Shown one piece after another: positions 1-64,000 of a stretch of 64,000 bases of DNA. The notes under the pieces are model-generated. The model worked only from the letters and a program-made list of their open reading frames with translations, was not told the DNA's origin and did no database searches. Made by a program: the position numbers and the translations under genes. Position 1 is the stretch's first letter. The number at the start of each line of letters is the position of its first letter. Origin of the DNA: Rhizobium leguminosarum (GTDB lineage Bacteria; Pseudomonadota; Alphaproteobacteria; Rhizobiales; Rhizobiaceae); assembly GCF_001679785.1 (NCBI RefSeq), contig NZ_CP016286.1:4226501-4290500 (forward strand). The letters run 5' to 3'.

Positions 1-658
1 CTTTGAACGGGGCGCCGCGCGTCTCCTCGATGAAGACGGCAAGGCCGGAAATCGAAAGCGGCCGGCCGGTGAAATCGGCAAAACGCTCGGTCAGGATCGC
101 TTTCATCACCTCGGCGCGTGTTTCGGGCACCTGGCCGCTCAGCGTCATGTGAAAGCCGAAATCCTCCATGACGTAAGGATAACCCCAGCGCTGCAGATGG
201 GCACGCTGGCTGTCGCTGAGCTTCTCCGGGTTGCGCCGCGCCATATCGGCCTCGGAAAGTGCTGCGCGGAACGGCTCGAACGACCTTACCACCTTCGCGG
301 CGAAATCCTGAAGTGGTTGATGAAGAGAACCGGGAACGAGGGCAAAAAAACGGCCGAGCTGGCCAAGCACGAGTTCAGGAATCTCGAAGGCTTGCGTGCG
401 CTGGGCAAAATCCTCGGCAACGGTCATGAGATCCTTCTCGGTGACGGAGGAGGCGAGCGAAAACGGCGCCTTGATCGTGGCGTGAAAGCCGTAGCGGCGG
501 GGGTCGGCGGTCAGCTCGCACTGTTCTGCCGCACCCAACTGCTCATGGTCCGGTGCAGGATAGGTCTCGCCGGTGAAGGCATTGCGGCCGAGCCAGCGCG
601 AGGCCGCGCCGGTCAGGGGATCATCCTTCGGCGGCGAGAAATAGAGAGCGTAGCGCAA
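1..658 (-). CDS. DUF1045 phosphonate-locus protein, 3' end outside the window
   Basis: The reverse strand reads from a TTG at 658 as LRYALYFSPPKDDP and stays open to the window edge, where it reads VFIEETRGAPFK. This is the typical opening and interior of DUF1045 proteins found in phn clusters (often called putative phosphonate metabolism proteins, related to the 2H phosphoesterase fold). Conserved H-x-T/S pairs are present (GFHATIKAPF early, FGFHMTLSG later), as expected for a 2H-type protein. The product is about 219 residues here and lacks its C-terminus only because the window stops. It lies 119 bp after the second phnE gene and probably belongs to the phn locus. Function is inferred from family and context. 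Confidence 0.8.
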   Translation of the reverse strand, partial: MRYALYFSPPKDDPLTGAASRWLGRNAFTGETYPAPDHEQLGAAEQCELTADPRRYGFHATIKAPFSLASSVTEKDLMTVAEDFAQRTQAFEIPELVLGQLGRFFALVPGSLHQPLQDFAAKVVRSFEPFRAALSEADMARRNPEKLSDSQRAHLQRWGYPYVMEDFGFHMTLSGQVPETRAEVMKAILTERFADFTGRPLSISGLAVFIEETRGAPFK

Positions 659-777
659 GGCTTTTATCCTGGGGATCGTCCAAACGGGGAGCGCACTGTG
701 CAGTGATTTGGCGGCGAACCGCAAGCAGGCTCCCGGCTAAAAGATTTCCGTGACAGAATGATGATGGCGTCAATTCG

Positions 778-2130
778 TCAGTGGCCCTTTTTTCCCATCA
801 CGCGCGAACGCAGTGCATTCGAGAGGTTGTCGAAGGCGAAGACCACGAGGAGGATCAGCAGGACCATATAGGCGACTTTGTCCCAGTCCGAATTGGTCTT
901 CATGGATTCGAGCAGCTTGAGGCCAATGCCGCCCGCACCGACGGCGCCGATGACGGTTGCCGAGCGGGTATTCGATTCCCAGAAGTAAAGCGATTGCGAG
1001 ATGAACACCGGCAGGACCTGGGGGATGACCCCATAACGTTGGACGGTCACCGGTGCCGCACCGACCGATCTCACGCCCTCACGCTGCTTGTCGTCGATGT
1101 TCTCAAGCGCTTCGGCATAGACCTTTCCCAGCGCGCCCGTATCGGTGAAGAAGATCGCCGCGATGCCCGGAAGCGGCCCTGGGCCGAAGGCACGGGTGAA
1201 GAACAACGCCCAGATCAGCATGTCGATCGAGCGCAGGAAGTCGAAGAGCCGCTTCGTGGCCCAGTTCGCAGCGCGGCTCCGCGTGATGTTGCGCGCGGCG
1301 ATGAAGGCAAGCGGGAAAGCGACCAGCGTGCCGAAGAGCGTGCCGACAAAGGCCATGACCAGCGTCTGCATCAACTTCGAGAGGATGTCGCCATGCTGCC
1401 AGCTTGCGTTGTTCAGGAAGTTGTCCAACGCCAGCGAGGCATTGGACTGGTTGGAATCGAGCCGTTCGCCGGAAAACATCAGGCCGACCACCTCAGGCAG
1501 GCTGCGGCCCCAGAAGGGCGAATGCGTATCGAAGAAGAAGTTTGCCCAGCCGAGAAAGCGGCGCTGGACATAGACCTGGCTGGTACGGATTTCCGCCTGT
1601 CCCGCGAAGCCGTAATAGACGATCACCTTGTTGTCGTCCTGCTCCATCTGGGCAGGCGCATCGGACGGCAGGGAGGCGCGATCGCGGGTGATGGTCACGG
1701 GATAGACTGTGCCGCCGATATAGACGTCGACGCGGCTCGGCGTCACTTCCATACGGTTGCCGTCGCTGCCGAAGGTGATGGTGTATCGGCTGCCGTCGGC
1801 ATTGGGTTTCAGCCAGTTGATATCGGCGCCCTCGGGATACTGGCGGCGGCTCGTCCATTGGGGGACGACCTGATCGTTCTGGAAACGCAGGCGCGGCTGG
1901 GCGCGCCAGGAATACCAGTCCTGGACATAGATCGCCGCGCGGTCCCAGTTGCCGTTCATGAAGGTGGGGATGACGTTGAAGAAGGCGAAGCAGAAGGCAA
2001 GATAAACGAAAACCGCAGCTGAAATGAGGAGCAGACCCCAGCGTTGCATGAAGCTGCGATGGAAGACGTCCGGATAGGCGGAAAGCAGTCGTTCGCGCTC
2101 GGCGGCGTTGATGGTCGGAACCGAGGACAT
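778..2130 (-). CDS. phnE: Phosphonate ABC transporter permease PhnE (second copy)
   Basis: Inner-membrane permease of the PhnCDE phosphonate importer, 450 residues. The N-terminal third has one membrane segment followed by a long soluble stretch. The C-terminal half carries the membrane segments and a binding-protein-dependent permease loop (SVGAAPVTVQRYGVIPQVLP). The ATG at 2130 shares one base with the stop of the upstream phnE (TGATG), so I use it rather than the longer open frame to 2211. Two phnE genes in tandem are usual in rhizobia (phoT/phoE type), and the two products probably pair as a heterodimer. At about 450 residues it is longer than the 326-residue partner because of the N-terminal extension. 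Confidence 0.93.
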   Translation of the reverse strand: MSSVPTINAAERERLLSAYPDVFHRSFMQRWGLLLISAAVFVYLAFCFAFFNVIPTFMNGNWDRAAIYVQDWYSWRAQPRLRFQNDQVVPQWTSRRQYPEGADINWLKPNADGSRYTITFGSDGNRMEVTPSRVDVYIGGTVYPVTITRDRASLPSDAPAQMEQDDNKVIVYYGFAGQAEIRTSQVYVQRRFLGWANFFFDTHSPFWGRSLPEVVGLMFSGERLDSNQSNASLALDNFLNNASWQHGDILSKLMQTLVMAFVGTLFGTLVAFPLAFIAARNITRSRAANWATKRLFDFLRSIDMLIWALFFTRAFGPGPLPGIAAIFFTDTGALGKVYAEALENIDDKQREGVRSVGAAPVTVQRYGVIPQVLPVFISQSLYFWESNTRSATVIGAVGAGGIGLKLLESMKTNSDWDKVAYMVLLILLVVFAFDNLSNALRSRVMGKKGH

Positions 2131-3110
2131 CAGACTGCTCCCTGTCCGAATTCGAAGGACTGCTTGCCGATCAGCCGGCGGCGCAGCCAGGCGGAGAATT
2201 GGTCGACGCAAATGACGGTGATCAGCAGCAGGATGATGATCGCATAGGTCTTGGCAGCATGGTCGCGTCCGATCGACAGGCTGAAGACCTCGCCGATGCC
2301 GCCGCCGCCGACGGCGCCGATAATAGTCGAGGCGCGCACGTTGATCTCAGTCCGCAGCAGCGTGTAGGAGACGAAGTTCGGCAACACCTGCGGCAGGATC
2401 GCAAAGCGCACGCGCTCCAGCCAGCCGGCGCCGGCGGCGCGCAGGCCTTCATCCGGCTTCATGTCGGCATTCTCGACGACTTCGAAGAACAGCTTCCCAA
2501 GCGCGCCGACAGTATGGACCCATACCGCGATGATCGCCGAAATCGGACCGATCGACAGGATCGCGGCGAGGAGGCCGGCGACGACGATTTCCGGGAAGGC
2601 GCGCATGATTTCCATGATGCGCCGCACGACCCAGCGCGTCACGCCTGCACCGACCAGATTGGTGGAAGCGAAAAAACAGAGCAAAAACGCGCCGCTCGCA
2701 CCGAGAATGGTGGAGACGATGGCGATGTTGAGCGTGATCGCGAGCTGGTAGAAGAAATTCGGGATATAGAAACTATCGGTGATCCAGACGCGGTCGCTTG
2801 TATAATCGTATTTGATCGAACCGTCGGAGAAGGGCGACGGCAGGTCGAACATGGCGCGGAAGATCTCCAGCGGACTGTCCGGCACGAAGCTCTTCATGAA
2901 GTCGAAGAAATAGGGAAGGCGCTCGAAGAACTTGCCCGAATTGGCGCTGTTGGCGAAGTCGAGCGAGGCGCCGAGGATGATCAGGAAGACCACGATTGAA
3001 ACGACGGTGTAAATCCGCCGCGTTCGAACCTGGCTCTGATAATGATCGAGGATGGTGCGGGAGCCCTCCTGCAATCCGCTCAGAGGGTCCGCGCCGGCCG
3101 AGTGCGCCAT
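2130..3110 (-). CDS. phnE: Phosphonate ABC transporter permease PhnE (first copy)
   Basis: Inner-membrane permease of 326 residues for phosphonate (and possibly phosphate-ester) uptake. It has about six hydrophobic segments, and the permease loop near the C-terminal third reads GLRAAGAGWLERVRFAILPQVLP, the contact site for the PhnC ATPase. It follows phnD with a 69-bp gap containing a strong hairpin, and overlaps the next permease by one base. Homologous to the downstream 450-residue PhnE, so the pair likely arose by duplication. Confidence 0.93.
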   Translation of the reverse strand: MAHSAGADPLSGLQEGSRTILDHYQSQVRTRRIYTVVSIVVFLIILGASLDFANSANSGKFFERLPYFFDFMKSFVPDSPLEIFRAMFDLPSPFSDGSIKYDYTSDRVWITDSFYIPNFFYQLAITLNIAIVSTILGASGAFLLCFFASTNLVGAGVTRWVVRRIMEIMRAFPEIVVAGLLAAILSIGPISAIIAVWVHTVGALGKLFFEVVENADMKPDEGLRAAGAGWLERVRFAILPQVLPNFVSYTLLRTEINVRASTIIGAVGGGGIGEVFSLSIGRDHAAKTYAIIILLLITVICVDQFSAWLRRRLIGKQSFEFGQGAV

Positions 3111-3126
3111 ATGTGGCTTCCTTCTT

Positions 3127-3157
3127 GAAAAACGGCGGCATCATCATGATGCCGCCG
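3127..3157 (-). terminator. Hairpin with U-tract between phnD and phnE
   Basis: On the minus strand CGGCGGCATCAT and ATGATGCCGCCG form a 12-bp perfect inverted repeat with almost no spacer, followed directly by five T. It resembles a rho-independent terminator, but it sits inside the phnCDEE unit. It probably lets phnD be expressed above the permeases, by partial termination or by protecting the phnD 3' end. Confidence 0.75.
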
Positions 3158-3179
3158 CAAGACTGTCCAGACTTGAGGA

Positions 3180-4091
3180 TCAGCCGCCGATAACCGCCTT
3201 ACGGGCGTCGATGATCGTCTGGTAGAAGCTCTGGTCGACCGGCGCCCAGTCAACGTAGCCGCCGCCCGTGAACGATTCGAAGCAGCTCTTGTCTGTCTTC
3301 GGCAGTTCGGCGAAGTAGGTGGTAACCTTCTTCTGGATGTCGGCCGGCAGCTTCTGAGAAACCATCAGCGGACCGTTCGGGATGAGCGGCGACTTCCAGA
3401 CTTCGACGATATCGTCCATGTCGAGCAGGCCCTTGGTGACCATCTGGTGCAGGTTGCCGGAGGAGTAGCCCTGCGCCCAGTCGCCCTGACCGGAACCGAA
3501 GGTGGTCCCGACGTCGAACTTTTTGTCGAGAACGCCGAGAACGAGGTTCTCGTGGCCGCCGCCGAAGCCGGTTTCAGAGAAGTACTGCTTGACTGGAGCG
3601 CCGGTGTCCTTCGGAAGGGCAACGTTAGGAACAAGATAGCCGGAAGTAGAGTCCGGATCGGCGAAGCCGAGCTTCTTGCCCTTGGCGTCGGCGAGCGTCT
3701 TGATGCCGGAATCCTTGCGGGCAACCATGATCGAGTAGTAGCCGGTCGAACCGTCGGCCTGCTTGGTGGTCAGTACCGGGGTAACGGCGTTCGGATCCTT
3801 GATATAGACCGCGGCGTAAGAGGCGGCGCCCATGACGGCGAGGTCGATCGTGCCGCCAAGGAGACCCTGGATGACGCCGTTGTAGTTCGGCGATGGGAAG
3901 AGCTGAACTTCAGAAACGCCGGTGGCAGCGATCAGGCCCGGCTTGACGCACTCGGTGCGGCGAACCTGGTCGGCCTCGTTTTCACCGCCATCGAGACCGA
4001 TGCGGAGGACCTTGACGTCCTGGGCAGCAGCATTGCCGGCGAGGGCGGCGACGGCAATGGTTGCCATCAGGATCTTGCGGAATGCAGACAT
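3180..4091 (-). CDS. phnD: Phosphonate ABC transporter substrate-binding protein PhnD
   Basis: Periplasmic binding protein of 303 residues that delivers phosphonates to PhnE. The chosen ATG at 4091 opens MSAFRKILMATIAVAALAG, a Sec signal peptide with likely cleavage after AAA, and is preceded by AAAGGAGACTTCC, a good ribosome site. The open frame extends upstream but without such a site. Typical features of the PhnD family include DLAVMGAASYAAVY and the GFADPDSTSGYLVP stretch, which lines the ligand pocket. Between phnC (73 bp upstream) and the phnE pair. Confidence 0.95.
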   Translation of the reverse strand: MSAFRKILMATIAVAALAGNAAAQDVKVLRIGLDGGENEADQVRRTECVKPGLIAATGVSEVQLFPSPNYNGVIQGLLGGTIDLAVMGAASYAAVYIKDPNAVTPVLTTKQADGSTGYYSIMVARKDSGIKTLADAKGKKLGFADPDSTSGYLVPNVALPKDTGAPVKQYFSETGFGGGHENLVLGVLDKKFDVGTTFGSGQGDWAQGYSSGNLHQMVTKGLLDMDDIVEVWKSPLIPNGPLMVSQKLPADIQKKVTTYFAELPKTDKSCFESFTGGGYVDWAPVDQSFYQTIIDARKAVIGG

Positions 4092-4164
4092 GGAAGTCTC
4101 CTTTTGTGACATGGTTTGTTTGTCAGTTGGTTTTCCGACCGTTGTCCCGTCGGCCGGAAACGGG

Positions 4165-5010
4165 TCAGTGCACGGCGGCTGCTTTGGCCACCCTGCCGGA
4201 TGAGACATTCTCGGCGCGGCGCTTGGATTCGAGGCTGGTCGAGGTCAGCGTTTCGTCGATGCCGGCGCCATCCTTGTCGGTCCCGTAGATTTCCTTCACC
4301 GCTTCGGCGGTTAGCTCCGAAGGCTGGCCGTCGAAGACGACGCGGCCGCCGGCCATGCCGACGATGCGCTCACAATAGTTGCGGGCGGTATCGAGCGTAT
4401 GAAGGTTGGTGATGACGGTGATGCCCTCGCGTTCGTTGATATCGCGTAGCGCATCCATGACGATCTTGGCGTTCAGCGGATCGAGCGAGGCGATCGGTTC
4501 GTCGGCAAGAACCATTTTCGGGTTCTGCATCAGCGCGCGGGCAATCGCCACGCGCTGCTGCTGGCCGCCGGAAAGCGTGCCGGCTGCCTGCAGCGCCGTC
4601 TGCTCGATGCCGAGGCGTTCGAGTGCTGCGATGGCATGCACGCGTTCCTCGCGGGTGAAGATGTTGAGCAGGCTTAGAAGCGTCGAGCGGTGGTTGAGGC
4701 GACCGAGCATGACATTAGTGAGAACGTCGAGGCGCGGCACCAGGTTGAACTGCTGGAAGATCATCGCGCAGTCGCGCTGCCAGTTGCGCAGCGCCTGGCC
4801 GCGAAGCCCGGAGACCTCCACGCCGGCGAAATGAACGGAGCCGGAGCTCGGCTCCTGAAGGCGGTTGATCATGCGCAGCAGCGTCGACTTGCCGGCGCCG
4901 GAGCGGCCGATGATGCCGACCATCTGGCCCTGAGGAATGTCGAGCGTGACGGAATCGACGGCAAGCTTTTTTCCGAAACGACGTGTGACATTCTTCAGTT
5001 CGAACATCAT
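4165..5010 (-). CDS. phnC: Phosphonate ABC transporter ATP-binding protein PhnC
   Basis: Cytoplasmic ATPase of 281 residues energising PhnCDE. Walker [10 protein letters not shown] lies at about residues 35-43, the signature [15 protein letters not shown] about residue 150, and Walker [14 protein letters not shown] follows. The start is one of two adjacent ATG codons after AAGGGAAGAGC; I use the first. It is the first gene of the transporter unit, 116 bp after the acetyltransferase gene. The C-terminus carries about 25 extra residues beyond the usual ABC domain. Confidence 0.95.
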
Positions 5011-5073
5011 GCTCTTCCCTTTGCAATCCATGCCTTGATCAGCATCGCATTAGTCCCGCTTGATGAACCTCGC

Positions 5074-5100
5074 ATGTCATATTTGTGTAAGTCCTGTCAC
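5074..5100. promoter_or_regulatory. Possible degenerate PHO box upstream of phnC
   Basis: The plus strand has ATGTCAT at 5074-5080 and CTGTCAC at 5094-5100, both like PhoB half-sites, with a poor GTGTAAG half 11 bp after the first. Spacing and orientation do not fit the two-repeat consensus cleanly, so this is only a candidate for phosphate control of phnC, which starts about 65 bp away. Confidence 0.3.
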
Positions 5101-5126
5101 AATTCTTCGCCCCTATATCGGGGGTT

Positions 5127-5744
5127 TTAACCGCCGTAGCGGGACAGGAAATCTTCCGCGTCCAGGTTGCGAAAATCCTCGAGCGCCTGGCGCAGCCGGT
5201 CATGCTCCCAATCCCACCAGGAAAGCCTGTCCATCCGTTCGCCGACCTCTCTTGGAAAGCGCTCGCGAATGAGTTTGGCCGGTACGCCGCCAACGATCGT
5301 ATAGGGCGCGACGTCCTTCGAGACGACGGCGCCGGCTCCGATCACTGCGCCGTTGCCGATGCTGACGCCCGGCAGAATGGTCGCCCCGTGGCCGATCCAG
5401 ACGTCGTTGCCGATCGTCACGCGGTTTGCGCGCCGCCAGGCGAAGAAGTCCGTTTCCACGTCGCCGTCCGGCCAGTAGTCGGCGGCGCGATAGGTGAAGT
5501 GATGCAGTGTCGCGCGCCAGGTCGGATGGTTGGTGGCGTTGATGCGCACGGCGGCGGCGATATTGACGAATTTGCCGATCGTCGCACACCAGACGGAGCC
5601 ATCCTGCATGATGTAGGAATAGTCGCCGAAGCTGGCCTCGCTGATGCGGCAGCGTTCAGAGACCTCGGTATAGCGCCCGAAAGTGGAAGCGCTGACGGAT
5701 GCCGTTTCATGAAAGTAGGGCTCTATGCCCAGCTTGCGGCTCAT
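5127..5744 (-). CDS. Phosphonate-locus hexapeptide-repeat acetyltransferase
   Basis: A 205-residue left-handed beta-helix acyltransferase. Repeated hexapeptides are visible (for example VTIGNDVWIGHGATILPGVS and IGNGAVIGAGAVV), with a conserved His in the WIGHGA segment as in XAT/CAT-type enzymes. Proteins like this regularly occur in phn clusters; the E. coli aminoalkylphosphonate acetylase PhnO is a GNAT enzyme, so this may be an unrelated replacement that N-acetylates aminophosphonates. That role is inference. The ATG at 5744 overlaps the phnL stop by four bases (ATGA), so it is translated with phnL. The longer open frame to 6335 is an out-of-frame extension through phnL. Confidence 0.85.
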   Translation of the reverse strand: MSRKLGIEPYFHETASVSASTFGRYTEVSERCRISEASFGDYSYIMQDGSVWCATIGKFVNIAAAVRINATNHPTWRATLHHFTYRAADYWPDGDVETDFFAWRRANRVTIGNDVWIGHGATILPGVSIGNGAVIGAGAVVSKDVAPYTIVGGVPAKLIRERFPREVGERMDRLSWWDWEHDRLRQALEDFRNLDAEDFLSRYGG

Positions 5745-6448
5745 GCAGCGATCTTTCTGGGTGAGAATTGCTGGACGTCGAGGATGCGGTCGGCGACGGC
5801 TTCGCGCACTTCCTCGTCGTGGAAGATGCCGAGAAGGGCCACACCCGCCTTCTTCTTTTCCGCGATCATGCCGACGACGACGGCACGGTTCCTGGCATCG
5901 AGCGAGGCTGTGGGTTCGTCGAGAAGCAGGATCGTGTGATCGGTGATGAAGCCGCGTGCGATGTTGACGCGTTGCTGCTCGCCGCCGGAGAAGGTGGCGG
6001 GCGGAAGCTGCCAGAGCGTTTCCGGCAGATTGAGCCTGGCAAGCAGGGCGCCCGCCTTTTCCCGCGCCGTGACGGCGTCCTCGCCGCGTGCCACCAGCGG
6101 TTCGGCAACCACGTCGATCGCCGCGACGCGCGGCACGGTGCGCAGGAACTGGCTGACATAGCCAAGCGTATTGCGACGGACGTTGAGCACGGTGCGCGGA
6201 TCGGTGGAGGCGAGATCGACGATGCGTCCGTCGTGGCGGATGAGGATCTGGCCGGTGTCGACGGCGTAATTGCCGTAGATCATCTTGAGCAGCGAGCTCT
6301 TTCCGATGCCCGACGGGCCGCCGAGCACGACGCACTCGCCCGAAGCGACGGAGAAGGCGACGTCGGAAACGACGGGTAGCTTGATGCCGTCGCGCAGATG
6401 CATCGTGAAGCTCTTCGAGACTTCGGAAACGACGAGGGGCGTTGCCAT
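5741..6448 (-). CDS. phnL: C-P lyase ABC-type subunit PhnL
   Basis: A 235-residue ABC-family protein that accompanies the C-P lyase core and is needed for phosphonate breakdown, not transport. Walker A is GGPSGIGKSS (about residues 39-48), the signature FSGGEQQRVNIARG, and Walker B ILLLDEPTASLD. It is 30 bp after phnK and overlaps the acetyltransferase start. Sequence features match PhnL rather than PhnK by gene order and by the short length. Confidence 0.93.
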   Translation of the reverse strand: MATPLVVSEVSKSFTMHLRDGIKLPVVSDVAFSVASGECVVLGGPSGIGKSSLLKMIYGNYAVDTGQILIRHDGRIVDLASTDPRTVLNVRRNTLGYVSQFLRTVPRVAAIDVVAEPLVARGEDAVTAREKAGALLARLNLPETLWQLPPATFSGGEQQRVNIARGFITDHTILLLDEPTASLDARNRAVVVGMIAEKKKAGVALLGIFHDEEVREAVADRILDVQQFSPRKIAA

Positions 6449-6478
6449 GATTTCTTCTTTCTGGTTCGGACCGTGCGC

Positions 6479-7255
6479 TCAGACCTGCAGGATCGAGGAG
6501 ACGAGCAGCTGCGTATAGGGTTCGCGCGGGTCGTCGAGCACGCGGTCGGTGAGCCCCTGTTCGATGACGTAGCCGTCCTTCATCACCATCATCCGGTGCG
6601 AGAGAAGGCGGGCGACGGCGAGATCGTGGGTGACGATGATGGCCGAGAGACCGAGATCGTTGACGAGGCCGCGCACGAGATCGAGCAGGCGTGCCTGCAC
6701 CGAGACGTCGAGGCCGCCGGTCGGTTCGTCCATGAAGACGAGGCGCGGGCCGGTGACGAGGTTGCGGGCGATCTGCAATCGCTGGCGCATGCCGCCGGAA
6801 AAGGCGCGCGGCTGGTCGTCGATGCGGTCGGCGTCGATCTCGACGCGTTCGAGCCAGTCGATCGCCGAAGCGCGGATCTTGCCGTAGTGCCGGTCGCCGA
6901 TCGCCATCAGCCGTTCGCCGACATTGGCGCCGGCAGAAACGGTCATGCGCAGGCCATCGGCCGGGTTCTGGTGCACGAAGCCCCAGTCTGTGCGCATCAG
7001 GAAGCGCCGCTCAGCCTCGTTCATGCGATAGAGGTCGCGGTAGCTGCCGTCGCGCATGTGATATTCGACGCTGCCGATGCTCGGCAGCAGCCGAGTGGAG
7101 AGGCAGTTGAGCAGCGTCGTCTTGCCGGAGCCGGATTCACCGACGATGGCGAGCACTTCGCCGGGCCAGAGCTCGAAGGAGACGTCGCGGCAGCCGATAC
7201 GGTTGCCGTAGAATTTCGAAACGTCACGGACTTTGAGAAGCGGAGTATCGCTCAT
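6479..7255 (-). CDS. phnK: C-P lyase ABC-type subunit PhnK
   Basis: A 258-residue ABC-family subunit that docks on the PhnGHIJ core through PhnJ. Walker A GESGSGKTT (about residues 38-46), signature FSGGMRQRLQIARNL and Walker B LVFMDEPTGGLDV are intact. The ATG at 7255 overlaps the phnJ stop by four bases, so I reject the longer open frame to 7399. Confidence 0.94.
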   Translation of the reverse strand: MSDTPLLKVRDVSKFYGNRIGCRDVSFELWPGEVLAIVGESGSGKTTLLNCLSTRLLPSIGSVEYHMRDGSYRDLYRMNEAERRFLMRTDWGFVHQNPADGLRMTVSAGANVGERLMAIGDRHYGKIRASAIDWLERVEIDADRIDDQPRAFSGGMRQRLQIARNLVTGPRLVFMDEPTGGLDVSVQARLLDLVRGLVNDLGLSAIIVTHDLAVARLLSHRMMVMKDGYVIEQGLTDRVLDDPREPYTQLLVSSILQV

Positions 7256-8127
7256 TCTGCAGCCTCCCGGGCCAGCATCTCGCCGGCATGTCCGTGTGCA
7301 CGGCGGTCTTCGCAATGATCGGTGTCGGAGCAGACGAACATCCGCCCGCCCTTGTCGTCGAGAACCACTTCGTCGAGATAGACGTCCTCGGTGCCGCAAA
7401 GGGCGCAGGGCTTTTCGAAACGCTGGATATCGAAGGGGTAATCCTCGAAATCCAGGCTGACGACGTCGGTATAGGGCGGAACCGCATAAATGCGCTTCTC
7501 GCGCCCGGCGCCGAAGAGCTGCAGCGCGTCCGACATATGCATCTTCGGATTGTCGAATTTCGGCGTCGGCGACGGGTCCGTGACATAGCGGCCATGAACC
7601 TTCACCGGATAGGCGTAGGTCCGCGAAATGCGGCCGTTATGGGCGATGTCCTCGTAGAGCTTCACATGCATGAGGCCGTATTCTTCGAGCGCATGCATCT
7701 TGCGCGTTTCGGTCTCGCGCGGCTCGAGGAATCGCAGCGGCTCGGGGATCGGCACCTGGTAGACGAGCACCTGCCCGAGCCTAAGCTTTTCCTCGGGAAT
7801 GCGGTGGCGCGTCTGGATGATCGTCGCATCCTTGGTATGCGTCGTCACCGCGACATTGGCGACCTTCTGGAAGAAGGCGCGGATGGAAACGGCGTTGGTC
7901 GTGTCGTCAGCACCCTGATCGATGACCTTCAGCACATCGTCCGGTCCGATGATCGAGGCCGTCACCTGCACGCCGCCGGTGCCCCAGCCGTAAGGCATCG
8001 GCATCTCGCGCGAGGCGAAGGGCACCTGATAGCCGGGAATGGCGATCGCCTTCAGGATGGCGCGGCGGATCATCCGCTTGGTCTGTTCGTCGAGATAGGC
8101 GAAGTTGTAGCTGGCCAGATCGGTCAT
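7252..8127 (-). CDS. phnJ: Alpha-D-ribose 1-methylphosphonate 5-phosphate C-P lyase PhnJ
   Basis: Radical-SAM catalytic subunit of 291 residues that cleaves the carbon-phosphorus bond. The four family cysteines are visible near the C-terminus at residues 241, 244, 266 and 272 (CALCG, then MFVCSDTDHC), the same positions as in E. coli PhnJ, which bind the iron-sulphur cluster and supply the thiyl radical. Start ATG overlaps the phnI stop by four bases. It forms the core complex with PhnG, PhnH and PhnI. Confidence 0.97.
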   Translation of the reverse strand: MTDLASYNFAYLDEQTKRMIRRAILKAIAIPGYQVPFASREMPMPYGWGTGGVQVTASIIGPDDVLKVIDQGADDTTNAVSIRAFFQKVANVAVTTHTKDATIIQTRHRIPEEKLRLGQVLVYQVPIPEPLRFLEPRETETRKMHALEEYGLMHVKLYEDIAHNGRISRTYAYPVKVHGRYVTDPSPTPKFDNPKMHMSDALQLFGAGREKRIYAVPPYTDVVSLDFEDYPFDIQRFEKPCALCGTEDVYLDEVVLDDKGGRMFVCSDTDHCEDRRAHGHAGEMLAREAAE

Positions 8128-9230
8128 TCGGCGGCTTCCTTCATGTCTTCGCCACCGTTGCGGGCGGCTTCGAATTCGCGGCGCATGCGGCGGACGAGAT
8201 CGAGTTCGGCCTGGAAGTCCACATAATGCGGAAGCTTCAGATGCTCGACGAAGCCAGTCGCCTGGACGTTGTCGGAATGCGAGATGACGAATTCCTCGTC
8301 CTGTGCCGGTGCGGTGATATCCTCGCCGAGCTCTTCGGCGCGAAGCGCCCGGTCGACCAGCGACATCGCCATCGCCTTGCGCTCGCTCTGGCCGAAGACC
8401 AGGCCGTAGCCGCGGGTAAATTGCGGCGGCGCCTTAGCCGAACCCTTGAACTGGTTGACCATCTGGCATTCGGTGATCTGGATCGTGCCAAGCGAGACGG
8501 CGAAACCGAGTTCCGGCACATCGAATTCCACCTCGACATCGCCGATGCGGATTTCACCGGTGAAGGGGTGGTTCCGGCCATAGCCGCGCTGGGTGGAATA
8601 ACCAAGCGCCAGCAGGAAGCCCTCGTCGCCGCGGGCAAGCGCCTGCAGGCGGAGATCCCGGGTCATCGGGAATTCCATCGGCTCGCGGGTCAGGTCGCCG
8701 ATCTCGTGATCTTCCGGCATGTCGCCGTCGGCCTCGATCAGGCCTTCCTCGCCGAGGATTTCGGAGACGCGCATGACGCGGCCGGTCTCGGCGGCGCGTT
8801 GAGCGGGCGTCTCGACCGTCTCGTCCGAAAGCAGCGAGGGATCGAGCAGGCGGTGGGTATAGTCGAAGGTAGGCCCAAGAAGCTGGCCGCCCGGCAGATC
8901 CTTGTAAGTCGCCGAGATGCGGCGTTCGATCGTCATATCAGCCGTGTCGAGTGGCTTCGAATAGCCGAAACGCGGCAGCGTCGTGCGGTAGGCGCGCAGC
9001 AGGAAGATCGCCTCGATCATGTCGCCCCGTGATTGGCGGATGGCGAGGGCTGCGAGCGTGCGGTCGAAAAGCGAAGCCTCGGCCATGACGCGGTCGACGG
9101 CGAGCGCAAGCTGCGCCACGATCTGGTCGATGCCGATCGCCGGCAGCGAACGGTCGCCGCGGCGGCGGTCGGCCAGCAGGCGGTGGGCATTGGCAATGGC
9201 GGTCTCGCCACCCTTGACGGCAACATACAT
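8124..9230 (-). CDS. phnI: C-P lyase core subunit PhnI
   Basis: A 368-residue subunit of the C-P lyase core; PhnI is the nucleosidase that, with PhnG, H and L, couples phosphonate to the ribose of ATP. The ATG at 9230 begins MYVAVKGGETAIANAHRLL, the conserved family N-terminus, four bases after phnH. The open frame to 9332 runs out of frame into phnH and is not used. Length matches the family (about 355-370). Confidence 0.96.
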   Translation of the reverse strand: MYVAVKGGETAIANAHRLLADRRRGDRSLPAIGIDQIVAQLALAVDRVMAEASLFDRTLAALAIRQSRGDMIEAIFLLRAYRTTLPRFGYSKPLDTADMTIERRISATYKDLPGGQLLGPTFDYTHRLLDPSLLSDETVETPAQRAAETGRVMRVSEILGEEGLIEADGDMPEDHEIGDLTREPMEFPMTRDLRLQALARGDEGFLLALGYSTQRGYGRNHPFTGEIRIGDVEVEFDVPELGFAVSLGTIQITECQMVNQFKGSAKAPPQFTRGYGLVFGQSERKAMAMSLVDRALRAEELGEDITAPAQDEEFVISHSDNVQATGFVEHLKLPHYVDFQAELDLVRRMRREFEAARNGGEDMKEAAE

Positions 9231-9234
9231 GAGC

Positions 9235-9843
9235 TCAGATCTCCGTTGCTGTGATCTTGGTGGTGCGCGGCAGGCAGAGGAAACGCTTGCCCACCGCCAG
9301 CACGATGTCGACGCCGCGCGGAAAGAGCGCACGATTCTCGGTCCAGAGCCGCAGGAACGTCTCCGGCAGGCCGATAGGCGCGATCTCCGCCACGCTCTGG
9401 ATGCCGGGACCCATCAGCGCCAGCCTGCGGCCGCCTTCGAGTTCGGCGAGTTCGATGATGAGGGTCGTCGAGCGGTCGGGATATTCCTGCGTACCTGATG
9501 CAAAGAGGCCGAAGGAGGAAAGTGCGGTGCCGGCCTCGGTGAAGGCAAAGCGCGCTTCGGCTTTTTCGGTGGTCAACGACGCGCCGGTATGGAAGCCGAG
9601 CCACTCCGGCACGGCGGATTTCGCCAGTCCCTGGGATAGCCAGACGGGCGTGTCGTGGTCGCAAAGCGTCAGTGCGATCGTGCCGGCGGCGATGCCGAGC
9701 GGTGCCGGCGGAGCGACATCGGGCTGAACGGTCTGGATCGTGCCGGGGCGGGCCATACCGTCCATCAGCATCTTGAAGACGCTTTGGGCATGGAAGACCG
9801 GCTCGGCAAAGCCGCCGGTCAGAGCTTCTGTCTTCAGACCCAT
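9235..9843 (-). CDS. phnH: C-P lyase core subunit PhnH
   Basis: A 202-residue structural subunit of the C-P lyase core, needed for the nucleoside-transfer step. The N-terminus (GGFAEPVFHAQSVFKMLMDG) and the internal ELAELEGG segment are typical. The start ATG shares one base with the phnG stop (TGATG). Confidence 0.95.
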   Translation of the reverse strand: MGLKTEALTGGFAEPVFHAQSVFKMLMDGMARPGTIQTVQPDVAPPAPLGIAAGTIALTLCDHDTPVWLSQGLAKSAVPEWLGFHTGASLTTEKAEARFAFTEAGTALSSFGLFASGTQEYPDRSTTLIIELAELEGGRRLALMGPGIQSVAEIAPIGLPETFLRLWTENRALFPRGVDIVLAVGKRFLCLPRTTKITATEI

Positions 9844-10319
9844 CAGTTGTCTCCCCGCACCATGGTGAAGAAATCGACGCGGGTTGCCGCCGTCTCGTCC
9901 GCCTTGCGGCGTTCGGCATCGGCGATCCGCTCAGTGATCGGTAAAAGCAGGGCCCGTTCGACGAAGTCCTTCGTCGCTTCCTCCTGCCAGAGCGCGTCGA
10001 AGATCGCCGCAAGCCTGGCCTTCTCGCGATCGGTGCCGAGCGCCTGCGCATGGCCGACCGAGCCGGAGTCGAGCCGGACGGTCGCCCGCGTCACGGTCAC
10101 TTCCCCCAGGTTGAAGGGAGCGCCGCCGCCGCCGATGCGTCCGCGCACCATCACCAGCCCGGTTTCCGGTCCGCGCACCGGATGGGCCACAGGCTTTTCC
10201 GGCAGCGCATCGAAGACCGCCAAGAGTTCGCTGCGCTCCGCCCGCGCCAGCAGATCGGCGGCGCGTTTGCGCCCGGATGCCGTCTGTGACGCAGCGTCTG
10301 TCCTGTCCGCTGATATCAT
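9843..10319 (-). CDS. phnG: C-P lyase core subunit PhnG
   Basis: First gene of the minus-strand phn operon, 158 residues. PhnG forms the PhnG2H2I2J2 core. The start ATG at 10319 follows AAGGGAAGCGGCG; the frame is open to 10370, but that extension would run across the operator palindrome. The conserved VMVRGRIGGGGAPFNLGEV segment is present in the middle. Expression is probably set by the PhnF operator and PHO box just upstream. Confidence 0.94.
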   Translation of the reverse strand: MISADRTDAASQTASGRKRAADLLARAERSELLAVFDALPEKPVAHPVRGPETGLVMVRGRIGGGGAPFNLGEVTVTRATVRLDSGSVGHAQALGTDREKARLAAIFDALWQEEATKDFVERALLLPITERIADAERRKADETAATRVDFFTMVRGDN

Positions 10320-10336
10320 CGCCGCTTCCCTTAAAA

Positions 10337-10354
10337 TGTCTATTGATATAGACA
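10337..10354. promoter_or_regulatory. Palindromic operator, likely bound by PhnF
   Basis: TGTCTATTGATATAGACA has perfect 7-bp arms (TGTCTAT/ATAGACA) around TGAT. It ends 18 bp before the phnG start codon, in the phnG-phnF divergent region. GntR/HutC-type PhnF proteins bind TCTA-TAGA-like palindromes, so autoregulation and repression of phnG are likely. Confidence 0.8.
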
Positions 10355-10389
10355 ACCATACAAGATACACTTAGCTCTAAATCGATGTC

Positions 10390-10407
10390 GTGACAAGCGT
10401 GTGACAT
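10390..10407 (-). promoter_or_regulatory. PHO box for phnG
   Basis: On the minus strand ATGTCAC and TTGTCAC are separated by four bases (ACGC), giving the 11-bp period of PhoB half-sites (consensus CTGTCAT-N4-CTGTCAT). It lies 71-88 bp upstream of the phnG start and upstream of the palindromic operator, a good place for activation under phosphate starvation. Confidence 0.75.
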
Positions 10408-10438
10408 CGTCGGGGTGAAATGGCAGGGCAGGGGTGGA

Positions 10439-11176
10439 ATGGCGGGATTGAAGCAGGTGCAAAGGCAAACGGGGGTGGCGCTCTGGCGCCAGATCGCCGA
10501 TCGGATTCGCGAGGCGATCAGCAGCGGAACCTATGACGAAACGGGAATGGTGCCGCCGGAAACCGTGCTGGCGCTGCAATTCGGCGTCAACCGGCATACG
10601 GTGCGCAGCGCGCTGGCGGCGCTGGCGCAGGAAGGTATCGTCCGTGCGGTACAAGGTCGCGGCACGCTGATCGAGCGCAAGGAGCGGCTAAATTTTCCGA
10701 TCACCAGGCGCACGCGCTTCACCGCCGGCATCGGCGATCAGGCCCGTGAAATGCGCGGCCTTCTGCTCGATGAGGCGAAGGAGGAGGCGAGTGCCGAGAT
10801 CGCCCGCTGGCTGGGCCTGAAGCAAGGAGAACAGGTGATCCGCCTGGAAACATTGCGCCAGGCAGATAAGCGGCCGGTTTCAAGGGCGACGAGCTGGTTT
10901 CCCGCCAGGCGCTTTGCCGGTATCGGTGAGGCTTACCGGACGGGGGAATCGATCACCAAGGCTTTCGCCGAACTCGGCCTGCCGGATTATGTGCGCGCCA
11001 CGACAGAGGTGACGGCCGCCCATGCCAGTGCGGCCGATATGGCCGACCTCGAACTCACCCCCGGCGCAATCCTTCTGATCGCCAAGGCGATGAATACCGA
11101 CCTTGAGGGTGTGCCGGTACAATATTCGATCAGCCGCTTCGCGGCCGACCGGGTGCAGTTCACGATCGAGAACTGA
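10439..11176 (+). CDS. phnF: GntR/HutC-family phosphonate regulator PhnF
   Basis: A 245-residue repressor-type regulator transcribed away from phnG. The N-terminal winged helix reads ALWRQIADRIREAI and FGVNRHTVRSALAALAQEG; the C-terminal two-thirds is a UTRA ligand domain (EQVIRLETLRQADKRPVSRA onwards). I use the ATG at 10439 after GGGGTGGA; a GTG at 10415 is possible. Probably represses the phn operon until a phosphonate-derived ligand is present. Confidence 0.92.
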   Translation: MAGLKQVQRQTGVALWRQIADRIREAISSGTYDETGMVPPETVLALQFGVNRHTVRSALAALAQEGIVRAVQGRGTLIERKERLNFPITRRTRFTAGIGDQAREMRGLLLDEAKEEASAEIARWLGLKQGEQVIRLETLRQADKRPVSRATSWFPARRFAGIGEAYRTGESITKAFAELGLPDYVRATTEVTAAHASAADMADLELTPGAILLIAKAMNTDLEGVPVQYSISRFAADRVQFTIEN

Positions 11177-11180
11177 GCGC

Positions 11181-11204
11181 CTTTCCCCGCCGTAGCGGGG
11201 AAAG
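11181..11204. terminator. Hairpin between convergent phnF and gpmA
   Basis: Perfect 10-bp arms CTTTCCCCGC and GCGGGGAAAG flank a CGTA loop, five bases after the phnF stop and ten before the gpmA stop. The arms end in short A and T runs on either strand, suiting a bidirectional terminator. Confidence 0.65.
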
Positions 11205-11213
11205 ATCGGCTGA

Positions 11214-11849
11214 TCAATGCGCGCCCGACATGTCGCCGAGCACTTCCTTGGACGCGACTGTGGAATCCGCCTTCAGCGTGTAGACCATCGGCACGCCGGT
11301 CGCGAGATTGAGGGCAAGCACGCCTTCGCGGGTGAGCTTGTCGAGCACCATCACCAGCGAGCGCAGCGAATTGCCGTGCGCGGCAACCAGCACCTTCTCG
11401 CCCCTGAGCACGCGCGGCAGGATTTCTGTGAGGTAGTAGGGCCAGACGCGGGCGCCGGTGTCACGCAGGCTTTCACCGCCGGGAGGCGGCACGTCATACG
11501 AGCGGCGCCAGATATGCACCTGCTCCTCGCCCCATTTGGCGCGCGCATCGTCCTTGTTGAGGCCCGAGAGGTCGCCGTAGTCGCGCTCGTTCAGCGCCTG
11601 GTCGCGGATCGTCAGGAGATCGGGCTGGCCGACCTTGTCGAGGATGAGCTTCAGTGTGTGCTGCGCGCGCACCAGCACCGAGGTATAGGCGACGTCGAAT
11701 TTGATTCCGTATTCGGCGAGCGCCGCACCGCCCGCATTGGCTTCTTGGATGCCGAGTTCCGTCAGATCGGGATCCTTCCAGCCGGTGAAGAGATTCTTCA
11801 GGTTCCAGTCACTCTGGCCGTGGCGAACGAGGACGAGGGTACCGCTCAT
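11214..11849 (-). CDS. gpmA: 2,3-bisphosphoglycerate-dependent phosphoglycerate mutase
   Basis: Glycolytic enzyme interconverting 3- and 2-phosphoglycerate, 211 residues. The histidine-phosphatase motif [10 protein letters not shown] gives catalytic His10, and the second His lies in [11 protein letters not shown]. The ERDYGDLSG segment and the Glu preceding it are conserved in dPGM. Rhizobial dPGMs are about 211 residues, shorter than the 250-residue E. coli enzyme. It starts 21 bp after dapB and is probably cotranscribed with it. Confidence 0.96.
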
Positions 11850-11870
11850 GAATATGCCTCCGTAGTATCG

Positions 11871-12695
11871 TTATGAGGAAGAAAGCCCGAGCACGTCGAG
11901 CATGGAATAGAGACCCGGCTTCTTGTCGCGCGCCCAGAGCGCCGCCCTGATGGCGCCGCGCGCAAAGATCGAGCGGTCGGCCGCACTGTGCGACAGGGTG
12001 ACGATTTCGCCTTCTCCGGCAAAAAGCACGGAATGTTCGCCGATGACGGAGCCGCCGCGCAGCGTCGCAAAGCCGATCGTGCCCGCTTCGCGGGCGCCGG
12101 TATGGCCGTCGCGCACCCGGACCGATTGCGAGGCAAGATCGATGCCGCGCCCCTTTGCCGCGGCCTCGCCGAAGAGAAGGGCGGTGCCGGAAGGCGCATC
12201 CACCTTGTGCTTGTGGTGCATTTCCAGGATCTCGATATCCCAGTCATCAGGATCGAGCGCACGCGCTGCCTGCTCTGCGAGCACGCTGAGCAGATTGACC
12301 CCGAGGCTCATATTGCCAGACTTGACGATGCGGGCATGGCGGGCCGCCGCGGCGATCTTGGCATTGTCGTCGGGTAAACAGCCCGTCGTGCCGATGACAT
12401 GGACGACGCGGGCCTGCGCGGCGAGGCCTGAAAATTCCACCGTTGCGGCAGGCGAGGTGAAGTCGAGCACGCCTTCGGCATCGAGAAAAGCGTTGAGCGG
12501 ATCGTCGCCGATGATGACACCGGTCGGGCCGAGACCGGCGATCTCGCCGGCATCCTTGCCGACGAAGGGCGAGCCGGCGCGCTCGACCGCGGCATGCAGG
12601 TTCACGCCCTCGATGGAATGGATGAGCCGGATCAGCGTCTGCCCCATGCGTCCTGCTGCGCCGACCACCACCAGTTTCATCGCAGCATCTCTCAT
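11871..12695 (-). CDS. dapB: 4-hydroxy-tetrahydrodipicolinate reductase
   Basis: Cytoplasmic reductase of the lysine/diaminopimelate pathway, 274 residues. The Rossmann motif VVGAAGRMG is near the N-terminus, the dapB signature [16 protein letters not shown] lies in the middle with catalytic His/Lys, and [15 protein letters not shown] follows. The start is the ATG at 12695; an in-frame ATG five codons later (MKLVVVG) is an alternative. It sits between the exporter gene and gpmA, all on the minus strand. Confidence 0.96.
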
Positions 12696-12710
12696 GTCAG
12701 TCTCGCCAGA

Positions 12711-14498
12711 TCAGTTTGAATCGGAGGCCGAAGGCCTCTGCAGGTTGTTGAGGCGAGCGTAAAGACCGTCGCTGACCTTCGCAAGCGTCTCGTGATTGCC
12801 TTCCTCGACGACGCGACCCTGCTGCATGACGACGATCTTGTCGGCCCGCACCACGGTCGAAAGCCGATGGGCGATGACGACGACGGTGCGTCCGCTCATC
12901 GCTTCGTCGAGCGCTTTCTGCACGGCCGCCTCGGATTCCGTGTCGAGGGCCGAGGTCGCCTCGTCGAGAAGCAGGATCGGCGCATTGCGCACCAAAGCGC
13001 GCGCGATCGATAGCCGCTGGCGCTGGCCACCTGAAAGCGTCACGCCGTTCTCACCGACCGGTGTCTCGTAACCCTGCGGCTGTGCCGAGATGAAGTCATG
13101 CGCATAGGCAAGCCGGGCGGCCTCTTCCACCTCGGCATCGGTCGCTTCCGGCCGGCCATAGCGGATATTGTCGCGGATCGTGCCCTCGAACAGATAGGGC
13201 TGCTGCGAGACATAGGCGAGCTGCTGGCGCAGCGACTTCTTGGTGATGTGGGCGATGTCCTGTCCGTCGATCAGGATTTCGCCCTCGCGCGGATCGTAGA
13301 AGCGCGGAATGAGGCTGATGACGGTGGATTTGCCGGCGCCGGAGGGACCGACCAGCGCTGTGGTCGCGCCGCCCTCGGCGGTGAAACTGACGCCGCTGAG
13401 CACGCTCTCATTGCCGTAGGCGAAGGAAACATTGCGGAATTCGATCCTTGCCTGCGTCACCGTCAGCGGCCGGGCATCCGGCAGGTCCCGCTGGCGCGGT
13501 TCCATGTCGAGCAGTTCATAGATCATCCGAGCATTGACGACGGCGCGCTCCATCTGCACCTGCAGGCGGGCAAGCCGGCGGGCCGGGTCATAGGCAAGCA
13601 GCAGCGCCGTGACGAAGGAGAAGAAGGCGCCAGGCGGCACATTGAAGTAGATCGAGCGGTAGGCGGCATAGGCAAGCACGCTGGCGACGGCAAAGCCTGC
13701 GAAGCTTTCCGTCAGCGGCGATGTGCGTTCGGAAAGCCGGGCAATCCGGTTCGCCCGGCTTTCGGCGCCCTTGATGAGCTTGTTGACCTTGCGTTCCAGT
13801 TCTTCTTCCATCGTGAAGGCTTTCACGATGGCGATGCCCTGGATCGTCTCCTGCATGGCGCCGAGAACGTGGCTGTTCAGATGCACCGCCTCGCGGGTCG
13901 CCGAGCGCAGCCGCTTGGAAACATAGCGCAGTGCATAGAGTAGCGGCGGCGCCATGATGAACACGGCAAGGCTGAGCAGCGGATCCTGGATGATCATCAC
14001 TGCGAGCAGCGAAACGAAGGTCAGCAGGTCGCGCACCGTCGAGGTGATCGTCAGGTTGAGCACGTCGCGGATGCCGCTGACATTCTGGCTCACCTGCGCG
14101 GCGATATGGGCCGAGCGCGCCTCGCTGAAGAAGCCGACCGAAAGCGTCATCAGATGCGCATAGAGCCGGCGCTGGTAACGGGCGACGATATCGTTGCCGA
14201 CCCTGGAAAGCGCCACCGCCTGGCCATAGCTTGCAAAACCGCGCAGCACGAAGGCGATGAAGATCGAAAGACAGATGATCCAGACGACGTCGGCGCGCCG
14301 ATTGGCGAAGGCCTCGTCGATGATTGCCCGCATGATCCAGGCGGTAAACGCCGTCGAAAGCGCCACCACGATGAGGCAAGCGATCGCAAAGACATAGCCC
14401 CACAGATGGTCGCGGCCGTTTTCAGCGATGATGCGCTTCAGGATGCCGGTTACGGTATCGCTGCTGACGCTCTGCGTTCTGCTTTCCGCCGCTTCCAA
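12711..14498 (-). CDS. MsbA-like ABC exporter (fused membrane and ATPase domains)
   Basis: A 595-residue half-transporter. Six membrane segments occupy about residues 25-310, followed by an ATPase domain with Walker A GPSGAGKST, signature [15 protein letters not shown], Walker B ILLLDEATSALD and the IAHRLSTV switch. Such proteins export lipids, glycans or drugs; the substrate cannot be read from sequence. I choose the TTG at 14498, which has AGGAAACCCTAT before it; the open frame to 14546 has no comparable site. Fifteen bases upstream of dapB. Confidence 0.9.
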   Translation of the reverse strand: MEAAESRTQSVSSDTVTGILKRIIAENGRDHLWGYVFAIACLIVVALSTAFTAWIMRAIIDEAFANRRADVVWIICLSIFIAFVLRGFASYGQAVALSRVGNDIVARYQRRLYAHLMTLSVGFFSEARSAHIAAQVSQNVSGIRDVLNLTITSTVRDLLTFVSLLAVMIIQDPLLSLAVFIMAPPLLYALRYVSKRLRSATREAVHLNSHVLGAMQETIQGIAIVKAFTMEEELERKVNKLIKGAESRANRIARLSERTSPLTESFAGFAVASVLAYAAYRSIYFNVPPGAFFSFVTALLLAYDPARRLARLQVQMERAVVNARMIYELLDMEPRQRDLPDARPLTVTQARIEFRNVSFAYGNESVLSGVSFTAEGGATTALVGPSGAGKSTVISLIPRFYDPREGEILIDGQDIAHITKKSLRQQLAYVSQQPYLFEGTIRDNIRYGRPEATDAEVEEAARLAYAHDFISAQPQGYETPVGENGVTLSGGQRQRLSIARALVRNAPILLLDEATSALDTESEAAVQKALDEAMSGRTVVVIAHRLSTVVRADKIVVMQQGRVVEEGNHETLAKVSDGLYARLNNLQRPSASDSN

Positions 14499-14584
14499 AT
14501 AGGGTTTCCTGTCTCGGGCCAAGCGCCCCGCGAGGGCGACACGCACTTTTGCCGGGGTCTATAAAGAGTTGGGACCGGTTTGGC

Positions 14585-14627
14585 TAGAGCGCCGCGCGTC
14601 CAGATGGGACGCGCCAAGAACGCTCTA
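14585..14627. repeat. Short palindromic intergenic repeat
   Basis: TAGAGCG and CGCTCTA enclose an inner stem GCGCGTCC/GGACGCGC. It lies between glk and the exporter gene and shares its GCGCGTC...GACGCGC core with the repeats at 28989 and 41970. Confidence 0.6.
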
Positions 14628-14645
14628 TTGCCTTGCATGCCGAGG

Positions 14646-15671
14646 TTAGCGCCGCCAGCGGCGGCCTTCCGTCGAGACGCCGAAATTCGCCGGCATGCGC
14701 GCATAGGAGGAAAGCCCGGCGAGCGCTGCCAGCGGATGCGTCACCACATAGGTCGGGATGGTGCGAAGCAGCGCCGTATGCGGCGCCTTGTCCTCGAAGG
14801 CGATGCGGAATTCCGGCTTCTTCAGCGCCGGGATGATCTTCTGCGAAATCCCGCCTGAGAGATAGACGCCGCCGCGCGCCATGAACACCATCGCCATGTC
14901 ACCCGCCACGCGGCCGAGATAGGTGGCAAACAGCGAGACGGTCTCCATGGCTGCCTTGTCGCTGCCGGCAAGCGCGTGCGAGGTGATGTCGGCGGGATCC
15001 TTCATCGTCGGCTCGATGCCGTCGACCACGCAGATGGCGTGATAGAGGTTGACGAGGCCGCGCCCGCAGAGAATCTGCTCAGCCGAAACGCGGCCTTCGA
15101 TCGTCTCGATATGCGGGAAGATTTCATAATCGCGCTTGCTGCGCGGCCCGAGATCGACATGGCCACCTTCGCCGGGAACCGGGATCCAGCTGTGCTGGGC
15201 ATGCACGAGCCCGCCGACGCCGAGGCCGGTGCCCGGTCCGAGCACGACGCGGGAGGCGATCATGTCGCCGGTGGCGTCGCCGATGCGTTCGCGGTTTTCA
15301 TCCGAAAGCGCGGCGATTGCCAGCGCCTGCGCCTCGAAATCGTTGACGACGAGCACATCCTCCATGCCGAGGCCCTCGATCATCGTCTTCGGCCGCACCA
15401 CCCAGTCGCAATTGGTCAGCGGGATCTCGTCGTCGTTGATCGGGCCGGCGACGGCCAGGATCGCCGAGCGCGGCTGCACGGCGGTCTTGTCGAGCACGCC
15501 TTGCTGGATCGCTTCGTCGATCGTGGCGAAATCAGCCGTGCGCACGTTCGGAAACTGCTTCGGTTCGGCATAGGCATCGGTCAGGATGGAGAAGCGGGCA
15601 TTCGTGCCGCCGATATCGCCGATCAGGATCGGGAAAGGCAGCGGAGCGGTGCTGTTGTTCGGTTTTGGCAT
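14646..15671 (-). CDS. glk: Glucokinase
   Basis: Cytoplasmic ATP-dependent glucose kinase of 341 residues, of the bacterial Glk family rather than ROK. The phosphate-binding loop [15 protein letters not shown] is at about residues 16-30, the catalytic-Asp motif [11 protein letters not shown] at about 108-118, and [12 protein letters not shown] further on. Seventeen bases downstream of mgsA, so probably cotranscribed. Confidence 0.95.
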
Positions 15672-15688
15672 GGCCGGTTCCGTGCTGA

Positions 15689-16069
15689 TCAGGCTTTAAG
15701 TGTAGGAAGAAGTTTTATAGCGGTCGCGTGGTTGAGCGCCATCGGAATATCGTAGACGATCGCCAGCCGCATCAGCGCCTTCACGTCGACATCGTGCGGC
15801 ATCGGCGTCAAAGGGTCGACGAAGAAGATCAGGGCGTCGACCTCGCCGGTCGAAATCAGCGCGCCGATCTGCTGGTCGCCGCCGAGCGGCCCGCTTTTCA
15901 GCCTGACAACGTCAAGATCGGGAGCGGCGTCGAGCACCCGCCCGCCGGTCGTGCCCGTGGCGACGATCTTCCAGCGCGAGAGAATGTCCCGGTTGGCGCG
16001 GGCGAACGCCGCCATGTCGTCCTTCTTCTGGTCATGCGCGATCAGCGCAAGGCATTTGCCGCCGGCCAT
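15689..16069 (-). CDS. mgsA: Methylglyoxal synthase
   Basis: Converts dihydroxyacetone phosphate to methylglyoxal, a bypass of lower glycolysis under phosphate limitation. The 126-residue protein has the family phosphate loop [13 protein letters not shown] with likely catalytic Asp65, and the N-terminal IAHDQKK segment with a conserved His. The C-terminal [16 protein letters not shown] is also typical. Upstream of glk on the same strand. Confidence 0.95.
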
Positions 16070-16155
16070 GAAGTGAATCTCCGCCCCAACAATTCAATCG
16101 ATTTGACCGCTGTATACCAAGAATTTGCGATTTGAAAGACAGAGCATCCGCCCCT

Positions 16156-17232
16156 TCATTGGATCGCCGGCTTGTCGTTCGGAACCGGGCCGACATCCGG
16201 TAACGCGCCATCGGTGCCCTCAGCCGACGCGGCTGCCGGAGCGGCGGCGAGTGCGCTTGCGGCGGAGGGTCCACCATAGGTGGCGGCCTGCATCGAAGCA
16301 ACGGAAGCGGCATTGAGCACGGCGGCGCAAGCGTTGGGCAGATCGGTGACCATCATCTCACGCGGCGGCTTCGGCGGCTTGGCGCCGGGCTTGGGCGGTT
16401 TCGGCGGCGCCCAAGGCGTCGGCGTGAACCAATAGGCGAGCGACTTGTCGCAGCCGTCGCCGGCGGGAACAGGAGCTTGCGGCGTGCATCCGGCAGCGCC
16501 CGGCGGGCATTTGATGCGGATGTGGAAATGCGAGTCATGGCCGTATATTGGCCGGAGCTTACCAAGGTTGGTGCGGTCGCCGGCCCAGGTGTCGCACATC
16601 TTCTTCTTGATCGCCGGATTGACGAAGATGCGCTCCACTTCGGGATAGCTCGCCGCCAGCATCAAAAGCCGCGCGTGCGATTGCGTCCACACCTTAGGGT
16701 CGACGGTCAGGAACTTGCCCTTCTGCAGCATGGTGGTGAAGGGCAGATACTGGCGCTCCTCGGCCGTCATGCGGCGCGCCGGCATCGGGCTAAACCAGAT
16801 ATCGGCATCGAGGCCAATCTGGTGCGAGGAATGGCCGTTGAGCATCGGCCCGCCGCGTGGTTGCGCGATATCGCCGACAAGGATGCCCGGCCAGCCGGCA
16901 TATTTGACCGCATCCTGCGAAAACCGCTCCAAGAGCGCGATCATGGCCGGATTGCCCCAGCGACGGTTGCGCGAAAGCCGCATCGCCTGCCAGGTCGGCC
17001 CGTCGGTCGGCAGCGCCACCGCACCCGTCATGCAGCCCTTTGCGTAAAAGCCGATCGGCTGTGCCGGCCCCTGCGTCGGCAGGCCGACGGCGCCGAACTG
17101 CCCCTTGGCGCTGCCCGGGCTCGGCGTCTTCTGCTCAGCGCCGACGTCGCCAACGGCAAGGCCTGCGCCGATCGCGCCGGCGAGCGCCAGTGTGCCTAAT
17201 GTCCTGAAAGCCTGGGCGAAGCCGAAAGCCAT
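16156..17232 (-). CDS. mepA: Penicillin-insensitive murein endopeptidase MepA
   Basis: Periplasmic M74-family metallopeptidase that cleaves D-Ala-meso-DAP cross-links, 358 residues. A signal peptide follows the ATG at 17232 (MAFGFAQAFRTLGTLALAG). Zinc-site segments are visible: LNGHSSHQIGLDADIWF and GHDSHFHIRIKCP. The ribosome site CAAGGGAACAGC favours this start over the longer frame to 17268. The last 60 residues are Ala/Pro-rich and outside the catalytic core. Divergent from yejA. Confidence 0.94.
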   Translation of the reverse strand: MAFGFAQAFRTLGTLALAGAIGAGLAVGDVGAEQKTPSPGSAKGQFGAVGLPTQGPAQPIGFYAKGCMTGAVALPTDGPTWQAMRLSRNRRWGNPAMIALLERFSQDAVKYAGWPGILVGDIAQPRGGPMLNGHSSHQIGLDADIWFSPMPARRMTAEERQYLPFTTMLQKGKFLTVDPKVWTQSHARLLMLAASYPEVERIFVNPAIKKKMCDTWAGDRTNLGKLRPIYGHDSHFHIRIKCPPGAAGCTPQAPVPAGDGCDKSLAYWFTPTPWAPPKPPKPGAKPPKPPREMMVTDLPNACAAVLNAASVASMQAATYGGPSAASALAAAPAAASAEGTDGALPDVGPVPNDKPAIQ

Positions 17233-17362
17233 GCTGTTCCCTTGATTCGATGTCGAAGTGATTTGCACTCGAATCTATCCTGAAAAGCGATTTTGGTGAA
17301 TCGATGATTTGCTGGACGGGCGCAGCAGGGGCCGGTGACGGAACGCCGCAGCGCCTCAGGCA

Positions 17363-17392
17363 TTGACAGGAGCTGACCTTTGACAGGAGCTG
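17363..17392 (+). repeat. Tandem 13-bp direct repeat upstream of yejA
   Basis: TTGACAGGAGCTG occurs at 17363-17375 and again at 17380-17392, a 17-bp period. Each copy begins with TTGACA, the sigma-70 -35 consensus. It lies in the mepA/yejA divergent region about 105 bp before yejA, so it may be promoter or regulator binding. Confidence 0.55.
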
Positions 17393-17494
17393 GTGGCTCA
17401 AAATTTCGCGAGCCCGGCAAAAACCAGACTCTCTCCTGTTTTTCGCCCCTATTTCTCGTATTGTCGTATCCATCAATATTCAGGGGAAATGGGA

Positions 17495-19327
17495 ATGGCG
17501 GCTTTGTGGTCGAAAATCGGTCTGTTTCTGTCGCTTGCGGGTGTTCTGGCGCCGCGGACGGCATTGGCTGAGGGCCAGCCGTTTCAGATCGGAAGCTCGG
17601 TCATCAGCGAGATGAAGTACAAGCCGGGCTTTACTCATTTCGACTATGTGAACCCTAATGCCCCGAAGGGTGGAGACCTGCGCCTCTCCGCGAGCGGCGC
17701 CTTCGACACCTTCAACCCGGTACTTGCCAAAGGCCAAGTGGGAGTAGGCCTGACGCTCGTTTACGACACCTTGATGAAGGCGGCAGATGACGAGCTGCTT
17801 GTCTCCTACGGCTTGCTCGCCGAAGGGCTGTCCTTCCCCGCCGACGTCTCGAGCGCAACCTTTCGCCTGCGTAAGGAGGCAAAATGGGCAGATGGTCAGC
17901 CGGTAACGCCCGAGGATGTCATCTTCAGCCTGGACAAGACCATGGAGCTAAACCCCCTTACCGCGAACTACTACCGGCACGTGGTGAAGGCCGAAAAGAC
18001 CGGTGATCGCGACGTCACCTTCACTTTCGACGAGAAGAACAACCGGGAGCTCCCGAATATTCTCGGCCAGTTGGTGGTCGTGCCGAAACATTGGTGGGAG
18101 GCGCAGGGACCGGACGGCAAGCCACGCGATATCTCAAAGACGACGCTCGAGCCCGTGATGGGTTCGGGACCGTATAAGATCGTATCCTTCTCGCCCGGCG
18201 CGACGATCCGCTACGAATTGCGCGATGACTATTGGGGCAAGGACCTCAATGTGAATGTCGGCCAGAACAATTTCCGCAATGTCATCTACACCTATTTTGG
18301 TGATCGGGATGTCGAGTTCGAAGCGTTTCGTGCTGGCAATAGCGACTATTGGCAGGAGACCACGGCCGCTCGCTGGGCGACGGGATATGATTTTCCCGCG
18401 GTGAAGGAAGGACGCGTCCAGAAGGAAGAGGTCGCAAATCCGCTGCGCGCCACCGGAATCCTGCAGGCTCTCGTGCCCAATATGCGGCGTGACCTCTTTA
18501 AGGATGAGCGGGTACGCGAGGCACTGAATTACGGTTTCGACTTCGAGGAGTTGAACCGCACGGTTGCCTTCAACAGCTACAAGCGTATCGACAGCTATTT
18601 CTGGAATACCGAGCTCGCCTCCTCCGGCCTGCCGCAGGGGCGTGAGTTGGAAATACTGCAGGGCATGAAGGACAAGGTTCCGCCCGAGGTCTTCACGACG
18701 CCCTATACCAATCCCGTCGGCGGCGACCCGCAGAAAAGCCGCGACAATCTCCGCAAGGCTATTGCGCTTCTGAAGGAAGCGGGGTGGGAGCTGAAGGGCA
18801 ATCGCATGGTCAATACCAAGACTGGCGAGCCAATGAGTTTCGAGATCCTCTTGTCGAGCCCCATGCTGGAGCGCTGGGCGGTGCCCTATGCCAGCAATCT
18901 CAAGAAAATCGGCATAGATGCGCGCGTGCGGACGGTCGACGCCTCGCAGGCCGTCAATCGCGAACGCAGCTTCGATTACGACATGATCTGGAATGTCTGG
19001 GCGCAGACGATGAACCCTGGCAACGAACAGTCCGACTATTGGGGCTCCGGTTCGGTCAATCAGCAGGGGTCTCAAAATTACGCAGGCATTGCCAATCCGG
19101 CTGTCGATGAGCTCATCCGCATGATCATCTTCGCGCCGAACCGCGATGAACAGGTCGCGGCGATCAAGGCGATGGACAGGGTACTGCTTGCAAACCACTA
19201 CGTCATCCCGCTGTTCTACCGCGGTACCCAGAACATCGTCTATTGGAACACGATCACCCATCCCGCCGAATTCCCGGCCTATAGCCTGGGCTTCCCCGAT
19301 GCCTGGTGGTCGACCTCGGCGAAATGA
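17495..19327 (+). CDS. yejA: Peptide ABC transporter substrate-binding protein YejA
   Basis: Periplasmic family-5 binding protein of 610 residues, with signal peptide MAALWSKIGLFLSLAGVLA. The mature part opens with FTHFDYVNPNAPKGGDLRLS, the YejA/microcin-C-type N-terminus. The ATG at 17495 follows AGGGG at good spacing; an ATG two codons earlier is possible. In E. coli the YejABEF system imports microcin C, and in Sinorhizobium meliloti it affects tolerance of host NCR peptides. It is the first gene of the yej operon. Confidence 0.92.
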   Translation: MAALWSKIGLFLSLAGVLAPRTALAEGQPFQIGSSVISEMKYKPGFTHFDYVNPNAPKGGDLRLSASGAFDTFNPVLAKGQVGVGLTLVYDTLMKAADDELLVSYGLLAEGLSFPADVSSATFRLRKEAKWADGQPVTPEDVIFSLDKTMELNPLTANYYRHVVKAEKTGDRDVTFTFDEKNNRELPNILGQLVVVPKHWWEAQGPDGKPRDISKTTLEPVMGSGPYKIVSFSPGATIRYELRDDYWGKDLNVNVGQNNFRNVIYTYFGDRDVEFEAFRAGNSDYWQETTAARWATGYDFPAVKEGRVQKEEVANPLRATGILQALVPNMRRDLFKDERVREALNYGFDFEELNRTVAFNSYKRIDSYFWNTELASSGLPQGRELEILQGMKDKVPPEVFTTPYTNPVGGDPQKSRDNLRKAIALLKEAGWELKGNRMVNTKTGEPMSFEILLSSPMLERWAVPYASNLKKIGIDARVRTVDASQAVNRERSFDYDMIWNVWAQTMNPGNEQSDYWGSGSVNQQGSQNYAGIANPAVDELIRMIIFAPNRDEQVAAIKAMDRVLLANHYVIPLFYRGTQNIVYWNTITHPAEFPAYSLGFPDAWWSTSAK

Positions 19328-19477
19328 GCGGGCTTGCATTGAAGGCGGCCTCGGCTCCAAATGGCGCAAGCGAATCACGACAAGCCGGTACGGCCGGCAA
19401 GGGAAGGCTGGCGGATTGAGCAGCATCGGACTGGACGGCAGGCAGACAAGAAGAAGATTTCCGGAGGCTGAAGGCTG

Positions 19478-20566
19478 ATGGGCGCCTATGTCATTCGCCG
19501 CCTGCTTCTGATGATCCCGACCATCGTCGGCATCATGGCGATTTCCTTCATCGTCATTCAATTCGCGCCGGGTGGCCCGGTCGAGCAGGTGATCGCCCAA
19601 TTGACCGGCCAGGCCGATGGCGCCGATCAGCGCCTGTCCGGTGGCGGTGACCTGATGGGTGACGGAGGAGGGGACGAAGGCTCCAGATATCGCGGCGCCC
19701 AAGGGCTCGATCCTGAACTGATCGCCAAGCTCGAAAAACAGTTCGGCTTCGACAAGCCGCCGCTGACGCGTTTCGGCGAGATGATGTGGAATTACATCCG
19801 CTTCGATTTCGGCGAGAGCTTCTTCCGCAACACCTCCGTGCTCGACCTCATCAAGGAGAAGCTGCCGGTGTCGATCTCGCTCGGCATCTGGATCCTGATC
19901 TTCTCCTATGCGATTTCCATCCCGCTCGGCATTCGCAAGGCGGTCAAGGACGGATCGACCTTCGACGTCTGGACCTCGGGCGTCATCGTCGTCGGCTACG
20001 CCGTCCCGAGCTTCCTCTTCGGCATTCTGCTGATCGTGCTTTTCGCCGGCGGCTCCTTCTACGACTGGTTTCCGCTGCGGGGCCTGGTTTCCGACAATTT
20101 CGATCAGCTCGCCTGGTGGCAGAAGCCGCTCGATTATTTCTGGCACCTCACCCTGCCGCTGATCTCGCTTTCGCTTGCAGCCTTCGCGACGACGACCTTG
20201 CTGACCAAGAATTCCTTCATCGAGGAAATCAAGAAGCAGTATGTCGTCACCGCCCGCGCCAAGGGTCTGAATGAGCGGCAGGTGCTTTACGGCCATATTT
20301 TCCGCAATGCCATGCTGATCATCATCGCCGGTTTCCCCGGCGCCTTCATCTCCGCCTTCTTCACCGGATCGCTGCTGATCGAAAATATCTTCTCGCTCGA
20401 TGGCCTCGGCCGTCTCGGCTATCTCTCTGTGGTCAACCGGGATTATCCGATCGTCTTCGCCACACTCTACATCTTCTCGCTGCTCGGTCTGTTCGTCAGC
20501 TTGATTTCGGACCTGATCTACACCTGGATCGATCCGCGCATCGATTTCGAGCGGAGGGATGTCTGA
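19478..20566 (+). CDS. yejB: Peptide ABC transporter permease YejB
   Basis: Inner-membrane permease of 362 residues, DppB-type. It has an N-terminal membrane segment ([20 protein letters not shown]), a YejB-type periplasmic insertion (about residues 40-85, Gly/Asp-rich) and about five more membrane segments. The permease loop [19 protein letters not shown] contacts the ATPase. It follows yejA by 150 bp with no gene or hairpin seen there, and overlaps yejE by one base (TGATG). Confidence 0.93.
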
Positions 20567-21714
20567 TGGACGCCGCCGCAAATCCTGTCACTGCAACCCC
20601 CGTCAAGCCGCCGCGCAAGGGGCTGCTGTCGCCGACCAACATCCGTCGCTGGAAGAATTTCCGGGCGAACGGCCGCGGCTACTGGTCGCTGTGGCTTTTC
20701 CTGCTGCTGTTCGGGCTCAGCCTGTTTGCAGAATTCCTCGCCAACGACCGGCCGGTCATCGCCTCCTACAAGGGCGAAATCCTGTTTCCCGTGCTGATCG
20801 ACTATCCCGAGGAGAAGTTCGGCGGCTTCCTCGCAGAAACCGACTACCGCTCCTCCGTCATTGCCGACGAGATCAACGCCAACGGCTGGATGATCTGGCC
20901 GCCGATCCGTTATTCCTACCGCTCGGTCAATTCGAACATTCCGCATTCGGCGCCGACCGCCCCGTTCTGGCTGATGACGAAAGAGGAGCGTTGCGCCGGC
21001 TATCCGCAAGGGATGAACGATCCCGCCTGCACCCTCGGCAATCTCAACTGGCTCGGCACCGATGACCAGGCCCGAGACGTGCTCGCCCGCGTCATCTATG
21101 GTTTCCGCATATCGGTGCTCTTCGGCCTGGCGCTCACCATCTGCTCGGCGATCATCGGCGTCACGGCAGGTGCGGTGCAGGGCTATTTCGGCGGCTGGAC
21201 CGACCTCCTGCTGCAGCGTCTCATCGAAATCTGGTCGTCGATGCCGGTGCTTTACATCCTGCTGATCATCGCCGCCATTCTGCCGCCAGGCTTCTTCGTG
21301 CTGCTCGGCATCATGCTGCTCTTTTCCTGGGTCGGTTTCGTCGGCATCGTGCGCGCCGAATTCCTGCGCGCCCGTAATTTCGAATATGTCCGCGCCGCCC
21401 GCGCGCTCGGCGTCAACAACCGCACCATCATGTGGCGGCACATGCTGCCGAACGCCATGGTCGCGACGCTGACCTTCCTGCCCTTCATTCTATCCGGATC
21501 GATCACGACGCTGACTTCGCTCGATTTCCTCGGCTTCGGAATGCCGCCCGGCTCCCCTTCGCTCGGCGAGATGATCGCCCAGGGCAAGACCAACCTGCAG
21601 GCGCCGTGGCTCGGGCTGACGGCCTTCTTCACCATGTCGATCATGCTTTCCCTGCTGATCTTCATCGGCGAAGCCGTGCGCGATGCTTTCGATCCGAGGA
21701 AGACGTTTCAATGA
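20566..21714 (+). CDS. yejE: Peptide ABC transporter permease YejE
   Basis: DppC-type inner-membrane permease of 382 residues. One N-terminal membrane segment precedes a long periplasmic region (about residues 65-170, including SVNSNIPHSAPTAP), then five segments with the loop VRAARALGVNNRTIMWRHML. This long insertion is typical of YejE. In most bacteria yejF follows directly; here a toxin-antitoxin pair lies between them. Confidence 0.93.
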   Translation: MDAAANPVTATPVKPPRKGLLSPTNIRRWKNFRANGRGYWSLWLFLLLFGLSLFAEFLANDRPVIASYKGEILFPVLIDYPEEKFGGFLAETDYRSSVIADEINANGWMIWPPIRYSYRSVNSNIPHSAPTAPFWLMTKEERCAGYPQGMNDPACTLGNLNWLGTDDQARDVLARVIYGFRISVLFGLALTICSAIIGVTAGAVQGYFGGWTDLLLQRLIEIWSSMPVLYILLIIAAILPPGFFVLLGIMLLFSWVGFVGIVRAEFLRARNFEYVRAARALGVNNRTIMWRHMLPNAMVATLTFLPFILSGSITTLTSLDFLGFGMPPGSPSLGEMIAQGKTNLQAPWLGLTAFFTMSIMLSLLIFIGEAVRDAFDPRKTFQ

Positions 21715-21786
21715 TTGGAGTCATCTCGTCATTTCCAGGCGTTCAGACTAAGGTTAGGTATGACGCAACTTTTGAGGCACAGGCCG

Positions 21787-22077
21787 ATGAACAAGATCGT
21801 GTTTGAGCATTATCCTGCATCGAAGCTGCCGGAAGAACTCCGAAAGGGCCTGGAGAAAGACGCCATGGTGCGGGTGGTGATCGAGGAGGAAGCCAAGGGC
21901 GAGGGGAGAGACCCTTTTCCCGGTTTCAGAATCCTGCCGAAGATTGAGCGGAAGCCGATGACCACAGGCGAAACCCTCGCCGCCATTCGGCGCATAAAAG
22001 CGGAAGACAGGCCGTCGGTGACTGCCGAGGAAGCGGTCGCCAGAATTCGCCGGCTGCGGGATGAATGGGACGATTGA
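21787..22077 (+). CDS. Putative antitoxin of a PIN-toxin pair
   Basis: A 96-residue, charged protein with an N-terminal MNKIVFEHYPASKLPEEL segment and a C-terminal helix rich in Arg/Asp/Glu. I recognise no named family; the antitoxin call comes from size, position directly before a PIN-domain gene, and a one-base stop/start overlap with it. It starts 72 bp after yejE. It has no obvious ribbon-helix-helix or AbrB motif; the middle TTGETLAAIRRIKAEDR may be a toxin-binding helix. Confidence 0.6.
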   Translation: MNKIVFEHYPASKLPEELRKGLEKDAMVRVVIEEEAKGEGRDPFPGFRILPKIERKPMTTGETLAAIRRIKAEDRPSVTAEEAVARIRRLRDEWDD

Positions 22078-22576
22078 TGCAAGGTGTCAGTAGAATTTAT
22101 CTCGACACGAATATTTTCATCATGGCATTCGAGAGGCGGGACGAGACGAGTGATCGCCTCGCTCAACTGCTTGCCGCCGGCGATGCTGATGCCGAGCCGA
22201 GATTCGTGACGAGTGAGCTCACGCTGTCCGAGCTTCTGGTGACACCGTATCGTCAGAATGACGACAGCCTGATCGATGCGTATGAAGGGCTGATCCTGAC
22301 GAGCAGCTGGCTTGAAGTGCTCCCGATCGTTCCACCCACGCTTCGATATGCTGCTGTCCTGCGGTCTCAATATGGCAGCCTGAAATTACTGGACGCCATT
22401 CATCTATCGACGGCCATCGGCGCAAACTGTTCGCATATCCTGACGGACGATCGGGGAATAAAGGACGAATACCGGCTCACGCATCAGAGATATGGGCGGA
22501 CAGCGGAAGCTCGGCCCTTGACCATTCTTCGTCCGGATGAGCCCACTCTTTCCTCCCTCCTGAAAAGTCTGCCCGA

Positions 22577-22580
<4 letters not shown>
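22077..22580 (+). CDS. PIN-domain ribonuclease toxin (VapC-like)
   Basis: A 167-residue PIN protein. Expected acidic residues are present: SRIYLDTNIF (Asp10), SELTLSELL with the conserved Glu, KLLDAIHLS with Asp, and ILTDDR with Asp. These would bind Mg for RNA cleavage. The ATG at 22077 overlaps the antitoxin stop (TGATG); an ATG at 22065 is an alternative. Its stop overlaps the yejF start by four bases. Codon use looks slightly more A/T-rich than the yej genes, suggesting acquisition. Confidence 0.85.
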
Positions 22581-24205
<1,625 letters not shown>

Positions 24206-24214
24206 AAGAAGATC

Positions 24215-25174
24215 ATGCCCACCCGTCCTCCCGTTCTCGTCGATATCAAGTTCAATCCCGAAGGCATCGCCCGCGTGCTGAAGAGCGCCTTTGCCGACCG
24301 CGGCAGCATCAATATCGCCGATCCGGGCAATCGGACTCGCGATCTCCGCGAGGTCGAATACGCGCTTCTCTGGAAACCGGATGCCGACCTTTTCGCGCGG
24401 GCGCCGAACCTGAAAGTGATCTTCTCGGGAGGCGCCGGCGTCGACCATATCATCGGCTTGGACGGCCTGCCTGAGATCCCGATCGTGCGCTTCGTCGACC
24501 GCAGCCTGACGACCCGCATGAGCGAATGGGTGGTCATGCAATGCCTGATGCATTTGCGCGGGCAATACGCCCATGACACCCACCAGCGGCAGCGTGAGTG
24601 GGCCAAGCTGATCGCGCCGGAGGCAGCAGAAGTGACGGTCGGCGTCATGGGCCTCGGCATTCTCGGGCAGGATGCGGTCGCCAAGCTGAGAGTGATGGGG
24701 TTCAACGTCATCGGCTGGTCACGCAGCCGCAAGCAGATCGATGGCGTCGAAACCTTCGATGCCAGCGAGTTGGATAATTTCCTCGCAAGGACCGACATCC
24801 TCGTCGGCCTGCTGCCGCTGACGCCTGAAACATCAGGCTTCCATGACGCCCGGCTATTTGCGAAGCTGCGCCGCAACGGCGCGCTCGGGAAGCCGGTCTT
24901 CATCAATGCCGGCCGCGGCAAGAGCCAGGTCGAGGCCGATATCGTGTCCGCCATCCGTGACGGCACCCTCGGCGGCGCTTCCCTCGATGTCTTCGAGGCC
25001 GAGCCGCTTGCACCGGACAACCCGTTGTGGGAATTGCAGAACGTCTTCATCACGCCGCACGACGCGGCCGTCTCCGAAGAAAACGCGCTGTTCCGTCATG
25101 TCGAGACGCAGATCGCCCGTTTCGAGCGCGGCGAGCCGCTGCAATTCGTGGTCGACCGCGCCGCCGGCTATTGA
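24215..25174 (+). CDS. D-2-hydroxyacid dehydrogenase, GhrA-like
   Basis: NAD(P)-dependent dehydrogenase of 319 residues, likely a glyoxylate/hydroxypyruvate reductase. The nucleotide loop VGVMGLGILGQDAV is at about residues 142-155. Catalytic Arg lies in FINAGRGKSQVE, Glu in DVFEAEPL and His in ITPHDAA. The N-terminal region differs from classic PdxB/SerA, fitting the GhrA subgroup. Nine bases after yejF, so it may be read with it. The physiological substrate cannot be read from sequence. Confidence 0.88.
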   Translation: MPTRPPVLVDIKFNPEGIARVLKSAFADRGSINIADPGNRTRDLREVEYALLWKPDADLFARAPNLKVIFSGGAGVDHIIGLDGLPEIPIVRFVDRSLTTRMSEWVVMQCLMHLRGQYAHDTHQRQREWAKLIAPEAAEVTVGVMGLGILGQDAVAKLRVMGFNVIGWSRSRKQIDGVETFDASELDNFLARTDILVGLLPLTPETSGFHDARLFAKLRRNGALGKPVFINAGRGKSQVEADIVSAIRDGTLGGASLDVFEAEPLAPDNPLWELQNVFITPHDAAVSEENALFRHVETQIARFERGEPLQFVVDRAAGY

Positions 25175-25262
25175 GCTTTCGGAACCTTCCAGACAGCCAC
25201 CCGTTTCTTCTGCGGAAATTCTTCGCGGCCGGATCGGCCCGTCAAGACAGCGGAAGGAGACG

Positions 25263-25610
25263 ATGATGGCCCATCAGACCGATACACGCTGGGAAAAGTC
25301 GGATGGCAAGCTTCATAAGGAGGAGCAGATCCCGCCGGTGAAGGCAAGGCAGGGACGCATGGGTTATCGCATCCTGACGGTGCTGATCGTCGCGTTGGTG
25401 CTTGCCTTCGTAGTCTGGATCCCGGTCGAAATCTGGGGTAATCGCGAGGCAGACGAAGTGGCACCGCAACAGCCGGGTCAGCAGCTCCAGTCGCAGCAGC
25501 CTGCTCCGGCTCCCGCGCCGGCGCTGCAGAACGGGACGGCCGTTCCGACCGAAACGCCGAACACCACGCCGGCCGCTCCGAATGTGGCGCCCGCAACGCC
25601 GGCCCAATAA
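25263..25610 (+). CDS. Small single-membrane-segment protein with Pro/Ala/Gln-rich tail
   Basis: A 115-residue protein of unknown function. Residues 1-30 are charged (DTRWEKSDGKLHKEEQIPP), one hydrophobic helix follows (ILTVLIVALVLAFVVWIPV, about 37-55), and the last 55 residues are low complexity, rich in Pro, Ala and Gln. With a charged N-terminus inside, the tail would extend into the periplasm. The ATG follows GGAAGGAGACG, a strong site. It starts 88 bp after the dehydrogenase gene and ends at a terminator-like hairpin. Confidence 0.72.
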   Translation: MMAHQTDTRWEKSDGKLHKEEQIPPVKARQGRMGYRILTVLIVALVLAFVVWIPVEIWGNREADEVAPQQPGQQLQSQQPAPAPAPALQNGTAVPTETPNTTPAAPNVAPATPAQ

Positions 25611-25632
25611 TCTTGAGCAAAGACCATGTTCC

Positions 25633-25671
25633 CGTCCCGCCGCCACACTACGGCGGGACGCTTATTGTTTT
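25633..25671 (+). terminator. Rho-independent-like terminator
   Basis: Ten-bp arms CGTCCCGCCG and CGGCGGGACG with loop CCACACTA, followed by a T-rich run (CTTATTGTTTTG). It lies 22 bp after the preceding gene. Confidence 0.7.
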
Positions 25672-25798
25672 GTCTGGACTTTAGTCGCCGATTTTTCGAT
25701 AAGAAGGCGCACGAGCCGGTTTTGTGCGCCGGCTGGGAACTTGGCAGTACCCGGGGATTTGGCAGCACCTGACCGGAGTGGACAGGGGCGGGAGTTTG

Positions 25799-27103
25799 AT
25801 GGCCAGGACCGATATCGCAAGACGCGTCTACAATCACGCCTGGAAACTCGATCCGATCATCCGCAGTCTGATCGATACCGACTTCTACAAGCTTTTGATG
25901 CTGCAGATGATCTGGAAGCTTTATCCAGACGTGAATGCTTCCTTCACCCTCATCAACCGCACCAAGCGGGTGCGTCTGGCCGAGGAGCTCGACGAAGGCG
26001 AGCTGCGCGAACAGCTCGATCATGCCCGCACGCTGAGACTTTCCAAGAAGGAAATGATCTGGCTTGCGGGTAACAGCTTCTACGGCCGTGCGCAGATCTT
26101 CGAACCGGAATTCCTTGCCTGGCTTTCCAATTTCCAGCTTCCCGAATACGAGCTGTCGAAGAAGGACGGCCAGTATGTGCTGGATTTCCACGGATCGTGG
26201 AAGGAAACCACCATGTGGGAAATCCCGGCGCTCGCCATCGTCAACGAGCTGCGCTCGCGCTCGGCGATGAAGGCGCTCGGTCCATTCACCCTCGATGTGC
26301 TCTATGCTCGCGCCAAGGCTAAGATGTGGTCGAAAGTCGAACGGCTGAAGGAACTGCCGGGTCTGCGTATCTCCGATTTCGGCACCCGCCGCCGGCACAG
26401 TTTCCTCTGGCAGCGTTGGTGCGTCGAGGCGCTGAAGGAAGGCATCGGCCCGGCCTTTGCCGGTACCAGCAACGTATTGCTGGCTATGGATTCCGATCTC
26501 GAGGCCGTCGGCACCAATGCTCACGAGCTGCCGATGGTGGCTGCCGCCCTTGCCGAAACCGACGAGCAGTTGCGCAACGCGCCCTACAAGATCCTGCGCG
26601 ATTGGAACAAGCTCTATGGCGGCAACCTTCTGATCGTCCTGCCGGATGCCTTCGGTACCGCCGCCTTCCTGCGCGACGCGCCGGAATGGGTCGCAGACTG
26701 GACCGGCTTCCGCCCGGACAGTGCCCCGCCGATCGAAGGCGGCGAGAAGATTATCGACTGGTGGAAGAAGATGGGCCGCGATCCGCGCCAGAAGCTGCTG
26801 ATCTTCTCCGACGGCCTCGATGTCGACGCCATCATCGATACCTACCGGCATTTCGAAGGCCGCGTGCGCATGAGCTTCGGCTGGGGCACGAACCTGACGA
26901 ACGATTTTTCCGGCTGCGCGCCGATCGAGATCTCCGGCCTCAACCCGATCTCCGTCGTCTGCAAGGTCAGCGACGCCAACGGCCGTCCGGCGGTGAAGCT
27001 CTCCGACAACCCGCAGAAGGCGACCGGCGACCCGGCCGAGGTCGAACGCTACCTGAAATTCTTCGGCGCCGAGGACAGGATCGATCAGACCGTTCTGGTG
27101 TAG
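25799..27103 (+). CDS. pncB: Nicotinate phosphoribosyltransferase
   Basis: NAD salvage enzyme of 434 residues that makes nicotinate mononucleotide from nicotinate and PRPP. The N-terminus [21 protein letters not shown] is characteristic, as are [15 protein letters not shown] and [10 protein letters not shown]. The ATG at 25799 precedes [19 protein letters not shown]; the ORF is open upstream to 25724 without a good ribosome site. The last 19 bp overlap the 3' end of a small minus-strand gene. Confidence 0.96.
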
Positions 27104-27327
27104 GTCTGGGCCAATGTGCCGCTATCACGGGGCATATTGATGTGCCCCGCCATCGCATCTTCGATCGACCAACCGAAGCGCCAGGCGTCAAACATCGAGT
27201 ACCACTCCTGAAAATCGGCGATCGGCAGGATATCCGGCTTCGACATCGGATTGTCGGCCAGACTGCGGCCACGCGCACGGTCCCGTGCGCCACGCTCCTG
27301 CATCTCAATCAGATTCTCGAACATCAT
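27085..27327 (-). CDS. Small Rmf/CrpP-like protein
   Basis: An 80-residue protein. The pattern [18 protein letters not shown] followed by [13 protein letters not shown] resembles the short Rmf/CrpP family (ribosome modulation factor-like: Gly-spaced helix, Asn/Cys-Pro, then W..GW). The match is weak and I cannot test it. GGGGG before the two ATG codons is a plausible ribosome site. It converges on and overlaps pncB by 19 bp. Confidence 0.55.
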
Positions 27328-27753
27328 TACCCCCGACTTTATCCCGATTTATGCAATCATTCTAATAAAGCATTGTCGAGTCCGGATGCGGCAATTCGGG
27401 TTTTTCACAGGATTAACCCCAATTCGCTAGTTGAGGGGATGATGAGGCCGCAGCCGTTCCGGATCATTCATCAGACAAGCTGAACATGGCGGCGTCCGAG
27501 AGCCGCCCTGCCTCTCGCCATCACGGTCCACGAGCACCCATGACGGGGAGGCTCGGCTTCCTGGCTGGGGTCCGCCGCCGAGCCTCCCGGCTGGCCGATC
27601 TTGAACAGGCCGGCAGCGCCGACAAATTGCCGCTTTCCGACAGCGGCGATCCAACCCCGATGATATTAAGGGCTAACAGCCGGTTAATATCCACCGGCCT
27701 CGTCCCGATCTCGCACAATCCCGCAATGCGAGCGGCGGTATCGGCTCGGGTTT
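27328..27753. other. Gap without a convincing gene
   Basis: Several frames are open here, but none gives a protein with recognisable features, a good ribosome site or rhizobial codon bias; all are Arg/Ser/Pro-rich shadow-type translations. The first 60 bp are A/T-rich and could be the promoter of the small minus-strand gene ending at 27085. Confidence 0.5.
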
Positions 27754-27963
27754 TCAGGCCGCCAATCTGCGAAACCGGGTTCTGATCCGGTCGAGATAAT
27801 AATGGCCGGGAGACGGCGCCACCGTCATCGCATGGGCTTCCGAGGAGGGAACGCCTTCGAACAGACGTTCCTCGCCATTCTTGAAACAAATCCTGAGCCG
27901 CCCGTCTTCCTGGCTGAAATAGACGGTTTTGATGATCTTCGATTTGACCGAAAGTTCTTCCAC
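27754..27963 (-). CDS. KTSC-domain protein
   Basis: A 69-residue protein matching the small KTSC domain: a beta-rich start (KTVYFSQEDGRLRICFKNGE), then FEGVPSSEAHAM and the SPGHYYLDRIRTRFRR ending typical of the domain. The initiator is a GTG after GGAGATTAAACAG. KTSC domains are found alone or attached to RNA/DNA-processing enzymes; the function is not known. Isolated between unknown genes. Confidence 0.7.
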   Translation of the reverse strand: MEELSVKSKIIKTVYFSQEDGRLRICFKNGEERLFEGVPSSEAHAMTVAPSPGHYYLDRIRTRFRRLAA

Positions 27964-28220
27964 CTGTTTAATCTCCGTTTTTTGGTTTGGCAGAAAGATA
28001 AACCCAAACGTGCAAAGACGCGGTGAAGCGGCATGGTAAAAAATCAGGAATCTTAGGTCGTCGGGACGTCAATCGGGTACCGTCGCCACACCTCGACACG
28101 GCCGAGATGGCTTCTGCAGGGTTCGGTATGAGAACTTGCTGAAAAGAAAGATCAACGTTTGACAGCACCATGTTTAATGACGATATCTTCCATCCAGAGG
28201 CGAGGGATGGCAGGGGTGCA

Positions 28221-28982
28221 ATGTTCGGTGAAGCGATTTCTTTTGTAAGACGTAATCTGTCTTTTGTATGTGTTGTTGTTGCAGCCAATTGCGCATTGGT
28301 GGCTTTTGATGATTACAGCGGTGGAAACAAAAGTAATTCAGCGCAATTTTTCGTTTCTTTGTCTTTTGGATTCTTCATTCAGAATGCAATATTAAATGGA
28401 GACGGGAAAGTTTCAAACTTGACCAGCGGCATGCGTGGGTTTGGTGGCTACATCTGGAAGAACTTGCTTATCATCCTCGTCGTCATTGGAATCGGGATTG
28501 GTGCCCCTGTCGCATTCGGCGCCGCTTCTCTATCAAGGAACGCATTTCTACTCTTATGTCTTGCGGTAATCGCAATGATCCTTCCGCTGCTCCTTGCCCT
28601 TGTCGGAACCTGGCCTATTGCCGGAATTGCGGGCTCTAAAAGCGGGCTTTCAGCTGCCTTCAGCCGGGGGAAACGCGGTTTGGTTCCCACCTTTTTACGG
28701 CTGTTTGCCGGACTGTTTCTTCCCTTCATCGGTGCTTTGATATTGATGACGGCAGCAACATCGATGTCATACACAGCCGATAGCATCTTCTCGGACGGAA
28801 AACTGAACCTCATCGCTTTGGCAATACTGGTGATTTGCCAATGGGCGTCGACATTCGGACTGTGCTACGTTTCGATCGTCCTGGCTCGCAAACTGCTGAG
28901 TTCCGAGGCTCCGCGGCCTCCAAACGGAGGACGTCAAGGGAATGCGGTCGCAGCGACGAGCGTCTCGGAAATTTTCGAATAG
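28221..28982 (+). CDS. Polytopic membrane protein of unknown function
   Basis: A 253-residue protein with about six hydrophobic segments (for example LSFVCVVVAANCALVAF, LLIILVVIGIGIGAPVAF, LLCLAVIAMILPLLLAL and IALAILVICQW). No catalytic motif is evident. The ATG at 28221 follows AGGGGTGCA; the frame is open to an ATG at 28170 that lacks a site. The 5' half is clearly more A/T-rich than the flanking genes (many ttt/tgt codons), which suggests foreign origin. It lies on the 3' side of a tRNA-Ser gene. Confidence 0.7.
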   Translation: MFGEAISFVRRNLSFVCVVVAANCALVAFDDYSGGNKSNSAQFFVSLSFGFFIQNAILNGDGKVSNLTSGMRGFGGYIWKNLLIILVVIGIGIGAPVAFGAASLSRNAFLLLCLAVIAMILPLLLALVGTWPIAGIAGSKSGLSAAFSRGKRGLVPTFLRLFAGLFLPFIGALILMTAATSMSYTADSIFSDGKLNLIALAILVICQWASTFGLCYVSIVLARKLLSSEAPRPPNGGRQGNAVAATSVSEIFE

Positions 28983-28988
28983 GGCCTA

Positions 28989-29100
28989 CAGCGCCGCACG
29001 TCTTTTCAGACGCGCAAAGGACGCTGCACGCTCTGAATCTACGCGTCGGCCCGAATCGATTCCGATTTTCGGGCCGACGCGCTAGTCGTGATCATGCTGA
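28989..29100. repeat. RIME-like palindromic repeat, copy 1
   Basis: The block begins with CAGCGCCGCACGTC and a CAGACGCGCAAAGGACGCTG core. A second stem with 14-bp perfect arms follows (CGCGTCGGCCCGAA at 29042-29055 paired with 29068-29081). The core is nearly the same as at 41970. Confidence 0.7.
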
Positions 29101-29237
29101 GCCGCCGCCGGGCATTCCAATATCTGCAAGTCCGGGAATCTCGGCAGGGGCGTTGAGGCTGCTGCCACACACAATAGATCGTCACGAAGGCTGGCCCACG
29201 GCCGTGCGAAGGAAGGATCGGGGGTTTTAAAGAGAAA

Positions 29238-29327
29238 TGGCGGACAGGGTGGGATTCGAACCCACGGTACGCTTTCACGTACACACGCGTTCCAGGCGTG
29301 CGCCTTAAACCACTCGGCCACCTGTCC
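29238..29327 (-). tRNA. tRNA-Ser (anticodon GGA)
   Basis: The reverse complement folds into a 90-nt class II tRNA. The acceptor stem GGACAGG pairs with CCTGTCC and the 3' CCA is encoded. The anticodon stem is CACGC/GCGTG around the loop CTGGAAC (anticodon GGA, reading UCC/UCU). A long variable arm (GTACGTGAAAGCGTAC) and the T-loop GTTCGAATC are present. Confidence 0.97.
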
Positions 29328-29556
29328 TTTTTTGGCGTTCGCGCCCAGGGTAGGAGCAAATCGTCGGAACGGCGCGATATATACCGATGAATTTTTGCCG
29401 ATCAACCGAAATCTAACAGTTTTTTGACTTCTTCCGATAAAACTCGCCTCGACCACTCCATTGTGCTTCACCTCATCGATGACTATGTAATTCTCTAAGG
29501 TGGAGAATGGCGCGGCCGGCCGGAATTGTCCGGCATATCGAGCGTCGGAGGAATTG

Positions 29557-29874
29557 ATGCGTTTCCTGTTGCGTCTGGCGAGTCTTGTCGCGCTTGCGGC
29601 GGCCGTTATTGCCGGGACCATCGATTCGATCCAATCGGTTGCGGCGTCCTCCGTGGTGATGACGCCCATCTCCGATGCCTGGCAGGATGTCAGCCCGACA
29701 ACGCTGACGTCGCTGCAATCCTCCCTTTCCTATTATATCCACCCGCGTTTCTACACGCTCATCTTCCAGTGGCTGATGCTCCAGCCGGCCTTTGCCGTTT
29801 TCCTGGTGATCGCGCTGCTTCTGTGGATGATCGGCTACAAGAAGCCGCCGGTGGCCGGGCGCTTCACTGCATAA
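29557..29874 (+). CDS. Small two-membrane-segment protein of unknown function
   Basis: A 105-residue protein. An N-terminal hydrophobic segment (FLLRLASLVALAAAVIAG) and a C-terminal one (PAFAVFLVIALLLWMIGY, about residues 77-95) flank a soluble region of about 55 residues containing SDAWQDVSPTTL, probably periplasmic. GGAGG lies five to nine bases before the ATG, so the start is well supported. I do not recognise a named family; similar short proteins occur in rhizobia. Monocistronic, downstream of tRNA-Ser on the opposite strand. Confidence 0.75.
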   Translation: MRFLLRLASLVALAAAVIAGTIDSIQSVAASSVVMTPISDAWQDVSPTTLTSLQSSLSYYIHPRFYTLIFQWLMLQPAFAVFLVIALLLWMIGYKKPPVAGRFTA

Positions 29875-30192
29875 CAGAGCTGGTTTTGCCGGCACGATCG
29901 GGCGAGAAATCCGGGTGGGCATCGCCCGCTCTCCTACGTTTGTATTTGTCGCCGGATTGGCTAGAAAATCCGCATTCCGATGCAAGGAATGTCCAAAAAT
30001 CAGCCCTGAAGAGCTGATTTTCGGCAATCACTGCAAATCTTTACCAGCTGAAAAATTTCTGGTGAATTTTTCCGTGAGCCATGCAAGGATGCGCGCAGCC
30101 AGGCCTCCGGGGGGAGGTCGGTGGTTCCGCAGACATGCCCGAAAAGGGCTTGCGGGAGGACCCCTAACGAATAGCAACAACAGGGCTGCACA
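29875..30192 (+). promoter_or_regulatory. Structured leader upstream of the nucleoside-binding protein
   Basis: A 318-bp gene-free region with a chain of inverted repeats: CATTCC/GGAATG (29973-29991), AAAATCAGC/GCTGATTTT (29996-30021), GAAAAATT/AATTTTTC (30050-30072), GGCCTCC/GGAGGTC with a GGGG loop (30102-30119), and a two-part hairpin CCGCA...GCCC-GAAAA-GGGC...TGCGG (30127-30155). The last two abut and end about 38 nt before the ATG. This could be an RNA regulator or a stack of operators. No known riboswitch class is recognised. Confidence 0.45.
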
Positions 30193-31185
30193 ATGAAAAA
30201 ATCCCTTCTCACTCTCTTTGCCGTGGCTGCCATGTCGACGACGGCGCTTGCCGCCGATGTCAAGCCGGCGCTGGTTTACGGCACCGGCGGGAAGTTCGAT
30301 AAGTCCTTCAACGAGGCGGCGTATAACGGCGCCGAGAAGTTCAAGACTGAGACCGGCATTGCCTATCGCGACTTCGAGCCGACGGGCGACACCCAGGGCG
30401 AACAGGCCATCCGCAACTTCGCAAGCCGCGGGTTCAATCCGGTGGTTGCCGTTTCCTTCGCCTGGACCTCGGCCATCGAGAAGGTTGCAGCCGAATTCCC
30501 GGACACCAAGTTCATCATCGTTGACTCCGTCGTCGATAAGCCGAACGTCCGCTCGGTTGTCTACAAGGAAGAAGAAGGTTCCTACCTCGTCGGCGTTCTC
30601 GCCGGCATGGCCTCCAAGACCGGCAAGGTCGGCTTCGTCGGCGGCATGGACATCCCGCTGATCCGCAAGTTCGAATGCGGCTACGAACAGGGCGCACGCT
30701 CCGTCAAGGCCGACATCGAAGTGTTCCAGAACATGACGGGCACCACCGGCGCTGCCTGGAACGACCCGGTCCGCGGCGGCGAGCTGGCCAAGAACCAGAT
30801 CGACCAGGGCGCTGACGTCGTTTATGCGGCAGCCGGCGCCACCGGTCTCGGCGTTCTGCAGACCGCCGCCGACAACAAGAAGCTGTCGATCGGCGTCGAC
30901 TCCAACCAGAACCATCTGCATCCGGGCTCGGTCCTGACCTCGATGGTCAAGCGCGTCGATCTCGCCGTCTACAATGCCTACAACGACACCAAGAACGACA
31001 AGTTCACCGGCGGTGTCCAGGCGCTCGGCGTCAAGGAAGATGGTGTTGGCGCCGCGATCGACGACAACAACAAGTCGCTGATCACGCCGGAAATGCAGGC
31101 CGCCGTCGACAAGGCCAAGGCCGATATCATCGCGGGTACCATCAAGGTTCACGATTATACCTCGGACAACGCTTGCCCGAAGTGA
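30193..31185 (+). CDS. Nucleoside ABC transporter substrate-binding protein (BMP family)
   Basis: Periplasmic Bmp/Med-type binding protein of 330 residues with signal peptide MKKSLLTLFAVAAMSTTALA. Family features include GGKFDKSFNEAAYNGAEKF near the N-terminus, VGFVGGMDIPLIRKFECGY and DVVYAAAGATGLGVLQ. Family members bind purine and pyrimidine nucleosides. The downstream deo and cdd genes support this role. It is followed by a strong terminator-like hairpin, so it is probably made in excess over the membrane parts. Confidence 0.93.
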   Translation: MKKSLLTLFAVAAMSTTALAADVKPALVYGTGGKFDKSFNEAAYNGAEKFKTETGIAYRDFEPTGDTQGEQAIRNFASRGFNPVVAVSFAWTSAIEKVAAEFPDTKFIIVDSVVDKPNVRSVVYKEEEGSYLVGVLAGMASKTGKVGFVGGMDIPLIRKFECGYEQGARSVKADIEVFQNMTGTTGAAWNDPVRGGELAKNQIDQGADVVYAAAGATGLGVLQTAADNKKLSIGVDSNQNHLHPGSVLTSMVKRVDLAVYNAYNDTKNDKFTGGVQALGVKEDGVGAAIDDNNKSLITPEMQAAVDKAKADIIAGTIKVHDYTSDNACPK

Positions 31186-31214
31186 TCCGCGCCCGAAAGT
31201 GATGATTGAGATCG

Positions 31215-31255
31215 GGCGTATGGCGGAGGGGATTTTCGCCATACGCCCTTTTCTT
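31215..31255 (+). terminator. Strong hairpin terminator after the nucleoside-binding protein
   Basis: Perfect 12-bp arms GGGCGTATGGCG and CGCCATACGCCC with an 11-nt loop (GAGGGGATTTT), followed by TTTTCTTATTT. It lies 30 bp after the stop codon and before the ATPase gene. Likely partial termination inside the operon. Confidence 0.85.
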
Positions 31256-31269
31256 ATTTGGAGCCTGTA

Positions 31270-32781
31270 GTGACAGATAAGCCCGCTATCGAGCTTGTCG
31301 GCATCGACAAGAAATTCGGTGCCGTCCATGCCAACAAGGACATCAACCTCATCGTTGCCAAGGGGACGATCCACGGCATCATCGGCGAAAACGGCGCCGG
31401 CAAATCGACCTTGATGTCGATCATCTATGGTTTCTACCATGCCGACAGCGGCGAGATCCGCGTCAACGGCAACCCAGTCACCATCCGCGACAGCCAGGCG
31501 GCGATCGCCACCGGCATCGGCATGGTGCACCAGCACTTCATGCTGGTCGATAATTTCACGGTTCTCGAGAACATCATGCTTGGCGCGGAAGGCGGCATGC
31601 TGCTGGCCAGGGGCGTCGCCTCGGCCCGCGCCGAGCTCAAGCGGCTGGAAACGGAATATGGCCTGGAGGTCGATCCCGACGCGCTGATCGAAGAGCTGCC
31701 GGTCGGCCTGCAGCAGCGTGTCGAGATCCTGAAAGCCATGTATCGCGGCGCCGAGATCCTGATCCTCGACGAGCCTACCGGCGTGCTGACGCCGGCGGAA
31801 GCCGATCATCTCTTCCGCATCCTCAAGGTGCTGCGCGATCAGGGCAAGACGATCATCCTCATCACTCACAAGCTGCGCGAGATCATAGCGATCACCGATA
31901 CGGTCTCGGTCATGCGCCGAGGCGAGATGGTCGCGACCCGCAAGACGTCGGAGACGACGGTGGAGGAACTCGCCGAGCTGATGGTCGGCCGCCGCGTGCT
32001 GCTGCGCGTGCAGAAGGGCGAGGCCAACCCCGGATCTGCCGTGCTCTCCGTCCGCAACCTCACGGTCAAGGACAATCGCGGCGTCACCATGGTCGACAAC
32101 GTCTCCTTCGACGTGCGCGCCGGTGAGATCGTCGGCATCGCCGGTGTCGCCGGCAATGGCCAGTCCGAATTGCTGGAGGCGATTGCTGGCATCCGCAAGC
32201 CGACCTCCGGTGAAATTCTTCTCGACGGCCAGACGATCGACAAGGCCGATCCCGCCCGCCTGCGTGATCTCGGCCTCGCTCATATTCCCGAGGACCGACA
32301 CCATATGGGCCTGGTGCTGAAATTCGAGGAATATGAAAATTCCGTGCTCGGTTATCATCGCCGCCCGGCCTACAGCAAAGGCCCATTGCTCGATCTCGAA
32401 GCGATCCGCAAGGATGCGATGGAGAAGATCGAGAAATACGACATCCGCCCACCGAACCCGCGGCTGAAGACGGCGAATTTCTCCGGCGGCAACCAGCAGA
32501 AGATCGTCGTCGCCCGCGAGATCGAACGCGATCCGAAGATGCTGATCATCGGCCAGCCGACGCGTGGCGTCGATATCGGCGCCATCGAATTCATCCACCG
32601 CCGGATCATCGAAATGCGCGACGCGGGCAAGGCGATCCTGCTTGTCTCCGTCGAACTCGATGAAATCCGCTCCCTTTCAGACCGTATCCTTGTCATGTTT
32701 GCCGGCCATGTCGTCGGCGAGAAGACGCCCGATGCCGGTGAACAGACCCTCGGCCTGATGATGGCCGGCATTGCCGCGTGA
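31270..32781 (+). CDS. Nucleoside ABC transporter dual ATPase
   Basis: A 503-residue ATPase with two ABC domains, of the sugar/nucleoside (NupA/YufO) type. Domain 1 has Walker A GENGAGKSTLM and Walker B ILILDEPTGVLTP; domain 2 has GVAGNGQSELLEA, the degenerate Walker A usual in this family, and FSGGNQQKIVVARE. I choose the GTG at 31270, which has TTGGAG upstream. The frame opens at a TTG at 31258. Confidence 0.93.
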   Translation: MTDKPAIELVGIDKKFGAVHANKDINLIVAKGTIHGIIGENGAGKSTLMSIIYGFYHADSGEIRVNGNPVTIRDSQAAIATGIGMVHQHFMLVDNFTVLENIMLGAEGGMLLARGVASARAELKRLETEYGLEVDPDALIEELPVGLQQRVEILKAMYRGAEILILDEPTGVLTPAEADHLFRILKVLRDQGKTIILITHKLREIIAITDTVSVMRRGEMVATRKTSETTVEELAELMVGRRVLLRVQKGEANPGSAVLSVRNLTVKDNRGVTMVDNVSFDVRAGEIVGIAGVAGNGQSELLEAIAGIRKPTSGEILLDGQTIDKADPARLRDLGLAHIPEDRHHMGLVLKFEEYENSVLGYHRRPAYSKGPLLDLEAIRKDAMEKIEKYDIRPPNPRLKTANFSGGNQQKIVVAREIERDPKMLIIGQPTRGVDIGAIEFIHRRIIEMRDAGKAILLVSVELDEIRSLSDRILVMFAGHVVGEKTPDAGEQTLGLMMAGIAA

Positions 32782-32788
32782 GGCCTTT

Positions 32789-33892
32789 ATGAGCACTGCT
32801 TCCGTTCCGCTGCCAAACTGGATCAACTACGGCCTCATCCCGCTTTTGAACCTCACCGTCGCCTTCCTGATCTCGGGCTTCGTCGTCTGGCTGATCGGCG
32901 AGAGCCCGCTCGATGCGCTGTCGCTGCTGATCCAGGGCGCGCTCGGCAATGGCGAAGGCATCGGCTTTACGCTCTATTACGCGACGAGCTTCATCTTCAC
33001 CGGCCTTTCCGTCGCGGTGGCGATCCATGCGGGACTTTTCAACATCGGTTCCGAAGGCCAGGCCTATCTCGGCGGCCTCGGCTGCGCGCTGGTGGCGCTG
33101 GCGCTCGACCGCTACGTGCCATGGTATGTAACGATGCCGATCGCGGTGATCGGCGCCGGCCTGTTCGGCGCAGCCTGGGCCTTCATCCCGGCTTTCCTGC
33201 AGGCAAAACGCGGCAGCCATATCGTTATCACGACGATCATGTTCAATTATATCGGCGCAGCGCTGATGGTGTACTTGCTGGTGCATGTGCTGATCGTGCC
33301 GGGCAAGATGGCGCCGGAAACCCGCACCTTCCTGGAAGGCGGCCAATTGCCGAAGCTCGGCTGGGTCATGCAGCTGTTCGGCGCCAAGCTGGGTGCTGCC
33401 CCGTTCAACGTCTCCTTCATCATTGCGCTCGTCGTCAGCTACCTCGTCTGGCTGCTCGTCTGGCGCACCAAGCTCGGTTTCGAGATGCGCACGCTGGGCG
33501 TCAGCCCGACGGCGGCGGCCTATGCCGGCATCCCCTATGCCCGCACCGTGATCATCGCCATGCTGCTCTCCGGCGCGCTCGCCGGCATGATGGCGCTGAA
33601 CCCCGTCATGGGCTCGTCTGCCCGTCTGCAGGTGGAATTCGTCGGCGGCGCCGGCTTCGTCGGCATCGCCGTCTCGCTGATGGGCCGCAACCATCCGCTC
33701 GGCATCATCATGGCAGCGATCCTCTTCGGTATCCTCTACCAGGGCGGCGACTGGATCTCCTTCGAAATGCCGAATATCACCCGCGAGATGATCCTCGTCA
33801 TCCAGGGTCTGGTGATCCTCTTTGCCGGCGCGCTGGAATATATGTTCCGGCCGGCGATGGTGCGCCTCTATCAGCAGTTCAAGCGCGGTTAA
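32789..33892 (+). CDS. Nucleoside ABC transporter permease (first)
   Basis: Inner-membrane permease of 367 residues in the BPD_transp_2/NupP family. About nine hydrophobic segments are visible, and the GLFNIGSEGQAYLGGL motif is typical of the first permease of these systems. The ATG at 32789 has GAGG upstream, eight bases after the ATPase stop. Followed after ten bases by the second permease. Confidence 0.92.
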   Translation: MSTASVPLPNWINYGLIPLLNLTVAFLISGFVVWLIGESPLDALSLLIQGALGNGEGIGFTLYYATSFIFTGLSVAVAIHAGLFNIGSEGQAYLGGLGCALVALALDRYVPWYVTMPIAVIGAGLFGAAWAFIPAFLQAKRGSHIVITTIMFNYIGAALMVYLLVHVLIVPGKMAPETRTFLEGGQLPKLGWVMQLFGAKLGAAPFNVSFIIALVVSYLVWLLVWRTKLGFEMRTLGVSPTAAAYAGIPYARTVIIAMLLSGALAGMMALNPVMGSSARLQVEFVGGAGFVGIAVSLMGRNHPLGIIMAAILFGILYQGGDWISFEMPNITREMILVIQGLVILFAGALEYMFRPAMVRLYQQFKRG

Positions 33893-33902
33893 GGAGCGGG
33901 CG

Positions 33903-34874
33903 ATGGATTATTATGACATCTTCATCAGCGTTCTGAGCTCGACCATCCGCCTGTCGATCCCGCTGATCTTCACTGCCCTTGCCGGTCTGTTTTCGGAACG
34001 CGCCGGCATCTTCGATATCGGTCTCGAGGGTAAGATGCTGGGCTCGGCCTTTGCCGCCGCCTGCGTTGCCTATCTCACCGATTCGGCCTGGCTCGGGCTC
34101 GGTGCCGGCATCCTCTGTTCGGTGGCGCTGAGCCTGGTGCACGGCTTTGCCTCGATCACCAACCGAGGCAACCAGATTGTGTCAGGTGTGGCGATCAACT
34201 TCTTCATCGCCGGCATCACCATCGTGCTCGGCCAGGCCTGGTTCGGCCAGGGCGGGCGCACGCCGCAATTGGTGCCGGCTTCGCGCTTTGCGCCGATCAT
34301 CCTGCCGGGCGCCGACGCCGCCCGCGACATTCCGATCGTCGGCCCGCTTTATGCCAATGTCATATCCGGCAACAATATCCTCACCTACCTCGCCTTCCTC
34401 GCCGTGCCGTTTTCCTGGTGGGTGCTTTACCGCACACGCTTTGGCCTCAGGCTGCGGGCCGTCGGCGAGAACCCGGGCGCGGTCGATACGGCAGGTATCT
34501 CGGTTGCCTGGCTGCGCTACCGCGCCGTCATGTGTGCCGGCATTCTCTGCGGCTTTGCCGGCACCTATCTGGCGATTGCCCAGTCCGCCGCCTTCATCAA
34601 GGACATGTCGGCCGGCAAGGGCTACATCGCGCTCGCCGCTCTCGTCTTTGCCAAGTGGAAGCCGGTGCCCGTCATGTTTGCCTGCCTGCTCTTCGGCTTC
34701 CTCGATGCGCTGGCAAATTTCATGCAGGGAAAGCAGGTGCCGCTGATCGGCGAAGTGCCGGTTCAGGTCTTCCAGGCGCTGCCCTATGTCCTCACCTGCG
34801 TCCTGCTTGCCGGCTTCATCGGCGTCGCGACCCCGCCGAAAGCTGGTGGCGTGCCCTATACGAAGGAGCGTTGA
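33903..34874 (+). CDS. Nucleoside ABC transporter permease (second)
   Basis: Inner-membrane permease of 323 residues, related to the preceding gene. The conserved ERAGIFDIGLEGKMLGSAF motif marks the NupQ-type permease. AAGGAGCGGGCG precedes the ATG. One base separates its stop from the cdd start, so transport and catabolism are coupled at the operon level. Confidence 0.92.
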   Translation: MDYYDIFISVLSSTIRLSIPLIFTALAGLFSERAGIFDIGLEGKMLGSAFAAACVAYLTDSAWLGLGAGILCSVALSLVHGFASITNRGNQIVSGVAINFFIAGITIVLGQAWFGQGGRTPQLVPASRFAPIILPGADAARDIPIVGPLYANVISGNNILTYLAFLAVPFSWWVLYRTRFGLRLRAVGENPGAVDTAGISVAWLRYRAVMCAGILCGFAGTYLAIAQSAAFIKDMSAGKGYIALAALVFAKWKPVPVMFACLLFGFLDALANFMQGKQVPLIGEVPVQVFQALPYVLTCVLLAGFIGVATPPKAGGVPYTKER

Positions 34875-34875
34875 T

Positions 34876-35265
34876 ATGTCTCACGATCTGTTCGAAGCCG
34901 CCCGCGGCGCCATGGCCTTTGCCCATGCGCCCTATTCGAAATTCCCGGTTGGCGCCGCGATCCGCGCCGAGGACGGCAAGGTCTATACCGGCGCCAACAT
35001 CGAAAACCTCTCCTTCCCGCAAGGATGGTGTGCCGAGCCGACGGCGATCGGCGCCATGATCATGGGCGGCGCGAAGAAAATCGTCGAAATGGCCGTTATT
35101 GCCGAGAAACTGCCGCTCTGCCCGCCCTGCGGCGGCTGCCGCCAGAAGATCTCCGAATTCGCCTCCAAGGAGACGAGGATCTATCTCTGCGATGAGGCGG
35201 GCGTGAAGAAGACCATGACGATGGAAGAGCTTCTTCCCTTCAGTTTCGAGACCGAACTCGGATGA
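34876..35265 (+). CDS. cdd: Cytidine deaminase
   Basis: Zinc enzyme of 129 residues converting cytidine and deoxycytidine to uridine and deoxyuridine. Zinc ligands Cys52, Cys85 and Cys88 and catalytic Glu54 are visible (QGWCAEPTA, CPPCGGCRQ). The substrate loop FPVGAAIRAEDG and GANIENLSFPQG fit the homotetrameric form. AAGGAGCGTTGAT precedes the ATG at 34876. The stop overlaps the next gene by four bases. Confidence 0.96.
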   Translation: MSHDLFEAARGAMAFAHAPYSKFPVGAAIRAEDGKVYTGANIENLSFPQGWCAEPTAIGAMIMGGAKKIVEMAVIAEKLPLCPPCGGCRQKISEFASKETRIYLCDEAGVKKTMTMEELLPFSFETELG

Positions 35266-36062
35266 AGGCGACGGTCGACCTGCTCGGCGCATTGCTCGGC
35301 GCCATCAAGCCGCGCCACGGTATCGTGCTCGGCTCCGGCCTCGGTTCCCTCGTTAGCCAGCTGGAGGGCGCCGTCCGTATTCCCTATCGCGACCTGCCGG
35401 GCTTTCCCATCAGCGCCGTCTCCGGCCATGCAGGCGAAGTCGTTGCCGGCCGTCTCGGCGGCGTGCCTGTCGTCATGCTCTCCGGCCGCGTGCATTATTA
35501 CGAGAATGGCGATGCCAACGCCATGCGCCTGCCGATCGAGGTGCTGAAGGCGCTCGGCGTCGAAGCGCTGATCCTGACCAATTCGGCCGGATCGCTACGT
35601 GACGACCTGCCGCCCGGTTCGGTGATGCAGGTCACCGATCACATCAATTATTCCGGCATGAATCCGCTGATCGGTGAGGAAAGCGATCATCGTTTCGTCG
35701 GCATGACCAATGCCTATGATGCGGGGCTTGCCGCGGCGATGCAGGGGGCAGCGGCGAAGCTTGAAATCGAGCTGGCGCAGGGTGTCTATATGTGGTTCTC
35801 CGGTCCAAGCTTCGAAACGCCGGCCGAAATCCGCATGGCGCGCATCCTCGGTGCCGATGCCGTCGGCATGTCGACGGTGCCCGAGGTCATCATCGCAAGA
35901 ATGCTGGGCCTGAGGGTTGCAGCCGCCTCCGTTATCACCAACTATGGGGCAGGCATGACCGGCAATGAGCTCAGCCATGAAGAAACCAAGGACATGGCGC
36001 CCATCGGCGGCGCCCGTCTCGCCGCTATTTTGAAAGACATGATTGCGGCTGGAACAGGATGA
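35262..36062 (+). CDS. punA: Purine nucleoside phosphorylase (trimeric PNP/XapA type)
   Basis: Phosphorolyses purine nucleosides to base and ribose 1-phosphate. The 266-residue protein has the phosphate loop GIVLGSGLGSL, the GHAGEVVAGRL segment, YYENG, and the ligand segment YMWFSGPSFETPAEIRM, all typical of the trimeric class rather than hexameric DeoD. It overlaps cdd by four bases. The last codons and the stop lie in the left arm of a palindromic repeat. Confidence 0.93.
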   Translation: MKATVDLLGALLGAIKPRHGIVLGSGLGSLVSQLEGAVRIPYRDLPGFPISAVSGHAGEVVAGRLGGVPVVMLSGRVHYYENGDANAMRLPIEVLKALGVEALILTNSAGSLRDDLPPGSVMQVTDHINYSGMNPLIGEESDHRFVGMTNAYDAGLAAAMQGAAAKLEIELAQGVYMWFSGPSFETPAEIRMARILGADAVGMSTVPEVIIARMLGLRVAAASVITNYGAGMTGNELSHEETKDMAPIGGARLAAILKDMIAAGTG

Positions 36063-36100
36063 TTTTAGGCCGGGTCGGCCTAAAATCTGAATCCTGTTCC
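36051..36100. repeat. 50-bp palindromic repeat overlapping the punA stop codon
   Basis: GGAACAGGAT plus GATTTTAGGCC pair with GGCCTAAAATC plus ATCCTGTTCC, giving 21 paired bases with a GGGTC loop and one 3-nt bulge. The left arm is the last four codons and stop of punA. It may act as a 3' stabiliser or terminator. Confidence 0.75.
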
Positions 36101-36113
36101 ACATTATATAGTG

Positions 36114-36157
36114 AGAGCATGGTGCCGAAAACCGCTTACGCTTTCGGCTTATGCTCT
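36114..36157. repeat. RIME-like repeat upstream of deoC
   Basis: AGAGCAT and ATGCTCT arms enclose an internal GCCGAAA/TTTCGGC pair. This resembles the short interspersed elements common in Rhizobium genomes. It ends 13 bp before the deoC start. Confidence 0.65.
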
Positions 36158-36170
36158 AGAGGAAGCGAAG

Positions 36171-36947
36171 ATGAATAGCCATTCCAACCGGGAGACAGCG
36201 GCTGTCGCCCTTTCTCTTCTCGATCTCACCAATTTGAGGGATGATTGCACCGAGGCGCAGATCGACGCGCTCTGCGCCCGTGCGCAGACGCCCTACGGCA
36301 CCAGCGCTGCGATCTGCATCTGGCCGCGGTTCGTCGCTCAGGCCCGCACTATCCTTGGCACTGGGCACGCCGTGCGTATCGCAACCGTCGTCAACCTCCC
36401 TTCCGGCGATATGGAAGTAGCCGATGTCGCCGCTGAAGCCCGTGAGGCGATTGCCGATGGCGCCGATGAGATCGATCTGGTCATCCCCTACCGCAAGCTG
36501 CTCGCCGGCAATGAGAAGGCGGTGACCGACATGGTCAAGGCCGTGCGCGCAGAATGCGCCGGCCCCGTTCTTCTGAAGGTCATCATCGAGACTGGCGAGC
36601 TGAAGGATGCCGCATTGATCCGCCATGCCTCCGAACTCGCCATCGAAGCCGGTGCCGATTTCATCAAGACCTCGACCGGCAAGGTCGCCGTCAACGCGAC
36701 GCTCGAAGCCGCCGACATCATGATCCGCGCCATTCGTGAAAGTGGACGCAAGGTCGGCTTCAAGCCATCAGGCGGCATCGGCTCGGTGGCCGATGCCGCG
36801 CTCTATCTGAGCCTTGCCGAAACCATCATGACACCGGATTGGGCGATGCCGTCGACGTTCCGCTTCGGCGCTTCCGACCTGCTCGACGATATCCTGGCGG
36901 TTCTGAGTGGAACACAGTCGGCCCCGGCTGCGGCGTCGGGCTACTGA
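36171..36947 (+). CDS. deoC: Deoxyribose-phosphate aldolase
   Basis: Class I aldolase of 258 residues cleaving 2-deoxyribose 5-phosphate to glyceraldehyde 3-phosphate and acetaldehyde. The Schiff-base lysine is in GADFIKTSTGKV, and VLLKVIIETGEL carries the other active-site lysine. AGAGGAAGCGAAG precedes the ATG at 36171. One base separates it from deoA. Confidence 0.96.
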   Translation: MNSHSNRETAAVALSLLDLTNLRDDCTEAQIDALCARAQTPYGTSAAICIWPRFVAQARTILGTGHAVRIATVVNLPSGDMEVADVAAEAREAIADGADEIDLVIPYRKLLAGNEKAVTDMVKAVRAECAGPVLLKVIIETGELKDAALIRHASELAIEAGADFIKTSTGKVAVNATLEAADIMIRAIRESGRKVGFKPSGGIGSVADAALYLSLAETIMTPDWAMPSTFRFGASDLLDDILAVLSGTQSAPAAASGY

Positions 36948-36948
36948 A

Positions 36949-38256
36949 ATGATTCCGCAGGAGATCATCCGGCGTAAGCGCGACGGCGACGAACTCGACG
37001 CCGCCGAAATCAGCTCCTTCGTCGCGGCACTCGCCGCCGGTCGGTTGTCGGAAGGCCAGATCGGCGCATTCGCCATGGCCGTCTGGTTCAAGGGCATGTC
37101 GCGGGCCGAAACCGTGGCCTTGACGCTGGCGATGGCCGATTCCGGCGACAGGCTGCAATGGGCCGATATCGATCGCCCGATCGCCGACAAACATTCGACC
37201 GGCGGCGTCGGCGACAATGTTTCGCTGATGCTGGCGCCGATCGCCGCCGCTTGCGGCCTCGCCGTTCCGATGATCTCCGGGCGCGGCCTCGGCCATACCG
37301 GCGGCACGCTGGATAAGCTCGAATCCATTCCCGGCTATATGATCACCCCGGACGCGGACCTGTTCCACAAGGTCGTCAAGGAAGCGGGATGCGCCATCAT
37401 CGGCCAGACCGGGGCTTTGGCGCCCGCCGACGGCAGGCTTTATGCCGTGCGCGACGTAACCGCCACCGTCGATTCCATTCCCCTCATCACTGCCTCTATC
37501 CTCTCGAAGAAACTTGCGGCGGGGCTCGAGACGCTGGTGCTCGACGTCAAGGTCGGCAACGGCGCCTTCATGGCTGACCGCGGCCAGGCGGAGATTCTTG
37601 CGCAGTCGCTGGTCGAGGTGGCCAATGGCGCAGGCGTGAAGACGTCGGCCCTGATCACCGACATGAACCAGCCGCTTGCCGATAGTGCCGGCAATGCCGT
37701 CGAGATGCGCAACTGCCTGGATTTCCTGGCGGGCAGAAAGGCCGACACGCGGCTTGAGATCGTCGTTCTTGCTTTCGCCGCCGAGATGCTGGTGAAATCC
37801 GGTATCGCCGCCTCGTCTGATGAAGCCGAGGGAATGGCGCGTCGGGCGCTGTCATCGGGAAAGGCGGCCGAGGTCTTCGCGCGCATGGTGTCCATGCTCG
37901 GCGGCCCGGCCGATCTCATCGAAAACCCTGACCGACACCTGGCCAGGGCGCCGGTCGCAAAGCCTGTTCCGGCCGCCCGGTCCGGCTGGCTAGCCGCCTG
38001 CGATGCGCGCGGTATCGGGGTCAGTGTCATCGATCTTGGCGGCGGAAGACGCCACCCCGCGGACCGGATCGATCATCGCGTCGGCTTTTCCGAACTCCTG
38101 CCGCTCGGCACCCGCGTCAATGCCGGCGAACCGATCGCGCTGGTTCACGCCGCCGACGAAGCGGCTGCCGAAAGGGCAGCTGCGGCACTTGCCGCGCACT
38201 ATCGCATCACCGAGGACAAGCCGGAGCTGACACCGGTGATTGCGGGCCTGATCTGA
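36949..38256 (+). CDS. deoA: Thymidine phosphorylase
   Basis: Pyrimidine nucleoside phosphorylase of 435 residues. The phosphate motif KHSTGGVGDNVSL is at about residues 80-92, and GRGLGHTGGTLDKLES is typical. The C-terminal domain (from about residue 345) matches the PYNP C-terminal module. The chosen ATG at 36949 directly follows the deoC stop. It ends seven bases before a convergent gene. Confidence 0.95.
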   Translation: MIPQEIIRRKRDGDELDAAEISSFVAALAAGRLSEGQIGAFAMAVWFKGMSRAETVALTLAMADSGDRLQWADIDRPIADKHSTGGVGDNVSLMLAPIAAACGLAVPMISGRGLGHTGGTLDKLESIPGYMITPDADLFHKVVKEAGCAIIGQTGALAPADGRLYAVRDVTATVDSIPLITASILSKKLAAGLETLVLDVKVGNGAFMADRGQAEILAQSLVEVANGAGVKTSALITDMNQPLADSAGNAVEMRNCLDFLAGRKADTRLEIVVLAFAAEMLVKSGIAASSDEAEGMARRALSSGKAAEVFARMVSMLGGPADLIENPDRHLARAPVAKPVPAARSGWLAACDARGIGVSVIDLGGGRRHPADRIDHRVGFSELLPLGTRVNAGEPIALVHAADEAAAERAAAALAAHYRITEDKPELTPVIAGLI

Positions 38257-38262
38257 CGCGGT

Positions 38263-38796
38263 TTACTGCTTGAGGCTGAGCGAACCGTCGGCGACGGAAT
38301 AGGAGGCGAGCTTCTGCAAAAAGCTCATGCCGACCAGCGTCGTCCTCAGCGCATCGTCCTTCAGGACGAAGGCTTCGACCTCACGCACGCGAATGCCGCC
38401 GATCTCGACGCGGTCGAGCGTCACATGCGCGGCCTTCGTCTGGCCGTTCGCGGTGTTCACCCCATAGCGGAAATCGAGCTGGTTGGCGGTGAAGCCCAGC
38501 CGGCGGGCGAGCGTCTCGTTGAGCGCTACATAGGTGGCGCCGGTATCGATCAGGCCCTGCACCGGCTTTCCGTTGATCTTGAAGCTGCCGGTATAGTGGC
38601 CCTGCGCATCGGCCTGAAGGCGGATCGCATTGCTGCCGTAGACGGGCTCCGGTGCGACCGGCTGCTCGGTTTGGGTCGATACGTAATTGGCGGAGAGAGC
38701 GTCAGCGGGCTGCTGGCTGGTGCCCGCGAAGAAGGAAGGCACCTGAGTGGCGAGCACTGCGGCGATGCTGGCGAAGAGAACGGTACGCACGAGCAT
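38263..38796 (-). CDS. Retropepsin-like aspartic protease, TIGR02281 type
   Basis: A 177-residue secreted or membrane-anchored protein. A hydrophobic N-terminus (MLVRTVLFASIAAVLATQV) is followed by a linker and a single-domain aspartic protease with the LIDTGATYVAL active site (Asp in DTGA) and the TLVGMSFLQKL closing motif. Such proteins dimerise like retroviral proteases. AGGAAGG lies upstream of the ATG at 38796. Substrates are unknown. Confidence 0.88.
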   Translation of the reverse strand: MLVRTVLFASIAAVLATQVPSFFAGTSQQPADALSANYVSTQTEQPVAPEPVYGSNAIRLQADAQGHYTGSFKINGKPVQGLIDTGATYVALNETLARRLGFTANQLDFRYGVNTANGQTKAAHVTLDRVEIGGIRVREVEAFVLKDDALRTTLVGMSFLQKLASYSVADGSLSLKQ

Positions 38797-38895
38797 GAAA
38801 CAGAAATCCTTCCTGTATAAACCCGGCTTCATGCAGGGCCTCATGCTCCAAGCTTGCTAAACCTCAAGTGCTGATAAGTTGCTAAGATCGACGCC

Positions 38896-38922
38896 AAAAG
38901 GCCCGGAATGAATCTCCGGGCC
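38896..38922 (-). terminator. Rho-independent terminator after upp
   Basis: On the minus strand GGCCCGGA and TCCGGGCC pair around a 7-nt loop, followed by four T. It lies about 35 bp after the upp stop codon. Confidence 0.85.
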
Positions 38923-38957
38923 GCAAAGTCTTTCGATTTGGTAAAGGAAGGTTGAAA

Positions 38958-39587
38958 TTACTTGGTGCCGTACATACGGTCGCCGGCATCGCCGAGGCCG
39001 GGCATGATATAGCCCTTCTCGTTGAGATGACTGTCGATCGATGCCGTGAAGACCGGAACATCGGGATGCGCGGCGCGGAAGTTGCGGATGCCTTCCGGGG
39101 CGGCAAGCAGGCAGAGGAAGCGGATATTGTGGGCACCGCGTTCCTTGAGCTTGTCGATCGCAGCGATCGAGGAGTTGCCGGTCGCAAGCATCGGGTCGAC
39201 GACGATGATCAGCCGCTCGGCTACGTCCTCCGGCGCCTTGAAGTAATATTCGACCGGCTGCAGCGTCTCGTGGTCGCGGTAGACGCCGATATGCGAGACG
39301 CGCGCGGACGGCACGAGATCGAGCATGCCTTCGAGCAGCCCGTTGCCAGCTCGCAGGATCGAGGCGAAGACCAGCTTCTTGCCCTCGAGGATCGGCGATT
39401 CCATCGTTTGCAGCGGCGTCTCGATCGTTTCCATCGTCAGTTCGAGATCGCGGGTCACTTCGTAGCAGAGCAGCGTCGAGATTTCGCGCAGCAAACGCCG
39501 GAAACTTCCCGTCGATGTCTCCTTGCGCCGCATGATGGTGAGCTTGTGCTGCACAAGCGGATGATCGATGACCGTGACGCCGTCCAT
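38958..39587 (-). CDS. upp: Uracil phosphoribosyltransferase
   Basis: Pyrimidine salvage enzyme of 209 residues forming UMP from uracil and PRPP. The PRPP-binding loop [11 protein letters not shown] and the uracil-site [17 protein letters not shown] are intact. I use the ATG at 39587 ([17 protein letters not shown]) after GAAAGGCTTCCCC, not the one five codons upstream. Last gene of the minus-strand nucleoside set. Confidence 0.96.
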
Positions 39588-39692
39588 GGGGAAGCCTTTC
39601 ATTCTTTCTATCGAATGTTTCTTTCACGGAAATTGGCCCGACCGCAAGAGTGGTGGCCAATTTGCGTCGATCTTCCCCAGCCTCTGGGGTCT

Positions 39693-40661
39693 TTAAAGCC
39701 GGGCGAGCAAGTCCTTGCGCGTCTGCTCGTCGACGAAGGCCGCTTCGATCGCCGTGCGCGTCATCGCATCGATCTCGGCGTCGCTGAAGCCGAAAGCTCC
39801 GGCGGCAAGTTCATATTCCCGCTTCAGTGAAGTATAGAAGAATGGCGGATCGTCCGAGCTGATCGTCACCCGCACGCCCGCTTCCTTCAGTCGCCGCAGC
39901 GGATGGGACGCGAAATCGGGAAACACCCCGAGCGCGATATTGGAGCCCGGGCAGATCTCGAGCACGGTGCCGAGGTCGGCAAGCCGCTTCACCAGATCGA
40001 GATCCTCGATGGCGCGCACGCCGTGGCCGATCCGCGAGGGGCGCACCGCATTGAGCGCGTCGTCAACGCTGAAGGCGCCGCAGACCTCGCCGGCATGGAT
40101 GGTCAGCCCCAGGCCGGCATCGCGGGCGATATCGAAGGCGCGGGCATAGTCGGCCACACGGCCCATGCGCTCTTCGCCGGCAAGGTTGAACCCGGTAATC
40201 AAAGGATTGCTGGCCTTTGCCGCATATTCGGCAGCACCGATCACGCTCTCCGGACCGAAATGCCGCTCGCCGGTGACGATCAGCCGAGCCTCGATGCCAC
40301 TCTTTTCCTTGGCCCGCCGGATGCCTTCGCAGATACCGGATATATAGGCATCGGCGCCCAGTCCGATGCGCTTGCCGTGGTCGGGCGAAACGATGAGCTC
40401 GCTGTAGATCGTATCGATGCCGGCGAGTTCGTCGAGATAGGTTTCGGTCAGAAGCGCATAGTCCTCCTCGGTTTTGTAGACCTCGGAAACCTTGTCGTAA
40501 CATTCGAGGAAGCTTGCGAAATCATGCCAGACATAGGCGCCGTCGCGAAGCTCAGCGCTGATGTCGACGCCATATTTCCGTGCCTGCGCCGCGGTCAGAG
40601 CTGGCGGTGCCGCACCCTCCAGATGGCAGTGCAGTTCGACCTTCTTCAAATGCGATGTCAC
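39693..40661 (-). CDS. add: Adenosine deaminase
   Basis: Zinc hydrolase of 322 residues converting adenosine to inosine. Zinc ligands in ELHCHLEGA (His11, His13), catalytic Glu in TIHAGEVCG, and the ISSDDPPFF loop are all present. Start overlaps the deoB stop by four bases; 105 bp separate it from upp. Confidence 0.93.
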
Positions 40662-41878
40662 AGAAAACTCCTTCCGTGCGGTCCGGCCGGGATGCCGAGA
40701 TGCCGGGCGATGCTCTCGCCGATATCGGCATAGCTGCGGCGCACGCCGATCGAACGCGACCGGATGCCGGGGCCATAAGCGATGACAGGCACGCGTTCGC
40801 GCGTATGGTCCGTGCCGCGCCAGGTCGGATCACAGCCATGATCGGCGGTGAGCACGACGAGATCGCCGGGCTTGAGTTTCTTGTGGACTTCGGGCAAGCG
40901 CGCATCGAAGGCTTCGAGTGCCGCGGCATAACCGGGCACGTCGCGGCGATGACCGTAGATCATGTCGAAATCGACGAAATTGGTGAAAACGAGATCGCCG
41001 TCCTCAGCCTCGTCGATCGCCGAGAGCGACGCTTTCATCAGCGCCTCGTTGCCGTTCGCCTTGATGACCCTGGAAATGCCCTGATGCGCGAAGATGTCGC
41101 CGATCTTTCCCACGGCATGCACATGCCGGCCATGTTCGATCAGCCGATCGAGCAGCGTCGGCTCGGGCGGCAGCACGGAGAAGTCGCGCCGGTTTCCGGT
41201 GCGCTGGAAAGTAGAGGCGGACTGGCCAATAAAGGGCCGGGCGATGACGCGGCCGATATTGTAAGGATCGAGCAGCCCCCGGGCCAAACCGCAGAAGGCG
41301 AGCAGACGATCGAGGCCGAAATGTACCTCATGCGCTGCGACCTGGAAGACCGAATCCGAGGAGGTATAGCAGATCGGCCTGCCGGTGCGGATATGGTCCT
41401 CGCCGAGCCGGGCGATGATCTCCGTTCCCGAGGCATGGCAGTTGCCGAGAATGCCGGGCACGTCAGCCTCCCTGCACAGCGCCTCGATGAACTCCTGGGG
41501 AAAGGCGTCGCCCTCTATCGGGAAGTAACCCCAATCGAAACTGACAGGTGTTCCCGCGATCTCCCAATGGCCCGACGGCGTATCCTTGCCGCGGGAAATT
41601 TCGGTGGCGGCGCCATAAATGCCGTAGACCTTCTCCGGGACGGGCATGCCGGCCGGAAACCGGCCGGAGGCGGAGCGCGCGATGTGCATCAGCCCGAGTT
41701 CCGACATGTTGGGCAGGGAAAGCGGCCCTTCGCGCAATCCGGCGCGGTCTGCGGCTCCGGCCGCGCAGAACTCGGCGATATGGCCAAGCGTATCGGCGCC
41801 CTCGTCGCCATAGGCCGCCGCATCCGGCGCTCCGCCGACGCCGAAGGAATCCAGAACAAAAAGAAAGGCGCGCGCCAT
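40658..41878 (-). CDS. deoB: Phosphopentomutase
   Basis: Mn-dependent mutase of 406 residues moving phosphate between C1 and C5 of ribose and deoxyribose, linking the phosphorylases to DeoC and the pentose pathway. Alkaline-phosphatase-like metal motifs are [12 protein letters not shown] at the N-terminus and [12 protein letters not shown] near the C-terminus. The ATG at 41878 begins [13 protein letters not shown], the family N-terminus; the longer frame to 41965 is rejected. Confidence 0.95.
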
Positions 41879-41969
41879 TTTACACCCGAGAGAGCCGATC
41901 GCCGGCCTCTGCAATGTCGGAGGCAGCTGAGACCCAGCCATATAATGCTCCGGCCGGCTTGGCAAATTA

Positions 41970-42070
41970 CAGCGCCGCGCGTCTTTTTCAGACGCGCAAA
42001 GGACGCTGTAACGTTTTGAATTGCTGCATAACTCCCCAATCGATTTCGATTGAGGGAGTGATGCAGCAGA
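41970..42070. repeat. RIME-like palindromic repeat, copy 2
   Basis: It starts CAGCGCCGCGCGTC, then CAGACGCGCAAAGGACGCTG, as at 28989. A second stem follows (TGCTGCAT with ATGCAGCA, and CTCCC/GGGAG inside). It lies between deoB (minus, starting at 41878) and the 3' end of the first tadE-like gene. Confidence 0.7.
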
Positions 42071-42088
42071 AAAGAGCGGGAAGGGCCG

Positions 42089-42673
42089 TCAGCAGTCGCC
42101 GCAGGGGATCGAGTCGCCTTGCCGCTGGCGGTAGAAATAATTGCGGCTGATGGTGATCGTGCGCATGCCGTCCGGCATGAAGTTCGGCGCGAACAGGAAC
42201 ATCGTATAGGGGATGCTGACCTCGGTACGAACAAGGAAGCTGTTCGCCGTCTTCATGTCGGTCGGCACGTCGCTCACAGCGGCATTCTTGGCATAGGGCA
42301 CCGTCCCGTCTTGGGCCCAGGACCAGAGCACTTTCGCATTGGCGCCGGCGTCGATGCTAATCCCGGTGATCTTCATCGTCAGCGACGTCGTGTTGTAGGG
42401 CAGGAAGATTGCGTTTGCGACCGATGGCATTTGCGCAAGCGCACTCTTGGTGACGGATTGCTGCTGGGTGACGAGGTCGGCCACCGTTCCTGCAGCGCGC
42501 GTCACCCGCTTGCTGACGCTAAGGCCGATCGTGATCTCGAAAGCGCCGATATAGAGCATGACGAGCACGGGAAAGAGGATCGCGAATTCGATCGCGCCGG
42601 CGCCCTTGCGGTCGCGGGCCAGCCGCCGCGCCGTCAGGACCAATCTGGTGAACGGGTTGCGCAACGCCATCAT
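42089..42673 (-). CDS. TadE/TadG-like pseudopilin (first)
   Basis: A 194-residue protein with a TadE-type N-terminus: basic residues, then RKGAGAIEFAILFPVLVMLYIGAF, a pilin-like hydrophobic helix with the conserved Glu. The rest is predicted extracytoplasmic and has two Cys near the end (SIPCGDC). Minor pilin of the Flp/Tad system. The start overlaps the stop of the second tadE-like gene by four bases. No von Willebrand domain is present, unlike many TadG proteins. Confidence 0.87.
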   Translation of the reverse strand: MMALRNPFTRLVLTARRLARDRKGAGAIEFAILFPVLVMLYIGAFEITIGLSVSKRVTRAAGTVADLVTQQQSVTKSALAQMPSVANAIFLPYNTTSLTMKITGISIDAGANAKVLWSWAQDGTVPYAKNAAVSDVPTDMKTANSFLVRTEVSIPYTMFLFAPNFMPDGMRTITISRNYFYRQRQGDSIPCGDC

Positions 42674-43305
42674 GGATACTGCTCGTTCTGGAAGGCCGCG
42701 GTCCCGACGATCAGATATTGGCTCGGCATCGAGCCGCCGGAGGGACGTATCGTGGTGATATAGGGCCGGACCAGATCCGTGATGATTTCCCAGCGATAAT
42801 AGGCGCGTAGCATGTTGATCGTGCCGGCGCCGCCCGGCGTATATTTGAAGGCAGCCGGGTTGATGTCGGCATATTTGTCGGTGGAAAGCTTGGGGATCGT
42901 CGTCGGAATGGCCGAGAAGGTGTTGAACGTTTGCACATCCAGGTAGAGTTTGCTCGGTGTGGCGACTTCGCTCGCCGAGCAGCGGATCAGGATCGAGACC
43001 TCATCGCAGAAAGCCTGGCGGAATTGCGCCTGGTTCATATCGGTCGTGCGGCCGAGATTATAGGTAATCTGCCCGGTTCGCATCCGGCGGCTCATCGTAT
43101 CGACGGCATTGGAGACGAGTTCCTCGGCGGCGAAGGCGACGAAAGTTTCGAGGATTGCGAAAATCACCAGGAAATAGGGAATGGCGAGCAGGGCGAATTC
43201 GATCGCCGCAGCACCCTCGCGTGAGCGGGCGAGAGCGCGAAACCGTAAGAAACGGAACGGCGCAAAAGCGCGCCCCTTATCCGTCTTCTGATCAATTACC
43301 GTCAT
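42670..43305 (-). CDS. TadE-like pseudopilin (second)
   Basis: A 211-residue protein with the N-terminal helix SREGAAAIEFALLAIPYFLVIFAI after a basic leader of about 30 residues. The remainder holds two Cys in QAFCDEVSILIRCSA. Probable minor pilin processed by CpaA. I use the ATG at 43305; the frame also opens at a TTG at 43332. Confidence 0.86.
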   Translation of the reverse strand: MTVIDQKTDKGRAFAPFRFLRFRALARSREGAAAIEFALLAIPYFLVIFAILETFVAFAAEELVSNAVDTMSRRMRTGQITYNLGRTTDMNQAQFRQAFCDEVSILIRCSASEVATPSKLYLDVQTFNTFSAIPTTIPKLSTDKYADINPAAFKYTPGGAGTINMLRAYYRWEIITDLVRPYITTIRPSGGSMPSQYLIVGTAAFQNEQYP

Positions 43306-43421
43306 TGCCTGGACCCGAGCGACATTTTCCAATCGTCAGACTAAGGTCCGTTCGTTGATTTTCCGTTTCAACCTGACACGACGATTTTAACGAATGGACG
43401 AACAAGCTGAAGGTAAGCCAC

Positions 43422-43832
43422 TTAGGGCGAGGTTGTCCCGGTGGCCGCCTGCTGCGCATGCTGCTCGCAGTTCGGCGTGCAGGATAGCACGGAGCGCTGG
43501 GTCTGCCGGTAGACGCGCACCGTATTGCCCTCGTCGATCGACACCAGGATGCGTTCGTCGAGGATCGCGTTGCCGTCGGCATCGAGGAGGACCAGATTGG
43601 TGGTGCCGAAGCTGCGTCCCGTGAGCACGATGGTCTTGGCGTCGGCCACGGTCGCATCGGCAACTGCGGCATTGCCGACAATCACCTTGCTGACAGGGCG
43701 GTCGAGCTTCAAGACGCGCGCGTGATCCATATAGACGCGCAGCATGTCATCGTCTGCGGCCGCGGACACTCCCGAAATACCGAAAACGGCGATCATGCCG
43801 GCAAAGAAAATGGTTTTGCCGCTCGATGACAT
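43422..43832 (-). CDS. Stand-alone CpaC N-domain-like periplasmic protein
   Basis: A 136-residue exported protein with signal peptide (SSSGKTIFFAGMIAVFGISG). The mature part (DHARVLKLDRPVSKVIVG, then DAKTIVLTGRSFGTTNLVLL) resembles the N-terminal domain of the CpaC secretin (pilus assembly N-terminal domain). No secretin domain follows; it ends in a short tail with CTPNC. AAGAGGACCCA precedes the ATG at 43832. It probably modulates the pilus secretin, but this is inference. Confidence 0.8.
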   Translation of the reverse strand: MSSSGKTIFFAGMIAVFGISGVSAAADDDMLRVYMDHARVLKLDRPVSKVIVGNAAVADATVADAKTIVLTGRSFGTTNLVLLDADGNAILDERILVSIDEGNTVRVYRQTQRSVLSCTPNCEQHAQQAATGTTSP

Positions 43833-44212
43833 TGGGTCCTCTTTCACGATCACAGCGCAATATGCGCATAGAATGGAAAAAATTGGTGAACGAAGCCTTA
43901 AGCCTACCACTTTGTTCCGGGATGAAGCGTAATGATCCGATTTGGTACGGCTTTAAGACTGCGCACGCCCCGGTTGGAAACAGGATATGTGCTATTTCCG
44001 GATGAATTCAGCGGTTATTCCAGGAATATCGTTAAATATTGAGCGAAGCGCGTAAGAAAATACTGACTCTACAAAGGTCTGTTGTCTCGTTCACATGTCG
44101 TTAACTCTTTTCCTTAAGCCGATGGAAACGGCCATTCGCTAGGTTGCAGTCATCCGATCAACGGCAAACAGTTGGCGGACGTGCTGAACATCAACTGGAG
44201 TTAGGAGTTACC
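43833..44212. promoter_or_regulatory. Divergent promoter region of pilA and the CpaC-N-like gene
   Basis: A 380-bp region, A/T-rich in places. It contains GTTAACTCTTTTCCTTAA at about 44099-44116, two TTAA half-sites separated by 9 bp instead of the 7 of a CtrA box, and a TATTCCAGGAATA palindrome near 44018. No clear -35/-10 pair was assigned. Confidence 0.4.
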
Positions 44213-44413
44213 ATGACCAAGCTTTTTAGCCGTTTTCTGAAGGACGAATCCGGCGCGACCGCAATCGAATACGGCCTGATCGCCGCCCTCATTTCCGTAG
44301 CGCTCATCACCGGCGCAACGACCCTCGGCGGCAAGATCGGCGACACGTTCAACGGCTTGAGCAACAAGATGAATACGTCCGTTACCTCGGCTGAAAGCGC
44401 GGCCGGCAACTGA
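44213..44413 (+). CDS. pilA: Flp-type major pilin
   Basis: A 66-residue type IVb prepilin. The leader MTKLFSRFLKDESG is followed by ATAIEYGLIAALISVALITG; cleavage is expected after the Gly, with Glu5 of the mature chain conserved. AGGAGTTACC precedes the ATG at 44213. It is separated from cpaA by a terminator hairpin, so the pilin is expected to be the most abundant product. Confidence 0.95.
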   Translation: MTKLFSRFLKDESGATAIEYGLIAALISVALITGATTLGGKIGDTFNGLSNKMNTSVTSAESAAGN

Positions 44414-44479
44414 GTTAGACACCGCCAAGCGGCGTCCGGATAATGCCGGCTGGATTTGCTCCGGCCGAGCTATTGAGCG

Positions 44480-44510
44480 GGCTCACAGGCTGAACGGCTG
44501 TGAGCCTTTT
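44480..44510 (+). terminator. Terminator between pilA and cpaA
   Basis: GGCTCACAG pairs with CTGTGAGCC around a 9-nt loop, followed by TTTT. It lies 66 bp after the pilA stop. Confidence 0.85.
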
Positions 44511-44537
44511 CGCTTCTCGTTACGATCGGGTATAGGC

Positions 44538-45050
44538 ATGACCGCAGCTGCAGTCTTCGTGATACTGCCACTCTGCCTCGCCATGGCGGCCTTCTCGGAT
44601 CTGTTCACCATGACGATCCCGAACCGCATTTCCGTTATCCTGATCGCCTCTTTCCTCGTTCTTGCGCCATTCTCCGGCTTGGAGCTGGAAATGATCGGCA
44701 TGCATCTTGCCGGCGCCGCCATCGTTTTCGGCGCCTGCTTTGCTCTTTTCGCCTTCAATGTGATGGGCGGCGGAGATGCCAAGCTGTTGAGCGCCACCGC
44801 GCTCTGGTTCGGTCTGAATGAATCCTTGCTTTTCCTGATGACCGATGTCGCCGCGATCGGCGGTCTCATCACCTTGCTCATCCTGCTGGTGAGAACGCAG
44901 TCCAATACCATCCTCGCCATCGGGCTGCCGGTACCGAACTCGGTCCTGCTCGCCAAGAAGATCCCCTACGGCATCGCGATCGCGATCGGCGGCTTCATGG
45001 CTTTTCCTTCTTCGCCGCTCTTCCTCGCCGCGCTGGAAAGCCTGAAATAA
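44538..45050 (+). CDS. cpaA: Prepilin peptidase CpaA (TadV)
   Basis: Inner-membrane aspartic peptidase of 170 residues, family A24, which removes the prepilin leader. Catalytic Asp residues are in AAFSDLFTMTIPNR and GGGDAKLLSA. About five hydrophobic segments. It is the short form without an N-methyltransferase domain, as usual in Tad systems. Confidence 0.93.
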   Translation: MTAAAVFVILPLCLAMAAFSDLFTMTIPNRISVILIASFLVLAPFSGLELEMIGMHLAGAAIVFGACFALFAFNVMGGGDAKLLSATALWFGLNESLLFLMTDVAAIGGLITLLILLVRTQSNTILAIGLPVPNSVLLAKKIPYGIAIAIGGFMAFPSSPLFLAALESLK

Positions 45051-45057
45051 CGGCATT

Positions 45058-45073
45058 TTAAATGCCCGTTAAC
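45058..45073 (+). promoter_or_regulatory. CtrA box upstream of cpaB
   Basis: TTAAATGCCCGTTAAC matches TTAA-N7-TTAAC exactly. It lies 88-103 bp before the cpaB ATG, just after the cpaA stop. CtrA is a conserved alphaproteobacterial cell-cycle regulator that controls pilus genes in Caulobacter. Confidence 0.7.
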
Positions 45074-45160
45074 TTAAAATGTAAGCATTCCATTAACCAT
45101 AATTATACCAATTGCTGAGCATTCTACAGGGCGAACATATCGTGCCCTGAGGAATGATCG

Positions 45161-45976
45161 ATGAAACCGGCCCGCCTTATAATCCTAGCTGTCGCCGTGG
45201 CGGCAGCCGGCCTTGCCGGCCTCCTGGCAATGCGCATGGCGGGCAGTGGCGGTGTCGTTACCCAGGTCCAGTCGGTCATCGAGAAGGAACCGACCGTCAA
45301 CATCCTCGTCTCGAGCGCCAATCTGTCGGTCGGCGCAAGACTGGACGAGAAGTCGGTGCACTGGATGGCCTGGCCGCAGGGCGGCGTCGTTCCCGGCCTC
45401 ATCACCGAAGCCGACAAGCCGGATGCGATCAAGGATCTGCAGGGCGCCGTCGTGCGTCTGCCGATCTTCGAAGGCGAACCGATCCGGCCGGAAAAGATCG
45501 CCGATTCCAGCAGCCGCATCCTCTCCTCGCTGTTGCCGGCCGGCAAGCGCGCCGTCGCGACCGAGATATCGGTGGCAACCGGTGCCGGCGGTTTCATCCT
45601 GCCGAATGATCGCGTCGACGTCATCATGGTCCGCAAGGGCACTGAGTCCGACAAGCTCATCACCGAAACCGTGCTGAGCAATGTCCGCGTCCTCGCCATC
45701 GACCAGCAGATCCAGGAAAAGGACGACGGCTCGAAATCGGTGGTCGGCACGACCGCGACGCTCGAGCTCACGCCCGATCAAACGAAGGTTCTTGCCGTCG
45801 CCCAGCAAATGGCAGACCGGCTGTCGCTCGCGCTGCGCTCGGTCGCCGATGCGCAGGAGCAGGATACCAGTGCCGCCGATTATTTGCTGAGCGGCGACAA
45901 CGGCAGTGCGATCATCCAGGTCATCAAATCGGGCGCCATCGTCACGGATGCCGCCGCCGCGCCGAAGGCGGAGTAA
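45161..45976 (+). CDS. cpaB: Pilus assembly protein CpaB (RcpC)
   Basis: A 271-residue periplasmic protein with an N-terminal membrane anchor (LIILAVAVAAAGLAGLLAM) and an SAF-type domain (about residues 45-110: VGARLDEKSVHWMAWP). The RcpC/CpaB domain follows (GAGGFILPNDRVDVIMVRKG). GAGGAATGATCG precedes the ATG. It works with the CpaC secretin. Eleven bases separate it from cpaC. Confidence 0.92.
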   Translation: MKPARLIILAVAVAAAGLAGLLAMRMAGSGGVVTQVQSVIEKEPTVNILVSSANLSVGARLDEKSVHWMAWPQGGVVPGLITEADKPDAIKDLQGAVVRLPIFEGEPIRPEKIADSSSRILSSLLPAGKRAVATEISVATGAGGFILPNDRVDVIMVRKGTESDKLITETVLSNVRVLAIDQQIQEKDDGSKSVVGTTATLELTPDQTKVLAVAQQMADRLSLALRSVADAQEQDTSAADYLLSGDNGSAIIQVIKSGAIVTDAAAAPKAE

Positions 45977-45987
45977 GGGACGTGCAA

Positions 45988-47487
45988 ATGGGCAATTCAA
46001 CGCGGCGCGCCGGACCTCTCCTGACAGGTTGCCTTTCGCTGGCAATCGGCGTCTCCGGTATAGTGCCGGCCCCTTTCGCCCCACTTTTCGGAGCAGGCGA
46101 GGCGCGTGCCGATTCCGATAGCCTGGTCCGGATTTCGCAGACCGGCTCCAATGCCCATCGCCGGCTGAAGATCGGTCTCAACAAGGCCGTCGTCGTCGAT
46201 CTGCCTGAGGATGCGCATGATATCCTCGTCTCCGATCCGACCATGGCCGATGCCGTGACCCGCACCTCGCGGCGCATCTATCTGTTCGGCAAGAAGGTCG
46301 GCCAGACGAATATCTTCGTCTTCGGCGCCGGTGGACAGGAGATCGTCAATCTCGACATCGAGATCGAGCGCGACGTCTCCGGCCTCGAAGTCAATCTCCG
46401 CCGCTTCATTCCCGACTCCAACATCAACGTCGAAATCGTCTCCGACAACATCGTGCTGACCGGCACGGTGCGCACGCCGCAGGACGCTACGCAGGCGGCC
46501 GATCTGGCGCAGGTGTTCCTGAAGGGCGGCGAGGCGACGACCAGAACCGAAACGGCATCCGGTACCGGCGGCGACAGCTCGGTGGCGCTCTTTGCCGAAG
46601 GTCGCCAGAGCTCTCAGGTCGTCAACCTCCTGCAGATCGAGGGCGAGGACCAGGTCACCCTCAAGGTGACGATCGCCGAGGTCCGCCGCGAGGTGCTGAA
46701 GCAGCTCGGCTTCGACAATCTGGTTTCCAATTCCTCCGGCATGACGGTCGCCCAGCTCGGCAGTCCGAACGCCGACAGCGCCGCATCGACGGTCGGCGGC
46801 GGCCTGGCGGCGCTTTTCAAGAGCTCGATCGGCAAATACGACATTTCGACCTACCTCAATGCGCTGGAACAGGCCAAGGTCGTCAAGACGCTCGCCGAAC
46901 CGACGCTGACGGCGATATCGGGCCAGGCCGCGACCTTCAATTCCGGTGGCCAGCAGCTTTATTCGACGACCGACAACGACGGCAACGTCACCGTCGTCCC
47001 GTTCAACTACGGTATCAACCTCGCCTTCAAACCGGTCGTGCTGTCATCGGGACGCATCAGCCTGCAGATCAAGACCAATGTCTCCGAACCGGTGGCCGGT
47101 AGCGGCAACGCCACCTATCAGCGCCGTTCGGCGGAGACCTCGGTGGAGCTGCCCTCGGGCGGCTCGATCGCGCTCGCCGGCCTTATCCGCGACAATGTTT
47201 CCCAGACGATGGGCGGCACGCCCGGCGTCTCGAAGATCCCGCTGCTCGGGACGCTCTTCCGCCAGAAGGGGTTCGAGCGTCAGGAAACCGAACTCGTCAT
47301 CATCGCAACGCCCTATCTGGTGCGCCCGGTGGCGCGCAATCAGCTCAACCGGCCGGACGACAATTTCAGCCCTGAGAATGACGGTGCGACCTTCTTCCTC
47401 AACCGTGTCAACAAGGTCTATGGCCGCCGCGAGGCGCCCGTTGCCGATGCGCAGTTCCACGGCTCGATCGGGTTCATCTACAAATGA
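45988..47487 (+). CDS. cpaC: Pilus secretin CpaC (RcpA)
   Basis: Outer-membrane secretin of 499 residues. A signal sequence is followed by the pilus N-domain (KIGLNKAVVVDLPEDAHDIL) and a BON-like region (about 120-150). The secretin domain (about 215-435) contains VALFAEGRQSSQVVNLLQIE and the closing SIALAGLIRDN and PLLGTLFR motifs. I use the ATG at 45988 with AAGGGA upstream; a GTG two codons earlier is possible. Confidence 0.93.
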   Translation: MGNSTRRAGPLLTGCLSLAIGVSGIVPAPFAPLFGAGEARADSDSLVRISQTGSNAHRRLKIGLNKAVVVDLPEDAHDILVSDPTMADAVTRTSRRIYLFGKKVGQTNIFVFGAGGQEIVNLDIEIERDVSGLEVNLRRFIPDSNINVEIVSDNIVLTGTVRTPQDATQAADLAQVFLKGGEATTRTETASGTGGDSSVALFAEGRQSSQVVNLLQIEGEDQVTLKVTIAEVRREVLKQLGFDNLVSNSSGMTVAQLGSPNADSAASTVGGGLAALFKSSIGKYDISTYLNALEQAKVVKTLAEPTLTAISGQAATFNSGGQQLYSTTDNDGNVTVVPFNYGINLAFKPVVLSSGRISLQIKTNVSEPVAGSGNATYQRRSAETSVELPSGGSIALAGLIRDNVSQTMGGTPGVSKIPLLGTLFRQKGFERQETELVIIATPYLVRPVARNQLNRPDDNFSPENDGATFFLNRVNKVYGRREAPVADAQFHGSIGFIYK

Positions 47488-48236
47488 GCGGGGCACGATC
47501 GGCAGCGATGGCAGAAAACAGAGATCAGGCGATGGCCCATATGAATGCGACGACACCCCGCCTCGGAATCTCGAAGGCGCTTTTTGCCACGGTCGCCATG
47601 TCGGCGGCGATACTTTCCGGATGCGCCGGCCCGCATGACCAACTAACGACCGGCGGCATTCCGGACGATTACCGCGCCCGCCACCCGATCATCGTCACGG
47701 AGGCGGAGCAGACGGTGGATATACCCGTCGCCTCCACCGATCGCCGCCTGACCATCGCTCAGCGCGACCTCATTCGTGGCTTTGCCGCAAACTACATCTC
47801 GCGCGCCTCGGGGCCGGTTTATGTGCTGTCGCCGCAAGGCTCGCCCAATTCGGCCGCAGCCTATCAGCTGCGCAATCAGGTCCGTGCCGAGCTGACATCG
47901 AGGGGGATCGCAAGCTCGAAAATCGTCAACACCTCCTATGCCGCGGTCGGTCCTGGCGATGCGGCGCCGATCCGGCTGAGCTTTACCGGCACCACCGCGG
48001 TCACCACGCAATGCGGTCAATGGCCGAAGGACATATCGAACGATTTGACCAACCAGAACTACTATAATTTCGGCTGCGCCTCGCAGAACAACCTTGCCGC
48101 CCAGATCGCCAATCCGGAGGATCTGGTGGCGCCCCGCGGCATGACCCCGATCGATGCGCAGCGGCGCAACAATGCGATCCAGGAATACCGGACGACGACG
48201 ACGACGATCGAAGATGCCGGCGATAGCGGATTCTGA
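47484..48236 (+). CDS. cpaD: Pilus assembly lipoprotein CpaD
   Basis: A 250-residue outer-membrane lipoprotein with a lipobox-like SAAILSGCAG; the Cys would be lipidated. The C-terminal CpaD domain has SFTGTTAVTTQCGQWPKDI and FGCASQNNLAAQIANPEDLV, the most conserved part of the family. The frame starts at 47484, overlapping cpaC by four bases, but an internal ATG at codon 20 (MNATTPRL) lies closer to the signal sequence. Confidence 0.9.
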   Translation: MSGARSAAMAENRDQAMAHMNATTPRLGISKALFATVAMSAAILSGCAGPHDQLTTGGIPDDYRARHPIIVTEAEQTVDIPVASTDRRLTIAQRDLIRGFAANYISRASGPVYVLSPQGSPNSAAAYQLRNQVRAELTSRGIASSKIVNTSYAAVGPGDAAPIRLSFTGTTAVTTQCGQWPKDISNDLTNQNYYNFGCASQNNLAAQIANPEDLVAPRGMTPIDAQRRNNAIQEYRTTTTTIEDAGDSGF

Positions 48237-48250
48237 GGCGGAACGGAACG

Positions 48251-49528
48251 ATGAGCGCGATCGAATACGAAATCAGGAATCCCAGCGAGCTTCGCAACGC
48301 CGAGGAGGCGGTGCGCATGGCGGATCTGGAAAACATGCGGCCGTTGCCGCGCATCTCCGTCCATGCCTTCTGCGAGAGCGAGGCCCTGCAGCAAGTCATG
48401 GAACGCTGCGCCAATGATCGGCGCGTCGCGAAAGTCAGCATGCGCATCACCAGCGGCGGCATCGCCGCTGCCGCCAATATGTTTTCCGGCGCCCCGACGC
48501 CGAATCTCATCATCCTTGAGACCAAGGCGAATGCCGCGAACCTGCTCGGCGAACTCGCGCCACTCGCCGCCGTCTGCGATCCGACGACCAAGGTCGTCAT
48601 TATCGGCTACTACAACGATATCGGGCTTTACCGCGAGCTCATCCGCAACGGCATTTCCGAATATATGGTCCAGCCCGTCGCCATGCCCGATATCCTTACG
48701 GCGATGGCCTCGATCTTTGTCGATCCGGACGCCGAGCCGCTCGGCCGCAGCATCGCCTTCATCGGCTCGAAGGGCGGCACCGGCGCCTCGACCATCGCGC
48801 ATAATTGCGCCTTCGGCATTTCCAATCTCTTCTCCACCGAGACGATCCTCGCCGATCTTGACCTGCCCTTTGGCACCGCCAACATCGACTTCGATCAGGA
48901 TCCGGCCCAGGGCATTGCCGAAGCGGTCTTCGCACCCGATCGTCTCGACGAGGTCTTCCTCGACCGCCTGCTGACGAAATGCTCCGAGCATCTGTCGCTG
49001 CTTGCCGCACCCTCGCTGCTCGATCGTGCTTATGATTTCGACGGCCAGGCCTTCCAGCCGGTGCTCGACGTCCTGCAGCGCAGCGCGCCCGTCACCGTGC
49101 TCGATGTTCCGCATGCATGGTCGGAATGGACGCGCTCGGTGCTGTCGAGCGTCGACGAGGTGGTCATCGCAGCGGTTCCCGATCTCGCCAATCTGCGCAA
49201 CGCCAAGAACATGCTGGACGCGCTGCGCAAGATGCGGCCGAACGACAGGCCGCCGCATCTCATCCTCAATCAGGTTGGCATGCCGAAACGGCCGGAGATT
49301 TCGCCGTCGGATTTTTGTGAGCCGCTGGAGATCGATCCGATCGCGATCATCCCCTTCGACATCAGTCTTTTCGGCAACGCCGCCAACAGCGGCCGGATGA
49401 TTTCCGAAGTCGACCCGAAGTCGCCGACGGCGGAAACCTTTTCGCAGATATCGCACATCGTCACCGGCCGGGTCGCGATCAAGAAGGCGAAGAAAGGCGG
49501 CCTGCTGGGCCTCCTGAAGCGCAAGTAG
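48251..49528 (+). CDS. cpaE: Pilus localisation ATPase-like protein CpaE (TadZ)
   Basis: A 425-residue protein with an N-terminal receiver-like domain (about residues 30-150) and a ParA/MinD-like ATPase domain. The deviant Walker A KGGTGASTIAHN starts at Lys174. CpaE/TadZ marks the pole where the pilus assembles. Fourteen bases after cpaD. Confidence 0.93.
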   Translation: MSAIEYEIRNPSELRNAEEAVRMADLENMRPLPRISVHAFCESEALQQVMERCANDRRVAKVSMRITSGGIAAAANMFSGAPTPNLIILETKANAANLLGELAPLAAVCDPTTKVVIIGYYNDIGLYRELIRNGISEYMVQPVAMPDILTAMASIFVDPDAEPLGRSIAFIGSKGGTGASTIAHNCAFGISNLFSTETILADLDLPFGTANIDFDQDPAQGIAEAVFAPDRLDEVFLDRLLTKCSEHLSLLAAPSLLDRAYDFDGQAFQPVLDVLQRSAPVTVLDVPHAWSEWTRSVLSSVDEVVIAAVPDLANLRNAKNMLDALRKMRPNDRPPHLILNQVGMPKRPEISPSDFCEPLEIDPIAIIPFDISLFGNAANSGRMISEVDPKSPTAETFSQISHIVTGRVAIKKAKKGGLLGLLKRK

Positions 49529-49536
49529 ACGACGAG

Positions 49537-49640
49537 CATTTCCAGCAAAAGCGGGCAGCGGTTTTGCATCCGGAATTGCGTGAAAACAAAAAGATAGAGC
49601 ATTTCCCTCAGTCGGAGATCGGGAAATTCTCTAGAACGAG
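49537..49640. repeat. RIME-like repeat between cpaE and cpaF
   Basis: GAGCATTTCCAGCAAAAGCGG with AGCGGTTTTGC, and a second GAGCATTTCCC, resemble Rhizobium interspersed elements. It separates two genes that are adjacent in one operon. Confidence 0.55.
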
Positions 49641-49658
49641 CAGATTGGATCGAGTGGC

Positions 49659-51134
49659 ATGTTTGGAAAACGCGGAAACGAAGGTTCCGGAAAGGTCGGA
49701 GGGGCGATTGCTCCGCCGCCGCCGGTTCCGGCCGCCGCCCTTGCGGCCTCTTCCCCCTCCATTCTGGTCGAACCCTCGCGCGAGTCCGCACGCCAGCAGG
49801 TGACGCCGCCGCCGATGCAGGCGCCGCAGCGCAAGCGCCCGGCCCGCACCGATGAATATTACGACACTAAGGCGCAGGTCTTTTCCGCGCTGATCGACAC
49901 GATCGATCTCTCGCAGCTTTCCAAGCTCGACGGCGAAAGCGCCCGCGAGGAAATCCGCGACATCGTCAACGACATCATCACCATCAAGAACTTTGCGATG
50001 TCGATCTCCGAGCAGGAAGAACTGCTCGAGGATATCTGCAACGACGTCCTGGGCTACGGCCCGCTGGAGCCGTTGCTGGCGCGCGACGACATTGCCGACA
50101 TCATGGTCAACGGCGCCGGCCAGACTTTCATCGAAGTCGGCGGCAAGACGATCGAATCCGAGATTCGCTTCCGCGACAATGCACAGCTTCTCTCGATCTG
50201 CCAGCGCATCGTCAGCCAGGTCGGCCGCCGCGTCGACGAATCGAGCCCGATCTGCGACGCCCGCCTGCCGGATGGTTCGCGCGTCAACGTCATCGCGCCG
50301 CCGCTGTCGATCGACGGGCCGGCGCTCACCATCCGCAAGTTCAAGAAGGATAAGCTGACGCTCGATCAGCTCGTCCGTTTCGGTGCGATCACGCCGGAAG
50401 GCGCAACCGTGCTGCAGATCATCGGGCGCGTACGCTGTAATGTTGTCATTTCAGGCGGCACCGGCTCGGGCAAAACCACGCTGCTGAACTGCCTCACCAA
50501 TTATATCGACAGGGACGAACGCGTCATCACCTGCGAGGATACCGCCGAACTGCAGCTGCAGCAGCCGCATGTCGTTCGTCTCGAAACGCGCCCGCCGAAT
50601 ATCGAAGGCGAGGGCGAGATCACCATGCGCGATCTGGTCAAGAACTGCCTGCGTATGCGTCCCGAGCGCATCATCGTCGGCGAAGTGCGCGGACCTGAGG
50701 TGTTCGACCTGCTGCAGGCGATGAACACCGGTCACGACGGCTCGATGGGCACGATCCACGCCAACACACCGCGCGAATGCCTGAGCCGTATTGAATCGAT
50801 GATCGCCATGGGCGGCTTTACCCTGCCGGCAAAGACGGTCCGCGAGATCATTTCAAGCTCGGTCGACGTCGTCATTCAGGCGGCGCGCCTTCGCGACGGT
50901 TCGCGCCGCATCACCCAGATCACCGAGGTGATCGGCATGGAAGGCGACGTCATCATCACCCAGGACCTGATGCGCTACGAGATCGAAGGCGAGGATGCGA
51001 ACGGCCGCCTGATTGGCCGGCACATGTCGACCGGCGTCGGCAAGCCGCATTTCTGGGATCGCGCCCGCTACTTCAACGAGGAAAAGCGTCTTGCCGCCGC
51101 CCTCGACGCGATGGAAGCGAAAACGAAGGAATAG
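49659..51134 (+). CDS. cpaF: Pilus assembly ATPase CpaF (TadA)
   Basis: Hexameric secretion ATPase of 491 residues that powers pilus extension. The N-terminal 70 residues are Pro/Ala-rich. Walker [12 protein letters not shown] lies at about residues 266-276, the Asp box [19 protein letters not shown] follows, and the His box [11 protein letters not shown] is conserved. Five bases before tadB. The ribosome site is weak. Confidence 0.95.
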
Positions 51135-51139
51135 GCGAG

Positions 51140-52147
51140 ATGTTCGGGTTCGATCCGATAGTGTTGGCAATCGTCGTCCTCGCCGCCGTCTCCGCGGCGG
51201 CGGTCGCCTATGCCTTGTTGTTTTCGAAGATCGAGGCCGACAAGAAATCGGCAAGCCGCATCAATCGGGTCAAATCGGCCGAAAGCGACCGGGTCAAGGT
51301 CAAGGCCGCCCGTGACCGGGTGCAAGAGCTGTCGAAGCGCCGTAAATCGGTGCAGGACAATCTGAAGGATCTGGAAAAGCGCCAGCACGAGAAGACCAAG
51401 AAGACCGTGTCGATGAAATCGCGGCTGGTGCAGGCCGGCCTGACGATCACGGCGGCGAAATTCTATCTCATCAGCGCCGTCTTCGCCTCCGTGCTGCTGC
51501 TTGTCGCCTTGGTCGTCGGCGCATCGTGGATGGTCATGGTCGGTATCGCCGTCGTCGCCGGTCTCGGCCTGCCGCGCTGGGTCGTCGGCTTCCTGATCAA
51601 GCGCCGCCAGACCAAGTTTTTGAACGAACTCCCCAATGCGCTTGACGTCATCACGCGCTCGATCAAATCGGGCCTGCCGCTCAACGATGCGATCCGCCTT
51701 ATCGCCACCGAAGGCACCGAGCCGGTCAAGAGCGAGTTCCTGCGGGTGATCGAGGCGCAGCAGGTCGGCCTCAGCATTCCCGACGCCTGCGCCCGCATGA
51801 CGATCCACATGCCGCTCCAGGAAGTCAACTTCTTCGCCATCGTCATCGCCATCCAGTCGCAGGCCGGCGGCAATCTGTCGGAAGCGATCGGCAACCTCTC
51901 CAAGGTGCTGCGCGAGCGCAGGAAGATGAAGGCCAAGGTCCAGGCGCTGTCAATGGAAGCCAAGGCGTCGGCCGTCATCATCGGGGCTCTGCCCTTCATC
52001 GTCGCGACCCTCGTCTACATGACGTCGCCGAACTACATGATGATCCTTTTCACCGATCCGCGCGGCCATTTCATCATGGGTGTCTCGGCGATCTGGATGT
52101 CGATCGGCATTTTCGTCATGCGCAACATGGTCAATTTTGACATTTAG
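51140..52147 (+). CDS. tadB: Pilus inner-membrane protein TadB
   Basis: A 335-residue T2SS-F-type membrane protein. An N-terminal helix and a charged coiled region precede a TM pair (about 110-150), a T2SS-F domain (LNELPNALDVITRSIKSGLP) and two C-terminal TM segments. It forms the assembly platform with TadC and couples to CpaF. Confidence 0.93.
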   Translation: MFGFDPIVLAIVVLAAVSAAAVAYALLFSKIEADKKSASRINRVKSAESDRVKVKAARDRVQELSKRRKSVQDNLKDLEKRQHEKTKKTVSMKSRLVQAGLTITAAKFYLISAVFASVLLLVALVVGASWMVMVGIAVVAGLGLPRWVVGFLIKRRQTKFLNELPNALDVITRSIKSGLPLNDAIRLIATEGTEPVKSEFLRVIEAQQVGLSIPDACARMTIHMPLQEVNFFAIVIAIQSQAGGNLSEAIGNLSKVLRERRKMKAKVQALSMEAKASAVIIGALPFIVATLVYMTSPNYMMILFTDPRGHFIMGVSAIWMSIGIFVMRNMVNFDI

Positions 52148-52162
52148 CCGGAAGGACGCACC

Positions 52163-53149
52163 ATGTCGCAGGATCTTGCCGCAACGCTGACCAATCCGAG
52201 CATGCTGATCGCCCTTCTCGTCGCGATCGCCGTCTTCGCCACTTTTTACACGATTGCCGTTCCCTTCTTCGAGCGCGGCGATCTGAACAAGCGTATGAAG
52301 GCTGTCTCCACAGAGCGCGAGCAGATCCGTGCCCGCGAACGCGCCCGCATGAACACGGAAACCGGCGCCGGCAAGGCCTCGCTCAGGAACCAGAACAACC
52401 GCTCGGTCCGTCAGATCGTCGAGCGCTTCAACCTGCGCAAGGCGCTGGTCGACGAAAACACGGTCAACAAGCTGCGTGCCGCGGGTTTCCGTTCGGAGAA
52501 TGCGCTGAATAGCTTCCTCGTGGCGCGTTTCCTGCTGCCTTTCCTTTTCCTGGCGCTTGCTGCCTTCTGGGTCTTCGGTCTCGGCAACCTCGCCGAAAAG
52601 GGCACGCCGATCCGCCTCTTTGCCGTCATCGGCGTCGGTTATCTCGGATTCTACGCGCCGAACATCTATATCTCCAACCGCATGGGCAAGCGCCAGCACT
52701 CGATCAAGCGCGCCTGGCCGGACGCGCTGGACCTGATGCTGATCTGCGTCGAATCCGGCATCTCGATCGAGGCCGCGATGCGCCGTGTATCGGAAGAACT
52801 CGGCGAGCAGTCGCCGGCGCTCGCCGAGGAGATGGTGCTGACCACGGCCGAACTCTCCTTCCTGCCGGATCGCCGCGTGGCGCTCGAAAATCTTGCCACG
52901 CGCACCCAGATCGAACTGGTGCGTTCGGTGACTCAGGCGCTGATCCAGGCCGATCGCTACGGCACGCCAGTCGCGCAGGCGTTGCGCGTTCTCGCCCAGG
53001 AAGGACGCGACGAGCGCATGAACGAAGCGGAAAAGAAGGCGGCCGCGCTGCCGCCGAAACTGACGGTGCCGATGATCCTGTTCTTCCTGCCGGTGCTGAT
53101 CGCCGTCATTCTCGGTCCGGCCGGCATTCAGGTGGCAGACAAGTTCTGA
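52163..53149 (+). CDS. tadC: Pilus inner-membrane protein TadC
   Basis: A 328-residue T2SS-F-type membrane protein related to TadB. The T2SS-F domain WPDALDLMLICVESGISIEAAM is at about residues 185-206. CCGGAAGGACGCACC before the ATG is a good site. Fifteen bases after tadB. Followed by a terminator-like hairpin. Confidence 0.93.
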   Translation: MSQDLAATLTNPSMLIALLVAIAVFATFYTIAVPFFERGDLNKRMKAVSTEREQIRARERARMNTETGAGKASLRNQNNRSVRQIVERFNLRKALVDENTVNKLRAAGFRSENALNSFLVARFLLPFLFLALAAFWVFGLGNLAEKGTPIRLFAVIGVGYLGFYAPNIYISNRMGKRQHSIKRAWPDALDLMLICVESGISIEAAMRRVSEELGEQSPALAEEMVLTTAELSFLPDRRVALENLATRTQIELVRSVTQALIQADRYGTPVAQALRVLAQEGRDERMNEAEKKAAALPPKLTVPMILFFLPVLIAVILGPAGIQVADKF

Positions 53150-53165
53150 CGGTTGCGCCGGCCCG

Positions 53166-53184
53166 GAAAGCGGATGCCGCTTTC
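53166..53184 (+). terminator. Short hairpin after tadC
   Basis: GAAAGCGG and CCGCTTTC pair around ATG, with CTGT following. The loop is short and the T-run weak, so this is a modest terminator candidate 16 bp after the stop. Confidence 0.5.
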
Positions 53185-53348
53185 TGTAGAAGAGGATGTT
53201 GCCTCAAAGACCGTCGGCCGATTGCGGCCTTCAAACACGCGTGACCGCCGCCGGCATAGCTGTTAAACGGGATGGACGACCATTGGCAAGCGCGCCGATG
53301 CAGCCGCAGTGCCCCTGGCGCGCGTTCAATCCAAAAGAGAGGTGTCCG

Positions 53349-53981
53349 ATGTCTTCTGCCGGCATTTTCATCAGCATCATGGCAGCCCTGGCGGTCGGCG
53401 CGATGAGCCCCGGCCCGAGCTTCGTCGTCGTCTCCAGGATCGCCATCTCGCGTTCCAGGCTGGATGGCCTTGCGGCCGCACTCGGCATGGGCGTCGGCGG
53501 TGTCGTTTTTGCCGTGCTGGCGCTTGCCGGGCTGACGGCGCTGCTGTCTCAGTTCGAATGGCTCTATGTTCTGCTGAAGGTCGCAGGCGGCGCCTATCTC
53601 GTCTATATCGCCGTCAATATCTGGAGGAGCGCCGGTCAGCCGCTCGAAGTCTCTGACGCCGTCAACGGCAATCGCGCGCTGAGATTGAGCTTCACGACTG
53701 CCCTGCTGACCCAGCTCAGCAACCCGAAAACCATCATTGTCTATGCCAGCCTCTTTGCTGCACTTCTGCCGAGGACGGTGCCGCTCGATCTCATTGTCGC
53801 GCTGCCGCTCGGCGTCTTTGCCGTGGAGGCCGGGTGGTATTCGACCGTGGCCTTCGCCTTTTCGGCACGCCATCCGCGGCGTCTCTATCTTGCCGCCAAG
53901 GGCTGGATCGACCGGGCCGCCGGTGCCGTCATGGGCGGCCTAGGTTTGCGTCTTATTCTTTCGGGCCTGAGCGCCCGTTAA
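53349..53981 (+). CDS. LysE/RhtB-family amino-acid exporter
   Basis: A 210-residue inner-membrane exporter with about six hydrophobic segments. The N-terminal MSPGPSFVVVSRIAI matches the LysE/RhtB motif, and LTQLSNPKTIIVYASLFA the conserved middle one. AGAGGTGTCCG precedes the ATG at 53349. It lies between tadC and tadD but on its own; the substrate cannot be read from sequence. Confidence 0.9.
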   Translation: MSSAGIFISIMAALAVGAMSPGPSFVVVSRIAISRSRLDGLAAALGMGVGGVVFAVLALAGLTALLSQFEWLYVLLKVAGGAYLVYIAVNIWRSAGQPLEVSDAVNGNRALRLSFTTALLTQLSNPKTIIVYASLFAALLPRTVPLDLIVALPLGVFAVEAGWYSTVAFAFSARHPRRLYLAAKGWIDRAAGAVMGGLGLRLILSGLSAR

Positions 53982-53982
53982 G

Positions 53983-54024
53983 ATCATGATCACTCCGAAA
54001 GCGTAAGCCTTTCGACGACATGAT
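53983..54024. repeat. RIME-like repeat between lysE-type gene and tadD
   Basis: ATCATGATC and CATGAT ends enclose GAAAG and CTTTC. The element fills the whole gap between two convergent genes and may terminate both. Confidence 0.6.
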
Positions 54025-54028
54025 TGGG

Positions 54029-54865
54029 TCAATTGGTGTTGCTGTCGCCTGCAGCTTGCGGCGTCTTGTCCTTGGCAGCGAGTTTTTGCCAGGAATTCTG
54101 CTGCGAGAGCATGCCTCTGAGATAGGCGACATTGGCATCGGCCTGCTGCGGCGAAAGTTCGCGCCGGGCGATCTGCTCGGCTTCCGGGAAACGCCCCTGC
54201 AGACCGACGACGAGGGCAAGGTTCTGCCTGACGCGGCTGTCGGCAGTCGGCTGGCCGGCGGCGGAGCGCAGGTAGGTTTCGGCCGTGCGCAGATCGCCGG
54301 TCAGCACGTAGGACATGCCGAGGTTGGAAAGGATGGAGGGCTCGTTCGGCTGGATGTCGAGCGCGTCGCGGTAGCGCTGCCTTGCATCGCTTGCCCGGCC
54401 CATCTGGTCGAGGATAGCGCCTTGGGCCGAGATCAGCTTCCAGTCCGGACGGTCCGGCGTCTGGGCGCGGCCGATCGTGTCGAGCGCCTGCTGGAACTGG
54501 CCGGCCGCCGCCTGTGCCTTGCCGTAGGCAGCCAGCACGTTGCGGTCGCCGGGATTGGCGATGGCCACCTGCTGCATGACGGCGAGCGCCTGCGTGTCGC
54601 GGCCGTTCATGCGCAGCAGATTGGCGTAGTTGATGCCGGTGACGGGATCGCGCGGGTTCTTTTCATAGGCCTGACCGAGCCGGTCCGTCGCCGAGCGCAG
54701 CTCGGTCGCATCCATCTCTTCGACCGGTTTGGTGAGTTTCGGCACCGAGCCCGTCGTCATCCGGTCCTTGGTCGTCGAGCAACCGGCAAGTGCCAAGACG
54801 AGCAGCGATGCCGCAGCGCCCTGCAGGATACGATTGGTGAATGTGGTGGTGAGCGAGGCAGGCAT
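54029..54865 (-). CDS. tadD: TPR lipoprotein TadD
   Basis: A 278-residue outer-membrane lipoprotein (LLVLALAGCSTTKD, lipidated Cys) with tandem tetratricopeptide repeats from about residue 50 to 240 (for example DALDIQPNEPSILSNLGMSY). TadD is a pilotin-like factor for the CpaC secretin. It is separated from the rest of the tad operon by the LysE-type gene and lies on the opposite strand. Confidence 0.9.
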   Translation of the reverse strand: MPASLTTTFTNRILQGAAASLLVLALAGCSTTKDRMTTGSVPKLTKPVEEMDATELRSATDRLGQAYEKNPRDPVTGINYANLLRMNGRDTQALAVMQQVAIANPGDRNVLAAYGKAQAAAGQFQQALDTIGRAQTPDRPDWKLISAQGAILDQMGRASDARQRYRDALDIQPNEPSILSNLGMSYVLTGDLRTAETYLRSAAGQPTADSRVRQNLALVVGLQGRFPEAEQIARRELSPQQADANVAYLRGMLSQQNSWQKLAAKDKTPQAAGDSNTN

Positions 54866-54950
54866 GGCGCGTTCCTGGATTCCGAAATCGGCGCCTGACC
54901 TCGAAGCGGAACAGGGAAAGGTTTGACGCGTAATCTTCGCTCCAGCAATA

Positions 54951-54970
54951 GTCTGTTAACCCTAACAGAC
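54951..54970. promoter_or_regulatory. Inverted repeat between tadD and the aminopeptidase gene
   Basis: GTCTGTTA and TAACAGAC form perfect 8-bp arms around ACCC, about 85 bp before tadD and 39 bp before the aminopeptidase start. Candidate operator. Confidence 0.5.
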
Positions 54971-55009
54971 CGTTAAGGAACGATTCCTTGCGACCGCCGA
55001 AGGACAATC

Positions 55010-56401
55010 ATGGCCCCCTATCAGTTCATCGAGAGACCGACCCCTTTCAACACGAAGGGCGGTTTGACGCTGCCGATCTTTGCCGTCACGCCTGCCCATA
55101 TCGAGACCGGCACGATCGATCCGATCGCGCTCGATTGGGCGCGCAGGGCAGGCTACAAGGCCGAAAGCGGGGCGCTGCTGCTGATCCCGACGGCCGAAGG
55201 CCATCTCGGCGGCGCGCTTTACGGCCTCGGCACCAATCCATCCGAGCAGCCTTACATCACCGGCAGGCTCGCCCGTGCGCTGCCGGCCGGCGATTGGCAC
55301 ATCGAGACCGCGCCGCTGACGGCAAATCGCTTGGCCCTCGGCTTTGGCCTCGGCAGCTACCGTTTCGACCGTTACAAATCCGAAAAATCGCCGGCGGCGA
55401 CGCTGATGATCCCCCGCGATGCCGACGCCGCCGACATCAAGCGCCAGCTCGCCGGCGTCTTTCTCGCCCGCGACCTCATCAATACGCCGACGAACGACAT
55501 GGGTCCGAACCAGCTCGAGGCCGTTTTCCGCGGTCTGGCCGGGCATTACAAGGCGGAGATATCGGTTATTACGGGTGACGACCTGCTCAAGCAGAATTTC
55601 CCGCTGGTCCATACCGTCGGCCGGGCCAGCGCCGATGCGCCGCGCCTTCTCGAGCTGCGCTGGGGCAAGAAGGGCCATCGCAAGGTGACCCTCGTCGGCA
55701 AGGGCGTTTGCTTCGATACCGGCGGTCTCGACATCAAGCCTGCCGCTTCCATGCTGCTGATGAAGAAGGACATGGGCGGGGCGGCGAATGTCATGGGGCT
55801 TGCCTTGATGATCATGGACGCCAAGCTGAAGGTCGACCTGCGCGTTATCGTTCCGGTTGTCGAAAACGCGATCTCGTCCAATGCCTTCCGGCCCGGCGAC
55901 ATCTACCGGAGCCGCAAGGGCCTGACCGTCCAGATCGACAATACCGACGCCGAAGGCCGTTTGATCCTTGCCGATGCGCTTGCCTATGCCGACGAGGAAG
56001 AGCCCGAGCTGCTGATCGACATGGCGACGCTGACCGGCGCCGCCCGCGTTGCGCTTGGTCCGGATCTTCCGCCTTTCTTCACCGATGACGCCAATCTGGC
56101 GCATCACCTCACCGAAGCGAGCCTGGAAACCGACGATCCGATCTGGCGCCTGCCACTCTATTCCGGCTACGAAAAGGATATCCGCACCAAGTTCGCCGAC
56201 CTCACCAACGCGCCGGCCGGCGGCATGGCAGGGGCGATCACCGCAGCCCTCTTCCTCAAGCGTTTCGTCAGCAAGGCGAAGAGCTGGGTGCATTTCGACA
56301 TTTACGGCTGGGCCCCGTCCGAACGGCCGCATTCGCCGGGCGGCGGCGAGGCGCAGGCAATCCGCGCGCTCTTTCACCATATCCGCGAGAGCCTGCGCTG
56401 A
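55010..56401 (+). CDS. M17-family leucyl aminopeptidase
   Basis: Cytosolic zinc/manganese aminopeptidase of 463 residues. The catalytic part has the metal-site segment KGVCFDTGGLDIKP and the signature NTDAEGRL at residues 311-318. The N-terminal domain is shorter than that of E. coli PepA (503 residues). Its role is peptide turnover. Divergent from tadD. Confidence 0.93.
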   Translation: MAPYQFIERPTPFNTKGGLTLPIFAVTPAHIETGTIDPIALDWARRAGYKAESGALLLIPTAEGHLGGALYGLGTNPSEQPYITGRLARALPAGDWHIETAPLTANRLALGFGLGSYRFDRYKSEKSPAATLMIPRDADAADIKRQLAGVFLARDLINTPTNDMGPNQLEAVFRGLAGHYKAEISVITGDDLLKQNFPLVHTVGRASADAPRLLELRWGKKGHRKVTLVGKGVCFDTGGLDIKPAASMLLMKKDMGGAANVMGLALMIMDAKLKVDLRVIVPVVENAISSNAFRPGDIYRSRKGLTVQIDNTDAEGRLILADALAYADEEEPELLIDMATLTGAARVALGPDLPPFFTDDANLAHHLTEASLETDDPIWRLPLYSGYEKDIRTKFADLTNAPAGGMAGAITAALFLKRFVSKAKSWVHFDIYGWAPSERPHSPGGGEAQAIRALFHHIRESLR

Positions 56402-56578
56402 CGCCATGCCAAAGTAGGCGCTGAGGCGCGTGGCATGATCCCGGTTCACGCGCCGCGCCTTGCTGCCGATCGTTAAAATTTTATTCACCTTGCCGGGCGG
56501 CAATTTCTGCCGCCCCTTGCATGTGCGTGGCAACTGCCGGAAAATGGAACGTTAGCGTAACGATCTTCCGGAGGGGCC

Positions 56579-56929
56579 GTGCCGATCGAACTGACCGCCT
56601 CGCAGGCGCTGGGGCTCTGGCATGGGGTGGCGCTCGATCAGGTCCGCCACGACGACCGCGATTTGACGTTGCGCCAGATGGCGATCCTGCTGCATATTTA
56701 TCTGGTGCCGCCGCCGCACACCGTGCGCGGGCTTGCCGCCACGCTTGAGGTCACCAAGCCGGTCATTACCCGTGCCTTGGATACGATGGGCGAGATGGGC
56801 CTGGTAGACCGCGTGCGCGATGATGCCGACCGGCGCAATGTGATCATCAAGCGCACTGTCGGTGGTGCGCTTTATCTGGAAAAGCTCGGCGATCTCATCC
56901 GAGATCAGGCCCGCCGGTTGCCGATCTGA
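56579..56929 (+). CDS. MarR-like winged-helix protein
   Basis: A 116-residue protein with a winged helix (TLRQMAILLHIYLVPPPHTV, then LAATLEVTKPVITRALDTMG) followed by the wing VRDDADRRN. It is shorter than usual MarR proteins (about 140), lacking the N-terminal dimer helix. The GTG start follows CCGGAGGGGCC. It ends 11 bp before the NlpC/P60 gene and may be cotranscribed. Confidence 0.85.
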   Translation: MPIELTASQALGLWHGVALDQVRHDDRDLTLRQMAILLHIYLVPPPHTVRGLAATLEVTKPVITRALDTMGEMGLVDRVRDDADRRNVIIKRTVGGALYLEKLGDLIRDQARRLPI

Positions 56930-56940
56930 AAGGAATGCGA

Positions 56941-57798
56941 ATGACGATGCTCGACCGCCGCCTGCATGCCTACCGGCCTGATCTCGCGGAAGCAGGGCTC
57001 GAAGGCAAGGTCGAGGCGTCGCGTTTTACGGAAGGCGTGCCGGCGCGTGTCGCCGTTCCTGTCGTGGCCGTGCGCCCTGAGCCGGACCTTGCCCGCGGCA
57101 TCGATACCGAACTGCTTCTCGGCGAGGACGTGACGGTTTTCGATCGCGCCGACGGCTGGTGCTGGGTGAAAGCCGCCTCGGACGGCTATGTCGGTTATGT
57201 CGCGGCGGACGCGCTCTCGGAAGGCCGGCCGGCGCCGACCCATATGGTCACCGTCCAGCGCAGCTTCGTCTATCCCGAACCGGAACTGCGCAAGCCCCAC
57301 CAGGCGATCCTGTCGATGGGAAGTCGCGTTCATGTCGCCCGTGAGGCGGAAGCGCGCGGCAATCGCTATGTCGTGCTCGAGGACGGAACGGCGATCTTCG
57401 CCAAGCACGTCCAGCCGATCGGCGCGCTCGATGGCGCCGATTACGTGGAGATCGTCGCCCGTTTCCTGGAAACGCCCTATCTCTGGGGCGGACGTTCCGG
57501 CCTCGGCATCGATTGCTCCGCCCTCGTCCAGCTGGCGATGTTGATGACGGGCAGAGCTGCGCCACGCGATACCGATATGCAGGCGGCAGGCCTTGGCCAG
57601 CCGATCGACCGATCCGAAATCCGCCGTGGCGACCTGGTATTCTGGAAGGGTCATGTCGCCGTCTTCGAAGATCCGGAAACCATTCTGCACGCCAACGGCC
57701 ATAGCATGACGGTGGCGCGCGAGAATTTCGAGGCCGCGGTCGAGCGCATCGGCTGGCTCTACGAGCAACCGACCGGCTATCGCCGCCCGATCAGCTGA
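56941..57798 (+). CDS. NlpC/P60 cell-wall cysteine peptidase with SH3 domains
   Basis: A 285-residue protein with bacterial SH3-like segments (about residues 40-150) and a C-terminal NlpC/P60 domain. Catalytic Cys192 lies in GIDCSALVQLAM, His238 in KGHVAVFE, and a further His in HANGHSM. Likely a gamma-D-Glu-DAP endopeptidase. No signal peptide is obvious, unlike most such enzymes. The ATG at 56941 has AAAGGA upstream. Its stop abuts the stop of the convergent amidase gene with no gap. Confidence 0.9.
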   Translation: MTMLDRRLHAYRPDLAEAGLEGKVEASRFTEGVPARVAVPVVAVRPEPDLARGIDTELLLGEDVTVFDRADGWCWVKAASDGYVGYVAADALSEGRPAPTHMVTVQRSFVYPEPELRKPHQAILSMGSRVHVAREAEARGNRYVVLEDGTAIFAKHVQPIGALDGADYVEIVARFLETPYLWGGRSGLGIDCSALVQLAMLMTGRAAPRDTDMQAAGLGQPIDRSEIRRGDLVFWKGHVAVFEDPETILHANGHSMTVARENFEAAVERIGWLYEQPTGYRRPIS

Positions 57799-59190
57799 TC
57801 AGTCGATCGGAGGCTGCGGCCAGGATCTCACTCCGCCGGTCCAGTCCTCGAAGGCTTTCGACAGTCTCAGCACCCGCATGTCGTCGAAGCGCGGCCCGAC
57901 GATCTGCAACCCGATCGGCATGCCCGAGCGGGAGAAACCGCAATTGATCGAGGCGGCCGGCTGCTCCGACATGTTCCACGGAACCGTGAAACCGATATGC
58001 TCGAACGGCAGGGCCGGATCGTTGGTGGGAGATGCCCATTCTGCCGGATAGGAGATGATCGGATTGGTCGGCGAAAGCAGCGCGTCGACCTCGGTGAACA
58101 GCCGTCCGCAGCTCTTGCGCATCTCGATCGTCTGGTTGAAGCCTCTGACCGCATCGACGCCGCGGATGTCGGCGCCGCCCTTCGCCCAATCCCTGATATA
58201 GGGCAGGATGCTGTCGCGCCTGTTATCGTCGAGATCGGCGATATCGCCCCACAGCCGGGACCGCCAGAAATTGTCGAGCCCATCCAGCATCGCGCGCGTC
58301 AGCACCGGCTGGACCGATAGAATGGTCGCGCCGGCCGCCTCGAACTGTTTCGCCGCCGTTTCGACCGCGGCCCTGATCTCGTCGTCCACCGCAAGCCCGC
58401 AGCCGGCATCGAGCATCAACCCGATCTTCATGCCCGACAGGTCGATGTCGAGATCCATCCAGTTGAAATCGTTCGGCTGCAGGCTGGTGCCGTCGCGCCA
58501 GTCCGGCCGTGACAACGTCGCCATTGAAAAGGCCGCGTCCTCGACCGTGCGCGCCATCGGCCCGACGCAGCGCCCGACATAATAGGGATCGGCCGGAATG
58601 CGCCCATGGCTTGGCTTGAAGCCGAAGATGCCGGTCCAGCCGGCGGGAAGGCGCACCGAACCGCCGATATCGGTGCCGATATGCAGTGGTCCGTAACCGG
58701 CCGCCGCCGCTGCGGAAGCCCCGGCACTCGATCCGCCGGGATTCTGCGTGATGTCCCATGGATTGCGGCTGAGAGGATGAAAGCTCGAAAGGCCGGAGGA
58801 CAGCATGCCGTAATCGGGGCAGGTGGTCTTGGCGAAGATCACCGCGCCGTCTTCCCGCAGCCGGGCGGCGGCAGGTGCATCGGCGTCCGCGGGTTTGAGT
58901 TCCACTGCCCTTGTGCCTGATGGCACCGGCTGGCCCTTCGTGGCGATCAATTCCTTCAGCGTTACCGGGATGCCGTCGAGGGGGCCTAGCGTTTCTGCCT
59001 TCGCCCAGCGCTCCGTCGACGCTTTCGCCTGGGCGCGCGCCGATTCCCGATCGTAGAGGTAGAGTGCCGAAATCGAAGGCTCCCAGGCGGCGATATGGTC
59101 TTCGAGGGCGAGCCAGTATTCGAGAGGGGAGAGGCTCTTATCGGCGAAGTGCTGCCTGAGTTCGCGGATGGTAAGGTCGGTTTCGGTCAT
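57799..59190 (-). CDS. Amidase signature-family hydrolase
   Basis: A 463-residue amidase. The Ser-cisSer-Lys triad can be located: Lys in IPVTLKELIA, Ser in NPGGSSAGASAA and Ser in IGTDIGGSVRLP. Substrate specificity in this family is broad (amides, carbamates, peptides). It follows the two permease genes at 36 bp and probably acts on whatever that transporter imports. Confidence 0.92.
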   Translation of the reverse strand: MTETDLTIRELRQHFADKSLSPLEYWLALEDHIAAWEPSISALYLYDRESARAQAKASTERWAKAETLGPLDGIPVTLKELIATKGQPVPSGTRAVELKPADADAPAAARLREDGAVIFAKTTCPDYGMLSSGLSSFHPLSRNPWDITQNPGGSSAGASAAAAAGYGPLHIGTDIGGSVRLPAGWTGIFGFKPSHGRIPADPYYVGRCVGPMARTVEDAAFSMATLSRPDWRDGTSLQPNDFNWMDLDIDLSGMKIGLMLDAGCGLAVDDEIRAAVETAAKQFEAAGATILSVQPVLTRAMLDGLDNFWRSRLWGDIADLDDNRRDSILPYIRDWAKGGADIRGVDAVRGFNQTIEMRKSCGRLFTEVDALLSPTNPIISYPAEWASPTNDPALPFEHIGFTVPWNMSEQPAASINCGFSRSGMPIGLQIVGPRFDDMRVLRLSKAFEDWTGGVRSWPQPPID

Positions 59191-59226
59191 GGCATGGTCT
59201 TTCGGGCTTTTCGTCTTGGGAGGACA

Positions 59227-60090
59227 TCAGCGGCTCGCTTCGCGCGGGTCGAGCAGATCGCGCAAACCGTCGCCGAGCATGTTGAAGCCGAAGACGGTGA
59301 GCGCGATGGCAAGGCCGGGCAGGATCGCCAGCCAGGGAGCGAGCGCCAGATAGGTTTGCGCATCGGCAAGCATCCGGCCCCAGGTCGGCGCCGGCGGCGC
59401 CATGCCGAGCCCTAGGAAGCTGAGGCCCGCTTCGGTGAGGATCGCCAGCCCCAGCTGAATCGCGCCATGCACGATGATCTGGCTGACGATATTCGGCAGC
59501 ACATGGCGCAGCGAAATGGTCAGGCGCGTATTGCCGATGGCGCGCGCCGCCGTCACATAGTCGCGGCTCCAGGCCTGCAGCGAGGTTGCAAGCGTCACCC
59601 GGGCAAAGACCGGGATCATGAAGACGGCGATCGCGGTGATCGCGGTGAACCGCCCTGGCCCGAGAAAGGCGCCGAGCACCATGGCGGACAGGATCGGCGG
59701 CAGCGCAAAGATGACGTCGCAGATGCGCATCAGCAACGCTTCGAAAGGACCGCGGATCGCCGCTGCCGAAATGCCGGCGATTGAGCCGAGCGTCCCGCCG
59801 ATCGCAACCGCTGTGATGGCGATCGACAGTGAATTCCAGCATCCCGCCATCAGCATCGAAAGCACATCGCGGCCGAACTGATCCGTGCCGAGCAGGCCGA
59901 AGGCAAACGGCGGCTGCAATTTGTGGATGATCTGCATTTTCGCCGGCGGCAGCGGCGTCCAGACGAGCGACAGCAGTGCCACGGCGGTGAGCAGGCCGAT
60001 GATGACGACCCCCGAAATCAGGTTCATTCGCCGGCTAAGTCTAAAGACCCGGCGGCGGCTGATGATGGCGGTGGACACGATCGGTGCCAT
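59227..60090 (-). CDS. Peptide/opine-type ABC transporter permease, DppC-like
   Basis: Inner-membrane permease of 287 residues. An N-terminal TM segment (GVVIIGLLTAVALLSLVW) is followed by the GTDQFGRDVLSMLMAG segment typical of DppC/OppC and a permease loop TAARAIGNTRLTISLRHVLPN. Three bases after the DppB-like gene. The start may lie at an internal ATG (MNLISGV). Confidence 0.92.
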   Translation of the reverse strand: MAPIVSTAIISRRRVFRLSRRMNLISGVVIIGLLTAVALLSLVWTPLPPAKMQIIHKLQPPFAFGLLGTDQFGRDVLSMLMAGCWNSLSIAITAVAIGGTLGSIAGISAAAIRGPFEALLMRICDVIFALPPILSAMVLGAFLGPGRFTAITAIAVFMIPVFARVTLATSLQAWSRDYVTAARAIGNTRLTISLRHVLPNIVSQIIVHGAIQLGLAILTEAGLSFLGLGMAPPAPTWGRMLADAQTYLALAPWLAILPGLAIALTVFGFNMLGDGLRDLLDPREASR

Positions 60091-60093
60091 GCG

Positions 60094-61041
60094 TCAGGCC
60101 GCCTTTCTCATCCTGGGATCGATCGCCAGGTAGGAGAGATCGACAATGAAATTCATCACGATGACGAGGCCTGCGAAGAATAGCACGACATCCTGCATGA
60201 CGATGATGTCGCGCTGAGAGAGCGCCTGAAGGGCGAGCCGCCCGAGGCCAGGCAGGTTGAAGACGTTTTCCACCAGTACCGCGCCGGCGACGAGAAAGGT
60301 GAATTGCAACCCGATCATCGTCAGGATGGGGATCAGCGCATTCGGCACGATATGGCGCCACAGCACCGCACTGCGTGACAGCCCCTTGGCGACTGCGGTG
60401 CGGGCAAAATCCTCGTGCATCGTGTCAAGCACCGCCGAGCGCGCCACCCGCGTCAACACGCCCGCCTGCGGCATCGCCAGCGCGACGGCGGGCATAATCA
60501 GCGCCTGCAATGCCGGCTTGAGGCCGGCGCTCCAGCCCGGGAAACCGCCGGCCGGCATCAGCCCGAGCATCGTCGAAAACAGGATGATCAACAGCAGCGC
60601 CACCCAGAAGGCGGGCACGGCGATGCTGATCTGCGAAAACAGCGTCGCGATGACGTCGAAGACACCGCCGCGGCGCGAGGCGGCCAGCACGCCGAGCGGC
60701 AGGGCAATCGCCACCGAAAGCACGATCGCCATCAGCGCCAGCGGCAGCGTCACGACCAGCCGCTCGACGATCAACCCGGCGACCGGTACGCCATAGGTCA
60801 GCGAATTGCCGAGATCGCCGGAGAGCACGCCGGCCAACCATTGCCCATAGCGCATCAACAGCGGCTGGTCGAGGCCGAGACTGTGACGGAGGGCTGCAAG
60901 GGTTTCCGGTGTTGCCGAGGTGCCGAGCATGATCGAGGCGGGATCGCCTGGCAGAAGGTCCATAACGGCGAAGATCAGCAGCGAGACGACGACGAGCGTG
61001 ACGATGAGACCGGCGAAGCGGCGGGCGAGGAGTGGGATCAT
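60094..61041 (-). CDS. Peptide-type ABC transporter permease, DppB-like
   Basis: Inner-membrane permease of 315 residues. The first TM segment (LIVTLVVVSLLIFAVMDLLPGDP) and the GLDQPLLMRYGQWL segment are typical of DppB. The loop RTAVAKGLSRSAVLWRHIVPN contacts the ATPase. It is 275 bp downstream of the binding-protein gene, a gap filled by a large palindrome. Confidence 0.92.
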   Translation of the reverse strand: MIPLLARRFAGLIVTLVVVSLLIFAVMDLLPGDPASIMLGTSATPETLAALRHSLGLDQPLLMRYGQWLAGVLSGDLGNSLTYGVPVAGLIVERLVVTLPLALMAIVLSVAIALPLGVLAASRRGGVFDVIATLFSQISIAVPAFWVALLLIILFSTMLGLMPAGGFPGWSAGLKPALQALIMPAVALAMPQAGVLTRVARSAVLDTMHEDFARTAVAKGLSRSAVLWRHIVPNALIPILTMIGLQFTFLVAGAVLVENVFNLPGLGRLALQALSQRDIIVMQDVVLFFAGLVIVMNFIVDLSYLAIDPRMRKAA

Positions 61042-61084
61042 ATCAGATTGAGCACGGCCGCAATGGGACGCGGCACATCCTCTC

Positions 61085-61225
61085 CTCCGTCATTCCTGTG
61101 CTCGTCACAGGAATCCAGCCACGGCGCGTCGGCGCCGTGAAAGACTCTCATGCGATGAAGTCGTTCTCTCGCGCCCAAGGACTTGGGCGCACTGGATTCC
61201 TGTGACGAGCACAGGAATGAGGGAG
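61085..61225. repeat. Large imperfect palindrome with two inner hairpins
   Basis: Perfect 28-bp arms lie at 61091-61118 and 61192-61219 and extend outward through one mismatch (CTCC/GGAG). Between them are two further hairpins: CACGGCGC/GCGCCGTG and GCGCCCAA/TTGGGCGC. It separates the binding-protein gene from its permease genes. Confidence 0.85.
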
Positions 61226-61316
61226 CGAGAGGTTCGCGTGAATCGACCAAATCCGGCTGTCCTGCTTCAGGCACCAAGGCCATCACCTTCATCGTACGCC
61301 GCCTAGCCTGCCACCT

Positions 61317-62849
61317 TCACTCATCCCAGGAAACGCCGGAGAGCACGTTGGAAGGGATCGGCTCGTTCTCCCACAGGCCCTTCAGCTTTTTGTCCCAGAC
61401 GCCGAGTTTCGGCATGACGAAGAGGTAGAGCGCCGGAACGTCCTCGGCGAGGATCTTCTGCGCTTCGCCATAGATCGCATTCTGAGCGGCAGGATCGGCC
61501 GTCTCCTGGGCCTTCTTCATCAGCGCGTTGAAAGCGGGGTTCTTGTAATTGAAATAATAGGGATCGCGGGCATAGATGTCGATGTCGAGCGGTTCGGCAT
61601 GGGCAACGATCGTCATGTCGAAGTTGCGGTCCTTCATGACGTCCTGGACCCACTTCGCCGGAAATTCCGTCGGCTCGATATTCATCGTCACGCCTATCTC
61701 GGCAAACATCGCCTGCATCACCTGCGCACTGCGCGGCGCATAGGCCATCTGCGGCGACTTGATCGTGAAGATGAAACCGTTGGGGTAGCCGGCTTCGGCA
61801 AGCAACGCCTTCGCCTTCTCGACATCGTAGGGCAGCACATTGGTCATGTCCTGATAGCCCGGATCGTTCGGCGTGTAGTGGCTGCCGATCGGCGTGCCGA
61901 GGCCGGACCATGCGCCGTCGATTACCGTCTTGCGGTCGATCGCCATCATCAGCGCCTGGCGGACGCGTTTGTCGTCGAATGGCTTCTTGGCAGTGTTCAT
62001 GCCGGCAACGACCTTGAGTTCGGTATTGCCGATCCTGGTGACGAGCCTTGCATCGCCGTCGAAAGAACTCATCAGCTCGGGTGCGGCAAATTCCGGAAAG
62101 GCATCGAGATCGCCGGATTTCAGCGCAGCCGCCTGCGCCTGCGGATCGGCAATGAAGCGGAAGGTCACCTTGTCGAGCTTGGCGGCCGCACCCTTGTTCC
62201 AGTAATCGGCATTTCTGGCGAGTTCGACCTTGTCACCTTTTGCCCAGCTGGCGAATTTGAAGGGACCAGTGCCGATCGGCGTCGTCTTGTCGTCGGCAGC
62301 CGTCTTCGGTGCGACCATCACCGAGGCTGGCCAGCCGAGCCAGTAGATCAGGCTGCCGGTCGGTGCCGAAAGATGCAGCACCAGCGTTTCGGCATCGGGC
62401 GTATCGATCGAGGCGATCGAGGCGAAAAAGCGCTTCTGCGGATTGACCGAATCGGCGCCGCGGGCGCGGTCGAGCGAAAACTTGGCGCTCGCGGCATCGA
62501 AGACCTCGCCGTCATGAAATTTGACGCCGGTCTGCAGCTTGAACGTATAGGTCAGGCCATCGGGCGAGATTTCCCAGCTTTTTGCCAGCTGCGGCTGGAT
62601 CTTGCCGGCCTGATCGATCGTCACCAGTCCCTCGAACACGTTTTGCCAGGTCACCTGGCCGATTGCGACCGGTGCAGCGATCGTCGGATCGAGACCGGTC
62701 GGCTCGACGCTCATGCCGAGATTGAGGGTGGTCTTCGCCGCTTCCGCCGGCGTCATCGCCATCATCACCAGGCTGGCCGAAAGCGCAGCACTGAGCGAAA
62801 GCCGCCGGGCGAAACGCGCTGAAGGCGCAAACGAAAGCTTGATCATCAT
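61317..62849 (-). CDS. Family-5 ABC substrate-binding protein
   Basis: Periplasmic binding protein of 510 residues with a signal peptide (RRLSLSAALSASLVMMAMTPAEAA). The mature protein shows NLGMSVEPTGLDPTIAAP, LAKSWEISPDGLTYTFKLQ and the later RQALMMAIDRKTVID, typical of peptide/nickel-binding proteins. The ATG at 62849 is preceded by AAGGGAAC. The ligand is not predictable, but an adjacent amidase suggests an amide-containing compound. Confidence 0.93.
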   Translation of the reverse strand: MMIKLSFAPSARFARRLSLSAALSASLVMMAMTPAEAAKTTLNLGMSVEPTGLDPTIAAPVAIGQVTWQNVFEGLVTIDQAGKIQPQLAKSWEISPDGLTYTFKLQTGVKFHDGEVFDAASAKFSLDRARGADSVNPQKRFFASIASIDTPDAETLVLHLSAPTGSLIYWLGWPASVMVAPKTAADDKTTPIGTGPFKFASWAKGDKVELARNADYWNKGAAAKLDKVTFRFIADPQAQAAALKSGDLDAFPEFAAPELMSSFDGDARLVTRIGNTELKVVAGMNTAKKPFDDKRVRQALMMAIDRKTVIDGAWSGLGTPIGSHYTPNDPGYQDMTNVLPYDVEKAKALLAEAGYPNGFIFTIKSPQMAYAPRSAQVMQAMFAEIGVTMNIEPTEFPAKWVQDVMKDRNFDMTIVAHAEPLDIDIYARDPYYFNYKNPAFNALMKKAQETADPAAQNAIYGEAQKILAEDVPALYLFVMPKLGVWDKKLKGLWENEPIPSNVLSGVSWDE

Positions 62850-62915
62850 GTTCCCTTGTCTGGCCGCGCGTCGATGACGAAAGACCTTTTGCGAGGAGAG
62901 TGACACTATGCCAGT

Positions 62916-62941
62916 GCACACACAATGACGATTTTGTGTGC
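62916..62941. promoter_or_regulatory. Inverted repeat upstream of the binding-protein gene
   Basis: GCACACA and TGTGTGC form 7-bp arms around 12 bp. It lies 67-92 bp upstream of the binding-protein start, a possible LysR-type recognition site. Confidence 0.5.
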
Positions 62942-62944
62942 TCA

Positions 62945-62965
62945 GTGTAGCCGAAAAAGCTACAC
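62945..62965. promoter_or_regulatory. Second inverted repeat upstream of the binding-protein gene
   Basis: GTGTAGC and GCTACAC form perfect 7-bp arms around CGAAAAA, directly adjacent to the previous repeat and 32 bp after the lysR-type stop. Paired sites suit a LysR-type tetramer. Confidence 0.5.
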
Positions 62966-62997
62966 CGTAAATCTACGGGCAATGCAAGCTCGAAGCG

Positions 62998-63918
62998 TCA
63001 GTCTTTCGCATCGGTCCGACGGTTCGTACGCTCGCGCATGAACCTCTCGATGAAGTCGAGCAGTTTCGTCGCGGCGAAGGACAGCTGTCGGTCCGGCGCG
63101 ACGCAGAGATCGACATGGGTGCGAATGCCGGTTTTGCCGGCCAGCGGAATGGCAAGGAGCTGACCCGCCTCGATCTCGCGGCGGACGGTTAGCGCCGGTA
63201 GCAGCGTGACCGCAGCTCCGCTGAGCACGAGTTCCTTCAGCATTTCGAGCGAGCTGGTGACGAAGACGGGATCGAGGCTCAACCCCTCCTTCTCGAACAG
63301 CGCGTCGAAGGCCTGGCGAAAGCCGAAGGATTGATCCGGCAGCGCCAATGCGTAGTCGGCAAGCGTCCTCAGCGGGATCTCGGCATGCGCGGCGGCCGGA
63401 TGCTGCGGCGTGGCGATGAGATCATAGGCGATCTCGGAGCGCAGCCGCACCTTGGTGCCGGACATCGGTGGCGCAAACAGCGTCACCGCAATATCCGCCT
63501 CGGCGCTGTTGACGGCATCGACCGCCTGCCGGGCGCTGGTGATCGTCACGGTAAAACGCAGTTTTGGATATTTCAGGCTGAATTCGGCAAGCGCCGGCGC
63601 CAGCAGATTGGCGACGGTCGCCCCATTGGCATAGATGCTGACGCGGCCGCGCTGCAGGCCCTTCAGGTCTTCGATCAGCTGCTGCACATGATCGAGCTCG
63701 CGCAGCGTCCGGCCGGCGCGGGCGGCAAGCAGTTCGCCGGCGGCCGTCAGCTTGACACCACGGGCGCTGCGTTCAACGAGCGGCGCGCCAAAATGATATT
63801 CGAGGTTCTCGATCTGCCGGCTGATCGCCGTCGGCGCGACGTTCAGATTTTCGGCCGCCTGGCGCATCGAATTGGTCCTGACCAGCTCGTCGAAATACAT
63901 CAGCGCCCGGATCTGCAT
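62998..63918 (-). CDS. LysR-family transcriptional regulator
   Basis: A 306-residue LTTR. The N-terminal helix-turn-helix MQIRALMYFDELVRTNSMRQ, NVAPTAISRQIENLEYHFG and LVERSARGVKLTAAG are clear; the C-terminal inducer domain begins near residue 90. It is on the same strand and just upstream of the transporter-amidase genes, so it is their likely regulator. Confidence 0.93.
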   Translation of the reverse strand: MQIRALMYFDELVRTNSMRQAAENLNVAPTAISRQIENLEYHFGAPLVERSARGVKLTAAGELLAARAGRTLRELDHVQQLIEDLKGLQRGRVSIYANGATVANLLAPALAEFSLKYPKLRFTVTITSARQAVDAVNSAEADIAVTLFAPPMSGTKVRLRSEIAYDLIATPQHPAAAHAEIPLRTLADYALALPDQSFGFRQAFDALFEKEGLSLDPVFVTSSLEMLKELVLSGAAVTLLPALTVRREIEAGQLLAIPLAGKTGIRTHVDLCVAPDRQLSFAATKLLDFIERFMRERTNRRTDAKD

Positions 63919-63969
63919 TCACGTCTCTCCGCCATTCGGCACGTTGTGGGTTCCGGTTCCGACCCTAAT

Positions 63970-64000
63970 GCATGTCGCCCAAAAGTGCTCAGCGGTTTTG
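63970..64000. repeat. RIME-like repeat cut by the window edge
   Basis: ATGCATGTCGCCCAAAAGTG followed by AGCGGTTTTG looks like the left half of the interspersed element seen elsewhere in the window (AGCATG...AAA...GCGGTTTT). The right half lies outside. Confidence 0.45.

Follow-up and report, generated by a model that had tools for sequence, protein, structure and literature searches.

Why does a toxin-antitoxin pair reside inside the operon of a peptide importer, and what keeps it there? In the window, that is, the whole stretch of 64,000 nucleotides of Rhizobium leguminosarum DNA analysed here (contig NZ_CP016286.1), two genes lie between the permease gene yejE (20566–21714, plus strand; Pfam BPD_transp_1, E 3.4e-30) and the ABC ATPase gene yejF (22577–24205, plus strand; two ABC_tran stretches, ABC_tran E 1.6e-63). 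Following a leader of 72 bp (21715–21786), the gene of a 96-residue antitoxin (AT; 21787–22077, plus strand; 469 homologues at E 1e-3) precedes that of a 167-residue, VapC/FitB-like PIN-domain toxin (TX; 22077–22580, plus strand). A preliminary description had placed a PIN-type pair between yejE and yejF, with a one-base overlap of the AT stop and TX start (TGATG) and a four-base overlap of the TX stop and yejF start (ATGA), and the pair, its coordinates and both overlaps were borne out. The word "fused" used there for its insertion into the operon is too strong, as the genes overlap yet stay separate. An alternative in-frame start of TX exists at ATG 22065; the start at the AT stop is the form common to the relatives.

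TX was recognised as a PIN domain by Pfam (PF01850, E 6.2e-19) and gave no NCBIfam match up to E 1. A Foldseek search with its predicted structure (pLDDT 91, pTM 0.88) was dominated by VapC chains, with the FitB complex 2h1c at rank 15, and the one solved relative retrieved by sequence is a VapC (7by2, E 5e-5). Many of the relatives' toxins are named "type II toxin-antitoxin system VapC family toxin" in the databases, and most of the named antitoxins "hypothetical protein". Loss of function in the acidic residues of the PIN domain had been named beforehand as grounds for doubting the toxin; in an alignment of 120 rows, D10, E52 and D125 are present in all rows and D106 in 119, and at the level of sequence these residues are kept in TX.

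For AT, no Pfam or PADLOC match was obtained up to E 1, and the single match in NCBIfam lay far under the cut-off (13.3 bits vs. 77). The recurrent matches of 50 AT relatives were all sub-threshold as well, including DUF349 (10 relatives, best E 0.0081) and PRK10204 (16 relatives, best E 0.016), in agreement with the earlier remark that the antitoxin belongs to no recognised family. PADLOC-DB returned no family for either AT or TX up to E 1, and no known anti-phage defence system was matched. In its build, AT combines a conserved N-terminal stretch (about residues 1–35), a variable middle and a FitA-like C-terminal tail ending EEAVARIRRLRDEWDD. A profile of the C-terminal part scored 20.5–33.2 bits on all nine FitA-like antitoxins tested, compared with 12.8 bits for the best of 4,500 shuffles; the N-terminal profile reached −1.4 to −0.1 bits on the eight of these nine for which a score was reported. 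The nine were taken from 13 antitoxins judged FitA-like by eye, among 18 listed of 21 non-yej toxin loci, and weaker toxin places (G182:C200, G365, G387, G223 and G364) were left out of this comparison. These FitA-like antitoxins matching the AT tail belong to related PIN toxins elsewhere in the genomes sampled. No match to the FitA-like ribbon-helix-helix domain (PF22513) was obtained for the window AT, nor among the 25 families shown for the 50 AT relatives. The best reading of these profiles is that AT is a hybrid, with an N-terminal domain that would be specific to the yej locus and a C-terminal tail of the FitA type. In FitAB, such a tail enters the active site of the PIN protein.

Some variants of AT were observed among the more distant loci. 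L256 and L257 (genomes G343 and G272) contain an extra match to the AT N-terminal stretch upstream of AT, which suggests a partial duplication. In L178, no toxin match was found, and AT is kept, lengthened, and carries a second match to the C-terminal tail.

To see whether the pair belongs to the operon, the spacing of yejE and yejF was compared across the genus, as had been proposed for this locus. All 148 genus genomes contain yejE, the gap was measured in all of them, and its length is bimodal. The gap is empty at 128 loci in 127 genomes (one has two yej copies), where yejE and yejF are separated by −4, −1, +2 or +5 bp, and filled in the remaining 21 of 148 genomes, where it measures 814–862 bp and always holds the AT-TX pair; no other insert was seen in the 149 yej loci of the genus. 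Fixation of the pair in all relatives, an outcome that would have spoken against the preliminary description, was therefore not found. All 21 carriers have the order yejE-AT-TX-yejF, with overlaps of 1 or 4 bases between AT and TX and of 4 or 1 between TX and yejF, and because order and overlaps are kept throughout, the arrangement is not due to chance. In G084 and G111, whose YejE is the most similar to that of the window, the gap is empty and yejF starts five bases past the yejE stop; their yejB–yejE DNA is 96.2–99.5% identical to the window. Since yejE and yejF are directly adjacent in 127 of the 148 genomes, lack of the pair is consistent with the operon being intact.

At the levels of family and order, alignment searches detected AT in 59 of 394 genomes of the family (28 of 109 genera; E 1e-4) and in 40 of 397 genomes of the order (31 of 141 genera; E 1e-3), both sets being samples from larger groups. 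Combined with the genus, this amounts to 114 distinct AT-carrying genomes from 18 families by family codes. AT adjoins yejE and/or yejF in every one of these 114 genomes, and both flanks are visible in 112; the contig of L237 ends before yejF, and yejF is the sole flank recognised in L286. Six further named loci, from Rhizobium leguminosarum Tri-43, Rhizobium sp. BK650, sp. CG5 and sp. 18055 and two Rhodopseudomonas, have AT in the same gap, with the match in the two Rhodopseudomonas loci limited to the first 35 AT residues. Among 385 genomes sampled from the class, AT was found only in the window's own genome, besides one weak partial match in G1084 (E 1.5e-5). A tblastn search with the window AT was negative for 72,556 plasmid and 50,697 phage records, and no match in viral contigs was confirmed. 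Within the reach of these searches, the AT family thus appears confined to the yejE-yejF gap, with no clear case elsewhere. The G1084 match (L224, outside the order) is a lone, weakly AT-like protein, for which the stretch examined contains neither a toxin match nor a yej match, and possibly reflects a wider origin of the AT domain.

The filled gap is also polymorphic. When the carriers of the genus were compared in pairs, synonymous divergence of the cassette was significantly higher than that of the yejE/yejF flanks in 195 of 210 pairs, significantly lower in 8 and neither in 7 (p 1e-3). The eight low-divergence pairs include the window with G089, G136 and G171; for the window and G171, the values are 0.141 in the cassette vs. 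0.415 in the flanks (p 2.6e-12). A cassette that is less diverged than its flanks in these eight pairs suggests that it passed recently from one species to another, entering the same gap. In all eight, pN is lower than pS (p 9.3e-4 to 4.6e-14), and therefore the cassette is constrained by purifying selection. The median distance within the genus is 0.55 for the toxin vs. 0.10 for YejF, and toxin distance tracks YejF distance weakly across the order (one locus per genus, rho 0.20). On a quick yejF tree of the genus, carriage of the pair requires 8 changes. For the toxin tree, 9 of 142 loci with short or missing toxin matches were left out; L215, the same locus as L235, was omitted there and from the intactness count below.

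Comparison of single alleles indicates where the exchange takes place. Between G158 and G115, identity is 95% in yejE, 100% in the leader and 97% in AT codons 1–33, drops to 47% in the rest of AT and 51% in TX, and is 95% in yejF; the recovery, to nearly 100%, sets in some 45 bases ahead of the TX end. Similar breakpoints were seen in the three other pairs examined. Mosaic alleles of this form show that the promoter and the AT N-terminal domain stay, with the tail and most of TX being replaced as a unit. Such a division would follow from an N-terminal domain that recognises the operator and a tail that has to match its toxin. As judged by profile coverage at 119 yej loci, both genes are whole in 107 and neither is whole in 2. 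A whole AT accompanied by a frameshifted, short or missing TX occurs at 8 loci and the reverse at 2, of which L279 has yejE and yejF in pieces too and L259 comes from a 65%-complete genome. In these small numbers, the direction of decay, with TX damaged more often than AT, is the one that addiction predicts.

The leader provides a candidate for separate control of the cassette. A motif proposed post hoc from reading the leaders, TCGNNN-N17-TANNNT, lies about 30 nt before AT in 22 of 34 non-redundant leaders from genus and family; at each of the remaining spacings (10–24) it occurs in 0–2 of the 34, and shuffles gave 0.24 at spacing 17. For this count, 49 leaders were thinned to 34, L197–L223 were left out, and L179 was excluded because of its 741-bp leader. 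The promoter-like element of the window, TCGTCA (21726–21731)-N17-TAAGGT (21749–21754) on the plus strand, is located 32 nt ahead of the AT ATG and agrees with the sigma-70 consensus at 7 of 12 positions; a strict sigma-70 scan reported no promoter at this element. In other families of the order, many leaders measure 10–40 bp, too short for TCG-N17-TANNNT. An operator-like inverted repeat (21752–21770, plus strand; genus consensus AGTTGC-N7-GCAACT) overlaps the −10. In a count limited to genus leaders and thinned to 10, at least 3 of its 6 pairs are formed in 7 of the 10, and the mean is 3.70 pairs, whereas 200 shuffled sets, scanned alike, reached 3.12 at the highest. The repeat is missing in G169, G110 and G072, and weak in the window allele (3 of 6 pairs).

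No terminator-like site was found in 21500–22800, and transcription is therefore expected to continue into yejF. Pairing with the 16S tail averages −7.6 kcal/mol in the case of AT and −5.7 kcal/mol in that of TX; the background value is −3.2 kcal/mol (sd 2.75). The corresponding value of yejF, −3.2 kcal/mol in filled alleles and −2.4 kcal/mol in empty ones, is no better than background. The preliminary description considered yejF translation to be probably coupled to the toxin gene. This remains plausible in view of the overlap in 21 of 21 genus carriers and of a yejF Shine-Dalgarno at background, but the coupling is not created by the pair: because the 128 empty loci offer no better yejF Shine-Dalgarno, the insert swaps the coupling partner and creates none. 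The pattern fits a probable coupling of yejF to the preceding gene, be it TX or yejE.

Combined, these results argue, with a probability of about 0.7, that the cassette is a chromosomal type II toxin-antitoxin system of VapC/FitB-like type with a hybrid antitoxin, held at a single site as a recombining allelic locus. By sequence, the pair is defined by its PIN acidic residues, by a small upstream gene that is co-inherited, and by an AT tail and TX that change together between alleles. The cassette promoter would drive AT-TX-yejF, and the AT N-terminal domain may repress this promoter at the inverted repeat, resulting in autoregulation. AT would neutralise the toxin, which presumably cleaves RNA once the labile antitoxin falls. 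Movement between species probably proceeds by homologous recombination via the conserved flanks, yejE and yejF; crossovers inside AT, at about codon 33, and near the 3′ end of TX would bring in new toxin alleles. Persistence could result from two effects: loss of the antitoxin would be costly (addiction), and the yejF overlap would make inexact deletions harmful to the importer. The reason for staying in the gap is the least certain part of this reading; addiction together with yejF entanglement was chosen, and its chief competitor is that the pair is functionally tied to peptide import. A link of the pair to peptide import is possible and unproven, since absence of the pair is the common state.

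Such a tie could mean that the pair serves as a dedicated regulator of the operon, whereby AT controls, through its promoter, how much yejF transcript is made, with the PIN protein trimming or silencing the mRNA, in order to tune YejF or to answer imported peptides such as muropeptides or antimicrobial peptides. Residence in one operon across 18 families, a promoter-like element ahead of AT-TX-yejF and a whole AT without a whole toxin at 8 of 119 loci would suit this role, as would the role of YejBEF in cell-wall recycling reported in the same order (PMC9790009). However, 127 of 148 genus genomes manage without the pair, and the fast divergence of the toxins, which YejF does not share, is better suited to conflict or exchange than to a fixed part of regulation, which leaves a regulator rather unlikely. 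Conflict is central to a somewhat more doubtful proposal, in which the pair is a polymorphic guard of the peptide importer. Here, alleles would be swapped at a fixed locus since difference from the neighbours matters; the pair would sense when YejABEF, reported as a way in for a rhizobial peptide antibiotic, is misused or lost, and would arrest the cell, for kin discrimination or defence, with yejF under the antitoxin-controlled promoter. The crossovers between toxin alleles inside AT would then act much as the exchange of specificity parts does in other conflict systems.

Of the two readings that give the pair no role in import, the one that we regard as least probable takes the gap as a plain insertion hotspot that tolerates any cargo and in which PIN pairs often land. 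Outside the genus, the gap does hold further cargo. In L217, a second pair, consisting of an Rv0623-like antitoxin and a PIN protein (Pfam-checked), is located between yejE and AT, and L179 and L213 look alike; L280 has a cation-efflux gene (Pfam-checked) in the gap, L197 and L259 look alike, and L260 and L264 contain an extra kilobase similar to that of L197, L259 and L280. In contrast, the 149 yej loci of the genus are without any other insert, and in the 114 carrier genomes the AT family is found at no other place, which makes this site specific to the family. It is also improbable, if slightly less so, that the window strain keeps an inactive relic whose toxin activity was lost through P105L next to D106, the overlap alone preserving the gene. 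Position 105 (window codon 22389–22391) is indeed L in the window only, Q in one row and P in 118 of 120 rows, including the close relative P0121 (99% identical). On the other hand, TX of the window keeps all four acidic residues in open frames, and the cassette has recently been shared with other species and is under purifying selection between close carriers.

The site-bound toxin-antitoxin system that we favour resembles known systems in parts. With FitAB, formed by the PIN toxin FitB and the ribbon-helix-helix protein FitA, it shares the toxin fold (2h1c, Foldseek rank 15), the FitA-like antitoxin tail and an antitoxin gene that comes first; it differs in an AT N-terminal domain that is not a FitA-like ribbon-helix-helix and in being tied to one operon gap. 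VapBC systems likewise have a PF01850 toxin with conserved acidic residues and a small overlapping upstream gene, and 7by2 and most of the top structural matches are VapC proteins, whereas AT does not reach the cut-off of any VapB family of Pfam or NCBIfam and the yej pair occupies a single chromosomal site in all carriers examined. The PIN toxin of another rhizobium, S. meliloti VapC10, cleaves tRNA-Ser and is relieved by VapB10 (PMC10945364); "yej" is absent from the text of that report, and the VapC10 target is not transferable to the yej TX. Makarova et al. (2009) predicted antitoxins as small genes paired with PIN genes, and the description of toxin-antitoxin pairs as modules that are mobile is a frequent one (PMC2701414). 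None of the families described in section 9 of that work corresponds to AT, going by their descriptions alone. Thus, the toxin is known as a type; in the literature searched, we found no description of its confinement, hybrid antitoxin or allele exchange, nor any report of a toxin-antitoxin or PIN pair within yejABEF.

The yej cassette is therefore an unusually site-bound and diverse toxin system: its antitoxin family is seemingly held to one transporter-operon gap over an order, and was not found in the mobile-element collections searched, yet it is diverse and exchanged between species. Since closely related genomes carry this gap either empty or filled, the question of why chromosomal toxin-antitoxin pairs are kept becomes testable here. 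For the importer, carriage means that the ATPase gene yejF comes after a toxin gene and a likely extra, predicted promoter. This importer has been studied in relatives. In A. tumefaciens, where yejE and yejF carry consecutive gene tags, YejBEF and YepA are reported to recycle muropeptides, and yejB, yejE and yejF are each needed (PMC9790009). In S. meliloti, phazolicin is reported to be admitted by YejABEF and by BacA, each (PMC10128002), and yejE and yejF mutants show a higher sensitivity to three of four NCR peptides tested (PMC8406287). Words beginning with "toxin" are absent from the main texts of these three reports. In the window, the yej operon adjoins a gene for a penicillin-insensitive murein endopeptidase (Peptidase_M74, E 1e-95; 16156–17268, minus strand), a neighbour in keeping with a role in cell-wall recycling.
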